DNA from: Methanomassiliicoccales archaeon
Lineage (GTDB): Archaea; Thermoplasmatota; Thermoplasmata; Methanomassiliicoccales; UBA472
DNA length: 64,000 nt
Direction of reading: 5' to 3'
NCBI GenBank assembly: GCA_013415865.1
Contig: CP058896.1
Coordinates: 1,655,957-1,719,956, forward strand
Below, in pieces: positions 1 to 64,000 of the stretch (the first letter of the stretch is position 1; each line of letters begins with the position of its first letter). The translations under genes and the position numbers were made by a program. The notes beneath the pieces are model-generated. The model ran no database searches and had not been told where the DNA came from. It was given only the letters and a program-made list of their open reading frames with translations.

Positions 1-1
1 C

Positions 2-1108
2 ATAGGATGTGAACCGGTCAGGGAAAAGATAGTACTGGTCCCTGATCACTATGTCCCCAACAAGGACATCGCATCCGCCCAACAGGCCAAGGAGATGAGG
101 GATTTTGCGAGGAAGTGGAAGATCGAGAATTATTTTGAGGTCGGAAGGGGAGGGGTGTGCCATCAGGTAATGGTCGACGAAGGGTTTGCGGCCCCAGGAC
201 GTCTTATCGTCGGGGCTGACAGCCATACCTGCACCTATGGCGGGGTGAACGCCTTCAGCACGGGGGTCGGATCGAGCGAGGCCGCGGCGGTGTTCGCGAC
301 AGGAAGGCTCTGGTTCAAGGTTCCAGAGTCTATCAGGGTCCTTTTGAAGGGCAGATTGAAAAGATACGTCTCTGGGAAGGACCTGATCCTTAAGATCATC
401 ACGGATATAGGTGTCGACGGGGCCAACTATAAGGCATTGGAGTTCGCTGGTACCGGTATATCGGGCCTCAGCGTCTCAGAAAGGCTGACGATCGCGAACA
501 TGGCCATCGAAGCGGGAGGAAAGGCAGGTATATTCCCATGCGATGCGGCCACGGTGGCCCACATGAAGACGGTGAATGCGGGAAGCTGGTCGGCCGTGAC
601 CGCCGACGAGGGCGCAAGTTACTGCAGGACGCTCGAATACGACCTTGGAAAGCTGGAGAGCATGGTGTCAATGCCTCACCTTCCTTCGAACGGAAGACCG
701 GTCAGCGAGGTCGATGTCGAGATAGACCAGGCCTTCCTAGGCTCTTGCACCAATGGCAGGATCGAGGACCTCAGGATAGCGGCGGACATAATCCGAGGTA
801 AAAAGGTGCATCCCAATGTGAGGATGATCGTGGTGCCCGCCAGCACGAAGGTCTATTCTCAGGCATTATCGGAAGGTCTGATCGCGGAGTTCATCAAGGC
901 TGGCGCATTTGTCTCGGGGCCTACCTGCGCCGCGTGCCTCGGGGGGCACATGGGAGTGCTGGCAAATGGTGAAAGATGTGTGAGCACGACCAATCGGAAC
1001 TTCATAGGCAGGATGGGGCATAAGGGATCAGAGGTCTACCTCGCATCCCCGGCCGTCGTCGCAGCGAGCGCCATAGCGGGAAAGATCACCGCCCCGAAGG
1101 AGGATTGA
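2..1108 (+). CDS. leuC: 3-isopropylmalate dehydratase / homoaconitase large subunit (5' end outside window)
   Basis: Large subunit of an aconitase-family hydro-lyase that isomerises 2-isopropylmalate (leucine) or a homocitrate-type acid. The frame is open from base 2, so the N-terminus lies before the window; 368 codons are visible. The [4Fe-4S] ligands are present: Cys in GSCTNGR (codon at 746) and the pair in TCAAC (codons at 926 and 935). The segment GADSHTCTYG is also typical. It is followed after 3 bases by the small subunit and then a LeuB-type dehydrogenase, so the three steps are co-transcribed. The family splits into LeuC and homoaconitase (HacA/AksD) members that cannot be told apart with certainty by eye, so the symbol is provisional. 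Confidence 0.93.
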   Translation: MGCEPVREKIVLVPDHYVPNKDIASAQQAKEMRDFARKWKIENYFEVGRGGVCHQVMVDEGFAAPGRLIVGADSHTCTYGGVNAFSTGVGSSEAAAVFATGRLWFKVPESIRVLLKGRLKRYVSGKDLILKIITDIGVDGANYKALEFAGTGISGLSVSERLTIANMAIEAGGKAGIFPCDAATVAHMKTVNAGSWSAVTADEGASYCRTLEYDLGKLESMVSMPHLPSNGRPVSEVDVEIDQAFLGSCTNGRIEDLRIAADIIRGKKVHPNVRMIVVPASTKVYSQALSEGLIAEFIKAGAFVSGPTCAACLGGHMGVLANGERCVSTTNRNFIGRMGHKGSEVYLASPAVVAASAIAGKITAPKED

Positions 1109-1111
1109 AAT

Positions 1112-1606
1112 ATGAACGACCTGAGGGGAAAGGCATGGAGGTTCGGCGACCACGTCGATACCGACCAGATAATTCCAGCTGAGAGATTGACCAGTGACAA
1201 CAATCACAGGCTAGGGACCTTCATCTTTGAAAAGGTAAGGCCGGACATGGCCCAGCACGTCAGCAAGGGAGACATCATCATTGCAGGAAGAAATTTCGGT
1301 TGCGGGTCGAGCAGGGAGCACGCACCGAGGGCGTTGCTCCAGGCAGGTATCACCTGCGTGGTCGCGGAGAGCTTTGCCAGGATATTTTACAGGAACTCGA
1401 TCAATGTCGGTCTGCTGCCGATAGAATGTAGGATTGAGGCAGAGGAAGGGGACATCATATACATAGACCTGCAGAACGGCAGGATCACGAATGAGACCAC
1501 CAAAAGAGAATGGAAATTCGTACCGTTCCCTTCGTTCGTCAAGGACCTGATGGAAAAGGGAGGCCTATTGGCCAAGATCAAGGAGGAGAAGAGATGCACA
1601 AAGTAG
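1112..1606 (+). CDS. leuD: 3-isopropylmalate dehydratase / homoaconitase small subunit
   Basis: Small (swivel) subunit partner of the preceding large subunit, 164 aa, the normal archaeal length. The family hallmark [14 protein letters not shown] is at residues about 59-72 and [15 protein letters not shown] follows at about 91-105. The substrate-specificity loop after DTDQIIP reads AERLTS; the YLRT-type loop described for methanogen homoaconitase is not obvious. Starts 3 bases after the large subunit stop, and its end overlaps the next gene by 13 bases, showing tight coupling. LeuD versus HacB/AksE remains open. Confidence 0.92.
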
Positions 1607-2706
1607 CTGTATTGCCGGGCGACGGGATAGGACCAGAGGTCGTTAACGAGGCCATGAAGGTGCTTCATGCGCTGGAGGAGAACTACAGCGTGAGGTTCTC
1701 GTTCACCGAGATGGACATCAACTCAGAGAGGTACCTTAGGACCGGCAAGCTCCTCACCCAGGAGGACATTGATGAGCTCAGGAAGTTCGATGCAATATTC
1801 CTGGGGGCCATCGGGGACGACCGCGTTGCACCGGGCGTTCTTGAAAAAGGCATCCTATTGGCAGCAAGGTTCGCCTTCGACCAGTACATCAACCACAGAC
1901 CAGCGCAGCTCTGGCGACCATTCGGTCGATTGAAGCGGGACGTCGACTTCAAGATAGACGTCTTCAGAGAGAACACCGAGGATTTCTACATCGGGATCGG
2001 TGGAAGGTTCAACGGGGGCAAAGGTAGCTTGGAGATGGACCTGAAAAGGCAGCTCTATGACCTGCACTTGGACGTCAAAGGGACATCAACGGTAGTTGAC
2101 GACTTCGCGATCGAGATCGGTGTGATGTCCAGGAAGAACATCGAAAGGTTCGCTGATTATGTAATATCCCAGGCGAAGCTCATAGGCACCAAGGAAATAA
2201 CGGTCGTCGACAAGGCGAACGTGCTGAGCAACATATACCATCTCTGGAGGGATGTATGGAACGAGAAGTGCAGACAGGCAGGGATGAATGTCGGTTACAT
2301 GTATGTCGATGCCATGTCAATGGCCCTTGTCAAGAACCCTGACAAGTTCCGAGTCATCGCCACTCCGAACATGTTCGGGGACATTCTGACGGACCTGTTG
2401 GCAGAGGTCACGGGAGGACTTGGGCTCGCACCTGGCGGGAACATCAATCCGAAGGGCATAAGCATGTACGAACCTGTCCACGGCTCTGCCCCTAAGTACA
2501 AGGGCATGAACACAATAAATCCAGTGGCGACGATCCTTGCGGCAAAACTGATGCTCGACAACCTGGGGCATAGGGACCTCGGCTCCAAGGTCGAGACCGC
2601 CGTCAGGAACGCTTTCGACAAGGGGATCTGCACAAGGGACCTGGGCGGAAACGCCTCAACATCTCAGATGGGGGACGCGGTCGTCGCTGAGCTAAGAGAT
2701 CTCTGA
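1594..2706 (+). CDS. leuB: Isopropylmalate/homoisocitrate dehydrogenase family protein
   Basis: NAD(P)-dependent decarboxylating beta-hydroxyacid dehydrogenase, 370 aa. It opens with VLPGDGIGPEV at residues 5-15. The substrate arginine region is FDQYINHRPAQL, followed by the catalytic DVFRENTEDFYIGIG. The metal/cofactor region NMFGDILTDL and GSAPKYKG appears in the C-terminal half. The frame is open further upstream inside leuD, but ATG at 1594 behind AAGGAGGAGAAG gives the family N-terminus, so I chose it. It completes a leuCDB cassette; leuA is not in view. Homoisocitrate or isocitrate-type substrates are alternatives. Confidence 0.88.
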   Translation: MHKVAVLPGDGIGPEVVNEAMKVLHALEENYSVRFSFTEMDINSERYLRTGKLLTQEDIDELRKFDAIFLGAIGDDRVAPGVLEKGILLAARFAFDQYINHRPAQLWRPFGRLKRDVDFKIDVFRENTEDFYIGIGGRFNGGKGSLEMDLKRQLYDLHLDVKGTSTVVDDFAIEIGVMSRKNIERFADYVISQAKLIGTKEITVVDKANVLSNIYHLWRDVWNEKCRQAGMNVGYMYVDAMSMALVKNPDKFRVIATPNMFGDILTDLLAEVTGGLGLAPGGNINPKGISMYEPVHGSAPKYKGMNTINPVATILAAKLMLDNLGHRDLGSKVETAVRNAFDKGICTRDLGGNASTSQMGDAVVAELRDL

Positions 2707-2786
2707 TCCAGGTAATGGAACAGATAAAACATTTTAAAATTTATATATTATATTAAAATATATTATTTTAAATTGTTTGACCCCGG

Positions 2787-4625
2787 TCAGCTGAAGTCGA
2801 CCTGCCTGGACATCTCTCGAGGGAGGTACATCGGCCTGTTCGGCATTCCGGCGGTCTCTGCACGTATCTTGTCCGCCAGCTGCTCCAATGTCATTTCCAC
2901 GTTCTTGTTGAGCGCCCTGTCATACACGCTCAATTTATCTGAGGTCATCTCCTTATCCCCGACGACCACCACATATGCCACCCAGTCCTGCTTGGCCTCG
3001 CGGACCTTCTTGCCCACTGTCTCGCCGCGGTCATCGAGCCCGACACGGACACCCTTTGCTTGTAGCGCATCAGCCATCTCTCTGGCCTTTCCGAGATGGG
3101 ACTCGCCTACGGTCAACAACCTGACCTGTTCTGGGTTTACCCATACCGGCAAAGTTCCAAGCTTCCCCTGGGATTCCATCATGACCGCCGTGTCGAAGAG
3201 GGTGTAAAGATAACGTTCGATGGTGCCGATGACAGCCGTGTGAAGGATGACAGGATATTGTTTCTTGCCGTTCTCGTCCGTATAGGTTATACCAAAACGT
3301 TTTGCATTTCCCACATCGATCTGTACTGTGCCTATCTCCCTTGCCCGCTTCATATCGTCCAGTATATGATATTCGATGTTGACCGTCCAATAGTAATTGA
3401 TCCCCTCAGGGTAGAAATGCAACAATGCTGGTCTGTTGTGTTTTCTGAGTATCTTCATCAGCATGTCCTTGTGCTGAGCATAGGCCTCTTTTGAGGAGAA
3501 ATTGACCAGCATCTCATAGTCCCTGCCAAGCTTCTCAGCTTCCTTGTATATCCGCTCGTCGAGCTTCAGGAACCATTCCTCTGACTCCGGGATGTCCCTG
3601 CAAACTACGTGGAGGTCAGGCATGTTAAGGCGCCTTGTCCTGAAGCAGAGCATGGTCTCTCCGGACTGCTCGAGCCTATAGGAATCGGCAACCTCGAACG
3701 CTCCATATGGGAGCGCCTTATAGCTGATGTTCCAGTTCTTCATCATTGCGAATTGCTGATGACAGGCTGCATACCTCATGACGAAACGGCGCTTCTCCGT
3801 CTCGACGGTGTAAAGCCGGTCGCCAAAGAGCTTTGCGTGCTCGGCTACTGGACCCTCGTCCAAAGAGAACATGTTGGTGCCCTTCACCGTATAGACCGGA
3901 AGACCCATCGAGTTCACGATCTGATTAGAATAGTCCGCACACAGGTCGAACATGAGCGCCCCCTTTGGGGTGAAGCACATGTGGCCGACGTCGCTCATCG
4001 ACTCCCATTGGATACCGAACTTCTTGCAGAGGCGCAGATACTTCACCTCCCCAGAAAGTGGCCACTCCTTTTTGAGGGCCTCCTTCTGCATCATGATCAT
4101 GAAGCATTCACTGCCGCCCTTGTACTCATTTGGTGAAAGCTCTGTACCGTCAGGCAGGAGCACAAGGAAGCTCTCCTCACCCTTTCTCTCCTTCTCTTCC
4201 ACCGCTCCCTCGAAGTCCCTTGAGAGCTCAGATAATGGGTGTCCCTTGCAACTTATCTTGAAAGATTTATACCATCCAAAGGGGGCCCTCATCACCTCGA
4301 TCTCCATCTCCTTAAGGGCTTGTTCAAGCTTCGCAAGAACATCCTTACCGGTCTTTGGGTCGGAAAGGTCAGGGCTCAGATGGGCATAGGGATAAAGCAT
4401 GACCCTTAGGGCGCCTACCTTCTCGACCACCTCTCTAAGGTCAAGCGCCGCCTCTCGCACAACGGCATCGACCTTGCCCTCGTCCTTCTTTTCCACTGTG
4501 ATAAAGGCCACGAGCACCTCCTCCGCTCTGCCGCTGGTGCGACCATCGACAATCTCCTCAGCGACCGGAGTTGGCTTTTTGGTCTCGTACTCCATGAAAT
4601 CAGCGTGAATGTAAAGGGTCTTCAT
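2787..4625 (-). CDS. thrS: Threonyl-tRNA synthetase, archaeal type
   Basis: Charges tRNA-Thr, 612 aa. The N-terminal ~145 residues (from MKTLYIHADFMEYETKKP) are the archaeal D-aminoacyl-deacylase-like editing domain, ending near APFGWYKSFKISCKGHP. The class II catalytic core follows, and the C-terminal anticodon-binding domain starts around VRLLTVGESHLGKAREMA. A longer frame runs 87 bases upstream, but the TATA-like box at 4669-4678 predicts a transcript start near 4646, and the family N-terminus matches ATG at 4625. Monocistronic; it converges on leuB across an AT-rich 80-base gap. Confidence 0.97.
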   Translation of the reverse strand: MKTLYIHADFMEYETKKPTPVAEEIVDGRTSGRAEEVLVAFITVEKKDEGKVDAVVREAALDLREVVEKVGALRVMLYPYAHLSPDLSDPKTGKDVLAKLEQALKEMEIEVMRAPFGWYKSFKISCKGHPLSELSRDFEGAVEEKERKGEESFLVLLPDGTELSPNEYKGGSECFMIMMQKEALKKEWPLSGEVKYLRLCKKFGIQWESMSDVGHMCFTPKGALMFDLCADYSNQIVNSMGLPVYTVKGTNMFSLDEGPVAEHAKLFGDRLYTVETEKRRFVMRYAACHQQFAMMKNWNISYKALPYGAFEVADSYRLEQSGETMLCFRTRRLNMPDLHVVCRDIPESEEWFLKLDERIYKEAEKLGRDYEMLVNFSSKEAYAQHKDMLMKILRKHNRPALLHFYPEGINYYWTVNIEYHILDDMKRAREIGTVQIDVGNAKRFGITYTDENGKKQYPVILHTAVIGTIERYLYTLFDTAVMMESQGKLGTLPVWVNPEQVRLLTVGESHLGKAREMADALQAKGVRVGLDDRGETVGKKVREAKQDWVAYVVVVGDKEMTSDKLSVYDRALNKNVEMTLEQLADKIRAETAGMPNRPMYLPREMSRQVDFS

Positions 4626-4668
4626 CTGAACACCATAACTGAATGATGGCATTGTAACATGAGCCGCG

Positions 4669-4678
4669 TATAAAAAGG
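4669..4678 (-). promoter_or_regulatory. TATA-like box of thrS
   Basis: CCTTTTTATA on the minus strand, 44 bases before the chosen thrS ATG, implying a leader of about 20 bases. It rules out the longer upstream frame as the translated start. Confidence 0.6.
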
Positions 4679-4713
4679 ATATCCGGACCAGGGCATCTAG
4701 TGGAGCAAGCAAA

Positions 4714-4721
4714 CTTTAAAT
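4714..4721 (+). promoter_or_regulatory. TATA-like box of the membrane FKBP gene
   Basis: CTTTAAAT at 4714-4721 overlaps the first in-frame ATG (4720), so that ATG should not be transcribed. A start 25-27 bases downstream gives a leader of about 8 bases before ATG 4753. Confidence 0.6.
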
Positions 4722-4752
4722 GGTGCCATACGGTTGCCTGCTCAGTATCACT

Positions 4753-5655
4753 ATGAGGCTCAAGGACCTGAAAAATGACACGATGGCAATTTCCAAGACG
4801 ATATTGGCGCTCTTGATCATCGTGCTCCTATTGGCATCGACCTCCACGGCATACGTGATAGTTTTTGATAACGATAGTTCGACCGTCGGCAATGGGGATT
4901 CGATCACTGTTAACTATTATGGCACAGTAAATATCCAAGGGGTCGAAAAGGTCTTTGACACATCCATGTGGGAAGTGGCCTTGGACAATGAGACCTATCC
5001 TAAGACAGCATGGTTCACCATGAGGTCCCAGTCCGCTTACTCAGGATTCACCTTCACGGTGGGAAGAGGACAGACCATAACTGGCTTTGACCTAGGAGTG
5101 AGAGGCATGAAGGAAGGTCAGACGAAGGTAATAGTGATCCCTCCTGAGCAAGGATATGGTCTGATGGACCTTAGCAAGGTGAAGTCCTTTGACCTTCATC
5201 AGACGGCCCCGGTATTCGTAGAGACGACGATATCAGGTTTCAACAGCACCTTTGGGTCGATCCCGGTGACCGGCCTCACGCTGACACATCCCACCTATAA
5301 ATGGCCTGTCACAGTGCTCAATGTTGATTCGGGAAATGACCGGGTATTATACCAGAATGCTGCGGTGCAAGGATCTGAATATAAAGTGTACGCAAATAAT
5401 AACCCTGCCATATCGTCAGGCTGGAACATCAGGATCGACTCGGTCGACTCGACCGTCAACAACGGCGAGGGGCTGATTGAATTCACCCACCTTGTTACTG
5501 AAGAGGACTCATGGAACATAAGAGGTTATACTGGGAACAACATGTTCGTCCTCATTGACGTCGATCTTGAGACCGGCAAGGCGGCGATGAACTATAACAG
5601 TCCATTGATGGGCCTTACATTGACCTTCCATGTGACCGTGGAAAAGATTAAATGA
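4753..5655 (+). CDS. Membrane-anchored FKBP-type peptidyl-prolyl isomerase
   Basis: Predicted extracytoplasmic prolyl isomerase, 300 aa. A hydrophobic segment (about residues 14-36, TILALLIIVLLLAST) is a signal anchor. The FKBP core follows: GDSITVNYYGTV, FDTS, then FTFTVGRGQTITGFDLGVRGMKEGQ and IPPEQGYG. A long insertion after the core, with KWPVTVLNV and the SEYKVYAN region, resembles the IF (insert-in-flap) domain that gives archaeal long FKBPs chaperone activity, but here it is unusually extended and rich in Thr/Ser/Asn as in exported proteins. Divergent from thrS. It probably assists folding of secreted proteins; the substrate is unknown. Confidence 0.85.
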   Translation: MRLKDLKNDTMAISKTILALLIIVLLLASTSTAYVIVFDNDSSTVGNGDSITVNYYGTVNIQGVEKVFDTSMWEVALDNETYPKTAWFTMRSQSAYSGFTFTVGRGQTITGFDLGVRGMKEGQTKVIVIPPEQGYGLMDLSKVKSFDLHQTAPVFVETTISGFNSTFGSIPVTGLTLTHPTYKWPVTVLNVDSGNDRVLYQNAAVQGSEYKVYANNNPAISSGWNIRIDSVDSTVNNGEGLIEFTHLVTEEDSWNIRGYTGNNMFVLIDVDLETGKAAMNYNSPLMGLTLTFHVTVEKIK

Positions 5656-5663
5656 AGAGGATC

Positions 5664-6275
5664 TTAACCAGGGCGGGATGTCTTGGGCACATCCTTCTTT
5701 TTGATATAGGACAGGACCAGGCTGACCGCTATCACCCCGATCACAAGGGCCATCGTCACCAATGTCGCAGCCCCGCTGGAAAGATATGCGTAGAACAACG
5801 CACTGAGAGCGAGGACCGTCCCGTATTTCGTCATGCCTCCGATAATTGTATATGCGACCGATCTTCGCAGGTCCCAACCGCACATCGCGACAAAGGCTCC
5901 CATGAATGGAAGGACTGGTGCGATCCTGTTTAGCAAAATGATCTTCTCGTTCTTGACCACCAGCATACCAGAATACCTTTTTACCGCCTCGGATATCTTC
6001 TTTGGGACCTTCAATCTCTTGACGATGATATAGAGCGTGAGGAGGCCAAGGACCTCAGCGATAGCTATTGTGATCAGGACCTCCGCTGCGAATCCTATCG
6101 TCGGGTCGACCGAGAAGATGATGATCGTGAAGAGCTCTGGAAGGGTCGGAAAGACTATGGCATCGATGTAGAACAGAAGAAAAACGCACAACAAGAGTCC
6201 CAGCGTGCCCATAGGACTTAATAATTCATAGAATAACTGCCCTATGTCCGCCATATGGATATAATCATGAACCAT
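5664..6275 (-). CDS. DedA/VTT-like polytopic membrane protein
   Basis: 203 aa with four to six hydrophobic segments. The motif LNRIAPVLPFMGAFVAMCGWDLRRS followed by a Gly-rich helix recalls the SNARE-associated/DedA (VTT) family, which moves lipids or supports membrane homeostasis. No acidic or arginine residue can be assigned as catalytic by eye. ATG 6275 is used here; a TATA-like TTAATATAT at about 6275-6284 would instead favour the in-frame ATG at 6254 (196 aa, leaderless). It lies 13 bases after the glycosyltransferase gene and may be read with it. Convergent with the FKBP gene (8-base gap). Confidence 0.68.
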   Translation of the reverse strand: MVHDYIHMADIGQLFYELLSPMGTLGLLLCVFLLFYIDAIVFPTLPELFTIIIFSVDPTIGFAAEVLITIAIAEVLGLLTLYIIVKRLKVPKKISEAVKRYSGMLVVKNEKIILLNRIAPVLPFMGAFVAMCGWDLRRSVAYTIIGGMTKYGTVLALSALFYAYLSSGAATLVTMALVIGVIAVSLVLSYIKKKDVPKTSRPG

Positions 6276-6288
6276 ATATTAATATGAA

Positions 6289-7452
6289 TCAGCGCGAGAC
6301 CCTTGTCCTCTTCGAGACAATAGAACTCTCGTATATCTTGACGAGGCTCTCCACACCTTTCTTGATGCTGAACTGCTCCGCCGTCCTTCTCGCATTTCTT
6401 CTGACCTCGTCAGATGCGTACAGGGCTGCCTTGGTGGCCCGGGCCCAATCTTCAGGGTCGTCCTTGAACTTGAAACCGTTCTTACCATCAACAATGAGCT
6501 CGCCCACCGCCCGATAGTCAATTCCCGATATCGGCTTCGCGGTCGCCATGGCCTCTAGCAAGACCAGTCCTTGCGTCTCGAACTTCGACGCGATGGTGAA
6601 GGCGTCGCAGGCCGCGTACAGCTTAGGAAGGTCCTTATCATCGACAAATCCTGGAAATCTTGTGTGGTCAGAGATACCAAGTTCTTTGGCAAGTTGAACA
6701 CAATGACCCATGGCCGGACCATTCCCGGCCACGACCAGCTTAGTATGCGGTTCATCTTTGTGCAGGCAAGCAAACCCTTTCAGGACAAGATCCAAGTTCT
6801 TTTCCCAGGCCACCCTTCCCAATGCCAGGACCATCTTCTCATTGTCCTTCACACCCATACGTTCCCTCATGGACCGCCCGTCCTGATGACAATTGAACCT
6901 TTCAGTATCGATGCCTGTGGGCACTACCTCTATCCTTCTCATCCTCGGTGCATATCCTCTGAGCTCGGCCTCGATGGCGTGCGTAGGCGCGACGACGCAC
7001 TCCGCTCTTGTGAGGAGCGTGCGAAGATATATCCACATCATCTTGTCGACGAACCATTCTGGCAACATGGTGAAATTGTAGTATTTCACCGCATCGGTCA
7101 CCATAGTGTGCCATGTCAGGACCACTGGAAGTCTAAGCTCCTTTCCCGCAAGCATGCTCCTGAGGCCCTGGAAGAAGAGACCGTGGGTGTGTATCACATC
7201 AACACCAAGGCCCCTTAAGATGCTGCATTTCTCCGTGGGGAACATTGCCACTGTATAACCATCATAGCTCCGGAAGGCCTTGGCCTTAAAATAGAAAACA
7301 TCGGGGTCCCTGCTGACCCGGTCATAAGGCTCCGGTGCGAAGATGAAGACCTCATGGCCTTGGGCCTCCAATTCCCTTTTCGTGTTCAGGATCGATGTGA
7401 CCACCCCATCCCTTGTAGGCAGGTAGGTATCCGTGAACATCGCGATCTTCAA
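6289..7452 (-). CDS. Glycosyltransferase family 4 (GT-B fold)
   Basis: 387 aa retaining glycosyltransferase for a cell-surface glycan or glycolipid. The N-terminal half starts KIAMFTDTYLPTRDGVVTS (Gly-rich acceptor loop) and includes DVIHTHGLFFQG. The C-terminal donor domain has ALGRVAWEKNLDLVL and the E-x7-E signature SKFETQGLVLLEAMATAKP. I chose TTG at 7452 because AAGGTGAT sits 5 bases before it and overlaps the thiDN stop; the ATG at 7482 lies inside thiDN with no ribosome site. It is probably the second gene of a thiDN operon although the functions look unrelated. Donor and acceptor sugars cannot be read from sequence. Confidence 0.87.
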   Translation of the reverse strand: MKIAMFTDTYLPTRDGVVTSILNTKRELEAQGHEVFIFAPEPYDRVSRDPDVFYFKAKAFRSYDGYTVAMFPTEKCSILRGLGVDVIHTHGLFFQGLRSMLAGKELRLPVVLTWHTMVTDAVKYYNFTMLPEWFVDKMMWIYLRTLLTRAECVVAPTHAIEAELRGYAPRMRRIEVVPTGIDTERFNCHQDGRSMRERMGVKDNEKMVLALGRVAWEKNLDLVLKGFACLHKDEPHTKLVVAGNGPAMGHCVQLAKELGISDHTRFPGFVDDKDLPKLYAACDAFTIASKFETQGLVLLEAMATAKPISGIDYRAVGELIVDGKNGFKFKDDPEDWARATKAALYASDEVRRNARRTAEQFSIKKGVESLVKIYESSIVSKRTRVSR

Positions 7453-7462
7453 TTCATCACCT

Positions 7463-8773
7463 TCAATGGAGCACAGGGCCAATCTTCCTTAGAACATCCG
7501 ATGGTGACCTTCCATTGACCAATATCATAGGTTCCGTGCCCATCCCGTCCCTTTCAAATATGATATCAGGTACAAAACCTGTTTGTTCGATCCCCCGACC
7601 GACGGTCTCGGCTATGGCACTACAGTCCCTTGACCTTATCTGGAGATCATAATCGGCCCACATCATTCCAGATCTCTTCATGACCTTGATGTTCCTCTCG
7701 CTTCCTCTCAATGCCAGGACGGTCGTTCTTGCCAGATCATGGATCGACAGTCCGATCGCCACGGATGCCAGCTCTCTTGATGCATCGAACCGTACATCCC
7801 CAATTCTTCTGGGCCGCCCTCCTTTGATGACGAGACCTCCTTCGATTCCACAGACCTCTGAGAAACCCTGAGGCGCCGGCAGGGAGTATACCACATCACC
7901 GCCTGAGGTGGGAACCCATGATGCTGGGAGCCCCTCTTCTAGCCTTTCCACCATCCATCGGAGAGATTCGATCCTTTCACCCCTCATCGCCTCCTTCTGT
8001 TTGCTGGCCATCGGATTGATGGCGTTCATCCCCTCCCCTATGGGATAGCTCAGCGCTATGGCATCCGTGACCCTCCTTTTGGCATCCATCACGGCGGAAC
8101 GTACCTCCATCCCCCTGGAAATATTACCAGCTATGTAGGAGGCCAGTGTGCAACCTGCGCCATGGACCTTTACGGGCCATCTTGGAGCTTTCAGCTCTAT
8201 CATCTTGCCATCAACGTAAAGAAGGTCGATAACACCATTGCCTTCCAGATGTCCTCCCTTGATGAGCACTGCCCTTGGTCCCATTTCTTTGATCGCGACA
8301 GCTGCGGCCACGGCATCATCTAGTGAGCATATCCTTTTCCCTGAGAGAGACTCCGCCTCCTCCTTGTTAGGGGTCACAACAGTCGCCAAAGGGAGCATTG
8401 ACCGTCTCAACGAGGTCAATAGCCCATCCGAACACAGCCTATCACCTACTCCGGCGATCATGACGGGGTCCACAACTATCGGGATATCCAGCCCCTTTAG
8501 CCTATTGCTCACCGCCTCCGCGATCTCGGCAGAAAATAGCATGCCGGTCTTGATCGCCGAAACATCTGAATCGTCCATGACGGCATCTATCTGGGCGATG
8601 ACATCGCTAACATCGAGCGGTAAGATCCTCTCTACCCTTTTGGTGTTCTGTGCGGTCACTGCGGTCAGGGCGGAAGCTCCATGCAGGTCCAGGGAGGCGA
8701 TGGCCTTGAGGTCCGCTTGCACTCCAGCCCCACCTATTGAATCGGAGCCGGCTATTGTCAGGACCGTTCTCAT
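7463..8773 (-). CDS. thiDN: ThiD-ThiN fusion: HMP(-P) kinase / thiamine phosphate synthase
   Basis: 436 aa bifunctional thiamine enzyme. Residues 1 to about 260 are the ribokinase-fold ThiD: TIAGSDSIGGAGVQADLK near the start, VVDPVMIAG, and the GAGCTLAS anion hole near residue 222. The C-terminal ~170 residues match ThiN, the archaeal thiamine phosphate synthase (GGVVIKGGRPRRIGDV-type region, then DIIFERDGMGTEPM near the end). The frame is open 48 bases further, but ATG 8773 gives the family N-terminus and is 24-28 bases from a TATA-like TTAATATT at 8797-8804. No TPP riboswitch is seen. Confidence 0.93.
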   Translation of the reverse strand: MRTVLTIAGSDSIGGAGVQADLKAIASLDLHGASALTAVTAQNTKRVERILPLDVSDVIAQIDAVMDDSDVSAIKTGMLFSAEIAEAVSNRLKGLDIPIVVDPVMIAGVGDRLCSDGLLTSLRRSMLPLATVVTPNKEEAESLSGKRICSLDDAVAAAVAIKEMGPRAVLIKGGHLEGNGVIDLLYVDGKMIELKAPRWPVKVHGAGCTLASYIAGNISRGMEVRSAVMDAKRRVTDAIALSYPIGEGMNAINPMASKQKEAMRGERIESLRWMVERLEEGLPASWVPTSGGDVVYSLPAPQGFSEVCGIEGGLVIKGGRPRRIGDVRFDASRELASVAIGLSIHDLARTTVLALRGSERNIKVMKRSGMMWADYDLQIRSRDCSAIAETVGRGIEQTGFVPDIIFERDGMGTEPMILVNGRSPSDVLRKIGPVLH

Positions 8774-8796
8774 GTCCAAGCTAAATGCCTGAGGGG

Positions 8797-8822
8797 TTAA
8801 TATTGATTGAGTGCCGAGCACT
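8797..8822 (-). promoter_or_regulatory. thiDN promoter with a small palindrome upstream
   Basis: The TATA-like box is at 8797-8804 (minus strand). Just upstream lies the perfect inverted repeat AGTGC-CGA-GCACT at 8810-8822. Its position next to the BRE/TATA region of a thiamine gene suggests an operator, possibly for a ThiR-type regulator; this is inference. Confidence 0.35.
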
Positions 8823-8913
8823 TCCCTTGAGCGATCGAATCTATGTCGATCTTACGAGGGAGACCCTCCAACTTCGGGAAATTATTAATATGCCGGTCCA
8901 TATCAAAAAAACA

Positions 8914-9282
8914 ATGAAAGCGAGCAGTGGCCACTTCGTCCTGAAGGACGGTTTTGAATATAAGGACATGGCAAAGGTCTTCCCCGAAGTGCTCACGACG
9001 TTCCTTGAAGAGACTGAACAGGTCCCTGAGGACGAGGACATCATGCAGATGTTCATCTACCTGAACATGTGCGAGCTGCAAAAGAACAGCAAGCCTGAGG
9101 GTTACAATCGCAAGGGAAGGATGCGTATGGTGTTCCCCCTGGGCAAAAAAGAGTTCTATATTAGGGGCTCTGCAAAGAGCGGAGAGGTCGTCAGGGTCGC
9201 CGAGAAATTGAGCAAGATACTCAATAAAGGAGGCATCAAGCACGACCTGGAGTGGAACACCCTCTCGATGCTTGAAGAGTGA
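8914..9282 (+). CDS. Conserved-looking protein of unknown function
   Basis: 122 aa, soluble, acidic and basic residues well mixed (about MKASSGHFVLKDGFEYKDM at the start, then EETEQVPEDEDIMQMF and KGRMRMVFPLGKKEFYIRGS). I do not recognise a family. AAATTATTAAT at 8878-8888 is a TATA-like box whose spacing favours ATG 8914; in-frame ATG at 8890 would add eight residues. Divergent from thiDN and convergent with argH (2-base gap). Codon use resembles the neighbours, so it is a native gene. Confidence 0.7.
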   Translation: MKASSGHFVLKDGFEYKDMAKVFPEVLTTFLEETEQVPEDEDIMQMFIYLNMCELQKNSKPEGYNRKGRMRMVFPLGKKEFYIRGSAKSGEVVRVAEKLSKILNKGGIKHDLEWNTLSMLEE

Positions 9283-9284
9283 GG

Positions 9285-10736
9285 TCATAGACCGTACATG
9301 AGCCCATTCCAGACCTGGACAGAGCGCTCTCTTTCTTTTTTTATGAAGAAGAGATGGTCCTCTTTCTTGCTGGTGACAGTCTTTATCTGATTCTCGACCT
9401 GGACCGGGGAAGTTCCTCCGAAGGACGTCCTCCTCTTCACACATTCCTCGATATCGAGCACCTTCTGGACATCTGGACCGATCAGGTCAGAGAACGTCCT
9501 CATCTCATTCAGGTCCAGATCCTCTAACGACCTCGACGTCTTTACACAATGGCGCACCATCTTCCCAACGACCTCATGCGCTTGACGGAAAGGCATGCCC
9601 TTCTTAACAAGGTAATCGGCCAGGTCCGTGGCGTTCAGGAGACCGTTCTTAGCGGCCTCCCGCATCCTTGCGCCATTGAATTTTGCTTCCGCAAGCATAC
9701 CGGCCATCATCCTGAGGCAAGCGATATAGTTGTCCGCGGTCCTGAACACCGCCTCCTTGTCCTCTTGGAGGTCCCTGTTGTATGACATCGGGAGACCCTT
9801 GATAAGTGTGAGCATCGACATCAATGAACCGGTCCCCCGTGCGGTCCTTCCCCGTACAAGTTCTGCCACGTCCGGGTTCTTCTTCTGAGGCATGATGGAG
9901 CTCCCAGTGCTGAAAGAATCGCTGATCTCCACGAATCCAAACTCCGGACTGCTCCAGATGACCATCTCTTCGGCAAGCGAACTTAAATGGCACATGCCTA
10001 AAGATGATATGAAGCAATACTCCACTGCAAAATCGCGATCGCTGACCGAGTCCATTCCGTTGTCGGTGGGGCGGTCGAATCCCAACAGATGGCTTGTCAT
10101 ATGGCGGTCTATCGGGTATGTGGTCCCTGCCAGTGCAGCGGACCCAAGGGGACAGACGTTCAACCTCTTGTAAGAGTCGATGAGGCGGTCAGCATCCCTC
10201 TGGACCTTGAACGCATGGGCCATCAGATGATAGCCCAAGGTCACAGGTTGGGCGTGTTGTAGGTGTGTGAAACCCGGCATGACGGTGTCGATGTGCCTTT
10301 TGGCCTGTTCCAGCAAGGATTCTTGAAGGGCCACGGTCGCCTCTATCGTCATCAGGGTGACGTCCCTCATATACATGCGGAAATCCGTGATCACCTGGTC
10401 GTTCCTGCTACGGGCCGTATGTAATCTGGCCCCAGCTTCACCTATTCTTTTTGTCAGAAGACCTTCAACGCCCGAATGGACATCCTCGCTGGACATGTCA
10501 AGCTCGATATGACCGCTCTCGATCTCCCTGAGCATCTGTTTAAGCCCGGTGATTATTTTGTCGCCGTCCTCCTCTGTGATGATCTTCTGCTTCGCTAGCA
10601 TTTTAGCGTGAGCGATCGAACCAACGACATCGTACCATGCCAACCTGATATCCACAGGTAGTGAGGTGGTGAACGCGATCATCTCGCTCGTCGGGGCCTT
10701 GTCGAACCTACCTGACCAAAGGACCTTCTCAGACAT
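9285..10736 (-). CDS. argH: Argininosuccinate lyase
   Basis: Last step of arginine synthesis: argininosuccinate to arginine and fumarate. 483 aa, normal length. The fumarase/ASL superfamily signature GSSIMPQKKNPD is at about residue 279, and SSEDVHSGVE and HTARSRNDQV (substrate binding) lie in the first 120 residues. ATG 10736 is preceded by AAGTGAT at good spacing; a GTG 12 bases earlier overlaps the argG stop and is less likely. It is the second gene of an argG-argH operon with an 8-base gap. Confidence 0.97.
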   Translation of the reverse strand: MSEKVLWSGRFDKAPTSEMIAFTTSLPVDIRLAWYDVVGSIAHAKMLAKQKIITEEDGDKIITGLKQMLREIESGHIELDMSSEDVHSGVEGLLTKRIGEAGARLHTARSRNDQVITDFRMYMRDVTLMTIEATVALQESLLEQAKRHIDTVMPGFTHLQHAQPVTLGYHLMAHAFKVQRDADRLIDSYKRLNVCPLGSAALAGTTYPIDRHMTSHLLGFDRPTDNGMDSVSDRDFAVEYCFISSLGMCHLSSLAEEMVIWSSPEFGFVEISDSFSTGSSIMPQKKNPDVAELVRGRTARGTGSLMSMLTLIKGLPMSYNRDLQEDKEAVFRTADNYIACLRMMAGMLAEAKFNGARMREAAKNGLLNATDLADYLVKKGMPFRQAHEVVGKMVRHCVKTSRSLEDLDLNEMRTFSDLIGPDVQKVLDIEECVKRRTSFGGTSPVQVENQIKTVTSKKEDHLFFIKKERERSVQVWNGLMYGL

Positions 10737-10744
10737 ATTGCAGA

Positions 10745-11980
10745 TCACTTCTTTTGCTTCTTCGCAACACTGCGCAATGGCAATCCCCAGACGTAGATGA
10801 ACCCTTTGGCGCTGGTGTGGTCGAACTGATCACCTTCGGCGTAGGTCGCAAGGCCAGTGTCGTAAAGCGAGTATGGGGACCTGCGGCCGACGACGCTGCA
10901 CGAACCTTTGAACAGCTTCAGCCTGACCTCTCCGGTGACGAACTCCTGGGTCTTGTCCATGAAAGCATCCAGCGCTTCCTTCAGCGGGCTGAACCAAAGA
11001 CCATCGTAACAAAGCTCGGCGTAGCGCTGTTCCACGAGCCTCTTGTAGTTCGCGACGTCCTTGGTCAGGACCATCTTCTCTAGGTCCCTGTGCGCGGTTA
11101 TCAGTGTTATTGCCGCTGGGGCCTCATAAATCTCACGGGACTTGATGCCTACTAGGCGGTCTTCTATCTGATCGATGCGGCCAACGCCATGTTTTCCCGC
11201 GATCTCGTTCATCTTCTTGATGAGCGCCACAGCCGACAACTTCTTGCCATCTATGGCCACCGGTACCCCCTTTTCGAACTTTACGGTGACATATTGAGGG
11301 GTGTCTGGGGCCTTATCAGGGCTGACCGTCCATTCGAAAGCATCTTCAGGAGGTTCTGCCCAAGCATCTTCCAATATGCCACATTCGCAGCTCCTTCCCC
11401 AAAGATTCTCATCTGTGCTGTAAGGACATGCCTTCTTCACATTGATCGGGATGTTATGCTCTTTTGCATATTCGATCTCGTCCTCTCTGGTCATGACCCA
11501 CTCCCTCATCGGGGCGATGATCTTCAGTGAGGGGTCGAGTGCATTGATCGACACGTCGAAGCGGACCTGGTCGTTGCCCTTCGCGGTGCAACCATGGGCG
11601 ATGTACTTGGCACCCTCTTTCTTGGCGATGTCGACGAGGAGCTTTGCGATCAAAGGCCTCGCGACCGATGTTGCCATCGGGTAGGTCTGCATGTACATGG
11701 CATTCGCCTTCAGGCACGGCCAGACATAGTCCTCGGCGAACTCCTTCTGGGCGTCGATGGCATAGGCGTTGGTAGCGCCGATTATCTTAGCCCTCTCGAT
11801 GTTCTTGTTCATATCTCCAGGCTGTCCTACATCTACAGAGACCGCGATGACTTCCAGGTCGTATTTCTCCTGGAGCCAGCGGATGGCGACCGACGTGTCG
11901 AGACCGCCTGAATAAGCGAGGACGACCTTGTCCTTCTTTGATGACCTTGCAGTGGATGCCTTCTTGCCCTTTGCAACCAT
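10745..11980 (-). CDS. argG: Argininosuccinate synthase
   Basis: Joins citrulline and aspartate with ATP. 411 aa. The N-terminal PP-loop VVLAYSGGLDTSVAIRWL is at about residues 19-36, followed by AVSVDVGQPGD and the HGCTAKGNDQVRFD segment. A basic 17-residue N-terminal extension (KGKKASTARSSKK) precedes the fold. First gene of argGH; a TATA-like box at 12009-12017 predicts a nearly leaderless transcript. The rest of the pathway (argCJBD) is divergently placed about 500 bases away. Confidence 0.97.
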   Translation of the reverse strand: MVAKGKKASTARSSKKDKVVLAYSGGLDTSVAIRWLQEKYDLEVIAVSVDVGQPGDMNKNIERAKIIGATNAYAIDAQKEFAEDYVWPCLKANAMYMQTYPMATSVARPLIAKLLVDIAKKEGAKYIAHGCTAKGNDQVRFDVSINALDPSLKIIAPMREWVMTREDEIEYAKEHNIPINVKKACPYSTDENLWGRSCECGILEDAWAEPPEDAFEWTVSPDKAPDTPQYVTVKFEKGVPVAIDGKKLSAVALIKKMNEIAGKHGVGRIDQIEDRLVGIKSREIYEAPAAITLITAHRDLEKMVLTKDVANYKRLVEQRYAELCYDGLWFSPLKEALDAFMDKTQEFVTGEVRLKLFKGSCSVVGRRSPYSLYDTGLATYAEGDQFDHTSAKGFIYVWGLPLRSVAKKQKK

Positions 11981-12008
11981 GTGAATCGAGTTCGGCGATG
12001 AAATGAGA

Positions 12009-12017
12009 GTATATAAG
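12009..12017 (-). promoter_or_regulatory. TATA-like box of argGH
   Basis: CTTATATAC on the minus strand, centred 33 bases from the argG ATG, giving a predicted leader of about 7 bases. Confidence 0.6.
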
Positions 12018-12392
12018 ACTCACACGCCAACGAATGGACATTTAGTACAAACGCAGTCCTCTATTGGACATCACTTAACAAACAATAATCACGGTCTTTC
12101 ATGCCTGATGTGGATGAATTTTATCATTCATGCGATATTTCGTGGAACGGAACCATTCAATGACAGTCATCATGGTTGGGCCTATCGTCCTCATGAGCAA
12201 GCTGAACCATGTGGTCTCGCATTTCTAAGAAGGCATCTTCACCAGGCTCGCAAACGGTCTACTATTTGACAGGACCATACCTGGAACCGTGCCCGTGGTC
12301 CTGACCCCGATCTCCTCAATTGTCTTAGAATCAGGTACTCGAGGGATTAGGTTTTTTGCATTAGTATAATTGGAGAGAGCCCCCTAATTACA
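12018..12392. other. Non-coding gap between divergent argG and argC, possible gene remnant
   Basis: About 375 bases without a convincing gene. A plus-strand frame at 12003-12269 starts inside the argG promoter and has no family likeness. Between about 12225 and 12384 both strands are open for some 50 codons; the minus strand reads a protein-like stretch (it contains VPDSKTIEEIGVRTTGTVPG and ends FASLVKMPS) but has no start codon. It may be a decayed gene or chance. No tRNA or strong hairpin is seen. Confidence 0.3.
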
Positions 12393-12393
12393 T

Positions 12394-12401
12394 CTTAAAT
12401 A
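12394..12401 (+). promoter_or_regulatory. TATA-like box of the argCJBD operon
   Basis: CTTAAATA, predicting a transcript start near 12424 and a leader of about 56 bases that carries a GAGG ribosome site before ATG 12480. Confidence 0.5.
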
Positions 12402-12479
12402 CCGATTGTCCTATTTCGGTCATCATTCTTAATAATCAAACCGAGGAATTCGCCAGAATCTGAAAAGAGGATTACCGGA

Positions 12480-13496
12480 ATGATCAAAGCTGCGGTTGTT
12501 GGTGGTTCAGGTTACACGGGCGGGGAGTTGGCGCGTCTCCTATGCCGTCATCCCAGGATAGAACTTGTCGCGATGACCTCACGTCAGCTGGCGGGGACCA
12601 GGGTCGATAAGGCCCATTCCTTCCTAAAGGGATTCGTTGACATTTTTTTCACTGACAAGCTTGATGGCATCGATTGTGACGTTGTCTTCACCGCCACCCC
12701 ACATGGGGCATCGATGGACATCGTGCCTGATTTGTTAAGTTCAGGTGTCAAGGTCATTGATCTCAGCGGGGATTACCGTCTCAAAGATGTCAGCGTCTAC
12801 AAACAGTGGTATGGGACAGAACATCGGGATATTACGAATCTGGGCAAGGCAGTTTATGGTATTCCTGAGCTTTTCGCTGATGAGATAAAGAAGGCGGATT
12901 TTATATCGAATCCAGGCTGCTACCCGACTTGCTCGATCCTTGCGCTAGCCCCTCTCTTTGCAGAGGATGTGATAGAAGAAAGGGTCATAATCGATGCGAA
13001 GAGCAGCACCTCAGGGGCCGGAGCAGAACCGACAAAGGCCACCCACCATCCGACCTGCGGGGCAAGCATAACCCCATACAAGGTCGGCTCACACCGTCAT
13101 TCCCCTGAGATCCAGATGGCCCTTGAAAAGGTCGCAGGGCACGATGTGGAGGTCATCTTCACACCACACCTTCTACCGGTCGTCAGAGGAATGCTCTGCA
13201 CATGTTACGCTCGCTTAAAAGAGGATTTGGAAAAAGAAGAGCTACAAAATATTTACCAAGGCTTCTACTCAGGCAAAAAGTTCATAAGGATGACCACAGT
13301 GCCCTCGATGGCGTCCGTCAATGGTTCAAACTTCTGTGAGCTGGGCGTTGAAAAGGCTGGTAAGAGGAACGCAGTTGTTATGAGCGCGATAGACAATCTT
13401 GTAAAGGGAGCATCAGGGCAGGCCATCCAGAACTGCAACCTGATGTTCGGCATCGAAGAGGCCGCGGGCCTTGACTTCCCCGGTCTGGGGGTATAA
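12480..13496 (+). CDS. argC: N-acetyl-gamma-glutamyl-phosphate reductase
   Basis: Reduces N-acetylglutamyl phosphate to the semialdehyde with NADPH, 338 aa. The Rossmann start is VVGGSGYTGGELARLL, the catalytic cysteine lies in SNPGCYPT (about residue 145), and the His segment GSHRHSPEI follows. LysY-type (lysine pathway) members of this family exist, but the neighbours argJ and argB and the absence of a lysW-like carrier point to arginine. First gene of a four-gene operon; GAGG lies 9 bases before the ATG. Confidence 0.96.
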   Translation: MIKAAVVGGSGYTGGELARLLCRHPRIELVAMTSRQLAGTRVDKAHSFLKGFVDIFFTDKLDGIDCDVVFTATPHGASMDIVPDLLSSGVKVIDLSGDYRLKDVSVYKQWYGTEHRDITNLGKAVYGIPELFADEIKKADFISNPGCYPTCSILALAPLFAEDVIEERVIIDAKSSTSGAGAEPTKATHHPTCGASITPYKVGSHRHSPEIQMALEKVAGHDVEVIFTPHLLPVVRGMLCTCYARLKEDLEKEELQNIYQGFYSGKKFIRMTTVPSMASVNGSNFCELGVEKAGKRNAVVMSAIDNLVKGASGQAIQNCNLMFGIEEAAGLDFPGLGV

Positions 13497-13500
13497 GCGA

Positions 13501-14733
13501 ATGGCATACACTGTCATCGATGGCGGCATTACAAGCCCTAAAGGGTACAGGGCCACAGGCATACACTGCGGCATAAAAAAGCAGAACCTGGACCTTGCAA
13601 TAATCGCATCTGACGTTCCGGCAAAGTGTGCGATTGCGTACACACAGAACAGGATGAGGGCGGCACCGATAGAGGTCATGATGGAGAAGGACCCGAAAAT
13701 GCTGCAGGCCATAGTCATCAACAGTGGCAATGCAAATGCGATCACCGGGGCCAAAGGCATCTACGATGCCAGAGACATGTGCGCGATCGCCGCGGAGGCA
13801 CTTCATATCAATGAGAGCCTTGTCGGTGTGGCGTCAACAGGGGTGATCGCACGGTTCCTACCCATGCCAAAGGTTGCAGCAGGGATACCCAAGGCGGTGG
13901 CTCAATTATCCAGGGGCAGAGAGGCCGATCTTTTGGCCGCGAGAGCGATCATGACGACAGATACAAAACATAAGGAAGCGGCCTGCCAGGTCACCCTAAA
14001 GGACGGGACTGTGGTCACGATCGGGGGGATAACCAAAGGGTCTGGGATGATAGCACCTTCCATGAAGGTGGCGCACGCAACGACCTTAAGCTTCATCACC
14101 ACGGACGCGGTCCTTAACAAGAACGCTAACGGAAAATGGCAGGACATAATGGACAACAGTTTCAATGTCATATCTGTTGACGGTGACCAGAGCACCAACG
14201 ACGTCTCGATGTTCTTGGCGAATGGAATGGCAGGCGGCGCTCCAGCCGATAATGACCTATCATTCTGGGAGGGGGTCAAGTATGTCGCCCAGTCATTGGC
14301 GAAACAGGTTGTCATTGATGGCGAGGGGGCGACCAAGCTCATAGAGGTCCGGGTGTTGGATGCTAAGACCAGCAAGGAGGCAAGAAGCGCGGCCAGAGCT
14401 ATCATCTCCTCCAATCTTGTCAAGACCGCTATATTCGGGGCAGACCCCAACTTCGGCCGTATCTTGGCGGCGCTTGGTAACTCAGGCGCAGCTTTCCAGC
14501 TCGACCAGGTCAAGCTCGACATCAGCGATGACAGTACCACGGTGACCCTTTTTGAAAAAGGCTCTCCAACCATGGTACCAGGTTCTCAATCTGAACTTGA
14601 TGCCAGAAAAATATTGTCCGGGAAAAAGATCATCATCGACCTTTACTTAGGCGTGGGGCACTCGTTTGGAGAGGCATGGGGATGCGATCTCACATATGAT
14701 TATATCAAGATCAATGCGGACTATACCACTTGA
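13501..14733 (+). CDS. argJ: Glutamate N-acetyltransferase / ornithine acetyltransferase
   Basis: Transfers acetyl from acetylornithine to glutamate, closing the acetyl cycle, so this organism probably uses the cyclic pathway. 410 aa, Ntn-hydrolase-like self-cleaving family. The motif KGSGMIAPSM is followed by KVAHATTLSFITTDA; the Ala-Thr cleavage pair is present, but KVAH looks like a four-residue insertion relative to the usual PNMATML. The NFGRILAALG region and the C-terminal NADYTT are also present. Begins 4 bases after argC. Conversion to chains alpha and beta is expected. Confidence 0.95.
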   Translation: MAYTVIDGGITSPKGYRATGIHCGIKKQNLDLAIIASDVPAKCAIAYTQNRMRAAPIEVMMEKDPKMLQAIVINSGNANAITGAKGIYDARDMCAIAAEALHINESLVGVASTGVIARFLPMPKVAAGIPKAVAQLSRGREADLLAARAIMTTDTKHKEAACQVTLKDGTVVTIGGITKGSGMIAPSMKVAHATTLSFITTDAVLNKNANGKWQDIMDNSFNVISVDGDQSTNDVSMFLANGMAGGAPADNDLSFWEGVKYVAQSLAKQVVIDGEGATKLIEVRVLDAKTSKEARSAARAIISSNLVKTAIFGADPNFGRILAALGNSGAAFQLDQVKLDISDDSTTVTLFEKGSPTMVPGSQSELDARKILSGKKIIIDLYLGVGHSFGEAWGCDLTYDYIKINADYTT

Positions 14734-14742
14734 GGGAAAGGA

Positions 14743-15609
14743 ATGGAGAGCTCAACGATCGAGGGATTTCCCCGCGCGCCTTCGCTCCGTGGAAAGTTCG
14801 TCGTCATAAAATTTGGTGGCAGTTCTATCGACAGTGCAGGATTGGAACGCTTTGGCAATGACATCAGGTTGTTGGTCGGTCTAGGCATATCGCCAGTTAT
14901 CGTTCATGGAGGCGGTCCAGAGATAACCGACGAAATGAAGAGGCGCAACCTGCCCGTTAAGAAGGTCATGGGCCTGAGGATAACCGATGACAGCACCCTC
15001 GAGGTGGCCAAGGGTGTGCTATCAAGGATAAACGGTGAAATAGTACGGTCCATGCAGGCCAAAGGAATCAGCTCGATGGGCATGGCCGGGTCTGAATGCA
15101 ACACCATCATATGTAGGAAAATGCCCCCTGTCAAGATAAAGGACGAAAACGGCCAAGAGATGCTGGCGGACCTGGGCTGGGTCGGAGAGGTCGACCATGT
15201 GGACCCAAAGGCGATCTTGGTCCTGGCGAAGAGGTCCACGGTCCCAGTGATCTATCCAATATGTGCCGATATGGATGGCCACTTCATGAACGTCAACGCC
15301 GATACGGCCGCGGCCCACATTGCGATCGCCCTTAAGGCCGAAGAACTTGTACTGGTCACTGATGTTCCAGGTCTGATGCGCGTCTTTGGCGACCCAAGCT
15401 CAGTGATAGGAAATGTAAGGGAGTCCGAGTTCGAAGACCTTGTCAAGGATGGAGTTGTCAAGGAAGGGATGATCCCAAAGCTGGAGGCCTGTGTGATGGC
15501 TATAAGGTCGGGAGTTAGCGCGGCGAACATGATAGACGGCAAAGACCCTGAAGCGTTGATCGGTCAGCTGCTCATTGGAAGGAACCATGGCACAAGGATA
15601 ACGAAGTAG
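14743..15609 (+). CDS. argB: Acetylglutamate kinase
   Basis: Phosphorylates N-acetylglutamate, 288 aa, amino-acid-kinase fold. The start region FVVIKFGGSSID (residues about 19-30) and VIVHGGGPEI (about 52-61) are typical, with MNVNADTAAAHIA and LVTDVPGL in the C-terminal half. It follows argJ by 9 bases with a GGGAAAGGA ribosome site. An N-terminal 17-residue extension may carry arginine feedback control as in longer NAGKs, but this is not evident by eye. Ends with TAG. Confidence 0.96.
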   Translation: MESSTIEGFPRAPSLRGKFVVIKFGGSSIDSAGLERFGNDIRLLVGLGISPVIVHGGGPEITDEMKRRNLPVKKVMGLRITDDSTLEVAKGVLSRINGEIVRSMQAKGISSMGMAGSECNTIICRKMPPVKIKDENGQEMLADLGWVGEVDHVDPKAILVLAKRSTVPVIYPICADMDGHFMNVNADTAAAHIAIALKAEELVLVTDVPGLMRVFGDPSSVIGNVRESEFEDLVKDGVVKEGMIPKLEACVMAIRSGVSAANMIDGKDPEALIGQLLIGRNHGTRITK

Positions 15610-15617
15610 GTGTGAAG

Positions 15618-16799
15618 ATGGAACTCAATGACATCAAGACCCTTTACAGCGCTTATCTATTTCAGAACTATGGCCGTGAGGATATTTGCATAACCCATGG
15701 AAAAAAGGAATTCGTCTACGATATCGACGGAAAAGAGTACATAGACTTCGTCGCGGGGATTGCGGTGAACTGCCTGGGCCATGGCCATCCCGAACTTGTT
15801 AAGGCCATATGTGAACAGGCATCGAAGATGATCCACATCTCGAACCTATACTATTCCAAAGAACAGGCCGACCTCGGCGAGGCCATCGCCTCCATCGTAC
15901 CATTTCCTCTGGAGGTCTCCATGTTCTGCAACAGTGGGACCGAGGCCAACGAGGCCGCGCTGAAGCTCGCATCGAAGCATACCAGGCGCGTCAAGTTCAT
16001 CGCGTGTGCCAATTCTTTTCATGGCAGGACATCTGCAGCACTGTCTGCTACTGGACAGCCAAAGTACAAAGAAGGTTATGGGCCTTTGCTATCCAACGCG
16101 TTCCATCATATACCGTTCAATGATGTGGAAGCATTGAAATCGGTGGTCGACACATCGACGGCCGGGGTCTTGCTGGAAGTGGTCCAGGGGGAGGGAGGGG
16201 TCATCCCGGCCACGATGGAGTTCATAAAGACCGCGAGGGATCTCTGCGATGAGACGGGCGCGTTGATGATCGTCGACGAGGTCCAGACAGGGATGGGGCG
16301 TACCGGCAGATGGTTCGGTTTCGAGCACTATGGTGTCGTCCCTGACATAATATCCTTGGCCAAAGGTCTTGGCGGAGGGGTACCGATCGGCGCCATCGTG
16401 GCCAGAAGGGACATCGCTATGACGTTTACCCCTGGAAGCCATGGTACGACGTTCGGAGGGAACCCATTGGCCTGTGCCGCAGGTTGCGCGGTCATAAACA
16501 CGATCAAGAAAGAAGATCTCGTAAGAAGGGCCGGGCTGGTCGGGGAAGTCTGGCGCTCTGAGCTCAAGAAGATGACCAAGGATTCTTCGCTCATCAAGGA
16601 AATAAGGGGGATCGGCCTCATGACAGGCCTGGAGATGGGGGACGGGGCAAAGGAGTTCCAAAGATACGGCCTCGCTAAAGGTATACTGTTGAACGTGACA
16701 GCTGGGAAGACAATAAGGCTGGTCCCGCCGCTCATCATTAGCGATTCAAGCATAACAAAATTCAATGTTTGCTTGAAGGAATTCTTGTCTAGACATTGA
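15618..16799 (+). CDS. argD: Acetylornithine aminotransferase
   Basis: PLP-dependent class III aminotransferase that converts N-acetylglutamate semialdehyde to acetylornithine, 393 aa. It shows FCNSGTEANEAALKLA, VDEVQTGMGRTGRWF and the PLP lysine in ISLAKGLGGGVPIGA. ATG 15618 is chosen over GTG 15612 because AGGTG lies at correct spacing from the ATG. Fourth gene of argCJBD (8-base gap). A LysJ role cannot be excluded for this dual family. Confidence 0.94.
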   Translation: MELNDIKTLYSAYLFQNYGREDICITHGKKEFVYDIDGKEYIDFVAGIAVNCLGHGHPELVKAICEQASKMIHISNLYYSKEQADLGEAIASIVPFPLEVSMFCNSGTEANEAALKLASKHTRRVKFIACANSFHGRTSAALSATGQPKYKEGYGPLLSNAFHHIPFNDVEALKSVVDTSTAGVLLEVVQGEGGVIPATMEFIKTARDLCDETGALMIVDEVQTGMGRTGRWFGFEHYGVVPDIISLAKGLGGGVPIGAIVARRDIAMTFTPGSHGTTFGGNPLACAAGCAVINTIKKEDLVRRAGLVGEVWRSELKKMTKDSSLIKEIRGIGLMTGLEMGDGAKEFQRYGLAKGILLNVTAGKTIRLVPPLIISDSSITKFNVCLKEFLSRH

Positions 16800-16845
16800 T
16801 GTCTAAAATAAAACATTCAAATACTCTGTTTCTATTTGATTTTTT

Positions 16846-17532
16846 ATGAAAGAGGCGCCACAGAAAGAGAGCATTGCTGAGAAGACAAGGGTTTACATCG
16901 ATTCACATCCTAGCATCAAAGATTGCATATCTAAGGATTTGATCAATTACTCATCATTGGCCAGGCAGATAATGAAGGACCTTGACATTAAGAACGAGGA
17001 GGCTGTGATGATCGCTTGTCGGCGTTATGCTCAGAAATTATCCAAGAAGGATCATGAAAAGGATATATTGAAGATACTGGGCAACAGCAGGTTGGAGGTC
17101 AAGACAAAAATATGCTCGGTCACAGTGAAGAATGACTGGACCGTCCTTCACAAACTAGAGCTCGTGTTCGTGAAGCTGATCAATGAGAAGGCGATAATGC
17201 AGATCATCCAAGGGGCGCAAGCGATCACTGTGATCGCGGACGAGAAGCTGAAGAACGAAATAATCAGTACCGTCGGGAAGGAGAACGTTCTCAGGGTACG
17301 CTCAGACCTCGTTGAGATAACGGTGAAATCCCCTGAGAAGATCACGGACACCTCTGGCGTCTTTGCATATCTAGCTGACAATCTTGCCGAGAACAACGTA
17401 AATGTGGCAGAGACGGTATCATGTTACACAGATACGATCTTCATAGTTGATGATAAGGACATGATCCATGCCTATTCCATCCTGACAAGAGTGATAGAGA
17501 GCGCAGAGTCTTCTATAGGAGAAGCGCTCTGA
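16846..17532 (+). CDS. ACT-like regulatory domain protein
   Basis: 228 aa. The N-terminal ~70 residues look like a small helical, HTH-like module (SIKDCISKDLINYSSLARQ region). The rest reads as ACT-type ligand-binding domains, clearest at VFAYLADNLAENNVNVAET, where the family glycine/asparagine region is followed by a beta hairpin ending in IFIVDDKD. Predicted leaderless from ATG 16846. Placed just after argD, it might sense an amino acid and act in transcription or enzyme control; this is inference. Confidence 0.68.
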   Translation: MKEAPQKESIAEKTRVYIDSHPSIKDCISKDLINYSSLARQIMKDLDIKNEEAVMIACRRYAQKLSKKDHEKDILKILGNSRLEVKTKICSVTVKNDWTVLHKLELVFVKLINEKAIMQIIQGAQAITVIADEKLKNEIISTVGKENVLRVRSDLVEITVKSPEKITDTSGVFAYLADNLAENNVNVAETVSCYTDTIFIVDDKDMIHAYSILTRVIESAESSIGEAL

Positions 17533-17550
17533 GCAAGAGAGTTCTCAGAG
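17527..17550 (+). terminator. Inverted repeat across the ACT gene stop
   Basis: CTCTGAG and CTCAGAG pair perfectly around a 10-base loop, with the TGA stop inside the left arm, followed by A-rich sequence without a T run. A possible 3' end structure. Confidence 0.35.
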
Positions 17551-17623
17551 GTCAAATAAAAGAAAACCTCATCGTTCCGTCCAGCAAACCTATAATATTT
17601 TCCAGTACGTAGTGAAAGGATGG

Positions 17624-18976
17624 ATGGCGATCAATATGGTCAAGGTCCCTGACATAAAGGTCGAGCCTCCGGGCCCGAAGGCAAGGGAGATAATCGAGGT
17701 CGACAAGGAATATCTCGCGACTTCAACCAAGACATCCCCGATAGCAGTAGAAAAGGCTAAAGGGGCTATAGTCCAGGATGTCGATGGAAACATACTTATC
17801 GATTTCTCATCGGGCGTTTCCGTTCTTAACATAGGTCACTGCCATCCTAAGGTCGTTAAGGCTGTCCAATCGCAGGCCGAAAAGGTAATGCATTTCGCTG
17901 GGACAGATTACTATTATAAGGTCCAAAGCGACCTGGTCAAGAGGCTGTCCCATCTCGCACCTGGGGACCGGTCCAAAAAGGTGTTCCTTAGCAACTCCGG
18001 TGCAGAGACCATCGAATGCGCGATGAAATTGGCCCGTTGGCACTTTAAGGACCGTAAGCAGTTCATCGCATTTACTGGCGCCTTCCATGGAAGAACAATG
18101 GGCGCGCTATCGCTGACGGCGAGCAAGAAAGTGCAAAGGGAGAGATATTTTCCGTTGGTCCCAGGAACGACACACATCCCATACCCCTATTGCTACAGAT
18201 GTCCCTATAGGATGGAATACCCTTCTTGCGACCTCTGGTGCGCTAAGATACTTAAGGAACATTATTTCGAGACGGTGCTCCCACCGCAAGAAGTGGCGGC
18301 GTTGTTCATGGAGCCTGTCCAAGGAGAAGGTGGTTACATCGTGCCCCCTAAAGATTGGGCCTCGACCATGATAAAGATCGTGAGAGACCATGGCATATTG
18401 GTCGTGGACGATGAGGTCCAGGCCGGGATGGGCAGGACAGGAAGGATGTGGGCCATCGAGCATTTCGACGTCATTCCGGATATCTTATGCGCAGCGAAAT
18501 CCCTCGGGTCAGGTATTCCCATAGGAGCAACCATTTTCCCTAAAGAGCTGGATTTTGGTGTGCAGGGGGCTCATTCCAACACGTTCGGAGGGAACTGCCT
18601 GGCATGTGTCTCGGCGTTGGCGACCCTTGATGTCATGGAGGAGGAAGGGTTGATCGGACAGGCGGAAAGAAAGGGCAAGATCATGTCAAAACGCCTCATG
18701 GAGATGTATGAAAGCAACGAATATATCGGGGACGTCAGAGGATTGGGGATGATGCAGGCCATCGAGTTCGTGATGGACAGAAAGACAAAGGAGCCTGCTA
18801 AGCATCTGAGGGACGACATCGTCTCGTTGGCCTCAAAAAGAGGAGTGATAACATTGGGGTGTGGTCGGTCTTCATTGAGATTGATACCTCCATTGGTCAT
18901 AGAGGATGAACATTTGAACGCCGGTCTTGACATCATAGAAAGTTGCATAAGGGATGCGGCAAGGGCTTGCAGATGA
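17624..18976 (+). CDS. Class III aminotransferase (archaeal ornithine / 4-aminobutyrate type)
   Basis: 450 aa PLP enzyme distinct from argD. Family marks: FLSNSGAETIECAMKLA, VVDDEVQAGMGRTGRMW, PLP lysine in LCAAKSLGSGIPIGA. A four-cysteine insert (CYRCPYRMEYPSCDLWC) is typical of the archaeal group that includes ornithine and GABA aminotransferases and the Thermococcales amino-acid racemases. A TATA-like box at 17590-17599 favours ATG 17624 over GTG 17612; 17636 is also possible. It overlaps the cupin gene by ATGA. The substrate cannot be assigned safely; ornithine breakdown or amino-acid racemisation are options. Confidence 0.85.
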   Translation: MAINMVKVPDIKVEPPGPKAREIIEVDKEYLATSTKTSPIAVEKAKGAIVQDVDGNILIDFSSGVSVLNIGHCHPKVVKAVQSQAEKVMHFAGTDYYYKVQSDLVKRLSHLAPGDRSKKVFLSNSGAETIECAMKLARWHFKDRKQFIAFTGAFHGRTMGALSLTASKKVQRERYFPLVPGTTHIPYPYCYRCPYRMEYPSCDLWCAKILKEHYFETVLPPQEVAALFMEPVQGEGGYIVPPKDWASTMIKIVRDHGILVVDDEVQAGMGRTGRMWAIEHFDVIPDILCAAKSLGSGIPIGATIFPKELDFGVQGAHSNTFGGNCLACVSALATLDVMEEEGLIGQAERKGKIMSKRLMEMYESNEYIGDVRGLGMMQAIEFVMDRKTKEPAKHLRDDIVSLASKRGVITLGCGRSSLRLIPPLVIEDEHLNAGLDIIESCIRDAARACR

Positions 18977-19320
18977 GAATATTTCGTTACGCTGACGCAA
19001 AAAAGGTCCAAGGAAGGGGCTACAGTAAAAAGGTGTTGGTCCCTGAAGAAGAACTGGGCATTCGAGGAAGCTTCATCCAAGAGGTCTCATTTAAAAAAGG
19101 GGACACAGTACAATTGCATCATCATAAGGTTCAAACTGAAGTGTTCATTGCCCTTTCGGAAGGAACTTTCATGATCAACGGGGAATTAATTAAACTCGGT
19201 CCTGGCGATGCGCTTCTATGCGAACCGATGGATGTACATGGAAACCCGGTGATAGAGAAGGACTTCAAGATATTGGTCCTTAAGATAAACCATGTAGAGG
19301 ATGATATAGAGTGGGACTAG
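18973..19320 (+). CDS. Small single-domain cupin
   Basis: 115 aa, one conserved beta-barrel. Metal-site residues appear in VQLHHHKVQTEVFIALSEG (two His plus Glu), and the second motif is GPGDALLCEPMDVHGNP. Starts at ATG 18973, overlapping the aminotransferase stop by 4 bases, so it is translationally coupled. Functions of such cupins range from sugar epimerases to sensors; coupling suggests it acts on or senses the aminotransferase substrate or product. Confidence 0.8.
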   Translation: MRIFRYADAKKVQGRGYSKKVLVPEEELGIRGSFIQEVSFKKGDTVQLHHHKVQTEVFIALSEGTFMINGELIKLGPGDALLCEPMDVHGNPVIEKDFKILVLKINHVEDDIEWD

Positions 19321-19343
19321 GATAGAAGAGATCTAAAGGGTGG

Positions 19344-19417
19344 AGCCACCAGAGGGATTTGAACCCTCGACCTGCTGATTACAAGTCAGCTGCTCTACCG
19401 GTCTAGGCTATGGTGGC
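19344..19417 (-). tRNA. tRNA-Thr (UGU anticodon)
   Basis: Acceptor stem GCCACCA/TGGTGGC, anticodon arm GCTGA-CTTGTAA-TCAGC with anticodon TGT, T-arm GAGGG-TTCAAAT-CCCTC and discriminator U. CCA is encoded at 19341-19343. No intron. One D-stem pair looks mismatched (C-A). Confidence 0.95.
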
Positions 19418-19771
19418 GCCGGCCTCGTAATGGACATCTACCATATAATTCTAATCTTCAAGAAAGAATCCAAATGAGGTAACTTGTAAGATCAAAGCTC
19501 ATTCATTGGTTGGATCGAAAGGCAAGGACCATCTGCAATCATACATTCATGATTCAGCGATGATCAAGAAGTATAGTTCGATCATTGATGGCGACAAATC
19601 GGAGTATTTCACTTTTTCCTTTATAATAGGGGAAATTTTGATTGTGTCAGTGAATGAACATCCATTAAAAAAATTTTTTAGAAAAGCCCCAAACAAGAAG
19701 ATCCGACATTGGTAAAAGGGAGTGCTCGAGAGCTGATATAATTTATCGCCTTGCGCATGACCGAGGACAGG

Positions 19772-19891
19772 ATGACCCTCCTATCAAAAGCTGATGCCCA
19801 AAGGATGAATGCCAGCAGGCATCAGGGAGAGAGGGTCGTCTATGCACAAAGTTTAAGAACGGTCAATATATCCACTGCTTCGCACATTTAA
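19772..19891 (+). CDS. Possible 39-residue protein or structured RNA
   Basis: A short open frame starts ATG 19772 (in-frame ATG also at 19757) and ends TAA 19889-19891, reading about MTLLSKADAQRMNASRHQGE at its start. A TATA-like TATAATTT at 19737-19744 predicts a transcript start near 19766. The same stretch holds nested perfect stems: 19774-19780 with 19831-19837 (GACCCTC/GAGGGTC) and 19792-19798 with 19818-19824 (TGATGCC/GGCATCA). The RNA reading is therefore equally possible. No family recognised. The 19418-19756 part holds nothing else I can support. Confidence 0.3.
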   Translation: MTLLSKADAQRMNASRHQGERVVYAQSLRTVNISTASHI

Positions 19892-19910
19892 GGGCAAATC
19901 GGTGAAGTTC

Positions 19911-20645
19911 ATGTCAACTGGCAAGAAGGTTTCCAAGGGAGACATAATCAAGTTCGACTTTGATGGGTACATTGCTGAATCCGGCGAGATGTTCGATACA
20001 ACAAATCCTGAGAACGCCAAGGCGAATGGCATATTCAATGAGAAATATAAGTATGCGCCAATGCCCCTTCTGGTCGGTGGAGGTCGTGTTTTTGAGGGTC
20101 TTGAAGAGGCCCTCACCGGTGCGACCGTCGGAGAAGAGATCGAGGTCATAATACCTCCAGAAAAAGCTGCCGGAGCAAGGGACCCAAAGCTTATCCAGAC
20201 GCACTCTGTCCGTGAGTTCTTAAAGCAGGACATCGAGCCAAGGCCAGGGATGGAGGTCAACATGAACAACAAGGTGGGCGTCATCACCTCCGTCACTGCT
20301 GGTCGTGTCAGGGTCGATTTCAATCGCCGTTTCGCGGGCGTAGCTCTAAAGTATAAGTTCAAGGTCCTTGAGATCATCGATGCTGATGAGGACAAGGTCA
20401 AGGCCATAATCGAGATGGACTATGGCACAAGCGAGGGTTTCAAGGTCAAGGTTGATGGCAAGAAGGTCACGATCACCCTCCCGGACGTATGCAAATACGA
20501 TCAGAAATGGATGCTCTCGAAGTACAAGGTCGTGGCCGACCTTCGGGAGGCCATGCAGGCCAACCCGATCGAGTATGTCGAGGAGTACGTCAAGCACGAG
20601 GAAAAGGCCCCGGAGGAGCTCGGTTCTGAAGAGGACAAGAGCTAA
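19911..20645 (+). CDS. Cytosolic long-type FKBP peptidyl-prolyl isomerase
   Basis: 244 aa SlyD-like archaeal FKBP. FKBP core: KGDIIKFDFDGYI, MFDTTNPE, PLLVGGGRVFEGLEEAL. The IF chaperone insert follows (KVGVITSVTAGRVRVDFN, then FAGVALKYKFKVLEI), and a ~95-residue C-terminal domain ends in an acidic tail EELGSEEDKS. No signal peptide, so it is cytosolic, in contrast to the anchored copy at 4753-5655. ATG 19911 has GGTGA at 5-base spacing; GTG 19902 is less likely. A TATA-like box is at about 19863-19871. Confidence 0.93.
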   Translation: MSTGKKVSKGDIIKFDFDGYIAESGEMFDTTNPENAKANGIFNEKYKYAPMPLLVGGGRVFEGLEEALTGATVGEEIEVIIPPEKAAGARDPKLIQTHSVREFLKQDIEPRPGMEVNMNNKVGVITSVTAGRVRVDFNRRFAGVALKYKFKVLEIIDADEDKVKAIIEMDYGTSEGFKVKVDGKKVTITLPDVCKYDQKWMLSKYKVVADLREAMQANPIEYVEEYVKHEEKAPEELGSEEDKS

Positions 20646-20693
20646 ACCATTTTTCTTCTTAATATCATTGGATAGAATAAGAGCGACAACAAC

Positions 20694-20768
20694 GGACGAG
20701 TGGCCTAGCATGGATATGGCAGCAGCCTCCTAAGCTGCAGGTCAGGGGTTCGAATCCCCTCTCGTCCG
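20694..20768 (+). tRNA. tRNA-Arg (CCU anticodon)
   Basis: Acceptor GGACGAG/CTCGTCC, anticodon arm GCAGC-CTCCTAA-GCTGC (anticodon CCT), T-arm AGGGG-TTCGAAT-CCCCT, discriminator G, CCA encoded at 20769-20771. A TATA-like CTTAATATC lies about 30 bases upstream. No intron. Confidence 0.95.
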
Positions 20769-20777
20769 CCATAATTC

Positions 20778-21509
20778 TCACTCCGTCATCATTTTCCTCT
20801 TCCTGAGCAATTTTTCACGGATGTCAGGGGACATCAGATCCCTTAGGGCATCCTTCCCGACCCATCTCGCAGATGGGTCCTTGCTTGATGCCAATTTTTT
20901 CGCAACGAGGATGGCCATCTCGAGGCCCTTGATATCACGTTTCCCTATCTGCCTCAAGGCCCAGCTGACCGCTTTTTTAACATTGTTGCGTTCATCCATT
21001 GAGCCTTGAATGACAAGGTCGAGGTATGGGGCAAAGCTTGACGATGGTGAACTTTTCTCTCTCACTGCGAGCACTGCTATCATCACGAACCCTGCCCTTC
21101 TAACGAACTCCCTGTCTGAGGAGCACCAGGGCTCCACAAACTCCCTGGCATATGGCGTTCTCGAAAATAGGTTGCTGCAACATTGGTCGCAAAGGTCCCA
21201 AGAATCGAAATCATCGCACCATTTGAACGCCATTTCCTTTTCGAAGGTCTTTGGGACCGCAACGATAGTTGCCATTATCATCGCCTCATGAATCCTTGTT
21301 GACCAAAGCTCAATGGCAAGGCGATTGTCCCTGGGCAAAGACCTTGCTCTGGCCCTTAACCATCTCACCGGGATCCCAAGGGCGTTCTCGACCTTGATTC
21401 CATACCGGGCCATTCCGATAAGATTTTCCTCATTCCTTAAGTTCTTCATCTCCTTCAGGATCATATCTGAGGTGAAATGAGGGTCGGTCTTACCATCTAC
21501 GTCCTTCAC
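20778..21509 (-). CDS. AlkD-like DNA alkylation repair protein
   Basis: 243 aa all-helical protein matching the HEAT-like DNA alkylation repair family (COG4912): IELWSTRIHEAMIMATI, DDFDSWDLCDQCCSNLF and EFVRRAGFVMIAVLAVR are the typical blocks, the last near the AlkD catalytic aspartate region. Likely removes alkylated bases by a base-excision glycosylase. Start is a GTG at 21509, near leaderless from a TATA-like run at 21524-21535. Its 3' end lies 7 bases from the encoded CCA of the convergent tRNA-Arg. Confidence 0.85.
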   Translation of the reverse strand: MKDVDGKTDPHFTSDMILKEMKNLRNEENLIGMARYGIKVENALGIPVRWLRARARSLPRDNRLAIELWSTRIHEAMIMATIVAVPKTFEKEMAFKWCDDFDSWDLCDQCCSNLFSRTPYAREFVEPWCSSDREFVRRAGFVMIAVLAVREKSSPSSSFAPYLDLVIQGSMDERNNVKKAVSWALRQIGKRDIKGLEMAILVAKKLASSKDPSARWVGKDALRDLMSPDIREKLLRKRKMMTE

Positions 21510-21577
21510 ATTTTTTATTAGGGAATAAAAAAAGAAAAATGTTTTTTAAGATGTTTTGCAGAGGAGAGAATGATCTT

Positions 21578-21910
21578 TCAATTCTTTATCGTCTCGCCAG
21601 TACGGATGCGTATGACCCTTTCGACCGTTGTTACAAAGATCTTGCCATCACCTATCTCACCGGTCTTGGCCGACTCAATGATCTTATTGATTACAACATC
21701 TGCCTTGCCATCTTCAACGATGATCTCGATCTTTTTCTTCGATAAGAGGTCCACACGGTATTTTCCTGCTCTGTGGGTGAACTCTAGACCCTTTTGTTCA
21801 CCGCGTCCTTTCACATCATAGACGGTCATCCCCATGATGCCGATCTCCTCTAATGCAGACTTTATGCTGTTCAGCTTCTCAGGTCTCACTATGGCTTCAA
21901 TCTTCTTCAT
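21578..21910 (-). CDS. glnK: PII nitrogen regulatory protein (GlnK type)
   Basis: 110 aa PII trimer subunit. Start KKIEAIVRPEKL, T-loop region GRGEQKGLEFTH, and C-terminal signature GEIGDGKIFVTTVERVIRIRTGE. The T-loop residue at the usual uridylylated tyrosine is His, as expected where uridylylation is absent. ATG 21910 has GAGGTGGG at good spacing. It follows amtB by 10 bases, so the pair is co-transcribed and GlnK should gate the ammonium channel. Confidence 0.95.
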   Translation of the reverse strand: MKKIEAIVRPEKLNSIKSALEEIGIMGMTVYDVKGRGEQKGLEFTHRAGKYRVDLLSKKKIEIIVEDGKADVVINKIIESAKTGEIGDGKIFVTTVERVIRIRTGETIKN

Positions 21911-21920
21911 AGGTCCCACC

Positions 21921-23267
21921 TCATAGTTCATACGCATTCTCACCGTGCTGGATTATATCAGCACCAACACGCTCTTCTTCCTTTGTCATCCTGATGGTCA
22001 TGACCTTCTTCATGATGGTCATCAGTACATACGTGATGGTGAAGGCGAAAGCAGCGACCGCGGCAACTGCTATCAGTTGCTTTAGAAGCAGATCGGTCCC
22101 TCCGCCATAGAACAGGCCATCTGCACCGACAGGATTTACGCTGGATGTCGCAAAAAGCCCAGTTGCTATGGCACCGAACATACCGCCCACACCGTGAACG
22201 CCGAACACATCGAGCGCATCATCGTATTTGAATCTCTTCCGCAATTGGATGCCACCATAACATATGACCCCGGCAGCGAGACCAATTATCAACGCCCCAG
22301 TGGTGTCAACGAAACCGGCAGCAGGGGTGATCGCGACAAGTCCGGCCACAGCACCTGAGGCAAGACCAAGGACGCCAGGACGACCTAATTGCAACCAGCT
22401 CATCAATCCCCACGTGATGGCGGCCATTGCTCCTGCTATTTCCGTGTTCACGACAGCCTGTACAGCAAGGCCGTTCGAACCAAGGGCGCTACCACCGTTA
22501 AATCCGAACCAACCGATGAACAACAGGGCTGTACCGAGCACGACCATGGGAATGTTATGTGGGTGTTCTCCATCTCCATTTTGAGCGCTCAGCCTTTTGC
22601 CAAGCACAAGGACCGCGGCCAAGGTGGTGACGCCAGCTGATATATGAACTACCGTACCCCCGGCGAAATCAAGCGCCCCAAGCTCAAATATCCATCCACC
22701 GCCCCACACCCAGTGCGCCACAGGTATGTACACTATAAAGGTCCAGACGGCCAGGAAAAGCACCAAGGCCTTGAGCTTCATCCTTTCAGCGATACCACCT
22801 ATGATCAGGCTGACCGTTATTATGGCAAAGGTCATCTGGAAGAACATATAGAGAAGGTGTGGTACGGTCTGTGGCATGTACGCTAAGCTTGCAGGTCCCG
22901 GGTCTTGTCCTACATCACTCATCATCAGGAAATCAAAGTTACCGATGATGCCATCCCCGCTGGCGTCAGGACCAAAGGCCAAGGTGTAACCGAACGTTAC
23001 CCAGATCAAGGTCACGAATCCGATGATTATGATCGTCTGACCAAGGACAGAGAGGAAGCTCTCCTTTCTCAACATCCCTCCATAGAAGAACCCCACAGCA
23101 GGGGTCATAAGGAACACAAGTGCGGCCGAGATTAATATCCAGGCCGTGTCCCCCGAATCTATGCTCGATCCGTCAGCTGCTGAGGCGTTCATCGCCAACG
23201 CTGGGAATAGGATCATCATCATCCCAAAGATGAGTCCGAATCTTATTGCTCTCGACATTCTAGACAT
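21921..23267 (-). CDS. amtB: Ammonium transporter
   Basis: Amt/MEP/Rh channel, 448 aa, about 11 membrane helices after a cleavable-looking signal segment (LIFGMMMILFPALAMNASA). The family regions DTAWILISAALVFLMTPAVGFFYGG, WFGFNGGSALG and FGVHGVGGMFGAIATG (pore His) are present. ATG 23267 has AAGGAGAG directly before it; ATG 23258 is the alternative. First gene of amtB-glnK behind a structured leader. The gene order (amtB first) is the reverse of the usual bacterial glnK-amtB order. Confidence 0.95.
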   Translation of the reverse strand: MSRMSRAIRFGLIFGMMMILFPALAMNASAADGSSIDSGDTAWILISAALVFLMTPAVGFFYGGMLRKESFLSVLGQTIIIIGFVTLIWVTFGYTLAFGPDASGDGIIGNFDFLMMSDVGQDPGPASLAYMPQTVPHLLYMFFQMTFAIITVSLIIGGIAERMKLKALVLFLAVWTFIVYIPVAHWVWGGGWIFELGALDFAGGTVVHISAGVTTLAAVLVLGKRLSAQNGDGEHPHNIPMVVLGTALLFIGWFGFNGGSALGSNGLAVQAVVNTEIAGAMAAITWGLMSWLQLGRPGVLGLASGAVAGLVAITPAAGFVDTTGALIIGLAAGVICYGGIQLRKRFKYDDALDVFGVHGVGGMFGAIATGLFATSSVNPVGADGLFYGGGTDLLLKQLIAVAAVAAFAFTITYVLMTIMKKVMTIRMTKEEERVGADIIQHGENAYEL

Positions 23268-23374
23268 CTCTCCTTTTTTAAGGACCGGGAGACCCCCGAT
23301 CTTCGAGGGCATTGACCATCGGACTCGTCATCCGATGGTTAAAGCGATAACCTATCGCTTTTTCATACCCTACA
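23268..23374 (-). promoter_or_regulatory. Structured 5' leader of amtB-glnK
   Basis: With a TATA-like TTTTAATATC at 23396-23405 (minus strand), the predicted leader is about 107 bases. It contains AAAGCGATA-GGT-TATCGCTTT (23341-23361, 9 bp), ACCATCGGA-7 nt-TCCGATGGT (23315-23339, 9 bp) and TCCTT-AAAA-AAGGA (23271-23284, 5 bp). The last pairs with the ribosome site just before ATG 23267. This looks like translational control, but DNA operators for a dimeric repressor are also possible. Confidence 0.55.
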
Positions 23375-23395
23375 GAACGCACGATAGACAAATTG

Positions 23396-23610
23396 ATATT
23401 AAAAATCTTTTATCATATACATATGTAGATGATTATGAGATAATATTAGATATATGTATAGCAAGAATCAAAAAATAATCATTTTTAATATTTATTTATC
23501 TAAAAATAAAAAATGTTATTTTCAAAATGCCATTCCAGCATAAATTTTAATAATAATATATTATATAAATATATTTATTATTATGATTCCTAAAGGAATC
23601 GACTAAGCAT
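23396..23610. other. AT-rich intergenic island with a terminator-like hairpin
   Basis: Roughly 215 bases almost entirely A and T, including many TTATTTAT and AATATATT runs, between amtB and the DGC protein gene. It holds the probable amtB TATA box at its left end and a perfect small inverted repeat GATTCC-TAAA-GGAATC at 23585-23600 just past the DGC gene stop. No gene seen. No Orc1/Cdc6 gene is in the window, so an origin role is unsupported. Confidence 0.5.
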
Positions 23611-23997
23611 TTACTTTACGGAACGAAGTTTTTCGAGGGTATATTCGAACATCTTGTCCATCTCTTCCTTGGAATACGACAATGTATCTGTTTTTTTCAT
23701 GCCGATGTCGGTCACGATGACTTGAAGAGTTGGAGCTATTCCATTCCTTTCAAGTATCTTTCTTGCGCATCCAACAGGGCATCCATCGACCACAAGGATG
23801 ACCTTTGCCCCTTTTGCTGCATTGATTGCCATCATACCCCCTCCGCCAACTGCAGCAATACAGGCCATCTTACCTATCCCTCTGTTCGTCATTTCTTTTG
23901 TAAGATCATTGGCCAACTGCCCCACATTACATGCTCCTGCACATGGGAACAGCATCAGCTCGCCCGGATTACAATTGCACTCTTCATCAATGTACAT
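23611..23997 (-). CDS. DGC-domain putative zinc-binding protein
   Basis: 128 aa. The central motif VVDGCPVGCARKILERNG defines the DGC domain, named for its Asp-Gly-Cys and four conserved cysteines; FPCAGACNVGQLAN supplies the other pair. A short CNC motif at residues 7-10 adds possible ligands. Family function is not established; zinc or another thiophilic metal is assumed. It is divergent from the disulfide oxidoreductase gene (107-base gap). Confidence 0.82.
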   Translation of the reverse strand: MYIDEECNCNPGELMLFPCAGACNVGQLANDLTKEMTNRGIGKMACIAAVGGGGMMAINAAKGAKVILVVDGCPVGCARKILERNGIAPTLQVIVTDIGMKKTDTLSYSKEEMDKMFEYTLEKLRSVK

Positions 23998-24104
23998 GTT
24001 AGCCCTAAAATAAGAACGGTCCCTTGATTATGTAATCATATCGCGGCTTCAAAATCAGAGGACCGGTAAAGTTATTATCCATCGGGCTCAGATAGCATTC
24101 CCAG

Positions 24105-25505
24105 ATGGGTGTGGAGATGAAGGAATACGATCTCATCGTTGTCGGCTCAGGTGCAGGGTTGTCCCTCGCGAGCCGCGCCAGGCAGAAAGATATGAAGGTC
24201 GCATTGGTCGAGAACGGTCCCCTTGGTGGGACCTGTCTTAACAGAGGTTGCATCCCGAGCAAGATCTTGACATACCCAGCAGAGATTGTCAGGACCATTC
24301 AGAATGCTTGGAGCATAGGTGTCAATGCGAGGGTCGAAAGTACTGACTTTAATCTTGTCAAGAAAAGGATGTGGGACCTCATACTTCCGGATAGGAAAGG
24401 GATCGAAGAAGGCATCAAGAGAGATCATGGGATTGCCCTTTACCACACCACAGGGACCTTCGTAGGCCCATTCACTATGAAGGTGGATGATGAGACCATA
24501 AAGGCCCCTAGGATCGTGATCGCTTGTGGCGTCAGGAGCCAAATACCCGAGATTCCAGGTCTTAAGGAAAACGGATTCCTCCTCTCTGAGACTATATTTG
24601 ATATTGTCAAGCTCCCAAAAAGCATGGTGATCCTTGGAGGGGGATACAAAGCCTGTGAGTTTGGGCATTTCCTTTCGGCGTTCGGCGTCGATGTGACCAT
24701 AATCGGTCATAATCCTTTCCTGCTCCCCAGGGAGGAACCTGAGGTAAGCGAAATGATGTTGGCCAAGGCCATGGGATATATGAAGGTCCATGTGAACAAA
24801 GAGGTGACCGAGGTAAGGAAGGGCCCGAACGGCAAGATGGTCATATTCCGTGATCGTTCGACAAAGGAGTTTGGGGAGGCGACAGCAGAAGAGATACTGG
24901 TGACGACAGGCGTTGTCAGCAATGCAGATACCTTGAACCTGCCATCTACAGGTGTTCAGCTAGACACCAAAGGATATGTTGTCGTTGACCAGTATCTTGA
25001 GACAACACAGCCAGGCATATGGGCCATGGGGGACGTAATAGGAAGGACAATGTTCAGACATACCGCCAACTACCATGTGGATGTTGTCTGGAGGAACATG
25101 TTCTCGAAGAACAAGACGCCCGTCGATGAGCACGCCGTTCCGCACGCGGTGTTCGCTTATCCAGAGGTAGCCTCGGTTGGCATGACCTTGGAAGATGCAA
25201 GAAGAAAAGGCATCAAGGTGCTGGTTGGAAGGGCAGACTATTTTGACACGGCCAAAGGTTATGCGATGAACGAAAAGGACGGGTTTGTCAAGGTCATCGT
25301 CGAGGCCAATACCTATAAGATTCTGGGGGCCAGCATAATCGGCCCTCATGCATCGATATTGCTCCAATCATTGGTATATCTGATGAACGCAGGAGACCAG
25401 ACCTTCATCCCGATAGCTAAAAGTCAGACGATCCATCCCGCATTGTCCGAGGTCGTGGTCAACGCATTTGGAAATCTTGAAGATCCAGATCACGTTCATG
25501 GATGA
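24105..25505 (+). CDS. Pyridine nucleotide-disulfide oxidoreductase (dihydrolipoamide dehydrogenase-like)
   Basis: 466 aa FAD enzyme. FAD motif DLIVVGSGAG (G-x-G-x2-x), redox disulfide GGTCLNRGCIPSK, NAD motif VILGGGYKACEFG, and the C-terminal His-Glu pair in IHPALSEVV. The NAD glycine motif ends KACEFG rather than the common IG-EF, a minor change. No 2-oxoacid dehydrogenase E1/E2 genes lie nearby, so the disulfide substrate is unknown: lipoamide, CoA disulfide or another thiol. TATA-like AGTTATTAT at about 24070-24078 suggests a leaderless ATG 24105; ATG 24117 is possible. The 3' end overlaps the convergent PHP gene by 10 bases. Confidence 0.88.
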   Translation: MGVEMKEYDLIVVGSGAGLSLASRARQKDMKVALVENGPLGGTCLNRGCIPSKILTYPAEIVRTIQNAWSIGVNARVESTDFNLVKKRMWDLILPDRKGIEEGIKRDHGIALYHTTGTFVGPFTMKVDDETIKAPRIVIACGVRSQIPEIPGLKENGFLLSETIFDIVKLPKSMVILGGGYKACEFGHFLSAFGVDVTIIGHNPFLLPREEPEVSEMMLAKAMGYMKVHVNKEVTEVRKGPNGKMVIFRDRSTKEFGEATAEEILVTTGVVSNADTLNLPSTGVQLDTKGYVVVDQYLETTQPGIWAMGDVIGRTMFRHTANYHVDVVWRNMFSKNKTPVDEHAVPHAVFAYPEVASVGMTLEDARRKGIKVLVGRADYFDTAKGYAMNEKDGFVKVIVEANTYKILGASIIGPHASILLQSLVYLMNAGDQTFIPIAKSQTIHPALSEVVVNAFGNLEDPDHVHG

Positions 25506-26458
25506 GGGCCGGTCTTCCCCTTTATCCTGCGCTGCTGCATCTTCTCAAGCTTGTGCTTCCTCTCTTCCTTCTTTCTCATGACCGCTTTACTGGCGACCGC
25601 TGCCAAGAATGGCACGGGGGGAGTGAAAAATATCAAGGAACCAAAAAGAGCGACGACCTTTTCGTCAACGGTCATCTTATTGACCTTCGATGCTATGGGA
25701 TCATCCTCTGAACCGCTGAGGACCCCGAATAACGATTCCAGCATCAACTTGTCAGAGGCCAGTACGATCCCTATGCTCCATGAGACACCCAACCTCAGAG
25801 GGAAGGGCTGACCTCGTACCTCCGTTCTTTTGGCGATGATGGATTTTCTGAAATCCTCAGGACCTTCCCCTTCGAACAAGGTGTATGCGCATCCTATCTG
25901 CTGGAGAGAGTGAGCGTCGGAGCCAGCTACCTTCGCCCACTTTCCGCATTTTGAACGCTCCATGGCCCTCACGTTCGATGGACCATCGATATGCCCTCCG
26001 TTGATGACCTCGATGCCGTCAACGCATAGTTCGTCGATCATCCTCCCGATAGCTGGTACATGATAGCTGAAAGGATGGGGAGCGATGACGAGCCCGTCCT
26101 GGGCCTTGATCCTGTCGACGGTCTCCTCTGCGGTCAGACCAAGCGGTATTTCCTCATTGAGGAATAGGCCTATGACCTCTCCTTGTAGGGTACTGATCTC
26201 TTCCCCGATGACCACATGGACGTCATCATAACGTCTGGCGAACTTACTTGCCCTGAGGGCCCCTTGTATGCTGTTGTGATCCGTGATGCAGACAACATCT
26301 ATGCCTCCTTGACGGGCTATCTTCACCACATCTTCAGGGTTCGAGATGGACTCTGGGAACCTAAGGACCCCATACTCCCCGATCCCCGAATATTTCGTGT
26401 GGACGTGAACATCTGCTCTGCTCAATGTTCTTTTCACGTCCTTCCCATCCCTGCCCAT
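25496..26458 (-). CDS. PHP-domain metal-dependent phosphoesterase with C-terminal hydrophobic helix
   Basis: 320 aa. Metal ligands of the PHP fold are seen: ADVHVHTKYSG, CITDHNSIQG, GEEIST, IAPHPFSYH and GSDAH. After the catalytic domain (~225 residues) comes a region with a hydrophobic helix (VALFGSLIFFTPPVPFLAAVA) and a basic tail, suggesting membrane association. It lies 51 bases downstream of the desulforedoxin gene and may close that operon. The substrate (nucleotide, histidinol phosphate or other phosphoester) is not predictable. Confidence 0.85.
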   Translation of the reverse strand: MGRDGKDVKRTLSRADVHVHTKYSGIGEYGVLRFPESISNPEDVVKIARQGGIDVVCITDHNSIQGALRASKFARRYDDVHVVIGEEISTLQGEVIGLFLNEEIPLGLTAEETVDRIKAQDGLVIAPHPFSYHVPAIGRMIDELCVDGIEVINGGHIDGPSNVRAMERSKCGKWAKVAGSDAHSLQQIGCAYTLFEGEGPEDFRKSIIAKRTEVRGQPFPLRLGVSWSIGIVLASDKLMLESLFGVLSGSEDDPIASKVNKMTVDEKVVALFGSLIFFTPPVPFLAAVASKAVMRKKEERKHKLEKMQQRRIKGKTGPHP

Positions 26459-26509
26459 AGCACCACCGAGTTTCTTGAGACCTTAAGAGGAGGTTCTTAA
26501 CTGATAAGT

Positions 26510-26623
26510 TCAGACCCTCCTCATTGGCTGGCCACAGCATACAAGCGTGCCAAGACCTGACCTTTTTACCTCGACCGTGTTACCACATATATCGCATACA
26601 TAGGTCTCTCCAACCTTGGTCAT
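26510..26623 (-). CDS. Desulforedoxin-like small iron protein, 37 aa
   Basis: Tiny gene of 38 codons. The protein has the desulforedoxin / desulfoferrodoxin N-terminal pattern: YVCDICGN near residues 8-15 and the adjacent pair in LVCCGQPM near residues 27-34, i.e. a four-cysteine (CxxC...CC) iron site. It stands alone without a superoxide reductase domain. It begins 20 bases after the flavodiiron protein stop, so it is likely co-transcribed and could pass electrons to that enzyme or scavenge reactive oxygen. The ATG is not preceded by a strong ribosome site. Confidence 0.88.
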   Translation of the reverse strand: MTKVGETYVCDICGNTVEVKRSGLGTLVCCGQPMRRV

Positions 26624-26643
26624 GGACAACCCCGAGGCACTTC

Positions 26644-27816
26644 TCACGACATAACCTTTTTCGCTACGTCCTTGCCGAATTCATAACATCTTTTTCTTCC
26701 ATCGTCCAATGGGTTGAATCGTATGTCGATGTCCTCGAAAACGAATTCGAGACCGCTGCCGGCCAACGCATCTTTCACAGCTTTTGTTCCTGCTGGGACC
26801 CACCCGTATGATCCAAATACGCCCGCATATCTGTTCCTCGGTCGAAGCCCTTTGAGATAGGTGATGATATCGGCCACCGACGGGAACATCCCCATGTTCA
26901 AGGTCGGGGTACCGAACAATACAGCTTTCGAATCTAGGACCTCTCGGACGATCTGGCTTCTTTCCATTGCGCTGATCTTGCACAATTGCACCTCAACACA
27001 TTCTGAAGCTATCCCTTCGGCTATCGAGTGGGCCATGACCTCTGTCGATCCCCACATCGTGTCATATATGATCGAGACCTTCTTCTTCGTCTCATGCCTT
27101 GACCAAGAGCCATACTTCTCAAGTATCTTGGATATGTTGGACCTCCAGATCACTCCATGGGCCGTGGCCAACATCTTGACGTCCAGGTCCTTGACCTTCT
27201 CAAGGGCCGACTGGTATTGCTGTCCAAAGGGCATCAAGATGTTCGCATAGTACTTGGCCGCCTCCTCAAAAAGCGTCGTGGCATCGACCTCATCATCGAA
27301 CCTTTTGCTCGAAGCATAATGTTGTCCGAAACCGTCCATGGAGAACAATATTGACGCCTCTTTGCAATAGGTCATCATCGAATCAGGCCAATGGAGCATT
27401 GGTGTCTCGATGAACCTCAACGTCCTTTCTCCTATGGACATTTCCTCTCCGTCAGACACTTTTACGACGTTCAAAGGTCCGAAGTTGAGTGAAAGGTTCT
27501 CCTTCCCCTTTCGAGATGCATATATCGGCGCTCCTGTCAGCTGTTGGAGCAGTGGGAGGCCGCTGGAATGATCGTTCTCACTGTGATTAGAGATTATAAT
27601 ATCGATATCTTTCGGGTCGATGATGGACCTGACCCTATCGAGCATCTGACTAAAAAATGGGGCCTTGACAGCGTCGATGATCGTGATCTTCTTGTCCAAT
27701 ATCAAATAAGAATTGTAGGACGTACCGCGGGGCGTCGCATAGCCATGGAAATTACGCGTGTTCCAATCGATCGCCCCGACCCAGTATATGCCATCGGAGA
27801 CCTTCACGGCATTCAA
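26644..27816 (-). CDS. fprA: Flavodiiron protein (oxygen or NO reductase; F420H2 oxidase type)
   Basis: 390 aa. The beta-lactamase-like domain (1 to ~250) carries the diiron ligands SNHSENDHSSGL and LHWPDSMMTY, with the ATAHGVIWR ligand near residue 219. The C-terminal flavodoxin domain starts SIIYDTMWGSTEVMA. Methanogen homologues reduce oxygen to water with F420H2. Start is TTG at 27816 with GGTGAT spaced 5 bases; GTG 27807 is the alternative. A 37-residue desulforedoxin follows. This supports an anaerobic life style with transient oxygen exposure. Confidence 0.93.
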   Translation of the reverse strand: MNAVKVSDGIYWVGAIDWNTRNFHGYATPRGTSYNSYLILDKKITIIDAVKAPFFSQMLDRVRSIIDPKDIDIIISNHSENDHSSGLPLLQQLTGAPIYASRKGKENLSLNFGPLNVVKVSDGEEMSIGERTLRFIETPMLHWPDSMMTYCKEASILFSMDGFGQHYASSKRFDDEVDATTLFEEAAKYYANILMPFGQQYQSALEKVKDLDVKMLATAHGVIWRSNISKILEKYGSWSRHETKKKVSIIYDTMWGSTEVMAHSIAEGIASECVEVQLCKISAMERSQIVREVLDSKAVLFGTPTLNMGMFPSVADIITYLKGLRPRNRYAGVFGSYGWVPAGTKAVKDALAGSGLEFVFEDIDIRFNPLDDGRKRCYEFGKDVAKKVMS

Positions 27817-27887
27817 TCATCATCACCCGCTGTCATAATGCCAGCAGGTAATATCTATCATTTGTGTAAATGGCCAGTCTAAACGAT

Positions 27888-29657
27888 TCATTGTGAATAA
27901 TAGAACTCTCCCTTGCCTTTCTGCTCCCTATCCAGCCTAGAGCCCGGTTTGTTTATCCTTGGTCTGTTGGTGTCATTATCACGTCTGAACGTGATATCGA
28001 CCCGTTGCAGGAACATGTTCATTCCTTGACGCATATCGAAAGGACCTTTCCCGCGCCCTTCGAAGCCAGGCCTTCCATCGAAGACCATTATTGAGTCTGA
28101 TACCATATCCAGGAAATAGATGTCATGGTCAACGACCATCGCGCTGCGTCCACGCTTCTCCATCGTCCTCCTTATTGTCTTTGCCCCCTCCATCCTCTGG
28201 TTGGAATCTAGATAGGCCGATGGTTCATCAAGGAGGTAGATGTCTGCATCCCTGGAAAGACACAATGCTATCGCGACCCTCTGCAGCTCACCCCCTGACA
28301 AGGTCTTGACATTCTTCTCCAATAACGGTTTGAGGTTCAGAGGATGTGCTATCTCGGTCTGGAAGAATCCTGACTCGAAGAAATCCTTAACATATGAGTT
28401 GAAAAGATCTATAACAGTACCATCAAAATCAGCCGATATATACTGAGGCTTATAGCTGACCTTGACCACCCGATCCAGCTTTCCCCTTGTAGGCACTAAA
28501 ACCCCTGCGAGCATCTTGACGAAGGTCGTCTTTCCTATGGCGTTTGGTCCCACGACCCCGACCGTCTCTCCTATCTTGATCGAACCTGGTTCAACTGTTA
28601 GCTTGAAGGCTGGAAAATCACACCCCAGTTCTCCATATTCTAAAAGGTCTATCTGCTGCCAGTTGTCTCTTGGTGGATGGCTCTCGAACCTTATCGGGTA
28701 ATCCCGGAATCTTATGTTCTCCTCCTTTGCATAGCCGTCGAGATATACGTTGATCGCCGTTCTCACCTGCCTCGGCTGAGAGAAGACACCATAGGCCCCC
28801 TCTGACCCGAAGACCAGATAGACATTCTCGGCCAAGAAGTCCAGGATCGCCAGGTCATGCTCGATGACCACCACGTTCTTTTCCTTTGCCATAGATTCGA
28901 TCATCTTAGCGACCTTTATCCTCTGGTAAATATCCAGATAGGAGGATGGTTCGTCAAAGAAATATATGTCAGCATCTTTCATTATGGTGGCTGCCATGGC
29001 CACCCTCTGCAGCTCCCCTCCAGACAGGTCTGTCATATTGCGTCTAACAGCCTCTTCCAGATCTAAAAGTGAGACCGCCTCCTCCAGCGACATTCTCTCC
29101 TCGACCTTTTTCAAAAGGTCAGAGACAGGCCCCTTGAAGACCATGGGCAGCCTATCGACGTACTGGGGCTTCAAGGACGTCCGATATCTTTTTTCATAGA
29201 CCGCCTTAAGGTAATCATGGACCTCTGACCCTGAGAAATGGTCAAGCACCTCATCCTTCGTCGGAGGGGAATCGAATCTTCCTAGATTCGGGACCAATTC
29301 TCCGGACAACATCTTGAACGACGTCGATTTTCCTATACCATTGGGGCCCAAGATACCTGTGACCACCCCTTTTTTCGGAACAGGTAACCGATAAAGCCTG
29401 AAAGAGTTCTCACCATATTGGTGGACCAAATCATCTAGCAGCTCATCTGGGAGACCAATGATCTTGATGGCCTCGAACGGGCACTTATGTGTGCAGATGC
29501 CGCACCCTGCACAGAGCTCTTCCGAGATCTGGGGCTTGCCGTTCTCGCCCATAAGGACCGCCTCTACACCAGTCCTCACCTTTGGGCAATATCTCTGGCA
29601 TTCCGCATTGCATTTCTTCGGTTGACAGCGGTCCTTTAGCAGGACGGCGATTCGCAT
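27888..29657 (-). CDS. ABCE1 (RLI) ribosome recycling ATPase
   Basis: 589 aa, a universal archaeal protein. The N-terminal iron-sulfur domain has two Cys sets (KKCNAECQRYCP and CAGCGICTHKCPF). Two ABC modules follow, with Walker A GPNGIGKS and GPNAIGKT and signatures LSGGELQRVAMA and LSGGELQRVAIA. It splits post-termination ribosomes with aRF1/aPelota. ATG 29657 is predicted leaderless from a TATA-like box at 29679-29687. Divergent from metG. Confidence 0.98.
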   Translation of the reverse strand: MRIAVLLKDRCQPKKCNAECQRYCPKVRTGVEAVLMGENGKPQISEELCAGCGICTHKCPFEAIKIIGLPDELLDDLVHQYGENSFRLYRLPVPKKGVVTGILGPNGIGKSTSFKMLSGELVPNLGRFDSPPTKDEVLDHFSGSEVHDYLKAVYEKRYRTSLKPQYVDRLPMVFKGPVSDLLKKVEERMSLEEAVSLLDLEEAVRRNMTDLSGGELQRVAMAATIMKDADIYFFDEPSSYLDIYQRIKVAKMIESMAKEKNVVVIEHDLAILDFLAENVYLVFGSEGAYGVFSQPRQVRTAINVYLDGYAKEENIRFRDYPIRFESHPPRDNWQQIDLLEYGELGCDFPAFKLTVEPGSIKIGETVGVVGPNAIGKTTFVKMLAGVLVPTRGKLDRVVKVSYKPQYISADFDGTVIDLFNSYVKDFFESGFFQTEIAHPLNLKPLLEKNVKTLSGGELQRVAIALCLSRDADIYLLDEPSAYLDSNQRMEGAKTIRRTMEKRGRSAMVVDHDIYFLDMVSDSIMVFDGRPGFEGRGKGPFDMRQGMNMFLQRVDITFRRDNDTNRPRINKPGSRLDREQKGKGEFYYSQ

Positions 29658-29678
29658 GGGGGAGCAATAAGCAACTCC

Positions 29679-29757
29679 GATAAAAAACTGCTTGTCCCCT
29701 CATTCCGTAATATTTCATCCACACGAACCTGCTGGCATTTGTTGTTACCTTTAAATG
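29679..29757. promoter_or_regulatory. Divergent ABCE1/metG promoter region
   Basis: Two TATA-like boxes: GATAAAAAA read on the minus strand at 29679-29687, centred 26 bases from the ABCE1 ATG, and CTTTAAATG at 29749-29757 for metG, which predicts a ~6-base leader before ATG 29786 and excludes the earlier in-frame ATG 29762. Confidence 0.6.
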
Positions 29758-29785
29758 CTTAATGCTCGATTCGGAACTGATCCAA

Positions 29786-32005
29786 ATGGCAAAGATATTG
29801 GTATGTGTGGCTTGGCCCTATTCAAACAGTGCGATCCACCTCGGGCATGTGGCTGGTTCTCTCCTGCCCCCCGACATTTTTTCAAAATATCATCGATTGA
29901 GAGGTGACGACGTGCTGATGGTATCTGGGTCCGACCAGCATGGAACCCCTGTCACCGTCACGGCCGAGATGGAGGGCACCACCCCTGAGGTCGTGGCCGA
30001 AAGATATCATGAGATCAACAAAAAGGCGATCGAGGACCTAAGGATCGGCTTCAGCTTGTTCACCAAGACCCACACTCAGAACCATTTCGAGGTCGTGCAT
30101 GATGTTTTCTTACGTCTTCTGGAGAAGGGCTATCTTTACAAAAAGGCAACAATGCAGTACTATTGTCCCAAGTGCGCGAAGTTCCTTCCGGACAGATATG
30201 TCGAGGGCACATGTAAGAAATGCAGAAATGAAAGATCAAGAGGAGATCAATGTGAGAGCTGTGGCACGACCTTTGAACCAGGGGAGCTCAGCAACGCAAA
30301 GTGCACGAACTGTGGGACCGAGCCTGAGCTCAGGGAATCTGAGCACTTCTTCCTGAGGCTCAGTGAATTCCAACAGCCACTTTTAGAGTATGTCAAGGAC
30401 AAGGACCATTGGAGGGCGAACACCCAGCTCTTCACGCATAATTGGTTGGAAGCAGGCCTTAAGGACAGAGCGATCACAAGGGACATGTCTTGGGGGGTCA
30501 GCGTCCCGGTCCAAGGATATGAGGGCAAGGTCATCTACGTCTGGTTCGAGGCGGTGATAGGGTATTTGAGCGCCTCAAAGGAGTGGGCCCAAAAAATTGG
30601 GGACCCAGATGCCTGGAAGGCGTATTGGACCGACCCTGATGTCAGAAGTTATTATTTCCTTGGTAAGGACAACATTCCTTTCCATACGATAATTTGGCCA
30701 GCTATCTTAATGGGATATGACGGCCTGAACCTCCCTTACGATGTTCCAGCGAACGAATATCTGACATTCAAAGGAGAAAAGTTCTCGAAGAGCAGGGGGG
30801 TAGGCATAGATGTCCCGAGCATCCTCAAGAAGTTCGATGCCGACCTTGTCAGGTATTATCTCGCTGCCAATATGCCTGAGGGCAAGGACACCGATTTCTC
30901 TTGGGATGATTTCGACACAAAGATCAATAATGAGCTCGTGGCCACATTGGGAAATTACTACCATCGGGTGCTCAGTTTCACACACAAGAATTTTGGAAAG
31001 GTCCCCCCGATGACCGCAGAAGTAAAGGTCAAAGAAGCGATGGAGGTGAGGGCGACGATTGACCAATGTAAGAACGACGTCGAAAGCCTCCTTTCCACCT
31101 GCCAGTTCAAGAAAGCCCTAAAGGCCATAATGGACCTTGCCCAATTTGGTAATAGATTCTTTGATTCCGTTGCCCCTTGGGGCCTGATAAAGACCGATAG
31201 GGAAAAATGCGGGGCGCTCCTGAACTTGAACCTGGTCATTGTCAAGGCATTGACCATCATGAGCTATCCGTTCCTTCCACGCTCCGCAGATGAGGCCTGG
31301 TCTATGTTAGGGGAAAAGGGTCAGATTGGAAAGGGGTCTTGGAATGAGATAGGGTCTGAGATGAAAGAGGGTCAGAGCCTTGAATTACCACACCCCCTAT
31401 TCACCAAGATCGTCGTGGAGAAAGAATCGAACATATTCCAGGAGTTTTCGAGATTGAACCTGCGCGTGGCAGAGATAAAGCAGGTTTCCGACCATCCGAA
31501 CGCCGAGAAGCTATACGTATTAAAGCTGGATGCTGGGAAAGAGGTACAGCTCGTTGCTGGAATAAAGGCCTACTATAGGCCAGAGGAGCTCATAGGGAAA
31601 AAGATAGTCTACGTCTCGAACCTGCAACCGGCCAAGCTGCGAGGGATCGAATCCCAAGGGATGATTCTTGCCGCCGAGGCGGGAGATAAAGTATATGTGC
31701 TGACACCTTCCGGCGATGCTGCGCCTGGGGACCCAGTGAACAGTGGTATGGTCCAGTCAGAGAAACTTCTCAGCTTCTCGGATTTCCAGAAATTGATATT
31801 GAGGACCGGACACGTCACATCGGATGGGGATGTCGATATAGGAAGGTCGCTGAGGGTCAAGTTCCCTGACCAAGGGAAGATCCCACCACAGGTTGCGGTG
31901 TTCTTACCCAGCGAGGGCTCGAACGAGGGTCTTCCGTTGTATACGGATAAAGGGGTATTGATAACCGTGGATGGTGAGCTTCAAAACGGGGCAAAGGTAA
32001 GATGA
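29786..32005 (+). CDS. metG: Methionyl-tRNA synthetase with C-terminal tRNA-binding domain
   Basis: 739 aa class I synthetase. HIGH-type motif in SNSAIHLGHVAGS, KMSKS-type GEKFSKSRG near residue 332. The zinc region is rich in paired cysteines (CPKCAKF, CKKC, CESCG, CTNCG), as in the two-knuckle archaeal form. A C-terminal EMAP II/Trbp111-like OB fold runs from about FSRLNLRVAEIKQVSDHPN to SQGMILAAE, followed by an extra ~80-residue tail. ATG 29786 chosen on promoter position. Overlaps the next gene by ATGA. Confidence 0.97.
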   Translation: MAKILVCVAWPYSNSAIHLGHVAGSLLPPDIFSKYHRLRGDDVLMVSGSDQHGTPVTVTAEMEGTTPEVVAERYHEINKKAIEDLRIGFSLFTKTHTQNHFEVVHDVFLRLLEKGYLYKKATMQYYCPKCAKFLPDRYVEGTCKKCRNERSRGDQCESCGTTFEPGELSNAKCTNCGTEPELRESEHFFLRLSEFQQPLLEYVKDKDHWRANTQLFTHNWLEAGLKDRAITRDMSWGVSVPVQGYEGKVIYVWFEAVIGYLSASKEWAQKIGDPDAWKAYWTDPDVRSYYFLGKDNIPFHTIIWPAILMGYDGLNLPYDVPANEYLTFKGEKFSKSRGVGIDVPSILKKFDADLVRYYLAANMPEGKDTDFSWDDFDTKINNELVATLGNYYHRVLSFTHKNFGKVPPMTAEVKVKEAMEVRATIDQCKNDVESLLSTCQFKKALKAIMDLAQFGNRFFDSVAPWGLIKTDREKCGALLNLNLVIVKALTIMSYPFLPRSADEAWSMLGEKGQIGKGSWNEIGSEMKEGQSLELPHPLFTKIVVEKESNIFQEFSRLNLRVAEIKQVSDHPNAEKLYVLKLDAGKEVQLVAGIKAYYRPEELIGKKIVYVSNLQPAKLRGIESQGMILAAEAGDKVYVLTPSGDAAPGDPVNSGMVQSEKLLSFSDFQKLILRTGHVTSDGDVDIGRSLRVKFPDQGKIPPQVAVFLPSEGSNEGLPLYTDKGVLITVDGELQNGAKVR

Positions 32006-32664
32006 GGTTCGATTTGCACGTCCATACCGACCACTCCTCTGACAGCGAGAACTCGGTCAGGGACATAGTCAGGATACTCAAGGCCAAGGGTTTCTCGGGT
32101 GCGGTGTTCCTAGACCACAATAGCTCCGAGGGCGGAAAGGAGGCGCTATCAATAGGGGACAAAGAATTCGTCGTTATACCAGGCATAGAGGTGAGCTCAT
32201 CAGAGGGACATATACTGGCTTTGAACATCATCGAACCTGTCCCAAGAGACATGGGGGTCGCTGAGACAATCGATAAGATCCATGAGCTGGGTGGTATCGC
32301 GGTTGCACCTCATCCATATCGGTATTGGTCTGGTCTGGGTGAGGAGAACGTCCTTCGAAATGATTTTGATGCGATCGAAGGGATCAATGCAAGGTCGAGC
32401 CCTGGATCAAACAAAAAAGCAATGAGACTTGCGAAAAAAATGAATTTACCTGCCGTGGCAGGCTCTGATTCACATAACAATGAATCATTGGGAGATGCTT
32501 ACACGGTTTTCCCAGAAGGGACCGACTCTGCCGAAAAGGCCATCGAGGCGATAGTCGCTGGGAGCATCGAGGTCTATGGCAACAGCAGGACAAAGAGACG
32601 CACAGTGGCATATGTCAGTAAATCTGTGACCGAATGGCTTGGTCGCGGGATGAAGAAGATGTGA
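32002..32664 (+). CDS. PHP-domain metal-dependent phosphoesterase
   Basis: 220 aa compact PHP protein: MRFDLHVHTDHSSDSE, AVFLDHNSS, IPGIEVSSSEGH, VAPHPYRYWSG, AGSDSHNNES all present. It is the short form without the hydrophobic tail of the copy at 25496. Start overlaps the metG stop by 4 bases, so it is translationally coupled. Physiological substrate unknown; small phosphates or oligoribonucleotides are acted on by relatives. Confidence 0.87.
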   Translation: MRFDLHVHTDHSSDSENSVRDIVRILKAKGFSGAVFLDHNSSEGGKEALSIGDKEFVVIPGIEVSSSEGHILALNIIEPVPRDMGVAETIDKIHELGGIAVAPHPYRYWSGLGEENVLRNDFDAIEGINARSSPGSNKKAMRLAKKMNLPAVAGSDSHNNESLGDAYTVFPEGTDSAEKAIEAIVAGSIEVYGNSRTKRRTVAYVSKSVTEWLGRGMKKM

Positions 32665-33057
32665 TCATTGCCCGTTCGCGATCATCTCTTTCACCTTCAT
32701 CAGGACAGCTCTAACATCCTGCCCCTGCTGAACCTCGAGGCCGATGATATGCTTTGGTCCCGCTCCTATGATCAGCATATTGGACTTCTTGAGCTCTAGG
32801 AGAACATGATCGAGGTCATCCCCCATCTCTCTCCCCAACTGCTCAGCCGCCCCAAGCATCATTGAAGCAATGGCTGAGAACATCGCTCGATCGGTCATGT
32901 TGGGGGTAGATCCTGTAGTGAAGACGCCCGCCCTCGAAGCAGCAAAGACCGATTCGACCTTGTCCAGCCTCGAGATCTGCGTCACAATTTCGTTGAGCTT
33001 TGCGACCTCCGACGTCTTGCTCCCCCCGTTATATTCCAAACAAATGAGGAGCGTCAT
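32665..33057 (-). CDS. Roadblock/LC7-domain protein
   Basis: 130 aa, one Roadblock/longin-like fold: LNEIVTQISRLDKVESVFAASRAG, then TDRAMFSAIASMMLGAAEQLG and NMLIIGAGPKHIIGLEV. Bacterial and archaeal members regulate small Ras-like GTPases such as MglA, but none lies in this window. The TATA-like ATTAAATG near 33076-33084 covers the longer ATG (33078), so ATG 33057 is preferred. Its stop directly abuts the convergent PHP stop. Divergent from the unknown gene that precedes ftsZ. Confidence 0.83.
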   Translation of the reverse strand: MTLLICLEYNGGSKTSEVAKLNEIVTQISRLDKVESVFAASRAGVFTTGSTPNMTDRAMFSAIASMMLGAAEQLGREMGDDLDHVLLELKKSNMLIIGAGPKHIIGLEVQQGQDVRAVLMKVKEMIANGQ

Positions 33058-33165
33058 AAAAATAACTATCGACGGCATTTAATGTCCAAAGAATGCTGGA
33101 ACGAGACCTTCGTTCCCGTTTCTTATATGAAAAGAATTTTATGTCCAGCCCCTCATAATACCTTG

Positions 33166-34329
33166 ATGGCCCCTCTGTCGCTGAAGTTGGGATGGCCCCA
33201 TCAAAGGTCGGAGACCGCCAAGATAGAGTTGATATTGGTGGATTCTTTAGGTTCGCCCTTGGCTTTGGAACGAAGAAGGATGGAGAACAAGGTCATCAAT
33301 CTGGCCAAAAAGGAGAACCTTGCCGTCGTGCAGATGCTGTTAAGGCACTATGACTCCGATATCGAGCGTGTTAGGGAGAGCATCAACACCTGCCTCATCG
33401 AGATAGCGAAACGTTTCGAAGGCAAGGAATCCATCATAGAATCGTTATCAGACCCAGATAAAAATGTGAGGAAGGGGGCAAAATTGATAATTCCTGATAT
33501 CTGGGGCCCACCGTCCACCCCTTATCCGACCCTGTTCGAACAGACCTATCAGTTGATGTTGATGGCGAAGGAGAAGGAGATGCCCGTCGAAGACATCGAG
33601 ATGCTGATGGACCTGTCCAAGCAGACGTTCCTCGATGGGGAGATAATGAAAGCGATCAATGACATCGGGACCTGTCTGGAGTTTGTGAAGAGGAGATATA
33701 AGAACACGGAGTCGCTCAAGGAGTATATCTCGGACATGTTGAAGCTTGCTCCTGAACTTCAAAAGAGAGGGGTCTCGATGGTGAACTTTGAGGAATCTCT
33801 AAAGACAGCGATGAGGGTCAGCAAGTCCCGGTCGTTCGACTATACTCAAGAGATCATCGACCAACGTATTATGGAGATGGAGGTCAAGGACCAACTTAGA
33901 AGCTTAGGTCAGCTGATCAAAGAATCCATTAAGTCCAGGCCGGTCATCGAAATGTCAGCCCTCAGTGTAAAGGATGAGAAGATGATCGTCAAGATGGCAC
34001 AGGTCATAGAGACTGTAAATACAAAGAACTTGGCCGGTAATCCTGTCAAATCCATAGAATGTATGCATGAATTTCTTTTCAAGGACTTCGAGTGGTACTA
34101 TGACGAGGACGTCATCAGAAGATTGACAGATGGGGACAGGTCCGCTCTTCTGACCATCTATATGATCGGCATCTCGTTCTTGAAGGTCGCATCATCCATT
34201 CTGCCAACGGTCTCAGAGGAGATCTATCAGAAGTATTATAAGGAATTGGAAGGTTCGACAAGCATATATACGGTCATGTGGCCAGAGCTTGCAATGGAGC
34301 TGGCGAAAGGTATAATCACTTCAAAATAA
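33166..34329 (+). CDS. Helical protein of unknown function upstream of ftsZ
   Basis: About 387 aa, predominantly helical, rich in Glu and Lys. The part around ERVRESINTCLIEIAKRF and IIESLSDPDKNVRKGAK reads like HEAT/ARM repeats; the middle contains EDIEMLMDLSKQTFLDGEI. Two short hydrophobic helices near the C-terminus (RSALLTIYMIGISFLKVASS) may be membrane-active. No family recognised. TATA-like GAATTTTATG at 33133-33142 favours ATG 33166; ATG 33280 is an alternative. It sits between a Roadblock gene and ftsZ. Confidence 0.65.
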   Translation: MAPLSLKLGWPHQRSETAKIELILVDSLGSPLALERRRMENKVINLAKKENLAVVQMLLRHYDSDIERVRESINTCLIEIAKRFEGKESIIESLSDPDKNVRKGAKLIIPDIWGPPSTPYPTLFEQTYQLMLMAKEKEMPVEDIEMLMDLSKQTFLDGEIMKAINDIGTCLEFVKRRYKNTESLKEYISDMLKLAPELQKRGVSMVNFEESLKTAMRVSKSRSFDYTQEIIDQRIMEMEVKDQLRSLGQLIKESIKSRPVIEMSALSVKDEKMIVKMAQVIETVNTKNLAGNPVKSIECMHEFLFKDFEWYYDEDVIRRLTDGDRSALLTIYMIGISFLKVASSILPTVSEEIYQKYYKELEGSTSIYTVMWPELAMELAKGIITSK

Positions 34330-34334
34330 TTTCA

Positions 34335-34341
34335 TTTTTTT
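34335..34341 (+). terminator. Oligo-T terminator
   Basis: Run of seven T starting 5 bases after the stop of the unknown helical protein, typical of archaeal intrinsic termination; ftsZ then has its own TATA-like box (about 34408-34416). Confidence 0.5.
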
Positions 34342-34451
34342 ACCTGCTCGTCAGACATCATATTGTTCGTGTTCCTTAGCTATTCCAGATTTCATTTTTA
34401 TTCGTAAATTTTATATTTGATTATATCAATACACCGAAATGGGATGCACTC

Positions 34452-35777
34452 ATGCCGAGCTCTTTAGTTAAGAATGCTTTAGCTGGTAGCAAATACCAGA
34501 ATCAGAGCAATGCCGCGGCCCCTGCACAACAGGCCCAGCCGCAACCGACCTACGCCGCTCCGGAACCACAGCCGGTACAGCCGCCAATGCCACAGTATGC
34601 GCAACCTGCACCGAACTTCGGTGCCCCCCAGACGCCTTCCACAACAGATGAAGAGCTTCTGAGGATCGCCGCTCAGCTGGATGTCTGTATAAAGATAATA
34701 GGGTGTGGAGGCGGTGGTTGCAACACGATCAATCGATGTGTCGATGCCGGTATCCAAGGGGCCCAACTTTGCGCCATCAACACTGACGCGAAGCACCTTC
34801 TCACAGTCCGAGCCCCCCGCAAGATCCTCATTGGCAAGTCCAGGACCCGTGGTCTTGGGGCAGGTGCGAAGCCTGAGGTAGGAGAGGAGTCGGCCCGTGA
34901 GAACGATATGGAGATTCGTGACTTCTTGACCAATGCAAACATCGTCTTTGTGACGGCTGGTATGGGCGGGGGCACAGGTACTGGGTCCGCTCACTATGTT
35001 GCCAACATCGCCAAGACGCAGATCCGTGCACTGACGATAGGGGTTGTGACCATGCCCTTCAAGGCAGAGGGAACAGTTCGAATGGAGAATGCCTTGGCCG
35101 GGCTGAACAAGCTCCGTCAGGTGTGTGATACCACCATAGTCATTCCGAACGACAAGCTTCTAGAACTCGTTCCAAAGCTTCCAGTGGATGCCGCGTTCAA
35201 GGTCGCCGATGAGGTGCTCATGCAGACAATAAAGGGGCTCACCGAAATCATAACGAAGCCTGGTCTCGTGAACCTGGATTATGCGGATATCATGACCGTG
35301 ATGAACGAAGGTGGAGTGGCCTTTGTTGGAATCGGCGAGGCCAACACAGAAGCGGACGACCGGGTGAAAGCGGCCGTTCATGAGGCGTTAACATCTCCGA
35401 TGCTAGGAGAGGTTGACCTTAAAGAGGCCAGAGGTGCGCTCATCCGCGTGGTCGGCGGTCCAGACATGACCGTGGGCGAGGCTCAAAAGGCGGCCGAGAT
35501 AGTCACCAACAGCGTCTCTCCGCGAGCCAGGATAATATGGGGATGCAGCATCGAGCCAGAGCTGGAGGGCACGATAAAGATACTGCTCATAGTCACAGGC
35601 GCCAAGTCACAATACATAATGTCATCGCGCGGACCGACGATACAACCCGCTCAGGCCCAGAAACAGCAATACGCCGCCCAACCTCAATATCAGCAGACAC
35701 CAGGTCGACAACAATATCAGCAACCAAGGCCACAGCCTCAACAGAGAGACGATGACGACATAGACTTCGTGCGCTGA
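34452..35777 (+). CDS. ftsZ: Cell division GTPase FtsZ with Pro/Gln-rich tails
   Basis: 441 aa tubulin homologue that forms the division ring. The GTP-binding domain begins near residue 76 (DVCIKIIGCGGGGCNTINR), with the tubulin signature GGGTGTGSAH near residue 177 and the T7 loop region NLDYADI. Unusual are a ~65-residue N-terminal extension of Ala, Gln and Pro and a ~60-residue Gln-rich C-terminal linker ending DDDDIDFVR, the acidic tip expected to bind partners such as SepF. The leader of ~12 bases follows a TATA-like ATTTTATAT. Confidence 0.96.
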   Translation: MPSSLVKNALAGSKYQNQSNAAAPAQQAQPQPTYAAPEPQPVQPPMPQYAQPAPNFGAPQTPSTTDEELLRIAAQLDVCIKIIGCGGGGCNTINRCVDAGIQGAQLCAINTDAKHLLTVRAPRKILIGKSRTRGLGAGAKPEVGEESARENDMEIRDFLTNANIVFVTAGMGGGTGTGSAHYVANIAKTQIRALTIGVVTMPFKAEGTVRMENALAGLNKLRQVCDTTIVIPNDKLLELVPKLPVDAAFKVADEVLMQTIKGLTEIITKPGLVNLDYADIMTVMNEGGVAFVGIGEANTEADDRVKAAVHEALTSPMLGEVDLKEARGALIRVVGGPDMTVGEAQKAAEIVTNSVSPRARIIWGCSIEPELEGTIKILLIVTGAKSQYIMSSRGPTIQPAQAQKQQYAAQPQYQQTPGRQQYQQPRPQPQQRDDDDIDFVR

Positions 35778-35843
35778 AGCGCGGGGGCAAACGAGCTGCG
35801 TCGGCAGCTTCTAACCTTTCTATTTATGCTGACTATGAAAGGC

Positions 35844-37775
35844 TCAGAAGTCAAAGGTGGTGTCGCCGAAGCTGATCGCAGGACACGGCTCTATGCATCT
35901 TCTACAATGGATGCATCTAGCCTCGTCTATCGAGATCCTGTCCTGGACCAGAACGAGTGCACCCTCTTTACATCTGGCGACGCACACCCCGCATCCGACG
36001 CATTCCTCGGCCTTGACCACGACTCTGCGCACGGTCTCAACCTTTTCCTTGATGGTTTCCTGCTCTTTTCCCCGGGCTATGATGGCGCCCTCTTGAAAGA
36101 CCGTTATATTGCAGACGGTGCACCAACCCTCTGAAATGTTCTTCTCGACCTTTCCCACCATATTCAATATATTCGCTGCCCTTTCAATATCCAACTCCCT
36201 GTTAAAGGCGCCTTCGATGCTGAAACCTAACATGCAGGGAGAGAATCCTTCTTCCATCCTGAGCCTCAATTTTTTAACCGAGTCTCCGGCCGGAAGAACT
36301 TTCCTCTGCCTAAGGTCATCTGGTGAAAAACCGATCTTGACCAGCTCATCCAATATCGATGGCGGCACCCGCCTCCATCTCCAGAGTCCGAGGTCCACCC
36401 AACCTTCTGAAATACCATGACTTTTCGCATATTCTCTGAGCTTAGAATCCCAATCTCGCAATGGACCTTCATTTGCGAGCACCATCTCGATCTCGGCCAG
36501 ATTGGACGCTGGGCACAGATAACATCCGATCCTGTCTAGCCCTCTCTCATACCAAGGATTGTAAGGTGCCCTTTTCATGAATATGTAAAGCCAGACATGT
36601 AGGGATGTCCAATTCTGTATCGGTGAAGCGCCTATCTGTCCGGGCGTCCATGGATTTTTCCATACCCTTGGCTTGTCGGCCCTCTGTTCTGATTCATAAC
36701 GTCTTTGCCCTATGAACGATAGTACCCCGTCAGGGAAATGCTCCATGATGGCCCTTACCGTAGGCCCGAGCTTGTTCGTCTTGCAGCACCATCGGAAATC
36801 CCTGCCGGGCGGCCCGAAGTAATCAAAATTCCCGAAGAAAGCATTCTTTGGCGCCTTCTCTTCTATGAGATCGAGGTCATATTTTTCTTTCATCATATGG
36901 ACATATTCGACCGTCTCAGGAAATTCTAGTCCAGTGTTAAGGAAGAGCACCGGCAATCTCAGACCTGCATCGATGGCGAGGAGGAGACAGGCGAGGCTGT
37001 CCTTTCCACCTGAGAAAGAGACTATCGCAGGCACCTTGTTCTTGGCAATGGTCTCTTTCATGAACCTGATGGCCTCTGAGATATGTTCTTCCATCGTAGT
37101 GGCATTGGCCTTGATCACATCATTCCAGGTCTGTCCAGTTGGTGATGGAAAGTCGATCTTCTGTTCGGATGCCCATCTTGTCTTGACTGCCACGCCCTTT
37201 CCTCGAAGGAGCATCTCCTCAGTTGTCATCCTTGCCGTACCAGTGCTTATGGCCATCAGATCTTTGTCGACAACAATGACCTCATCACCTTTTCTAATGC
37301 CTTCATAAGCATCCACGACACCTGGGGCCATCAGATTGTTATTGTTCAAAAGTGGTGCGATGGCACCATCATCGGCCACCACCATGCCCTTCCTCATCAC
37401 CCGCTGCAATTTTCTCGCAGCGGACATTCTGCAAACAAAAGTCCATCCCTTCCCCAGATCGTATCTGAGGGAGCCGATGACCTCACCATCGATTATGACC
37501 TCGTCCATGCGGTCCAGCCCAGGGACCTTGCTGAGCACAACGATCTTGCCTTCGGGCACGACAACCTTTCCAGAACCTTCTCCGAACTGTGAGTCGATGA
37601 CCCTCCTTATCAGTTCCATGTCATGTTGGAAAGCTGGCCTGGCATCCCCGGGTGGCGTCATGTCAACCTGAACGGTGGATGTCCCGCAATTACCACACTT
37701 CTCCGACGCTAGGATGGGGACGTTACACCTTTTGCACCACCGAAGATGCATCTTGCCTAGCCTGACGATGCCCAT
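35844..37775 (-). CDS. PUA / PAPS-reductase-like ATPase / ferredoxin fusion
   Basis: 643 aa. Order: N-terminal zinc ribbon (CKRCNVP, CGNCG, residues ~14-32), a PUA-like RNA-binding domain around residues 110-190 (APGVVDAYEGIRKGDEVIV), a PP-loop domain of the PAPS reductase family (VSFSGGKDSLACLLL, WCCKTNKLGP, IGCYLCPASN), then a C-terminal two-cluster ferredoxin (CVGCGVCVARC, CIHCRRCIEPC). No sulfate assimilation genes are nearby, and PUA plus PP-loop suggests RNA modification, perhaps redox-driven thiolation, rather than sulfate reduction. Predicted leaderless from ATG 37775. Confidence 0.86.
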   Translation of the reverse strand: MGIVRLGKMHLRWCKRCNVPILASEKCGNCGTSTVQVDMTPPGDARPAFQHDMELIRRVIDSQFGEGSGKVVVPEGKIVVLSKVPGLDRMDEVIIDGEVIGSLRYDLGKGWTFVCRMSAARKLQRVMRKGMVVADDGAIAPLLNNNNLMAPGVVDAYEGIRKGDEVIVVDKDLMAISTGTARMTTEEMLLRGKGVAVKTRWASEQKIDFPSPTGQTWNDVIKANATTMEEHISEAIRFMKETIAKNKVPAIVSFSGGKDSLACLLLAIDAGLRLPVLFLNTGLEFPETVEYVHMMKEKYDLDLIEEKAPKNAFFGNFDYFGPPGRDFRWCCKTNKLGPTVRAIMEHFPDGVLSFIGQRRYESEQRADKPRVWKNPWTPGQIGASPIQNWTSLHVWLYIFMKRAPYNPWYERGLDRIGCYLCPASNLAEIEMVLANEGPLRDWDSKLREYAKSHGISEGWVDLGLWRWRRVPPSILDELVKIGFSPDDLRQRKVLPAGDSVKKLRLRMEEGFSPCMLGFSIEGAFNRELDIERAANILNMVGKVEKNISEGWCTVCNITVFQEGAIIARGKEQETIKEKVETVRRVVVKAEECVGCGVCVARCKEGALVLVQDRISIDEARCIHCRRCIEPCPAISFGDTTFDF

Positions 37776-37911
37776 GTCCGAGCGACTAAATGAGGATGTA
37801 TTAAACCATTGTCATACTTACCAAACTTAGGACCTTCCCCGGACGTTTGGGCACGTAACACAAAAAGTGCATGACTAATATACCAGAATATTCATTCAAG
37901 GCCGGATTTAT

Positions 37912-39102
37912 ATGAAAGCCACGAAGCGTACGATGGGCATCAGTTACGCCATACGCGATGTGCTTCTGCCAGCGAGAGAGCTGGAGAAGAAGGGCGTTGA
38001 CGTAATAAAACTGCACATCGGGGACCCGAACAAATATGACTTCAAGACCCCGAAACATGTCCGTGACGCCCTCTGCAAGGCCGTTGAGAAATGCGACAAT
38101 GGCTATGAAGAGTCAGAGGGCAATTTTGAGCTTCGTGCAGCAATCGTTCAGAAAGAGAAGCAGAAGAACAGGATAGACATCGAATTAGAGGACGTCATCG
38201 TGACCAATGGGGTAACAGAATCTATCCAGATGATAACAGCTGCGACAATTGAACCGGGTGATGAAATCCTTGCCCCAGGACCATCCTATCCTTCATATAT
38301 GGAGTATACCAGGTTCTTCGGCGGGGTACCTGTCACATATCGTACGATCGAGGAAGAGAATTGGCAACCAGATATTGACGACCTAAGGAAGAAGATAAAC
38401 CCACGGACAAAGTACATGGTCATCATCAATCCGAACAACCCGACTGGAGCGGTCTATAGCGACAAGGTTCTCAAACAGATGACGGACCTTGCTGCCGAGT
38501 ATAATCTTTTCATCATATCTGATGAGATCTACGACCTAATGACGTTCGAGGGGGAACATCATTCACCATCGACCTTGGCAAAGGATGTTCCAATGATATT
38601 GACGAACGGTTTCTCAAAGATAGACCTGCTGCCGGGGTGGAGGCTTGGGTACTCTGTATTCAGAGACCCTACGGGCCAGCTCGATGAGATCAAGGAGGGC
38701 GTGCAGAGGCAGCTCAGGCTGAGACTGTCTGCCAACGCACCATGTCAGATGGCGGTCATAGAGGCGATGAGACACCCAAAGGACCATCTAAGGCAGATGT
38801 TGGTCAAGCTAAAGGACCGAAGGGATTTCGCTTGCAAAAGAATAAACGAGATACCAGGTCTCAGCGTTCAGAAGCCTCAGGCGGCATTCTATATGTTCCC
38901 GAAGTGGGAGGGAAGACGATGGAAGACTGACAAAGAATTCGTCATAGACATGCTTCAGAAGGCACATGTGCTGACGGTCCCAGGGGACGGTTTCTGTCCG
39001 ATCTATGGTAAGAGACACTTCAGGGCTGTGTACCTGCCAGATAAGGAGACGCTCGGACGCGCTTTTGACCAGATCGAGTCGTTCATGAGACAAAGCTCAT
39101 GA
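37912..39102 (+). CDS. Class I/II aminotransferase (aspartate/alanine type)
   Basis: 396 aa PLP enzyme, fold type I. VKLHIGDPNKYDF-like N-terminal region, NNPTGAVYS, SDEIYDLMTFEG, and the PLP lysine in NGFSKIDLLPGWRLGY. Members in archaea act as alanine, aspartate or aromatic aminotransferases; the substrate cannot be set by eye. Monocistronic, with TATA-like CTAATATAC at about 37875-37883 and a leader of ~6 bases. Convergent with the ribBLCH operon. Confidence 0.9.
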   Translation: MKATKRTMGISYAIRDVLLPARELEKKGVDVIKLHIGDPNKYDFKTPKHVRDALCKAVEKCDNGYEESEGNFELRAAIVQKEKQKNRIDIELEDVIVTNGVTESIQMITAATIEPGDEILAPGPSYPSYMEYTRFFGGVPVTYRTIEEENWQPDIDDLRKKINPRTKYMVIINPNNPTGAVYSDKVLKQMTDLAAEYNLFIISDEIYDLMTFEGEHHSPSTLAKDVPMILTNGFSKIDLLPGWRLGYSVFRDPTGQLDEIKEGVQRQLRLRLSANAPCQMAVIEAMRHPKDHLRQMLVKLKDRRDFACKRINEIPGLSVQKPQAAFYMFPKWEGRRWKTDKEFVIDMLQKAHVLTVPGDGFCPIYGKRHFRAVYLPDKETLGRAFDQIESFMRQSS

Positions 39103-39157
39103 TTTTTTAATAAGGATGTTTGTTGAGGGGAGGCAACGACCCTCCCCCAGCGTATTT

Positions 39158-39571
39158 TCATCGGTCTAGCTTCTTCAACATCTTGACGACGCTCTCGACC
39201 GCATCGCGACCCTTCTCGATCCTGTCCTCGGCCTGCAACCTTGTCATCCCAGGTCCTGTGATACCTAGCGACACAGGTTTATCATATTCGACAGCTAGGT
39301 CTGCTATCTTCCTTGCGGCATTGGTTATCACTATGTCATCGTGCTCGGTCTCGCCCTCGATGACACATCCTAGCGTGACCACGCCATCGATGCTCTTATC
39401 CTCGCACATCTTCTTCACGGCAAGGGGCATGTCGAACACACCTGGTACATGAATTACCTTGCTTATGTTCACCTCTAGGAATGCCGCATGGGCCTTTGCC
39501 CTCTCGAGCATCATCGATGTTATGTCAAAATTGAATTCCGAAACCACAATTCCGATATTGTACTTTTTCAT
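39158..39571 (-). CDS. ribH: 6,7-dimethyl-8-ribityllumazine synthase
   Basis: 137 aa, the short archaeal form. Start YNIGIVVSEFNFDITSMML, substrate region VPGVFDMPLAVKK, and GCVIEGETEHDDIV with the catalytic His near residue 78. Condenses DHBP with the pyrimidine to lumazine. Last gene of ribB-ribL-ribC-ribH; GGAGAAGTGAT gives a ribosome site that overlaps the ribC stop. Confidence 0.95.
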   Translation of the reverse strand: MKKYNIGIVVSEFNFDITSMMLERAKAHAAFLEVNISKVIHVPGVFDMPLAVKKMCEDKSIDGVVTLGCVIEGETEHDDIVITNAARKIADLAVEYDKPVSLGITGPGMTRLQAEDRIEKGRDAVESVVKMLKKLDR

Positions 39572-39577
39572 CTCTCA

Positions 39578-40484
<907 letters not shown>

Positions 40485-40488
<4 letters not shown>

Positions 40489-41192
40489 CTTTCCCTTCCC
40501 CATCTTGCCCAAGCCTCGATCACCTGCTTACCTTCTAGGAAGCAGAGGCCTTTCTCTTTGGCATAATCCTTTGCCTTATCTTTGGACAAGGCCCTACCAT
40601 CATCACCCATCATCTCGCATATCGTGGCAGATGGAACTACACCTGCCATGACCATAAGGGCTGTCGTCAGCTCGGTATGACCGAACCTCTTTGTGAGCAG
40701 GTTCTTGGAAGCGTTCAAAAGATGCACATGGCCAGGCGCCCTGAAGTGATGCCCGAACTCCTCTCTGAGGTCTTCAGGTCTTTTATGATCTACATTTTTC
40801 ACGAACTTAGCGAACTCACTGATGGTCATCGCCCGGTCGATGTCAGTGATGCCTGTGAAGGTCTTCCTATGGTTTATCGTTACGCCGAATGCCGACTTGG
40901 TATCATAAGGAAGATCGTTCGGAGTTAGTCCGTTTAAGACAGGATGGTCTTTTGAGGCACAGTTGAAGATATCAGCGAGGAATGGAAGGTCCAGGGCTTC
41001 GACTATATCATTGTGGGCGGTGGTACATATCAGACCCCCCGCATTCTTCCTCATCTCCCTTATGACCTCAGGTGTGACGAATTCGGACGCGATCGTCATA
41101 TCCGTCTCTCTTTCCCTCTCATCAAAATCATAGACAAAGACCATCTTGCCTTCTCTTATATCATTGATGGCCTCCTCCACGCTCTGCTTCAT
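40485..41192 (-). CDS. ribB: 3,4-dihydroxy-2-butanone 4-phosphate synthase
   Basis: 235 aa. Converts ribulose 5-phosphate to DHBP and formate. Active-site acidic cluster YDFDERERETDM at residues ~21-32, MRKNAGGLICT, TINHRKTFTGITDIDRAMTI with the catalytic region, and GHVHLL. First gene of the riboflavin operon; TATA-like GATATTATC upstream near 41223-41232. No GTP cyclohydrolase gene in view, so the pyrimidine branch is encoded elsewhere. No FMN riboswitch-like structure is seen in the 130-base upstream gap. Confidence 0.96.
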
Positions 41193-41324
41193 CGATCCAC
41201 CTGAACGTCCGAATAATCTACGGATAATATCTTTTAGGTAGTAACAAATATATTAGTAGAATAGACATTCTGGATTGAGCATTCTGATTGAAAAACATAT
41301 TTATGCGTACCAGGATTTGGATTC

Positions 41325-42362
41325 ATGCCATCGGACCTTGATGACATAGAGCAGATGCGGCTCATCGACGCCTCAGGCTCAGCAGAGCAGATCGCAGGTT
41401 TCATATCAAACCTTGTTGAGGCGAGCGGTTATGATATTCCTAGGTTGAGAGGCGCATCTTCGGTCTGTATGAGCGGTATTGGAGGGTCTGCGATGGCGGC
41501 GGAAGTGCTCCATGACTATCTCATCTCAAGGTCCAAAATTCCAGTGTTCATAAATAGGAACGTAGACCTCCCAAAATGGGCAGGAGTTGACACATTATCA
41601 TTGATCACAAGCTATTCAGGCAACACCCAAGAGGCCTTAGATGTCTTGGGTAGGAGCATCGAAGCAGGATGCATCGTTTGTTGCATCACCTCAGGGGGCA
41701 AGCTCCTCGAAAGAGCCATATCTGCAGGGGTCCCACATGTCAAGGTCCCGGAAGGAGTTCAGCCCAGGGCGGCGTTGGGCTATTTGCTCGGCTCAGCATC
41801 GTCCATTCTCGAATCGGTAGGTGCCGATTCCCCTGTAAAGGATATCAGACAGGCCGCTGAGAACACCCGCTCCTCCGTGGAACGCATGTCCCCTACCTCT
41901 CCCACCGAGAAAAATTTGGCAAAAAAATTGGCAAAGAGAATATTTGGATCGGTCCCAGTCATATATGCACCCAAGAACATAAGGTCCGTTGCTATCAGAT
42001 GGCAGAACCAGATCAATGAGAACTCAAAGATGGTGGCGTTCAGCGGGGAGATCCCTGAGATGAACCATAATCAGATGGTAGGGTGGCTTCAAGGCTCAAA
42101 ATGTATGACATGTAAGCCCATATTCATCTTGCCAAGCAAGATGGACCCAACGATAGAGAAGATGACGATGGTGACGATACAGATGTTCACAGAGTCGGGT
42201 CTAGACCCGTTGGTGATACCTCTCCATGGCATGACGCATGCAGAAAATCTGATAGCGGGGATAGTCTTAGGGGACCATGTAAGTTATTACCTGGCCATTC
42301 TGAACGGTGTGGACCCTGGACCGGTACCTGTCATACAGGAGTTCAAGGCCCGTATCGCCTGA
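41325..42362 (+). CDS. Bifunctional phosphoglucose/phosphomannose isomerase
   Basis: 345 aa SIS-domain protein. VCMSGIGGSAMAAEVL, SYSGNTQEALDVLGR (sugar-phosphate loop) and FSGEIPEMNHNQMVGW (catalytic Glu and His) define the archaeal/crenarchaeal-type PGI/PMI family. It links glucose 6-phosphate, fructose 6-phosphate and mannose 6-phosphate. TATA-like CATATTTATGC at 41297-41307 predicts a leaderless ATG 41325. Confidence 0.94.
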   Translation: MPSDLDDIEQMRLIDASGSAEQIAGFISNLVEASGYDIPRLRGASSVCMSGIGGSAMAAEVLHDYLISRSKIPVFINRNVDLPKWAGVDTLSLITSYSGNTQEALDVLGRSIEAGCIVCCITSGGKLLERAISAGVPHVKVPEGVQPRAALGYLLGSASSILESVGADSPVKDIRQAAENTRSSVERMSPTSPTEKNLAKKLAKRIFGSVPVIYAPKNIRSVAIRWQNQINENSKMVAFSGEIPEMNHNQMVGWLQGSKCMTCKPIFILPSKMDPTIEKMTMVTIQMFTESGLDPLVIPLHGMTHAENLIAGIVLGDHVSYYLAILNGVDPGPVPVIQEFKARIA

Positions 42363-42390
42363 AGGTTCTTCGGAAATAGTGGGCCAATAG

Positions 42391-42399
42391 GATTTAAAT
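42391..42399 (+). promoter_or_regulatory. TATA-like box of glyA
   Basis: GATTTAAAT overlaps the in-frame ATG at 42398, so that codon should lie upstream of the transcript. The predicted start near 42421 supports ATG 42431 or 42434. Confidence 0.55.
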
Positions 42400-42430
42400 G
42401 GAGGATCCATATGTCCCATTGGCTGATTCA

Positions 42431-43708
42431 ATGATGGAAGACGCCCTCTGGATTAAGGAACAGGTAAAGGAGCACAACAAATGGTTCGAAGAGTCGATAC
42501 CTCTGATCGCCTCAGAGAACCTCATGAGCCCCCTGGCAAAGGAAATGATGATCTCGGACTTCCACGACCGCTACGCTGAGGGACTTCCCGGAAAGCGCTA
42601 CTACCGAGGTAATATCTACGTTGACAAGGTAGAATTGAAGTGCATTGAACTGGCACAAAGGATCTTCAGATGCAGGTTTGCAGACGTCAGACCCATATCT
42701 GGAACCGTGGCGAACATGGCCGCACTGTTCGCCCTTACCCAGCCGGGAGAGACCATCACCTGCACCTCATTGGACCATGGGGCCCACATATCGACAGCAA
42801 AGTTCGGGGCCGTCGGTTTCCGCGGGGTCAATACTGTGACGTACCCTTTCAACACAAAGGACATGGTCATCGACGTGGACGGGGCCAGAAAACTGCTACT
42901 TGAGCAGAGGCCAAAGGTCGCCCAGTTCGGGCTCTCAGTATTCCTTTTCCCTGCCCCGCTCAAGGAGCTTCAGGACACATTCCAGGAGATTGGTTGCACC
43001 GTCTGGTATGATGGGGCCCATGTCCTCGGTCTTATTGCTGGCGGTCAATTCCAGGACCCTCTGCACGAAGGGGCGAATATCCTAACGGCCTCCACCCATA
43101 AGACCTTCCCAGGACCGAACCATGGCATTGTTCTCGGCCACAATATGTCCGAAGAGCTGGAAAAGAAAATGAGCTCTGCCGTTTTCCCAGGGGTAACGTC
43201 AAGTCATCACCTCCACGCCATGGCCGCCCTCGCCATAACCCTCGCAGAGTGGGAGATCTATGGAAATGACTATGCAAGACAGGTGTGCAAGAATGCAAAG
43301 GCGCTCGGCCAAGCATTGTACGAGCTGGGCATGGATGTGCTATGCGAGCACAAAGGATTCACAGAGTCGCACACGATAGCGGTCAATGTCGCTGCCCACG
43401 GTGGAGGGAATCAGGCATCGATCGACCTTGAGAGCGCCAACATAATCACGAACAAGAACATGTTGCCTGGCGACACCAGCGCCATTAAACCAAGCGGGAT
43501 AAGGTTGGGCGTCCAGGAGCTCACCCGTGTCGGGATGAGGGAGAGCGAGATGAAAGAGGTCGCCAATCTGATATACCGTGTCGTCGTCAAGAAGGAAAAG
43601 CCCGAGCATGTCAAGAACGACGTCAAGGCCTTGAAGAAGAACTTCACGAAGGTCCAATATTGTATAGGAGCTGGAGCAGAGGCCTATAAGTTCCACGAGC
43701 TGCTCTGA
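42431..43708 (+). CDS. glyA: Serine hydroxymethyltransferase, archaeal type
   Basis: 425 aa PLP enzyme that interconverts serine and glycine with a C1 carrier (tetrahydromethanopterin or folate type). PLP lysine in TASTHKTFPGPNHG, acidic region IASENLMSP, GLPGKRYYRG and IRLGVQELTRVGM are present. The sequence has the methanogen-like insertions typical of archaeal SHMT (for example PAPLKELQDTFQE). A longer frame begins at 42398 but the promoter overlaps it. Eight T follow the stop. Confidence 0.95.
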   Translation: MMEDALWIKEQVKEHNKWFEESIPLIASENLMSPLAKEMMISDFHDRYAEGLPGKRYYRGNIYVDKVELKCIELAQRIFRCRFADVRPISGTVANMAALFALTQPGETITCTSLDHGAHISTAKFGAVGFRGVNTVTYPFNTKDMVIDVDGARKLLLEQRPKVAQFGLSVFLFPAPLKELQDTFQEIGCTVWYDGAHVLGLIAGGQFQDPLHEGANILTASTHKTFPGPNHGIVLGHNMSEELEKKMSSAVFPGVTSSHHLHAMAALAITLAEWEIYGNDYARQVCKNAKALGQALYELGMDVLCEHKGFTESHTIAVNVAAHGGGNQASIDLESANIITNKNMLPGDTSAIKPSGIRLGVQELTRVGMRESEMKEVANLIYRVVVKKEKPEHVKNDVKALKKNFTKVQYCIGAGAEAYKFHELL

Positions 43709-43711
43709 ACC

Positions 43712-43719
43712 TTTTTTTT
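43712..43719 (+). terminator. Oligo-T terminator of glyA overlapping the ttuA stop
   Basis: Run of eight T just after the glyA TGA. Its end forms part of the convergent gene's TAA stop on the other strand (43718-43720). Confidence 0.6.
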
Positions 43720-44641
43720 ACAAACCCCTTCCTTTGTTCAATTTATCGAGCATCTCACACGCCATGCACTTCACGTTGCATGTCGGCTCACCACACGAGC
43801 ACATACGGAGCGACGGCTGTGGATATTTTTCTGTCAGGCACGTCCTGACCGAGTCATAGCTTGCAACAATGCTGTGCCTTGTGCCAGGGTGCCTGCTCTC
43901 CATCGAATCTATGATCTCCCTGAACTCGTTCCTGAGCGCAGATCCTGCGTATGGGCACACATCATCAGCATGCTCTAGATCGTTGATCATGGCAAATAGC
44001 ATCGTCTCGCCTTCAGGCACCGACCTCAGAGGCTCTAGGCGCGGTATCAGTCCGGGCTGCACTTTGATGTGGGGCCCCATCCTTGCCAACCTCTCGACAT
44101 CTCCCCTCATGAAGTTCATCAATATGGACTGTGCCGTATCGTCAAGGTTGTGACCAGTAGCGAGGAACGAGGCCCCGATCTCCCTGGCCTTTATGTTCAA
44201 ACATCTTCTTCTGAAAACACCGCAATAAGAACAGGCCATCCTCTTCTCTCCCATCCCGACAATTTCATCAAGGTCAGCACCGACCACCTCCCTAAAGGTA
44301 ACTATATGGTGTGGCACATTCAACCTGGAGGTCTGAGCCTTGGCCATCAGGATGGTCCTTGGCCTATACCCTGCAATCCCCTCGTCAACGGTGATTGCCT
44401 CAATTTTTACATCCCTTCTCTCGCCCAATATTTTAAAAATTAGCTCAAGGGCCACAGCGCTGTCCTTTCCGCCAGAGATGCCTACGGCGATCTTGACTGG
44501 TCCAGATATCGTCAGCTGGGACCGTATTTCCTTCTTTACCCGCCCCACGACATATTCATTAAAATGTTTATGGCAAAGGTGGGTGCCATTATATCTGATG
44601 TACGTGACCGCCTCGGAGAGGCACTTGTTGCACTTGACCAC
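43718..44641 (-). CDS. tRNA 2-thiolation protein (NcsA/TtuA family)
   Basis: 307 aa, adenine-nucleotide alpha-hydrolase (PP-loop) family. N-terminal zinc finger CNKC/CHKHF, P-loop VGISGGKDSAVALEL, MACSYCGVFRRRCLN with iron-sulfur cysteines, ATGHNLDD, and a C-terminal zinc cluster (CSCGEPTC, CKVKCMAC-like). It adds sulfur to U34 or U54 of tRNA; no thiamine-type carrier gene is nearby. Start is a GTG at 44641, predicted leaderless from an AT-rich box centred near 44669. Confidence 0.93.
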   Translation of the reverse strand: MVKCNKCLSEAVTYIRYNGTHLCHKHFNEYVVGRVKKEIRSQLTISGPVKIAVGISGGKDSAVALELIFKILGERRDVKIEAITVDEGIAGYRPRTILMAKAQTSRLNVPHHIVTFREVVGADLDEIVGMGEKRMACSYCGVFRRRCLNIKAREIGASFLATGHNLDDTAQSILMNFMRGDVERLARMGPHIKVQPGLIPRLEPLRSVPEGETMLFAMINDLEHADDVCPYAGSALRNEFREIIDSMESRHPGTRHSIVASYDSVRTCLTEKYPQPSLRMCSCGEPTCNVKCMACEMLDKLNKGRGL

Positions 44642-44800
44642 GACAGAGGATGGCAGCTCATTTTAATAATATTCTCGTGCTCTCGGCAAGGGGGACCGGA
44701 TTAAGATGAAGAAGGTGTAAGGGAGTATGACATTCATAACATCATAGAATGAGAAAAGTATATTGCGGTAACATCCATTAATCAGCCCGGGTTGGAGCTA

Positions 44801-45754
44801 ATGCAGGAGATTTGGATAGAGAAATACAGGCCGAAGAAGCTGGAAGACATCATCGGACAGCCCGAGATAGTCAATAGGCTCAAATCATATGCGCGGTCTG
44901 GGAATCTTCCGCATCTCATGTTCGCTGGACCCGCTGGCACGGGAAAAACGACATCCGCGCTCGCCCTGGCACGTGAACTCTATAAAGAAGCTTGGAGAGA
45001 TAACTTCGTGGAGCTGAACGCCTCGGACGAAAGGGGCATAGATGTGGTAAGGGGGAAGATCAAAGAGTTCGCAAGGACGTCACCGTTAGGAGGAGCATCC
45101 TTTAAAATAATATTCCTGGATGAAGCTGATGCCCTGACCCCCGATGCCCAAGCGGCGCTCAGAAGGACGATGGAGAGATATAGTACCAACTGCCGCTTCA
45201 TTCTATCATGCAATTACTCCTCAAAGATAATTGAGCCCATACAATCCAGGTGTGCGGTATTCAGGTTCAGGCCCGTCAAGGCGGACGATGTAAAGATGTA
45301 TCTCAGGAAGATCGCGGAGAGCGAGGGGATCAAAGTTAGCGATGATGCCCTTGACGCTCTTGTTCATGTCGGTGAGGGGGATATGAGGAAGGCGGTAAAC
45401 TCTTTGCAGGTCGCCGCGGCCTCAGAGAGGGAGATAACGCTCGACGTGGTGTACCAGACAAGCGGTAACGCTAGACCGGAAGAGATCATCAAGATGCTTG
45501 AGACCGCATTACAAGGTAACTTCGTCGAGGCGAGGGCCCTTTTGGACGATATCCTCCTGAACTATGGTCTGAGCGGATCAGATATCATCAAGCAGATCCA
45601 CAAGGGTTTCTTTGACCTGAGCATCCCAGATGAAGAGAAGGTAAAATTGATCGATAAGACCGGAGAGGTGGAGTTCCGCATAGTGGAAGGCAGTAATGAA
45701 AGGATACAGCTCGAATCGCTATTAGCATATCTGGTATTGGTCGGGAGTAAGTAA
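44801..45754 (+). CDS. Replication factor C small subunit
   Basis: 317 aa clamp-loader AAA+ ATPase that opens PCNA. Start IWIEKYRPKKLEDIIGQ, Walker A GPAGTGKTTSALALA, Walker B IIFLDEADALTPDA, and the SRC motif QSRCAVFRFRPV. ATG 44801 has GGAG nearby; the TTG at 44792 is less likely. The large subunit is not in view. Lies upstream of ribosomal L40e on its own promoter. Confidence 0.97.
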   Translation: MQEIWIEKYRPKKLEDIIGQPEIVNRLKSYARSGNLPHLMFAGPAGTGKTTSALALARELYKEAWRDNFVELNASDERGIDVVRGKIKEFARTSPLGGASFKIIFLDEADALTPDAQAALRRTMERYSTNCRFILSCNYSSKIIEPIQSRCAVFRFRPVKADDVKMYLRKIAESEGIKVSDDALDALVHVGEGDMRKAVNSLQVAAASEREITLDVVYQTSGNARPEEIIKMLETALQGNFVEARALLDDILLNYGLSGSDIIKQIHKGFFDLSIPDEEKVKLIDKTGEVEFRIVEGSNERIQLESLLAYLVLVGSK

Positions 45755-45831
45755 GGGATAGGCCCTCAGATCACGGTCATGATGGAGAATGATTAAATAC
45801 TGCTTCCTAGTTTCCAACCGAGAGGTATCAC

Positions 45832-45981
45832 ATGGCACGCTTCAAGGAGGCCGATGCAAGGCTTCTTAACAAAATGATCTGCATGAACTGCTACGCACGC
45901 AACGCGGCAAAGGCAACCCGCTGCAGGAAATGCGGATACGATCACCTTCGCCAGAAGTCGAAGGAAAGCAGGAAGGCATGA
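45832..45981 (+). CDS. rpl40e: 50S ribosomal protein L40e
   Basis: 49 aa, a complete small ribosomal protein. [18 protein letters not shown] then the zinc finger CMNCYARN and CRKCGYDH (C4), with a basic tail KSKESRKA. Exactly the archaeal form, without ubiquitin fusion. TATA-like GATTAAATAC at 45791-45800 gives a leader near 11 bases. Followed by a T-rich stretch that probably ends the transcript. Confidence 0.97.
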
Positions 45982-46111
45982 GCCTTCTCTCAAATCGATT
46001 TTAATTTTTTCAGCATCATCAAGTGGGAGACCCAGAATATTTTCTCTGATATCATCTTAGATACCTTTTTAAGGACACCAGGGGTTTACTTTTGAAACGA
46101 CCATAGATGGC

Positions 46112-47116
46112 GTGGTGAACAAGCTGAAGAAGGTCCTTATCGTTGACGATAACCAGGCGATCATAGAGATCGTCTCAGAGATAATAACGGCCGCAGGTTT
46201 CGTTCCGCTTTCAGCGTCAGGAGGTATAGAGGCCTTGGCAAGGATCGAGAGCGATGAGCCCGACCTAATTCTCCTCGATGTGAACATGCCCGATCTGGAT
46301 GGTTATACAGTCCTGCGCCGACTGAAGGAAAAAGGATTGACGGAGAAGATCAAGATCATAATGCTCACCTCTGCGATAGAGGTCGACACAGATATCTTTG
46401 GGCTCCAGGACGTCATCGACGGGTACATCAGGAAGCCCTTTAACAATGCAGAGCTCGAGGCAAGGCTCAAAGAGGCCCTCTCGACACCGGGAGAGGGGCA
46501 GACATCCCTTCCGCCAGAACAGGCACCTAAGAAGATAGGCGGACTTTCGAAATTCTTCAAGAGAGGGCCGAGACCAGAGGAGATCCACACGTTCGGATCG
46601 AAGGAAATGATCAGACGTTCGAAGAAGATCTACGAGCTGAAGAGGGGATATGCCTATCTTGTCAAGGAGGTCAAACCTAAGAAATCTTTTGAGATCTTCG
46701 TGGACCAGGTCACCCATGATATCCAAGGTCTATGTGTCACAAGGCAGCACCCATCTGTGATAAGGAAAGATTGGGGGCTTGAGAAGACACCTATAATCTG
46801 GCTGACGAACCAGTTAGGGAAGGTCTACATCAACCCTACGAACATCGGTATCCTCGGTGAGACCATAACGCGGTTCATTGAGAAGTCAGGCGATTCTGTT
46901 GTGCTTTTGGATGGCATCGAGTTCTTGATAGTAAACAACGATTTCGAAAGGGTACTTAGGATGCTCCACAACATCACGGATGCGGCCATGGAGAACCGCT
47001 CTCGATTGATAATATCCATTGATCCCAGGACGCTCCATACAAAAGAGATGGCGCTCTTAGAGAGGAACATGGAGATAATTGACGACCTGGCACCGGGGTC
47101 TTCTTTGAACAAATGA
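46112..47116 (+). CDS. Response regulator receiver with C-terminal DUF835
   Basis: 334 aa. Receiver domain residues ~6-122: VLIVDDNQAI, phospho-Asp in LILLDVNMPDLDGY (about residue 55), LTSAIEVDT and the lysine in GYIRKPFNN. A Pro/Gln linker (about 127-145) leads to the DUF835 domain, whose end reads GDSVVLLDGIEFLIVNN. DUF835 proteins are frequent in Thermoplasmatota and may sense or bind partners. No histidine kinase lies next to it (orphan). Start GTG 46112 (or GTG 46115); no ribosome site. Confidence 0.9.
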   Translation: MVNKLKKVLIVDDNQAIIEIVSEIITAAGFVPLSASGGIEALARIESDEPDLILLDVNMPDLDGYTVLRRLKEKGLTEKIKIIMLTSAIEVDTDIFGLQDVIDGYIRKPFNNAELEARLKEALSTPGEGQTSLPPEQAPKKIGGLSKFFKRGPRPEEIHTFGSKEMIRRSKKIYELKRGYAYLVKEVKPKKSFEIFVDQVTHDIQGLCVTRQHPSVIRKDWGLEKTPIIWLTNQLGKVYINPTNIGILGETITRFIEKSGDSVVLLDGIEFLIVNNDFERVLRMLHNITDAAMENRSRLIISIDPRTLHTKEMALLERNMEIIDDLAPGSSLNK

Positions 47117-47163
47117 TATTTCTATTGATTCGTCTTTTGGTTCCTAATAGGATAGTGCACTAG

Positions 47164-48444
47164 ATGACCGGTAGCAAGATCACCAAGGTTTGGGCAAGGG
47201 AGGTCCTAGATTCACGAGGAAATCCGACGGTCGAGGCGGAAATCTGGACATCAGGATTGAAGGTCACGGCGATAGCCCCATCTGGGGCCTCCACAGGCAT
47301 CCACGAGGCGATGGAAGTCAGGGACGGCGGAAGGAGATACGGAGGGAAAGGCGTCACTCAGGCGGTGGAGAACGTCCGGACGAAGATAGCGCCCAAGCTC
47401 ATCGGGATGGATGTGAGAAAACTTGCTCTAATAGATCAGGCGATGATCGATCTGGACGGCACTGAGAACAAATCGAGGCTCGGCGGTAATGCGATGACGG
47501 CGGTCTCGTTCGCCGCCGCAAAGGCAGGAGCTCTGGTTGAAGGAGTAGAGCTTCATGAGTTCTTGTGTATGAACTCCAATGTACTTCCTGTACCGTGCAT
47601 GAACGTCATCAACGGAGGAAAGCATGCCGGGTCCGATCTCAAATTCCAGGAATTCATGATAGTCCCTTGCGGTATGAGGTCTTTCTCCGAGGCGCTCAGG
47701 ACGGGGGTGGAGGTATACCACTCCCTTAAAAACGTCCTAAGGAGGTCGTATGGCCCAATGGCCATCAACGTAGGGGATGAGGGGGGGTTCGCCCCGCCTT
47801 TGAGAACATCCCGTGAGGCGATGGACATGCTCCTGAAAGCAATTGAGGAAGCTGGTTACAAACCGGGAAAGGATGTTTATCTCGCCTTGGACCCAGCTGC
47901 GTCCGAGTTTTATGATAAAGGTTTGTACGAGGTAGATGGCAAGAAAAGGTCTCCTGAAGAGATGATCGATTATTATCAGGGGCTAATCAGCGATTATCCA
48001 TTGATCAGCTTGGAGGACCCCTTCGAGGAGGAGGCGTTCGATACCATGTCCGAGCTCACCAAGAGGGTAGGAAAGAAGGTCCAGATCGTCGGCGATGACA
48101 TTTTCGTGACCAATCCGAAGAGGATCAGGATGGCGATCGATGCAAAAGCTGGAAATGCGACATTGTTAAAGGTCAACCAGATAGGTACGGTGACCGAGGC
48201 CGTTCATGCAGCCGAGCTCTCATTCGAGTCTGGATACAATGTTATGGTGAGCCATCGGTCTGGAGAGAGCGAGGACAGCACCATCGCGGACATAGCGGTC
48301 GCCCTTGAGTGCGGACAGCTCAAGACCGGTGCCCCGGCAAGGGGGGAAAGGACATCTAAGTACAACAGGCTTCTACGCATAGAGGAGAACCTTGGAAGCA
48401 GTGCCAGGTTCCTAGGAAAGGATGCCTTCAAGGGTAATAATTAA
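47164..48444 (+). CDS. eno: Enolase
   Basis: 426 aa glycolytic enzyme converting 2-phosphoglycerate to phosphoenolpyruvate. N-terminal VLDSRGNPTVEAE, SGASTGIHEA, metal Asp in LALDPAASEF and SLEDPFEEE, catalytic lysine in TLLKVNQIGT and VSHRSGESEDST. Full length. GCACTAGATG at the start; a TATA-like CCTAATAGG lies about 18 bases earlier. Monocistronic. Confidence 0.98.
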   Translation: MTGSKITKVWAREVLDSRGNPTVEAEIWTSGLKVTAIAPSGASTGIHEAMEVRDGGRRYGGKGVTQAVENVRTKIAPKLIGMDVRKLALIDQAMIDLDGTENKSRLGGNAMTAVSFAAAKAGALVEGVELHEFLCMNSNVLPVPCMNVINGGKHAGSDLKFQEFMIVPCGMRSFSEALRTGVEVYHSLKNVLRRSYGPMAINVGDEGGFAPPLRTSREAMDMLLKAIEEAGYKPGKDVYLALDPAASEFYDKGLYEVDGKKRSPEEMIDYYQGLISDYPLISLEDPFEEEAFDTMSELTKRVGKKVQIVGDDIFVTNPKRIRMAIDAKAGNATLLKVNQIGTVTEAVHAAELSFESGYNVMVSHRSGESEDSTIADIAVALECGQLKTGAPARGERTSKYNRLLRIEENLGSSARFLGKDAFKGNN

Positions 48445-48570
48445 GGCCATGTCTCCAACTGGAAATGGATGCTGCGATGATAGGCGCCATCGCCATATCA
48501 TTTCATCCTTGTTAAACGAACATTTGATTATCATCCAAGATGTTCTGCGAAAAAAGGGGGAGATGCTCTG

Positions 48571-49767
48571 GTGAAGTTCTTCGCGGCAACCGACAGGGAG
48601 GTGGCGGAAGGCCGCACCACTGACATTTATTTCGAGCACACATTGAAAGTGCTTGAGAAGAAGGGTCTCCTCGGGGTCGATACGGTCTCCGAGTTCACTG
48701 TCGGCGGATTGCCTGATGGATGGGAATGGGGGGTGCTGTGCGGGACTGAGGAGGTCATACGCCTCCTCGAGGGAAAGGACATCGACCTTTGGGGCATTCC
48801 AGAAGGGAGCGTGTTCAAGGCCAGGACCCAAGAGGGCATCAGGACACCGATCTTAAGGATCGAAGGTTCATATGGCGAATATTGCCCCTTTGAAACTCCA
48901 GCATTAGGTTTCATATGTTATAGCTCAGGGGTCGCAACTATGTCTGCAAGATGCAAGCTGGCCTCAGGTTTCAGGACGGTCATGTCCTTTGGGGTACGAA
49001 GGATGCATCCCGCGCTGGCCCCGGTCATAGATCGATCTTCATATATAGGTGGATGTGACAGCGTGTCCTCCATCATCGGTGGGGAAACGATCAGGAAGGA
49101 CCCGACAGGGACAATGCCACATGCGCTGGTCTTAATGATGGGGGACCAGAGAAAAGCTTTCGAGGCATTTGACGAGCTCATCGATGGTAAAGTGAGAAGG
49201 GTGGCCCTCATCGACACATTCTCAGATGAAAAGGCCGAGGCTATGATCGCCTGTGAGTCTGTCAAGGACCTCTATGCAGTAAGACTTGACACACCTGGTT
49301 CTAGGAGAGGTGACCTGGCCGATATAATCAGGGAGGTGAGGTGGGAGATGGACCTAAGAGGGTATGGTCATGTGAGGATCTTCGTGTCGGGTGGCCTATC
49401 GGACACCGACCTCCCAAGATTGGTAAAGGCAGGTGCCGATGGTTTCGGGATAGGCACGAGCATATCGAACGCACCGACCATCGATTTCTCGATGGACATA
49501 GTAGAGAAGGCAGGCCATCCCCTCTCAAAACGCGGCAAGTGCTCAGGAAGTAAGAGAACGTTCCGTTGTAACAAATGTCTAGAATACAGCGCCAGAACGG
49601 AAGGGATGGAAGCCCCTATATGTCATCGCTGCGGGACTAAGATGGAGCTCTTCGAGGTGAAACTGCTTGAGAGAGGTCGAAGGGTCGTATCTGAAGAATC
49701 TGCCTCAGATATCAGAGACAGGGTAATTCAACAATTGAGAACATTGCAAGGGCTGGCGGGAGGATGA
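48571..49767 (+). CDS. Nicotinate phosphoribosyltransferase with C-terminal zinc ribbon
   Basis: 398 aa NAD-salvage enzyme. YFEHTLKVLEKKG, LCYSSGVATMSAR-like region, catalytic His block DPTGTMPHALVLMMG, and FVSGGLSDTDLPRLVKAGADGFGIG phosphate site. The C-terminal ~65 residues hold a four-cysteine zinc ribbon (CNKCLEY, CHRCGTK). Begins at GTG 48571 after an AGGGGG ribosome site (8-10 bases). First of a coupled trio: its stop overlaps OsmC as ATGA. Confidence 0.9.
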   Translation: MKFFAATDREVAEGRTTDIYFEHTLKVLEKKGLLGVDTVSEFTVGGLPDGWEWGVLCGTEEVIRLLEGKDIDLWGIPEGSVFKARTQEGIRTPILRIEGSYGEYCPFETPALGFICYSSGVATMSARCKLASGFRTVMSFGVRRMHPALAPVIDRSSYIGGCDSVSSIIGGETIRKDPTGTMPHALVLMMGDQRKAFEAFDELIDGKVRRVALIDTFSDEKAEAMIACESVKDLYAVRLDTPGSRRGDLADIIREVRWEMDLRGYGHVRIFVSGGLSDTDLPRLVKAGADGFGIGTSISNAPTIDFSMDIVEKAGHPLSKRGKCSGSKRTFRCNKCLEYSARTEGMEAPICHRCGTKMELFEVKLLERGRRVVSEESASDIRDRVIQQLRTLQGLAGG

Positions 49768-50216
49768 CAATGGAAGAGGGGGAGTTCCTGACGGGAATTG
49801 AGCTTGTGAAAGATTACAAATTCAGGGTAAACTTCCATAATGTCAAGGAAGGAGAGATCATGATGGATGAGCCAGAGCCGCTCGGCGGAGGTGACCATCC
49901 CAATGCAGGTAAGCTCCTCGCCGCGGCGGTCGGCAACTGCCTATGCGCCAGTCTGACATATTGTGTGAGAAGGCACAGGGCAGAGATGCTCTCATTGTCC
50001 GCTGAGGTCTCCACGACGCTCGCCCGTAATGAGAGAGGTAGGTTGAGGATAACCAACATCTCTGTCGAGATGCATCCCAAGGTATCAGACCCATCTAAAT
50101 TGGAAAAGTGCAAGGAGATGTTCGAGGACTTTTGCATAGTCACTCAAAGCGTCAAGGCAGGTATCCAGGTGGATGTCAGGATCGACGGGCCTGATGGTCA
50201 TGAGGGGGAAAGATGA
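49764..50216 (+). CDS. OsmC/Ohr-family peroxide-stress protein
   Basis: 150 aa. Two redox cysteines are placed as in the family: NCLCASLTYCVRR in the long helix and EDFCIVTQSVKAG in the C-terminal part. Glu/Arg for the hydroperoxide pocket cannot be assigned with certainty. Starts within the stop of the preceding gene and its own stop overlaps Lrp, so the three are translationally coupled. Likely removes organic hydroperoxides. Confidence 0.88.
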   Translation: MTMEEGEFLTGIELVKDYKFRVNFHNVKEGEIMMDEPEPLGGGDHPNAGKLLAAAVGNCLCASLTYCVRRHRAEMLSLSAEVSTTLARNERGRLRITNISVEMHPKVSDPSKLEKCKEMFEDFCIVTQSVKAGIQVDVRIDGPDGHEGER

Positions 50217-50662
50217 CGACAGCGCTAGATGAAAAAGACATGGCCATCCTGGCAGAGCTGATGAAAGATGCCAGAAGGAGCACAAAGGCCATAGCCAAGG
50301 ACCTGAACATTCCGAGGGCCACGGTCCATGAAAGGATAAAAAGGATGCTCGACAGGGGCATCATAAAGGGATTCACGGTATTGCCAGATTATATAAAGCT
50401 TGGCGAACCGGTCACAGCCTTCATCCTCGTCTCCTTCCTTCCGAACAGCTCAGTGTCGCAAAGGGAGGTAGCGCAAAGGATAGCCATGCTCGAGGGCGTT
50501 CAAGAGGTCCACCTTATTTCTGGGGAGCACGATATAATCATAAAGGTGAGGGGAAGGTCCATGGAGAGCATCGGTTCATTGGTCATTGATAAGTTGAGGG
50601 CCATTCCAGGAGTGGGCAAGACCTTGACGATGGCATCCTTCACGACGATAAAGGATATCTGA
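50213..50662 (+). CDS. Lrp/AsnC-family transcriptional regulator
   Basis: 149 aa. N-terminal winged HTH: LDEKDMAILAELMKDARRS and IAKDLNIPRATVHERIKRM, then the RAM ligand-binding ACT-like domain (EVAQRIAMLEGVQEVHLIS, GEHDIIIKVRG). ATGA overlap with OsmC. It may control its own operon or amino acid genes; no operator is evident in the following gap. Confidence 0.92.
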   Translation: MTTALDEKDMAILAELMKDARRSTKAIAKDLNIPRATVHERIKRMLDRGIIKGFTVLPDYIKLGEPVTAFILVSFLPNSSVSQREVAQRIAMLEGVQEVHLISGEHDIIIKVRGRSMESIGSLVIDKLRAIPGVGKTLTMASFTTIKDI

Positions 50663-51002
50663 GCCGTCCTGACCACAGGACCTGACGACCGTTCTCTTCT
50701 ATCTTGGTATTTGTCTATATAATTATCAATAAAAATTCAAGATGGCCATGGAATTCGGGTTTTTAAATTAAAAATATCTAGGTGTCCTTTTTTATTTCCC
50801 TATAGGGCGTTGAGTCTAAGCAGAATTTTTCATATAAAAAATGGTACAAATTTGGGCATCTGGATAAACAGTGAACACTAGACATAATGTTAAATATTCA
50901 GCACGGAATAGTGTTTTTTTGCTGAGAAAGAAAGCATCAGTTAAGGCAGTAGCTTGGGGGTTGTTGCCGGCGAGCTTTTCTTTTTAGGCGGGGAGGGATC
51001 TA
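50663..51002 (+). promoter_or_regulatory. 340-base gap: promoter, long dyad and leader of the zinc-ribbon gene
   Basis: The first 200 bases are AT-rich with no gene. A TATA-like GTTAAATATT at about 50888-50897 is flanked by the inverted repeat AACACTA (50874-50880) and TAGTGTT (50909-50915). This could be a repressor site covering the promoter. The leader from about 50918 to 51002 ends in GGGGAGGG, a strong ribosome site. Confidence 0.4.
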
Positions 51003-51344
51003 TTGGTTCACAATCAATCAGCGCAAGCTATGCTCTGCGAATCGATCATTCGGGAGCTTGAACCGTGCCTTGAGCTGAAATTGAAAGAAGATGACATGGG
51101 ATCAGATCAGAGGTCCCTGATGCGTTCCAAAGTGATAGACGAACTGATGGTCTTCGGAATTACCAGGCCTGCCAAGGTGCTCTGCCGATGCGGGGCCATC
51201 GCCGAGATCGACAGGTCGGTTCTTCGGACCAAGAAAGACCTGGGAAAGGTCATTGAATGCCGTCGGTGCCGTAGCATGAGAATCGCAAGAGAAAAGGAAG
51301 AACTGGACAATGATTACTACGGGATGCAGGAAAGCTTGGAATGA
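51003..51344 (+). CDS. Small zinc-ribbon protein of unknown function
   Basis: 113 aa. A helical N-terminal ~60 residues (CESIIRELEPCLELKLKEDD) precedes a four-cysteine ribbon: CRCGAIAEI and, 21 residues later, CRRCRSMRI. A charged tail follows. Start is TTG 51003, supported by GGAGG at correct spacing and no usable ATG nearby. I do not recognise the family. It may act in transcription or metal handling next to a COG0523 GTPase. Native codon use. Confidence 0.72.
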   Translation: MVHNQSAQAMLCESIIRELEPCLELKLKEDDMGSDQRSLMRSKVIDELMVFGITRPAKVLCRCGAIAEIDRSVLRTKKDLGKVIECRRCRSMRIAREKEELDNDYYGMQESLE

Positions 51345-51423
51345 GGTGGATCCCGTCACCGTAACTCCTTAATTATTTATACGCGCCGTTGAATAGCAAC
51401 GTCCAACTCTGACTGGTGAACCA

Positions 51424-52032
51424 ATGGACATGATCGTGATATCTGGATTCTTAGGTTCAGGCAAGACAACGATGATACTCTCGACGATCGGAAAGGTCAT
51501 CGAGACGACGAAAAAGAAGGTCGTCATAATCGTCAATGATTTTGGTAACATCGGAATAGACGGCAAGGTGATGGAAAAATACGGGCTTTCGGTCACCGAG
51601 ATGCCGAGCGGGTGCATATGTTGCACCCTGGGATCCGATTTTCTTGAAACCGTGAGGACGGTAGCTGATAAGTTCTCACCAGACCTTGTCATCGTCGAGC
51701 CTACTGGGATCGCCGACCCATCGAACATTGTGGACACAATGAAATTATACAGGGGTCCTTTGGGCCGATTGAAGATATTCGTAGTGGTGGACGCGGTGAG
51801 GTTCCCAATGATAATGAAGGCATTGGCCAACCCCCTGAAGAACCAATTAAGGTCCGCAGATGTGATCTTGATCAACAAGATCGATGAAGCCTCCGCGTCA
51901 GCCGTTGAGGAGGTGCGGAAGAACCTTGAAATGTTAGGATATAAGAAGGCAGTGATCCTGGCGTCCGCTACTGCAGGGACCAATCTGGAAGAAGTGGTTG
52001 AGGCGATGGTGATGCAAGATGATGGCCGATGA
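51424..52032 (+). CDS. COG0523 (CobW-type) G3E GTPase, single domain
   Basis: 202 aa. P-loop ISGFLGSGKTTMILS, metal-binding CxCC in PSGCICCTLGSDF, VIVEPTGIADP, and NKID for the guanine base. It lacks the usual C-terminal CobW domain and His-rich metal tail (family members are often 320-400 aa). Such GTPases insert zinc, cobalt or nickel into partners. TATA-like box near 51371-51382; ATG 51424 or 51430. Its stop overlaps the next gene (14 bases), which may supply the missing partner function. Confidence 0.88.
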   Translation: MDMIVISGFLGSGKTTMILSTIGKVIETTKKKVVIIVNDFGNIGIDGKVMEKYGLSVTEMPSGCICCTLGSDFLETVRTVADKFSPDLVIVEPTGIADPSNIVDTMKLYRGPLGRLKIFVVVDAVRFPMIMKALANPLKNQLRSADVILINKIDEASASAVEEVRKNLEMLGYKKAVILASATAGTNLEEVVEAMVMQDDGR

Positions 52033-52450
52033 TTTCTCTGCTCACGCAGCCGAGGTCACCGTCGATTTTAGGAAAGAAGTCTTGCCAGATGAGATCAAGA
52101 GCCTTATTGAAAGATTGCTCAGCAAGATCGCAGATGACTGTGTAAAAGAAGGGACAAGGCTCATTGGTCACATCAAATGCGTCGCTGAGACCGGACCAGA
52201 TACCTTCCTTGCGTGCAGCGTCGTCTCGCCTGATGCAAAACCAAGGTGCTCGGGCGGATTGGATAAGCCATCAAAGGACCTCAGGTTGATAATAAATATA
52301 CTCCAATATGGGCTTCCGAAGGAGGCCTTGGTCAAGATCGTCGAGAAGGAAGCCCCTAGGGCCTTTGGTCCTGATTCGAAGGTCGAGATATTGGACCTTT
52401 CCAAAAAGGGAGAAAGGTGTGAAAAGCCAAAGTTGATATCCATCGATTGA
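52019..52450 (+). CDS. Orphan protein coupled to the COG0523 GTPase
   Basis: 143 aa. Reads as a small alpha/beta protein: FRKEVLPDEIKSLIERLLSK, HIKCVAETGPDTFLACSVVS, RAFGPDSKVEILDLSKKG. Three cysteines sit near KCVAE, LACSV and PRCSGG. No family recognised. It overlaps the GTPase gene by 14 bases, so a functional partnership is likely. ATG 52019 or 52022. Convergent with topA. Confidence 0.68.
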   Translation: MMADDFSAHAAEVTVDFRKEVLPDEIKSLIERLLSKIADDCVKEGTRLIGHIKCVAETGPDTFLACSVVSPDAKPRCSGGLDKPSKDLRLIINILQYGLPKEALVKIVEKEAPRAFGPDSKVEILDLSKKGERCEKPKLISID

Positions 52451-52461
52451 GGTGCGGCGTC

Positions 52462-54909
52462 TCATTCGGTCCTTTTCACCGTCTTTTTCTTAACTGTCTT
52501 AATTCCAGAGCCTTTCTTTTTGGATGCCACCTCATCTTTTTCCTTTCCTTTTACGATGGCCTTCTTCTTTGATGCCGCTTTCTTTAGGGACACGTCCTTC
52601 TTCGCCCCCCCATCATCTTCCTCTATATTGACCAACTTCGTGTCCAAGGTCTTCGGTCTCTTGTTCTCCTTGCAGTCCATATTTGGGCAGAACTTCCATC
52701 CTCCTTTCCCCTTCATGCTGAACAGAGGGGCATTGCAGATGGGGCATGTCTCCCCTGTGGGAATTATTGAGCCATATTGTGGCAGTGGATAGGTACGCTT
52801 ACAATCAGGATATCCCGAGCACCCCAGGAACCTCTTCCCCGCCCTCGAATGCAACAATTTCAGGTCTTTTCCGCACTCAGGACACTTTCCAACTATGTCC
52901 ATATCCTTGTTCGATTCGCATTCCGGGTCTATGCACACGACCTTCATAGGACTTCCACGTCGGATGACCTTGATCATCGGAAGTTTACATTTCTCGCATA
53001 GCTGTTGGGTAGGCTGGACCAGGGCCCCTGACGGTTTCCTGAACGTCCTTTCGCATGTTGGATAGTTCATACAACCTATGAACTCGGAGCCCTTTTTCGT
53101 CCTTATGACCCTCAGGTCGCCACCACAGTCCGGGCATTTACCAAGATTGTGCTGCTCGGCCAAGGCGGACCTTATATCATCACCGATCTCTTTCTTATGC
53201 CTCTCCATTATGTCGAGCACGTCCGAGAGCATATCCTGTGATTCTTCCACGACCTCTCCGACCGTCGTTTTACCATTTGCTATGTCATCCATGTCCTGCT
53301 CAAGATGCGCGGTCATCTTGCTCTCTGTTATGACCTTCGCATGTTTTTCCAAGGCTTCGATGACCGCGATCCCGCTTTGGGTCGGGACCAGGTCATTCCC
53401 GGTCGCATACTTCCTGTCATACAGCTTTTGGATTATCTCATGCCTGGTGCTCTTTGTGCCCAGGCCCAACCGTTCCATCTCTTGGAGCAGGGTTCCTTGG
53501 GTATACCTTGTAGGAGGACGGGTCTCCTTCTGCTCTATGTTACAATTACAGACCTCCACAGCGTCCCCGATCATCATGTCCGGTACGAGCGCCTCGCCTA
53601 TCCTGATGTATGGATAGTATTTTCGCCAGCCGGGGTCGATCACACGATACCCTTTGACATTGAATGGTTCCTTCTCCACCTCGATGACGACATCCTTTGT
53701 TTCAGACCTCGCGGGGGGAGCGACCGTGGCCAGGAACCTTCTTGCTATAAGCTCATAGACCACCCATTTGTCCCCTTTGAGCTGTTTCTTGGTCGCAGGC
53801 TCGGTGGGGTAGATAGGCGGATGGTCGGTGGTCTCTATCTTGCCCCTTGATGCCCTGATCTGGGACTGTTTGAGGAGCTCTTCCGCCTCTTCTCTCAGGT
53901 CTGATTCTTTAAGCTTTTCAAGGATGAACTTGAGCGAAAGGGAACGAGGATAGACGGTATTGTCTGTCCTTGGGTAGGATATGAACCCAGAGGTATAGAG
54001 GTCTTCAGCTATCTTCATGGCAAGGCTTGCACCGATGCCTAGCTTGTTCGCCTCGGCCAAGAACATCGTCGTGTTGAACGGTGGTATGGGGTATTCTTCC
54101 TTGGTCTCAAGCTTATAACTTGTGACCGTCCCCTGCCTGGCGTCGTTGACCTTTCCAAAAACCTCCGTCGCCTCGTCCTCTTTCCAGAACGGATTCCCTG
54201 CGTGACCTCCCAAAAACTCTCCGTCCTTCCTGAAAGTGGCGGTCACGTTCCAATATGGTGTCGGGACAAAGTTCCTGATCTCCCGGTCCCTGTCCACGAT
54301 AAGGCTCAACGTAGGGCTTTGCACCCTGCCGACGGACAGAAAATTATTGCCCATCTGTCCCGATGCGAGGGAAATGAACCTCGTCAGCGCGGCCCCCCAG
54401 GCAAGGTCCACGACCTGCCTGCACTCCGCTGATTCGGCAAGGCGATGGTCAGGTAATGTAAGCTCCTTGAATGCCTTCTCGATCTCTGCCTTTGTGAAGG
54501 CTGAGAACCTTGCCCGTTTGACATCCGACATGTCAAAATCCAAGAGCTTGACCGCCTCTAATCCGATCAGCTCCCCCTCCCTGTCAAAATCGGTCGCGAT
54601 GATGATCTGGTCTACATCACCGGCGAGCTCCTTCATTGCATTTACGATGTTGCTGGCCGTGACACGTTTCTCAGGTTCGACATAGACGAGGGTCTTTGGG
54701 TCCACCTTGCTCCAATCGTTGAACTCTTCAGAATAATCGAGCTCTATCACATGCCCCCTCAAGCCCAGAACATAATACTGATCACCGTCCCGTTCAAACT
54801 CGAAGACCTGGACCCCATGCAGCTTCTTTCGCTTCATGGTGCCCCCTGATAAAATGAAAGCGATCCTGGCGGCAGCATCGGATTTCTCCGATATGATAAG
54901 CCTCTTCAT
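52462..54909 (-). CDS. topA: DNA topoisomerase I (type IA)
   Basis: 815 aa. TOPRIM domain at the N-terminus (LIISEKSDAAARIA, IIIATDFDREGELIGLEA), core with SVGRVQSPTLSLIVDRD, active-site Tyr in GFISYPRTDNT (about residue 316). The C-terminus carries several zinc fingers (CPDCGGDLRV, CEKCKLPM, CPECGKDLK, CPICNAPLF). A ~60-residue Lys/Ser-rich tail follows (KKAASKKKAIVKGKEKDE region), likely for DNA binding. Relaxes negative supercoils. Confidence 0.97.
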   Translation of the reverse strand: MKRLIISEKSDAAARIAFILSGGTMKRKKLHGVQVFEFERDGDQYYVLGLRGHVIELDYSEEFNDWSKVDPKTLVYVEPEKRVTASNIVNAMKELAGDVDQIIIATDFDREGELIGLEAVKLLDFDMSDVKRARFSAFTKAEIEKAFKELTLPDHRLAESAECRQVVDLAWGAALTRFISLASGQMGNNFLSVGRVQSPTLSLIVDRDREIRNFVPTPYWNVTATFRKDGEFLGGHAGNPFWKEDEATEVFGKVNDARQGTVTSYKLETKEEYPIPPFNTTMFLAEANKLGIGASLAMKIAEDLYTSGFISYPRTDNTVYPRSLSLKFILEKLKESDLREEAEELLKQSQIRASRGKIETTDHPPIYPTEPATKKQLKGDKWVVYELIARRFLATVAPPARSETKDVVIEVEKEPFNVKGYRVIDPGWRKYYPYIRIGEALVPDMMIGDAVEVCNCNIEQKETRPPTRYTQGTLLQEMERLGLGTKSTRHEIIQKLYDRKYATGNDLVPTQSGIAVIEALEKHAKVITESKMTAHLEQDMDDIANGKTTVGEVVEESQDMLSDVLDIMERHKKEIGDDIRSALAEQHNLGKCPDCGGDLRVIRTKKGSEFIGCMNYPTCERTFRKPSGALVQPTQQLCEKCKLPMIKVIRRGSPMKVVCIDPECESNKDMDIVGKCPECGKDLKLLHSRAGKRFLGCSGYPDCKRTYPLPQYGSIIPTGETCPICNAPLFSMKGKGGWKFCPNMDCKENKRPKTLDTKLVNIEEDDGGAKKDVSLKKAASKKKAIVKGKEKDEVASKKKGSGIKTVKKKTVKRTE

Positions 54910-54952
54910 CGGTCTCGCTTCAAGAGTTTTCGTTTATTTAACGGATTGGGAT

Positions 54953-55426
54953 TCAATCATCGTGATGTGTATGGATGCCCTCGTGATCATGGACGTCCTC
55001 GAAATGGCGATGCTCCGTGATCTCCCCAGAAAGCATCACAGGTATTCCATTTTGGACACCCCTTACGCTTCCCAACGTGTCGGCCAATCGCTTAATGTCC
55101 CTGACCTTCCCAGAGACTATCAAGACCTCTAGGCACCGCTCCAGGTCCAGATGAATATGGATTGATGACGAAATGAGGTTGTGGTTTTGATGCTGGATGT
55201 CTGTCAATTTTTCTTTTACATCTCCCTTGTGATGATTATATATAAGGGTGATGGTCCCACAGACATTCGCATCTTCATCCTGGACCACCCTGTCGGTCAA
55301 CGCATCCCTGATGAGGTCCCTGATCGCCTCGGACCTGGTACCATAACCTTTCTTCTCGATCATCTCATCGAACAAGCTTAGTAGATCCGGCTCGATCGAA
55401 ACGCCTATCCGGGTTACGTTGTCCAT
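54953..55426 (-). CDS. nikR: NikR-type nickel-responsive regulator with His-rich tail
   Basis: 157 aa. Ribbon-helix-helix DNA-binding part (TRIGVSIEPDLLSLFDEMIEK, YGTRSEAIRDLIRDAL) and an ACT-like metal domain with ligands in IYNHHKGDV, SIHIHLDLERCLEV (His, His, Cys). An extra tail with seven His in its last 20 residues (EHRHFEDVHDHEGIHTHHDD) exceeds the usual NikR end. TATA-like GTGTTATCTC at about 55447-55456 favours leaderless ATG 55426 over GTG 55441. Upstream of a divergent asparagine-synthase-like gene. Confidence 0.9.
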   Translation of the reverse strand: MDNVTRIGVSIEPDLLSLFDEMIEKKGYGTRSEAIRDLIRDALTDRVVQDEDANVCGTITLIYNHHKGDVKEKLTDIQHQNHNLISSSIHIHLDLERCLEVLIVSGKVRDIKRLADTLGSVRGVQNGIPVMLSGEITEHRHFEDVHDHEGIHTHHDD

Positions 55427-55527
55427 CAGATGCGAATCCACATCTCAATGAGATAACACTTTCTAGCCCGTCAAAGTATGATTGTGGTTTGAACATCCTT
55501 ATTAGCGGGTCACACCAATTACTGGCC

Positions 55528-56313
55528 GTGAATCATATAGAAAAGATTCTGGTCGCCCTGGACGAATCTGTGCGGAAGATGCTGGGAGGAAGGGATGTCG
55601 GCGTCTTGTTCTCTGGAGGGATCGACAGTTGCGTCATAGCCGTCCTTGCCAACAGATGCTCTAAAGCATCGCTTTACACGGTCGGGATGGAAGGGTCTTA
55701 TGACCTCAAGGTCGCTGAATCGACGGCCAATCGCCTGGACATGGAATGGAAGGGCATAGTGCTATGTGAAGATGATGTGGTCAAGGCCATCAAGCTCTTA
55801 AAAGGGATGGTCAAGGACATCGGTCCTTTGACCATCTCATTTGAGGTCCCGTTGCTCATGGTGGCCACGACGGCCAAGGAAGGCATTTTGACCAGCGGTC
55901 AGGGGGCCGACGAACTTTTTGGGGGATACGACCGATATGTGAGGATGGACCGTGGTCTGCTCCGCGAAGAGATGCGCAGGGACATAGCTGCGCTCATCGA
56001 GCACGGGTCGCCAATGGAAAAGGCGATCGCCTCTAAGTTTGGAAAGGACCTGCGCCATCCCTTCCTCGACCCATCCGTCGTCGAGGCCTCCTCAGATCTG
56101 CCAATGGACCTTGTTATCCATGGTGGTGAAAGGAAGGTCGCGCTCAGGCATGTTGCAAGGTCGCTGGGCTTGATCGAAGAGGCCGATAGGAAGAAGAAGG
56201 CGGCCCAATACGGTTCGGGTGTGATGAAGGTCATGAGGTCCATGGCAAAGAGACAAGGGATGGACCTAAGGACATGGGTCGAAAGGACCGACCCTGATGC
56301 GTTGAGAGGATGA
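55528..56313 (+). CDS. Stand-alone asparagine-synthase-like ATPase domain
   Basis: 261 aa. Contains only the AsnB C-terminal synthetase (PP-loop) module: VGVLFSGGIDSCVIAVLA and SGQGADELFGGYDRYVRM. The N-terminal glutaminase domain with its Cys2 nucleophile is missing, so it cannot use glutamine as in AsnB. C-terminal half holds RHPFLDPSVVEASS. Start: GTG 55528 is predicted leaderless from a CCTTATTAG box; TTG 55489 overlaps that box. Could be ammonia-dependent or act on another substrate. Followed 4 bases later by folC. Confidence 0.84.
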   Translation: MNHIEKILVALDESVRKMLGGRDVGVLFSGGIDSCVIAVLANRCSKASLYTVGMEGSYDLKVAESTANRLDMEWKGIVLCEDDVVKAIKLLKGMVKDIGPLTISFEVPLLMVATTAKEGILTSGQGADELFGGYDRYVRMDRGLLREEMRRDIAALIEHGSPMEKAIASKFGKDLRHPFLDPSVVEASSDLPMDLVIHGGERKVALRHVARSLGLIEEADRKKKAAQYGSGVMKVMRSMAKRQGMDLRTWVERTDPDALRG

Positions 56314-56317
56314 CAGG

Positions 56318-57607
56318 ATGAGCTATGAAGAAACGATCGAATGGCTTTTTTCATTGGAGAACATGGGAATAAAGCTCGGGCTCGAAAGGATGAGAGAGGT
56401 CCTCACAGCGCTGGGCAACCCTGAGAGGTCTTTCAGATGTGTACATATAGCTGGCACGAATGGGAAAGGTTCTGTCTGCGCCATGTTGGACTCGATATTC
56501 AGGGAGACGGGTCTGATAACCGGTCTTTACACGTCCCCTCATCTCGTGGACTTTTGTGAAAGGATCAAAGTGCAAGGTGAGATGATAAAAAGGGAAGAGG
56601 TCGCTGAGCTGGTCAAGGTGGTGAGGGAGACCATCGAAAGACCGGATTTCCCAAAAGGAAGGAGACTCACATTCTTCGAGGTCACTACGGCGGTCGCCTT
56701 TCTATATTTCAGAAAAAAAGGGGTCCAGATGGCGGTCCTAGAGGTCGGGATGGGGGGAAGATTGGATGCGACCAATGTGGTCAATCCTGATTGTACCGTG
56801 ATCACTCGGATAAGCTTGGAGCACACCCATTTCCTTGGGGACACGTTGGCCAAGATTGCCTATGAGAAGGCCGGTATAATTAAAGAAGGGGTAACGGTCA
56901 TCACGGCAGAGGAGGACGAAACAGCCCTCAGGGTGATCGATGCGATAGCGAGGGACCGCTCCGCCCCCCTGCTCGTCGCTGGAAGGGACATCGATTTCAA
57001 ATTGATCGGCAAAGGATGGGAAGGTATAGAGGTGAAGCTTGGCTCCTTAGATAAGACCGTAAAGGTCCCGTTGATCGGAGGTTTCCAAGCGAGCAATGTC
57101 GCGATGGCCTGTGAGTGCGCCATTGAGGCCCTGTCAAAGGTCGGCCGGATAGATGAGATAGCGATAGTAAAAGGATTGTCAAAGGTACAATGGCCGGGCA
57201 GGATCGAGGTCGCCTCATGGTCCCCGAGGGTGATATTCGACGTGAGCCATACCCCGGACGGGGCGAAGGTCGTAGCCGATGAGCTTAAGGAGCTCCATAA
57301 AGGAGGATGGGTGTTGGTCATCGGTGTCCTGAACGACAAGGACCTTGAAGGGATCTGCAAGACCTTTGGAAGCTTGGCCACGAAGGCGGTGGCCACATCT
57401 CCGAGGACAAAAAGGGCTTATCCGGCCGATACGGTCGCAAGGGAACTGTTGAACTATTGCGACGAGGTGACCATCGAGAGCGATGTGGGGGCAGCAATAG
57501 AGAGGGCATTGATGATCCGAGAGCCAGAACAGGCGGTGCTCGTCACAGGTTCGCTATATGTGGTCGGGGAGGCTAAGGAGTGGTTGGAGAAACAGCGGCA
57601 AAAATAA
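56318..57607 (+). CDS. folC: Folylpolyglutamate / dihydrofolate synthase family protein
   Basis: 429 aa Mur-ligase-type ATPase. CVHIAGTNGKGSVCAML (P-loop near residue 46), TGLYTSPHLVDFCERI, EVGMGGRLDATNVV, LEHTHFLGDTLAKIAYEKAGIIK and FDVSHTPDGA. It adds glutamate to folate- or pterin-type carriers; in an archaeon the exact carrier is uncertain. Overlaps the next gene by 28 bases. Its place between an asparagine-synthase-like gene and nth shows no obvious pathway link. Confidence 0.9.
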   Translation: MSYEETIEWLFSLENMGIKLGLERMREVLTALGNPERSFRCVHIAGTNGKGSVCAMLDSIFRETGLITGLYTSPHLVDFCERIKVQGEMIKREEVAELVKVVRETIERPDFPKGRRLTFFEVTTAVAFLYFRKKGVQMAVLEVGMGGRLDATNVVNPDCTVITRISLEHTHFLGDTLAKIAYEKAGIIKEGVTVITAEEDETALRVIDAIARDRSAPLLVAGRDIDFKLIGKGWEGIEVKLGSLDKTVKVPLIGGFQASNVAMACECAIEALSKVGRIDEIAIVKGLSKVQWPGRIEVASWSPRVIFDVSHTPDGAKVVADELKELHKGGWVLVIGVLNDKDLEGICKTFGSLATKAVATSPRTKRAYPADTVARELLNYCDEVTIESDVGAAIERALMIREPEQAVLVTGSLYVVGEAKEWLEKQRQK

Positions 57608-58257
57608 GGTCGGACCTCAAATTGATCGAGAAGGACATCGAAGGCGGGGCATTTCCTGGTACCGACGGGATCCATGACCCTGAATGGCCAATGGACCCTT
57701 TCCATGTGCTGATAGCGACCGTCCTCTCACATCGGACGAAGGACATCAATACCTATCGGGCCGCGAAGCAGCTTTTCTCAAGGTTCGATGGGCCGAAGGA
57801 AATAGCTGAGGCGGATATCAGCACAATCGAGGAGCTTGTGCGCCCCTCAGGGTTCTATAAGGTCAAGGCAAGAGGGATCAAGAGCATATGCATCGAGCTT
57901 GTCAAGAGGTTCGACGGTCAGGTACCGAGCAGTATGGAGGACCTTTTGACATTACCTATGGTCGGAAGAAAGACGGCCAATTGTGTATTATCTTACGGGT
58001 TCGGTCAGGACGGGCTATGTGTGGATATTCACGTTCATCGCATTTCGAACAGGTTAGGATGGGTAAGGACAGAACATCCTGATGAGACCGAGATGGAGCT
58101 TAAGCGCATCGTCCCTAGGCCGCTCTGGTGTGATATCAACAGCGCTCTTGTCCGGTTTGGCCAAAAAACATGTCTTCCACGGAACCCCAAATGTTCAGGA
58201 TGTATGCTGGTCAGGGGTTGTGAACACGGCCGCAAAGTGATGGGCCTGAACGATTAA
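57580..58257 (+). CDS. nth: Endonuclease III (DNA glycosylase/AP lyase)
   Basis: 225 aa. HhH-GPD fold: LPMVGRKTANCVLSYGF with catalytic Lys, VDIHVHRISNRLG with catalytic Asp, and the [4Fe-4S] loop CLPRNPKCSGCMLVRGC (C-x6-C-x2-C-x5-C). Removes oxidised pyrimidines. Start GTG 57580 lies inside folC, 8 bases after GGGGAGG; no later ATG fits. The 3' end overlaps the convergent small zinc protein by 4 bases. Confidence 0.95.
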   Translation: MVGETAAKIRSDLKLIEKDIEGGAFPGTDGIHDPEWPMDPFHVLIATVLSHRTKDINTYRAAKQLFSRFDGPKEIAEADISTIEELVRPSGFYKVKARGIKSICIELVKRFDGQVPSSMEDLLTLPMVGRKTANCVLSYGFGQDGLCVDIHVHRISNRLGWVRTEHPDETEMELKRIVPRPLWCDINSALVRFGQKTCLPRNPKCSGCMLVRGCEHGRKVMGLND

Positions 58258-58544
58258 ACGCCAAGCGTCTCGTCGACCTTCTTGCTCATCTCTTTTCCTA
58301 TCTGGATCTCCGCCTCCCAATGTGGCAATGTGTCCAATACCTCCTTTAGCTCCCTGAGGCAATCGATACAGAACCATTTGTTCCCTATCGGCTTCATCGG
58401 TTTTTTCACATATCCGATGGTCCCGCACAGAGCACAGACATGCATTTTTTTTGTGCAATGCTCTGCATAGGCGTCCAACTTTTTACCTTCCAAGATGGAC
58501 TCTAGCGTCCTCTCGCTACGGTCCTTACCTTCATCTGCGTTCAT
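58254..58544 (-). CDS. Small zinc-finger protein of unknown function
   Basis: 96 aa. An acidic/basic N-terminus (DEGKDRSERTLESILEGKK) precedes a zinc-finger region with CALCGTIG and CIDCLREL, plus His and Cys just before them (HCTKKMHVCALC). The end is helical. No family assigned. Monocistronic, convergent with nth (4-base overlap). TATA region not obvious; ATG 58544. Confidence 0.72.
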   Translation of the reverse strand: MNADEGKDRSERTLESILEGKKLDAYAEHCTKKMHVCALCGTIGYVKKPMKPIGNKWFCIDCLRELKEVLDTLPHWEAEIQIGKEMSKKVDETLGV

Positions 58545-58667
58545 GCAAGGTCATCACGTTATGTTCACCTGGATATTTGTTCCTTATCAAAGAGATCAAA
58601 GAATTTCACCGGTCTCTTCGGCCTTTCTGCGATAGATAATATATATGGACCTGTGATTGCTCTTCGA

Positions 58668-59042
58668 ATGCACGAAGTTTCGGTCATGGCCAGCATTCTC
58701 GAGGGCGTAAGGAAGGAGCTTGAATCTCATGAATACGACAAGGTCGAAGAGCTGGTCCTTGTCGTAGGGGAGCTAACATATCTTGGGAGGGAACAGTTGG
58801 AGTTCGCCTATGAGGTACTTACCCGAGGCACGGACCTGGAGGGGTCCCTGCTCGTTATAAATGATGAGCCGGTCGAGGTCAAATGCGGATCCTGCGGTTA
58901 TTCAGGTCCAGTAGAACATCTTTCCGACGATTCATTTCATGTGAGCGTCCCCAAGCTTTCCTGTCCTAGATGTGGCTCCAATGTGGAGGTTCTGAAAGGG
59001 AAGAGCTGCAGGGTGACCTCGGTCAAGGTGGTGAGCGACTGA
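58668..59042 (+). CDS. hypA: Hydrogenase nickel incorporation protein HypA
   Basis: 124 aa. Nickel-binding N-terminus MHEVSVMASILEGV, and a four-cysteine zinc site (CGSCGYSG, CPRCGSN). Delivers Ni to [NiFe]-hydrogenase with HypB. TATA-like GATAATATATATGG at 58633-58646 gives a near leaderless ATG 58668; an upstream in-frame ATG lies too near the box. The stop is shared with hypD through TGATG. HypB, HypC, HypE and HypF are not in this window. Confidence 0.95.
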   Translation: MHEVSVMASILEGVRKELESHEYDKVEELVLVVGELTYLGREQLEFAYEVLTRGTDLEGSLLVINDEPVEVKCGSCGYSGPVEHLSDDSFHVSVPKLSCPRCGSNVEVLKGKSCRVTSVKVVSD

Positions 59043-60109
59043 TGTTCAGGTTCAGGGAAGAGGCGACGGCTCAAAAGATCATCGAGGCCATAAGGGCGAT
59101 GAAGGTCGATCTCAGCATCATGCATGTATGTGGCACGCACCAGGACACTCTGGTGAAGTTCGGTCTCGAGGAGATGCTCAAGGAGGTCGGGATCACGATA
59201 AGGCAGGGACCTGGTTGTCCTGTGTGCGTCACCACCACGAAAGAGATCGTCGAGGCGATCACTCTGGCAAGGAGCGGAGTGACGATAACCGTCTTCGGTG
59301 ACATGCTCACCGTGCCCACCCCGATAGGGTCGTTGGCAGATGCCAAGGCCGAAGGTGCCGACGTCAGGGTCGTTTACTCTTCGAGCGACGCGGTGAAGGT
59401 GGCCGAAGAGGTTGAAAAGGTCGTTTTCATGGCCATCGGTTTTGAGACGACCAGCCCCACCACCGCGGCGGTCCTTCTGGACAGCCCTCCTGAGAACTTC
59501 AGCGTGCTGAGCTGTCATCGCATACTGCCACCGGCCCTTGATGCCTTGTTCACTATGGGCGAGGTCCGTATAGACGGGCTCATCCAGCCCGGCCACGTGG
59601 CCACGATCATCGGCATCGGGCCCTTCAAGAGGTTCTCAAGGGAGCTGAAAGTGCCCCAGGTCATAGGGGGGTTCGAACCTTTGGACCTCATGGTGACGGT
59701 CTACATGATCGCCAAGCAGCATGTGGAAGGTAGGGCCGAGGTGGAGAATGAGTATACGAGGGTCGTTAGACCTGAAGGAAATCCAACAGCGATCAAGATG
59801 CTGGACGAGGTCTTTTATCCCGTTGACCGAAATTGGAGAGGGTTCCCAGTCATACCGAAGAGCGCTCTAGAGCTGAGACCTGAGTTCGCATCTCACGACG
59901 CAAGAAAGGTATACGAGGATGTATTGGCCAAGGCCCCTGTGGTAAAGGAAGATATGGGCGGCTGCCGTTGCGGCGAGGTCCTCAGAGGGCTCATCATGTC
60001 AAAGGAATGCCCGGCGTTCGGTAGAGGCTGCTCGCCAAAGCGGCCGATGGGGCCCTGCATGGTCAGCAGGGAAGGCAGCTGTAACATATCCTATAGATAT
60101 AGACAATGA
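59042..60109 (+). CDS. hypD: Hydrogenase maturation protein HypD
   Basis: 355 aa. Iron-sulfur protein that assembles the Fe(CN)2CO group with HypC. Key sets: CGTHQDTLVKFG, GPGCPVCVTT, GFETTSPTTAA, SCHRILPPAL and the C-terminal GGCRCGEVLRG...CSPKRPMGPCMVS cluster ligands. ATG 59042 overlaps the hypA stop by one base. Its presence indicates that the organism makes a [NiFe]-hydrogenase. Confidence 0.96.
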   Translation: MFRFREEATAQKIIEAIRAMKVDLSIMHVCGTHQDTLVKFGLEEMLKEVGITIRQGPGCPVCVTTTKEIVEAITLARSGVTITVFGDMLTVPTPIGSLADAKAEGADVRVVYSSSDAVKVAEEVEKVVFMAIGFETTSPTTAAVLLDSPPENFSVLSCHRILPPALDALFTMGEVRIDGLIQPGHVATIIGIGPFKRFSRELKVPQVIGGFEPLDLMVTVYMIAKQHVEGRAEVENEYTRVVRPEGNPTAIKMLDEVFYPVDRNWRGFPVIPKSALELRPEFASHDARKVYEDVLAKAPVVKEDMGGCRCGEVLRGLIMSKECPAFGRGCSPKRPMGPCMVSREGSCNISYRYRQ

Positions 60110-60210
60110 TGCATCTACAGAACTGCAAGATATTACACTAGCGCGTCTATCAGGTTAATATTTATCACCGGGAGGCTTTACTCCTCCGGACCATTTCTGA
60201 AGGTGGAAGA

Positions 60211-61347
60211 TTGGCCGGGGAGATGAACGGAGGGCAAGATGCCGGTGAAAGAACGACCAGCACTAACGGTGCGGCCGGGAATGAGCTCGAACTATATCAG
60301 GCTGGGAAACGAGTCATCTGTGTCTCCCTGCCCCATCTCAGCGCCAAGCCCATAAAGGCCATGGGCACGGACCCTGAGGAGTTCCTAGGACAGGTGCAGA
60401 AGGCCACACTGTCCTGGGTAGACTATGCGGCCTTGGACCTTGAAAGAGATGGAACAAAGCTGGCAGTTCTCTACGGTTTCAGCGAGACCCTCGTGCCGAA
60501 CCTTTTAAAGGGATATTATGCCAGCTTCGAGGACAGAGAGGTAGAGCTAGGCATCATGGTACCTGCAGTGAGGGTCAAAGGTGCAGACCTGAAGGTATAT
60601 CCGTTGCTGGTCCTGGTCAAGAAGAATTTGATACTGACGGTGCATAGCACTGAGGTGGTCCGTCTTGTCCAGTTCTCGAGGTACGCCGACACCTATCTGA
60701 AAAAATTGCCTGACATCATGCCTCAGGAGGATAAGCTGACGATGATGCTCGTCCGAATATTGGACGAGAACAACACAAGGAACTTCGAGCAGCTCAGAGA
60801 GATCGAGGAACTTGCGGACAGCATGTCAGGGACGCTCATCGACCCATCCGCGCAGAGGACAGCGGTCGGAAAGCAGATCTATGAGATGAAACACTCCCTG
60901 ATAACATATCTGAACACGCTCTGGAGGACGCTGGACGTGGTCAACTCGCTACGTTACGGTGATGCTGATGTGATCACAGACAATCAGAAGGTATTGGCCA
61001 AAGTGGGCATGCTCGCAGATGAGCTGAACAGACAGATAGAGCTCAGCGAGCACATGTCAGAGGTATTGGCCTCAGGTCTTGAGGTTCTGCAATCCTTATA
61101 TAACAATCAGCTCCAGATCTTGAACAACAGGATGTCGCTCACCATGACCTGGCTCACGATCCTCGGCACGGCCGTCCTGGTACCAAACACCCTTGCGACG
61201 ATATTTGGGTTCGTGTTCGGGATCGAGACCAACCTTATCATTTGGACCATGGCGGTCATAACAATGTCCACGGTGGTCTCCACCGCGTTGGCGTGGTGGT
61301 GGGTGAAGAGAAGAGTGAAGCTACCGAAGCGTCCAGATGAGCTTTGA
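60211..61347 (+). CDS. CorA-like membrane protein, first of a tandem pair, no GMN motif
   Basis: 378 aa. CorA fold: a cytoplasmic N-terminal alpha/beta and long-helix domain (LSWVDYAALDLERDG, MLVRILDENNTRNFEQLREI) and two C-terminal helices (TWLTILGTAVLVPNTLATI and MAVITMSTVVSTALAWWWV). At the position of the pore GMN motif it reads GFV (ATIFGFVFG). CorA transports Mg2+, but GMN loss means ion type or function is open. Start TTG 60211 has AAGGTGGAA at proper spacing; ATG 60223 is an alternative. The paralogue follows after 15 bases. Confidence 0.83.
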   Translation: MAGEMNGGQDAGERTTSTNGAAGNELELYQAGKRVICVSLPHLSAKPIKAMGTDPEEFLGQVQKATLSWVDYAALDLERDGTKLAVLYGFSETLVPNLLKGYYASFEDREVELGIMVPAVRVKGADLKVYPLLVLVKKNLILTVHSTEVVRLVQFSRYADTYLKKLPDIMPQEDKLTMMLVRILDENNTRNFEQLREIEELADSMSGTLIDPSAQRTAVGKQIYEMKHSLITYLNTLWRTLDVVNSLRYGDADVITDNQKVLAKVGMLADELNRQIELSEHMSEVLASGLEVLQSLYNNQLQILNNRMSLTMTWLTILGTAVLVPNTLATIFGFVFGIETNLIIWTMAVITMSTVVSTALAWWWVKRRVKLPKRPDEL

Positions 61348-61362
61348 GGTCAGGGGGTTACA

Positions 61363-62490
61363 ATGGCTAACGGTCCTGAGTTCAATAACGACTTCCAAAA
61401 CACCGGTGAGAGCTCAGAGGACCGCCCCAAGTTCGTATGCGTGACCATCCCCCCTCCTCCCTTTAAGGTGGCGAGTGTAACATCCAGGGACCCTGAGGAC
61501 CTGAGAGGAATAGCTACTGAGGGCGTCCTAACGTGGATCGATTATATTGCGGACGATATTGTGAAGGAGACAATGGTCGTCGCCAAGAAGTTCGGGTTCT
61601 CTGAGAAGATCGTTGACCAACTGGTCAAAGGCTCTTACGAGGCATATGAGGATCATGAGAACGAGCTTGGGATGGTCATGCCCGCCATACAGGTCAAGGG
61701 GGTCAGGGTGGAGGTCCACCCCATAATCATCCTCGTAAGCAGGAACCTCATCATCACAGTGCATGACCGTAACATCCGGAGGCTCGAATATTTTGCCAGA
61801 TATGGCAGTTCATGGATGTCAAGACTTCCGTCGATGATGCCGACCATAGATAAACTGACCTTGTTGCTCACAAGGTTGATAGGAGTGAACAACGAGAGGA
61901 ACTTTGAGCAGTTAAGGGAGATCGAGGACAAGGCAGACGACATCAGCGAGGCTCTCCTTGATCCTACAATACACATAATGGAGACCGGTCGATATATCTA
62001 TGATGTCAAGCATGGGCTCATCCAGTACCTGAATGCGCTATGGAGGAGCTTGGACCTTTTGAACAAGCTGAGGTACGGGGACGCCGAGCTCATCACGGAC
62101 AATCCAAAGATCCTCAATAAGCTCTCAGAGCAGGCTTCTCAGCTCACCAAGCATATCAGCCTGACCGAACATACTTCTCAGGTGCTGATATCCGGTACGA
62201 CGGTCCTTCAGACGCTTCACAACAACCAGCTGTTGATCATCAATAACAGGATGTTGATGGTGATGACGTGGATGACCATAATAGGCACGGCAGTGCTTGT
62301 TCCGAACACGATCGCCACGATATTCGGCTTCCTTTTCGCCGTTCCGAACGAGCATCTGGTCTGGTCATCGGCCGTGATAATCATTACCACTGTCGTCTGT
62401 ACCCTCTATGCCTATCACTGGCTAAGGTCAGGAATGGAGCTGGTCGAGATCCCGGAACGATCTAAAGGTGCTTTGGTCAGGAAAGGATGA
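61363..62490 (+). CDS. CorA-like membrane protein, second of the tandem pair, no GMN motif
   Basis: 375 aa paralogue with the same blocks: TWIDYIADDIVKETMV, LLTRLIGVNNERNFEQLREIEDKADDISEALLDP, NNQLLIINNRMLMVMTWMTIIGTAVLVPNTIATI. The GMN position reads GFL. Differences concentrate in the N-terminal ~30 residues (Pro-rich IPPPPFK here). It starts 15 bases after the first copy, with AGGTCAGGGGG upstream. Tandem duplication suggests a hetero-oligomer (CorA is pentameric). Confidence 0.83.
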   Translation: MANGPEFNNDFQNTGESSEDRPKFVCVTIPPPPFKVASVTSRDPEDLRGIATEGVLTWIDYIADDIVKETMVVAKKFGFSEKIVDQLVKGSYEAYEDHENELGMVMPAIQVKGVRVEVHPIIILVSRNLIITVHDRNIRRLEYFARYGSSWMSRLPSMMPTIDKLTLLLTRLIGVNNERNFEQLREIEDKADDISEALLDPTIHIMETGRYIYDVKHGLIQYLNALWRSLDLLNKLRYGDAELITDNPKILNKLSEQASQLTKHISLTEHTSQVLISGTTVLQTLHNNQLLIINNRMLMVMTWMTIIGTAVLVPNTIATIFGFLFAVPNEHLVWSSAVIIITTVVCTLYAYHWLRSGMELVEIPERSKGALVRKG

Positions 62491-62536
62491 GAGGATCCTA
62501 CGAAGGTTTATAATCGACGTGACCCAATTGAAATCA

Positions 62537-63004
62537 ATGACCGTCGTCGACGGTCTAGGAGGGGCAGAAGTGGCATCTGAGAAGCTGAAGGAGCTATTGA
62601 ACAAGGCGATCGCCAGTGAGATACAGGTCTCCATCCAATATATGTGGCAGCACGTCCAATGGGCGGGGGTCGACCACTATGCGGTCGCCGATGAGTTCAA
62701 GAACATAGCCATCCAGGAGATGAAGCACGCTGAAAAGATCGCTGAGAGGTTATGGTATTTTGACGGGGTCCCGACGACAAAGCCTTCGACAATAACCGTC
62801 GGAGGAGGACTGGAAGAGATGATAGATCTCGATATCAAGGCCGAATCAGAGGCGATCGAGCTCTATAAGAAGATCCAAAAAGTGGCCGATGAAGAGAACG
62901 ATCCCACCACGAGGTTCATCTTTGAGGGGATATTGGAGGAGGAAGAGGAGCATCACGATTTCTTCACATCGGTCAAAGCAGGTTGGCCTAAGAAAAAGAG
63001 ATGA
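62537..63004 (+). CDS. Bacterioferritin/DpsL-like diiron protein
   Basis: 155 aa four-helix bundle. Ligand pattern: Glu in SEIQVSIQYMW, E-x2-H in MKHAEKIAERL, Glu in DIKAESEAIELYKKI and E-x2-H-type EEEEEHHDFF. These match a diiron ferroxidase centre. A TATA-like GTTTATAAT at 62506-62514 predicts a leaderless ATG 62537. A T9 run follows at 63036-63044. Likely stores iron or protects from peroxide, next to a possible metal-ion channel pair. Confidence 0.88.
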   Translation: MTVVDGLGGAEVASEKLKELLNKAIASEIQVSIQYMWQHVQWAGVDHYAVADEFKNIAIQEMKHAEKIAERLWYFDGVPTTKPSTITVGGGLEEMIDLDIKAESEAIELYKKIQKVADEENDPTTRFIFEGILEEEEEHHDFFTSVKAGWPKKKR

Positions 63005-63035
63005 TCTCTAAACGAGTCTAGGTCGCAGCCCCCTC

Positions 63036-63059
63036 TTTTTTTTTCGAATGATATATATT
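63036..63059 (+). promoter_or_regulatory. Terminator T-run and TATA-like box between ferritin-like genes
   Basis: Nine T at 63036-63044 end the first ferritin-like transcript. ATATATATT at 63051-63059 is the TATA-like box of the second and overlaps the in-frame ATG at 63048, so translation must begin later. Confidence 0.6.
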
Positions 63060-63089
63060 GGAATTCAGACAGTCCTCTTTCTGATAAAC

Positions 63090-63569
63090 TTGGTACAATT
63101 CCGCTCAAAGGCCGAACTGGCAGGGATACTTAGAAAGGCATTGGAGATCGAGAAGGGGTTTGAGAATCTTGCGCAATGGGAGGCATATGTCCAAGCAAAG
63201 AACGAAGGCTTTAGGAACATGATCTTCACGATGATATCGGAATCTGAGCACCATGCCACGTTGGTAGAAGAGATGTTAAAAAGGATAGGTTCAGGAAGGA
63301 CGGACCAGTACGAGCTAAGAAAGCAGGTCTTCGATTTTACCTCCAGGGAGGAGAAGGAGATAATCGGAGAATTGGCGAGGACCGAGAAGCTAGCATTGGA
63401 CACATATATCAACATCAAGCAAGGACTGCTCCTCTCTGATGTTTCGTCCTGGATCCCAGAGTCTGACAGAAGATTCTTGATCGAAACGTTGGACATTCTG
63501 ATCGAAGAAGAGATGAAGCACGTGGAGATGACCTCGAAGAACATAGGGAAGGTCGAACGGATCCGTTGA
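63090..63569 (+). CDS. Ferritin-like four-helix diiron protein
   Basis: 159 aa. Two E-x2-H pairs are seen: ISESEHHATLVEEML and LIEEEMKHVEMTSK, with further Glu in ALEIEKGFENLAQWE and GELARTEKLALDTY. The pattern fits a ferritin-like/rubrerythrin-type fold without the rubredoxin cysteines. The predicted transcript start near 63081 favours TTG 63090 (VQFRSKAELAGI follows). Not obviously a duplicate of the preceding one. It may sequester iron or detoxify peroxide. Confidence 0.78.
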   Translation: MVQFRSKAELAGILRKALEIEKGFENLAQWEAYVQAKNEGFRNMIFTMISESEHHATLVEEMLKRIGSGRTDQYELRKQVFDFTSREEKEIIGELARTEKLALDTYINIKQGLLLSDVSSWIPESDRRFLIETLDILIEEEMKHVEMTSKNIGKVERIR

Positions 63570-63662
63570 TTTTTATATGAAGAATGGGCGAGGTCTCAAA
63601 AATCATAAGAACCAGTATTACCTCCCCCTCATCTCGTCATATTCACGGGAGGAGGGGTCGTT

Positions 63663-64000
63663 CTGGTCGCGATCAAGGTTGAAGATCTTCGTAAAAGCTA
63701 CGGTCATTTTCAGGCGGTCAAGGGGATATCTTTCGACGTAAAGGAGGGCGAGGTCTTTGGGCTCATCGGACCAAACGGGGCCGGCAAGACCACCACCCTG
63801 AGGATACTGGCGACCTTGCTTGAGATAACTGGTGGCAGGGTGGAGGTCTTTGGCCTCGACCTGAAAAAGAACGCCCCAGAGGTCCGAAAGATAATCAGCT
63901 ATCTTCCAGAGGATGCCGGTGCCTACAAGAACATGACGGGGAGGCAGTATCTCGAGTTCATATCGGGCTTCTTCTCCCCTGAGAAAGACCCAGAGGTGAT
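63663..64000 (+). CDS. ABC transporter ATP-binding protein (3' end outside window)
   Basis: N-terminal ~112 residues visible: VEDLRKSYGHFQAVKGISF, Walker A GLIGPNGAGKTTTLRIL, then the Q-loop region SYLPEDAGAYKNMTG. The signature and Walker B lie beyond the window. It resembles export- or drug-type ABC-2 ATPases. From the in-frame stop at 63606 no ATG, GTG or TTG precedes the fold. A strong GGAGGAGGGG at 63648-63657 lies 5 bases before CTG 63663, so CTG is the likely start. Confidence 0.86.
   Translation, partial: MVAIKVEDLRKSYGHFQAVKGISFDVKEGEVFGLIGPNGAGKTTTLRILATLLEITGGRVEVFGLDLKKNAPEVRKIISYLPEDAGAYKNMTGRQYLEFISGFFSPEKDPEV

Follow-up and report, generated by a model that had tools for sequence, protein, structure and literature searches.

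The window, the 64-kb stretch of DNA that was analysed, comes from a Methanomassiliicoccales genome (G000) consisting of a single 1.82-Mb contig. It contains amtB and glnK, two genes that overlap (Table 1). G000 has one copy of amtB, and the carriers of the nearest AmtB proteins are Methanomassiliicoccales. The genus sample consists of three species, G000 and its sister species G001 and G002, and the family sample of 22 genomes. Translation of amtB probably begins at the second ATG (23255) and not at the first (23267), because in G002 the first ATG precedes a TAA. The stretch GGAGAGATG before the amtB start is invariant in the alignment of the three species.

Table 1. Features of the amtB-glnK region, in window coordinates.
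Feature	Position	Strand	Basis or remark
glnK, P-II protein, overlaps amtB end	21578..21943	-	PF00543, E 4e-30
amtB, ammonium transporter	21921..23267	-	PF00909, E 6e-124
Ribosome site of amtB, AAGGAGAG	23268..23275	-	sequence
Hairpin 3, TCCTT-AAAA-AAGGA, 5 bp	23284-23271	-	broken in G001, absent as such in G002
Outer stem, GGGUAU (23370-23365) / AUGCCC (23312-23307)	23307..23370	-	minimum-energy fold; not conserved
Hairpin 2, ACCATCGGA-TGACGAG-TCCGATGGT, 9 bp, loop 7	23339-23315	-	sequence; not conserved
Hairpin 1, AAAGCGATA-GGT-TATCGCTTT, 9 bp, loop 3	23361-23341	-	sequence; not conserved
Predicted transcript start, ~26 nt after TATA centre	23370..23375	-	inferred from conserved TATA element
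Operator-like site B (position 0), ATATCAATTTGTCTAT, between TATA and transcript start	23384..23399	-	sequence
TATA element, TTTTTAATATC	23395..23405	-	conserved promoter core
Operator-like site M (-31), ATCTACATATGTATAT	23415..23430	-	score 17; window has 3 sites of score at least 17
Operator-like site A (-62), CTATACATATATCTAA	23446..23461	-	score 18, best in the 64-kb window
TGATTC element just upstream of site A	23465..23470	-	common to many relatives

The promoter core, TAATATCnATTTGTCTATC, is invariant at 18 of 19 columns in the genus alignment. This conserved promoter places the transcript start at approximately 23375-23370, and the hairpins therefore fall in the leader RNA. The earlier note had described three perfect hairpins between the promoter and amtB, and all three are present there on the reverse strand, downstream of the predicted start. 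The note had also paired hairpin 3 with the ribosome site. The 3' arm of this hairpin is indeed the AAGGA of that site, which is predicted to be paired. A literature search found no papers on transcript starts in Methanomassiliicoccales.

In the minimum-energy fold of the leader, the outer stem encloses hairpins 1 and 2 to form a junction, and hairpin 3 is lengthened by pairing of UCUC, a further anti-SD stretch, with GAGA. The 121-nt leader folds with an energy of -45.3 kcal/mol and a z of -4.08; a second computation gives a z of -4.3. None of 150 random stretches of the window has a z of -3 or below, and amtB has the most extreme folding among 53 gene upstream regions in the window (next z -2.3). 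A single 9-bp hairpin is unremarkable, because the window contains four perfect hairpins of at least 9 bp compared with 2.15 in shuffles. Hairpin 3 alone (5 bp, -3.9 kcal/mol) is not notable by itself. Two adjacent 9-bp hairpins together with hairpin 3 form a cluster beyond the ordinary. The GGAG of the ribosome site has a predicted unpaired probability of 0.07, whereas the average over 17 other genes of the window is 0.50. A tiny open reading frame (ATG AAA AAG CGA TAG; 23366-23352, reverse strand) is also present in the leader, where it overlaps hairpin 1.

The extreme fold (z -4.1 to -4.3) and the closed ribosome site are both consistent with a regulatory RNA. In such an RNA, the lengthened hairpin 3 would close the ribosome site, and the upstream junction would sense a ligand, a protein or a small RNA and open it. 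Methanosarcina mazei is known to control nitrogen genes by small RNAs, which also counts for this explanation. However, an Rfam search of the window returns two tRNAs only and no described RNA family at the amtB leader, and the comparison within the genus argues against it as well. The leader between the promoter core and GGAGAGATG scarcely aligns among the three species. The stems are broken or unalignable in G001 and G002, and covariation does not exceed the shuffle level. When the G000 structure is imposed on the genus, 61% of cells are paired and the both-side changes are matched by 55 of 500 shuffles, a comparison that has little power with three species. The loss of folding stability in the sister species (z -0.7 in G001 and -0.9 in G002) is stronger evidence against conservation than this covariation test. 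In G001, the ribosome site is predicted to be open (unpaired 0.62). In a DNA search of 26 genomes for copies of the leader, only the final 45 nt before amtB are recovered, in G001 (E 0.001).

The unaligned stems, the lost folding stability, the open ribosome site in G001 and the single 45-nt match mark the hairpins as a trait of the species to which G000 belongs. They are not a conserved control. The proposal of a conserved or described amtB regulatory RNA is thus not supported by covariation, by folding in the sister species or by Rfam, although a translational brake confined to this one species may exist. The translational control suggested in the earlier note survives in one part, the predicted pairing of the ribosome site, and not as a control conserved across the genus or the order. 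A regulatory RNA is an unlikely explanation of the G000 leader.

Strong folding is not confined to G000. Ten of 24 amtB leaders of the order (G000, G005, G006, G013 and six of family f6) have a z of -3 or below, a level that no background stretch reaches, and this is a further point for a regulatory RNA. The structures differ from genus to genus and do not always hide the ribosome site. In some lineages the leader fold may be of importance, but it is not a single conserved element. In genus g14 of family f6 (L017, L019, L020, L023, L024 and L166), the amtB leader contains a long hairpin with the 5' bulge ACAAA, and the five leaders computed have a z of -3.1 to -5.0. When the sequences are aligned by hand to fit the structure, 83 of 90 pair cells are kept with many both-side changes, which also favours a regulatory RNA. 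Against this, the g14 structure differs from that of G000, and only one covarying pair is supported on a tool-made alignment. The g14 hairpin overlaps the operator-like site at +31 described below and is itself a candidate structured RNA.

The hairpins of G000 may instead be neutral, or serve only to stabilise the 5' end of the mRNA, with a recent origin and no regulated role. They are present in one of the three species of the genus, and leader structure comes and goes across relatives, as this explanation would have it. The recurrence of strong amtB-leader folding in several genera, which is beyond pure chance, speaks against it. The chance that it holds is put at slightly less than even, and it is compatible with control through the DNA sites that lie upstream.

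In the oriented amtB upstream regions of relatives, the word TGTCTA recurs at fixed places. In family f2, the full palindrome TTAGACATTTGTCTAA immediately follows the TATA element, and in G000 site B occupies the place held by TTAGACATTTGTCTAA in other families. Sites derived from TTAGACAnnTGTCTAA are present at -62, -31 and 0, and often +31, from the TATA-proximal site in 25 promoters from 10 genera. The site score was defined from the f2 palindrome and is therefore independent of families f1, f5 and f6. The best-scoring site lies exactly at -31 in 19 of the 25 promoters (8 of 10 genera), at -60 to -62 in 20 (9 of 10 genera) and at +31 in 12 (7 of 10 genera). The 31-bp spacing amounts to three helical turns and the 62-bp spacing to six. 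In G000, no +31 copy can be recognised. The sequence UACAAAUG in the leaders of other families was considered as an RNA bulge motif and set aside; it is more likely a fourth DNA site, because it lies a fixed 31 bp after site B and resembles the operator core.

In the order, 27 of 101 genomes contain the exact palindrome TTAGACAnnTGTCTAA, at 42 sites in total, and the reversed control is found at none. Within the phylum, the palindrome is present in 15 of 38 order members compared with 0 of 255 other genomes. The sequence ACAnnTGTCTAGTA occurs at 10 places in the 101 genomes, eight of which are directly upstream of amtB. G000 contains no exact copy of TTAGACAnnTGTCTAA. Its sites are degenerate, and for this reason predicted regulation in G000 rests on orthology and register.

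As a fallback, the earlier note had allowed that the two 9-bp dyads form a DNA operator. This was right for the region and not for these dyads, since the conserved operators are other sequences that lie upstream. The idea that the dyads serve a local DNA-binding regulator as operators, at positions shortly after the transcript start, has some points in its favour: the dyads are perfect, they lie at approximately +10 to +58 of the transcript, an 8-bp dyad such as TGACCGATTAAATGTCGGTCA is found near +31 in genus g2, and an operator-like site lies exactly at +31 in other genera. However, hairpins 1 and 2 mismatch the palindrome and are 24 bp apart, with centres at +40.5 and +64.5 from site B and not in the +31 and +62 register. 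With 2 mismatches allowed, hairpin 2 is found nowhere else in the G000 genome; sequences resembling the hairpin 1 core do occur, with a mismatch, and frequent CGAT words probably account for them. Both sister species lack the dyads. This use of the dyads is very improbable. In genus g2 (L007, L010, L013 and L015), perfect or near-perfect dyads are located approximately 45-20 nt before amtB; their sequence varies and their symmetry is mostly kept.

Other targets of the palindrome were taken from the loci and checked by Pfam. TTAGACAnnTGTCTAA is located before glutamate synthase in four genomes (G004, G080, G081 and G083), before glutamine synthetase III in three (G027, G066 and G100) and before glutamate dehydrogenase in one (G070). 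A near-form precedes glnA in G001. TTAGACAnnTGTCTAA also lies close before an Lrp/AsnC gene in G022 (28 nt), G053 (34 nt) and G048 (approximately 20 nt). Two further genes are possible members of the regulon, a DUF1846 gene preceded by TTAGACAnnTGTCTAA in L193 (G073) and an isopropylmalate-synthase-like gene with TTAGACAnnTGTCTAA approximately 210 nt upstream in L200 (G075). At the other predicted targets in G000, no structured leaders are found (glnA z -0.7, lrp 0.3, second glnA 1.3).

An Lrp orthologue with 54-70% identity is present in nearly every genome. In G000, the lrp gene is located at 1494116-1494562, approximately 1.5 kb from glnA, and its promoter contains two weaker operator-like sites 31 bp apart. 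In each of the three species (loci L268, L269 and L270), lrp adjoins both glnA and an AlaX-like gene of the alanyl-tRNA editing type, with operator-like sites between. The G000 protein contains an AsnC-type HTH and an Lrp/AsnC ligand-binding domain (PF01037, E 2e-13; PF13404, E 6e-8; PF13412, E 1e-10). Among solved structures, the AsnC family regulator 8q90 is its best match (E 3e-22). Further matches are 2efo and 2e7w (E ~5e-17), Sulfolobus-type structures of 150 aa that represent ST1022.

For Lrp-family sites, the reported spacing is two or three helical turns (PMC2995911), and the amtB sites show palindromic units at such a spacing. Sites in the promoter of the regulator itself, as in autoregulation, are present in G022, G053 and G048 and, in weaker form, in G000. 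The palindrome is assigned to the Lrp protein because of its position and because it fits what is known of Lrp proteins; the motif could belong to a different regulator.

NrpR (PF01995) is missing from all 61 genomes searched, including G000, and the controls from M. jannaschii and M. acetivorans are positive. NrpR was rejected as the regulator of amtB on the ground of this absence. The NrpR operator is GGAA-spacer-TTCC, and no such operator was seen at 23268-23480 in G000. Dyads of the form GGAAT-N6-ATTCC, which resemble the NrpR operator despite the absence of NrpR, are located approximately 135-160 nt upstream of amtB in L021 (G028), L009 (G003) and L013 (G009).

Taken together, an Lrp-type nitrogen regulon probably controls amtB-glnK at the level of transcription through phased DNA sites found across the order; the binding and the effector are predictions. 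The Lrp-type protein would bind the array as an oligomer and wrap the promoter. The bound protein would then block or permit access of TBP/TFB and polymerase according to nitrogen supply, with glutamine as the probable effector. The position of site B between the TATA element and the transcript start suggests repression of the occlusion type under ample nitrogen, and activation is also possible. The leader hairpins of G000 would be a species-specific addition to this array and would at most reduce translation or shield the mRNA at its 5' end. The exceptional folding of this leader is left unexplained by the Lrp-array explanation. In an extension, the amtB messages of the order would also carry fast-evolving structured leaders that control translation; the transcribed +31 copy would form an RNA hairpin in several lineages, and one sequence might serve as both DNA site and RNA element. 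This extension is decidedly unlikely.

The glutamine-responsive regulators Sa-Lrp (Sulfolobus acidocaldarius) and St-Grp (ST1022) are like the candidate in being Lrp/AsnC proteins that contain an HTH and a ligand domain. Sa-Lrp is a glutamine-binding, DNA-wrapping protein whose recognition site is bipartite and AT-rich; it binds the control regions of glnA, gltB and gdhA, and its own gene is also a target (PMC3584215). The predicted targets here likewise include glnA, gltB, gdhA and the regulator's own gene. Unlike the Sa-Lrp system, the one predicted here has a palindrome of its own, TTAGACAnnTGTCTAA, repeated in phase at 31 bp and found in this arrangement mainly at amtB, and it belongs to another phylum. 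In haloarchaea, lrp adjoins glnA (PMC8229911). The lrp genes of G000, G001 and G002 are similar to those of Halobacterium salinarum and Haloferax mediterranei in lying beside glnA. The operator and the array set them apart; haloarchaea are not known to have an operator motif of this kind or an array at amtB. The leader of G000 resembles cis-acting leader RNAs that hide the ribosome site in its strong folding and in the predicted pairing of that site, and differs from them in matching no family, in being unconserved in the genus and in having no known ligand.

Methanogen nitrogen control is NrpR in textbooks, and no papers describing nitrogen control in Methanomassiliicoccales, which are common in guts and wetlands, were found. 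The predicted regulon shares its task with the NrpR regulon of methanogens, nitrogen control of amtB-glnK and glnA, and differs in its operator and in the missing regulator. The Lrp-type protein would fill the role that NrpR has in other methanogens. The region is informative despite the unsupported riboswitch reading, because it leads to a predicted order-wide Lrp-type nitrogen regulon without NrpR. It offers a testable candidate regulator, an operator (TTAGACAnnTGTCTAA), a 31-bp architecture and a list of targets. These suggest that glutamine-type Lrp control of ammonium assimilation, as in Sulfolobus and linked to glnA in haloarchaea, is also present in methanogens.
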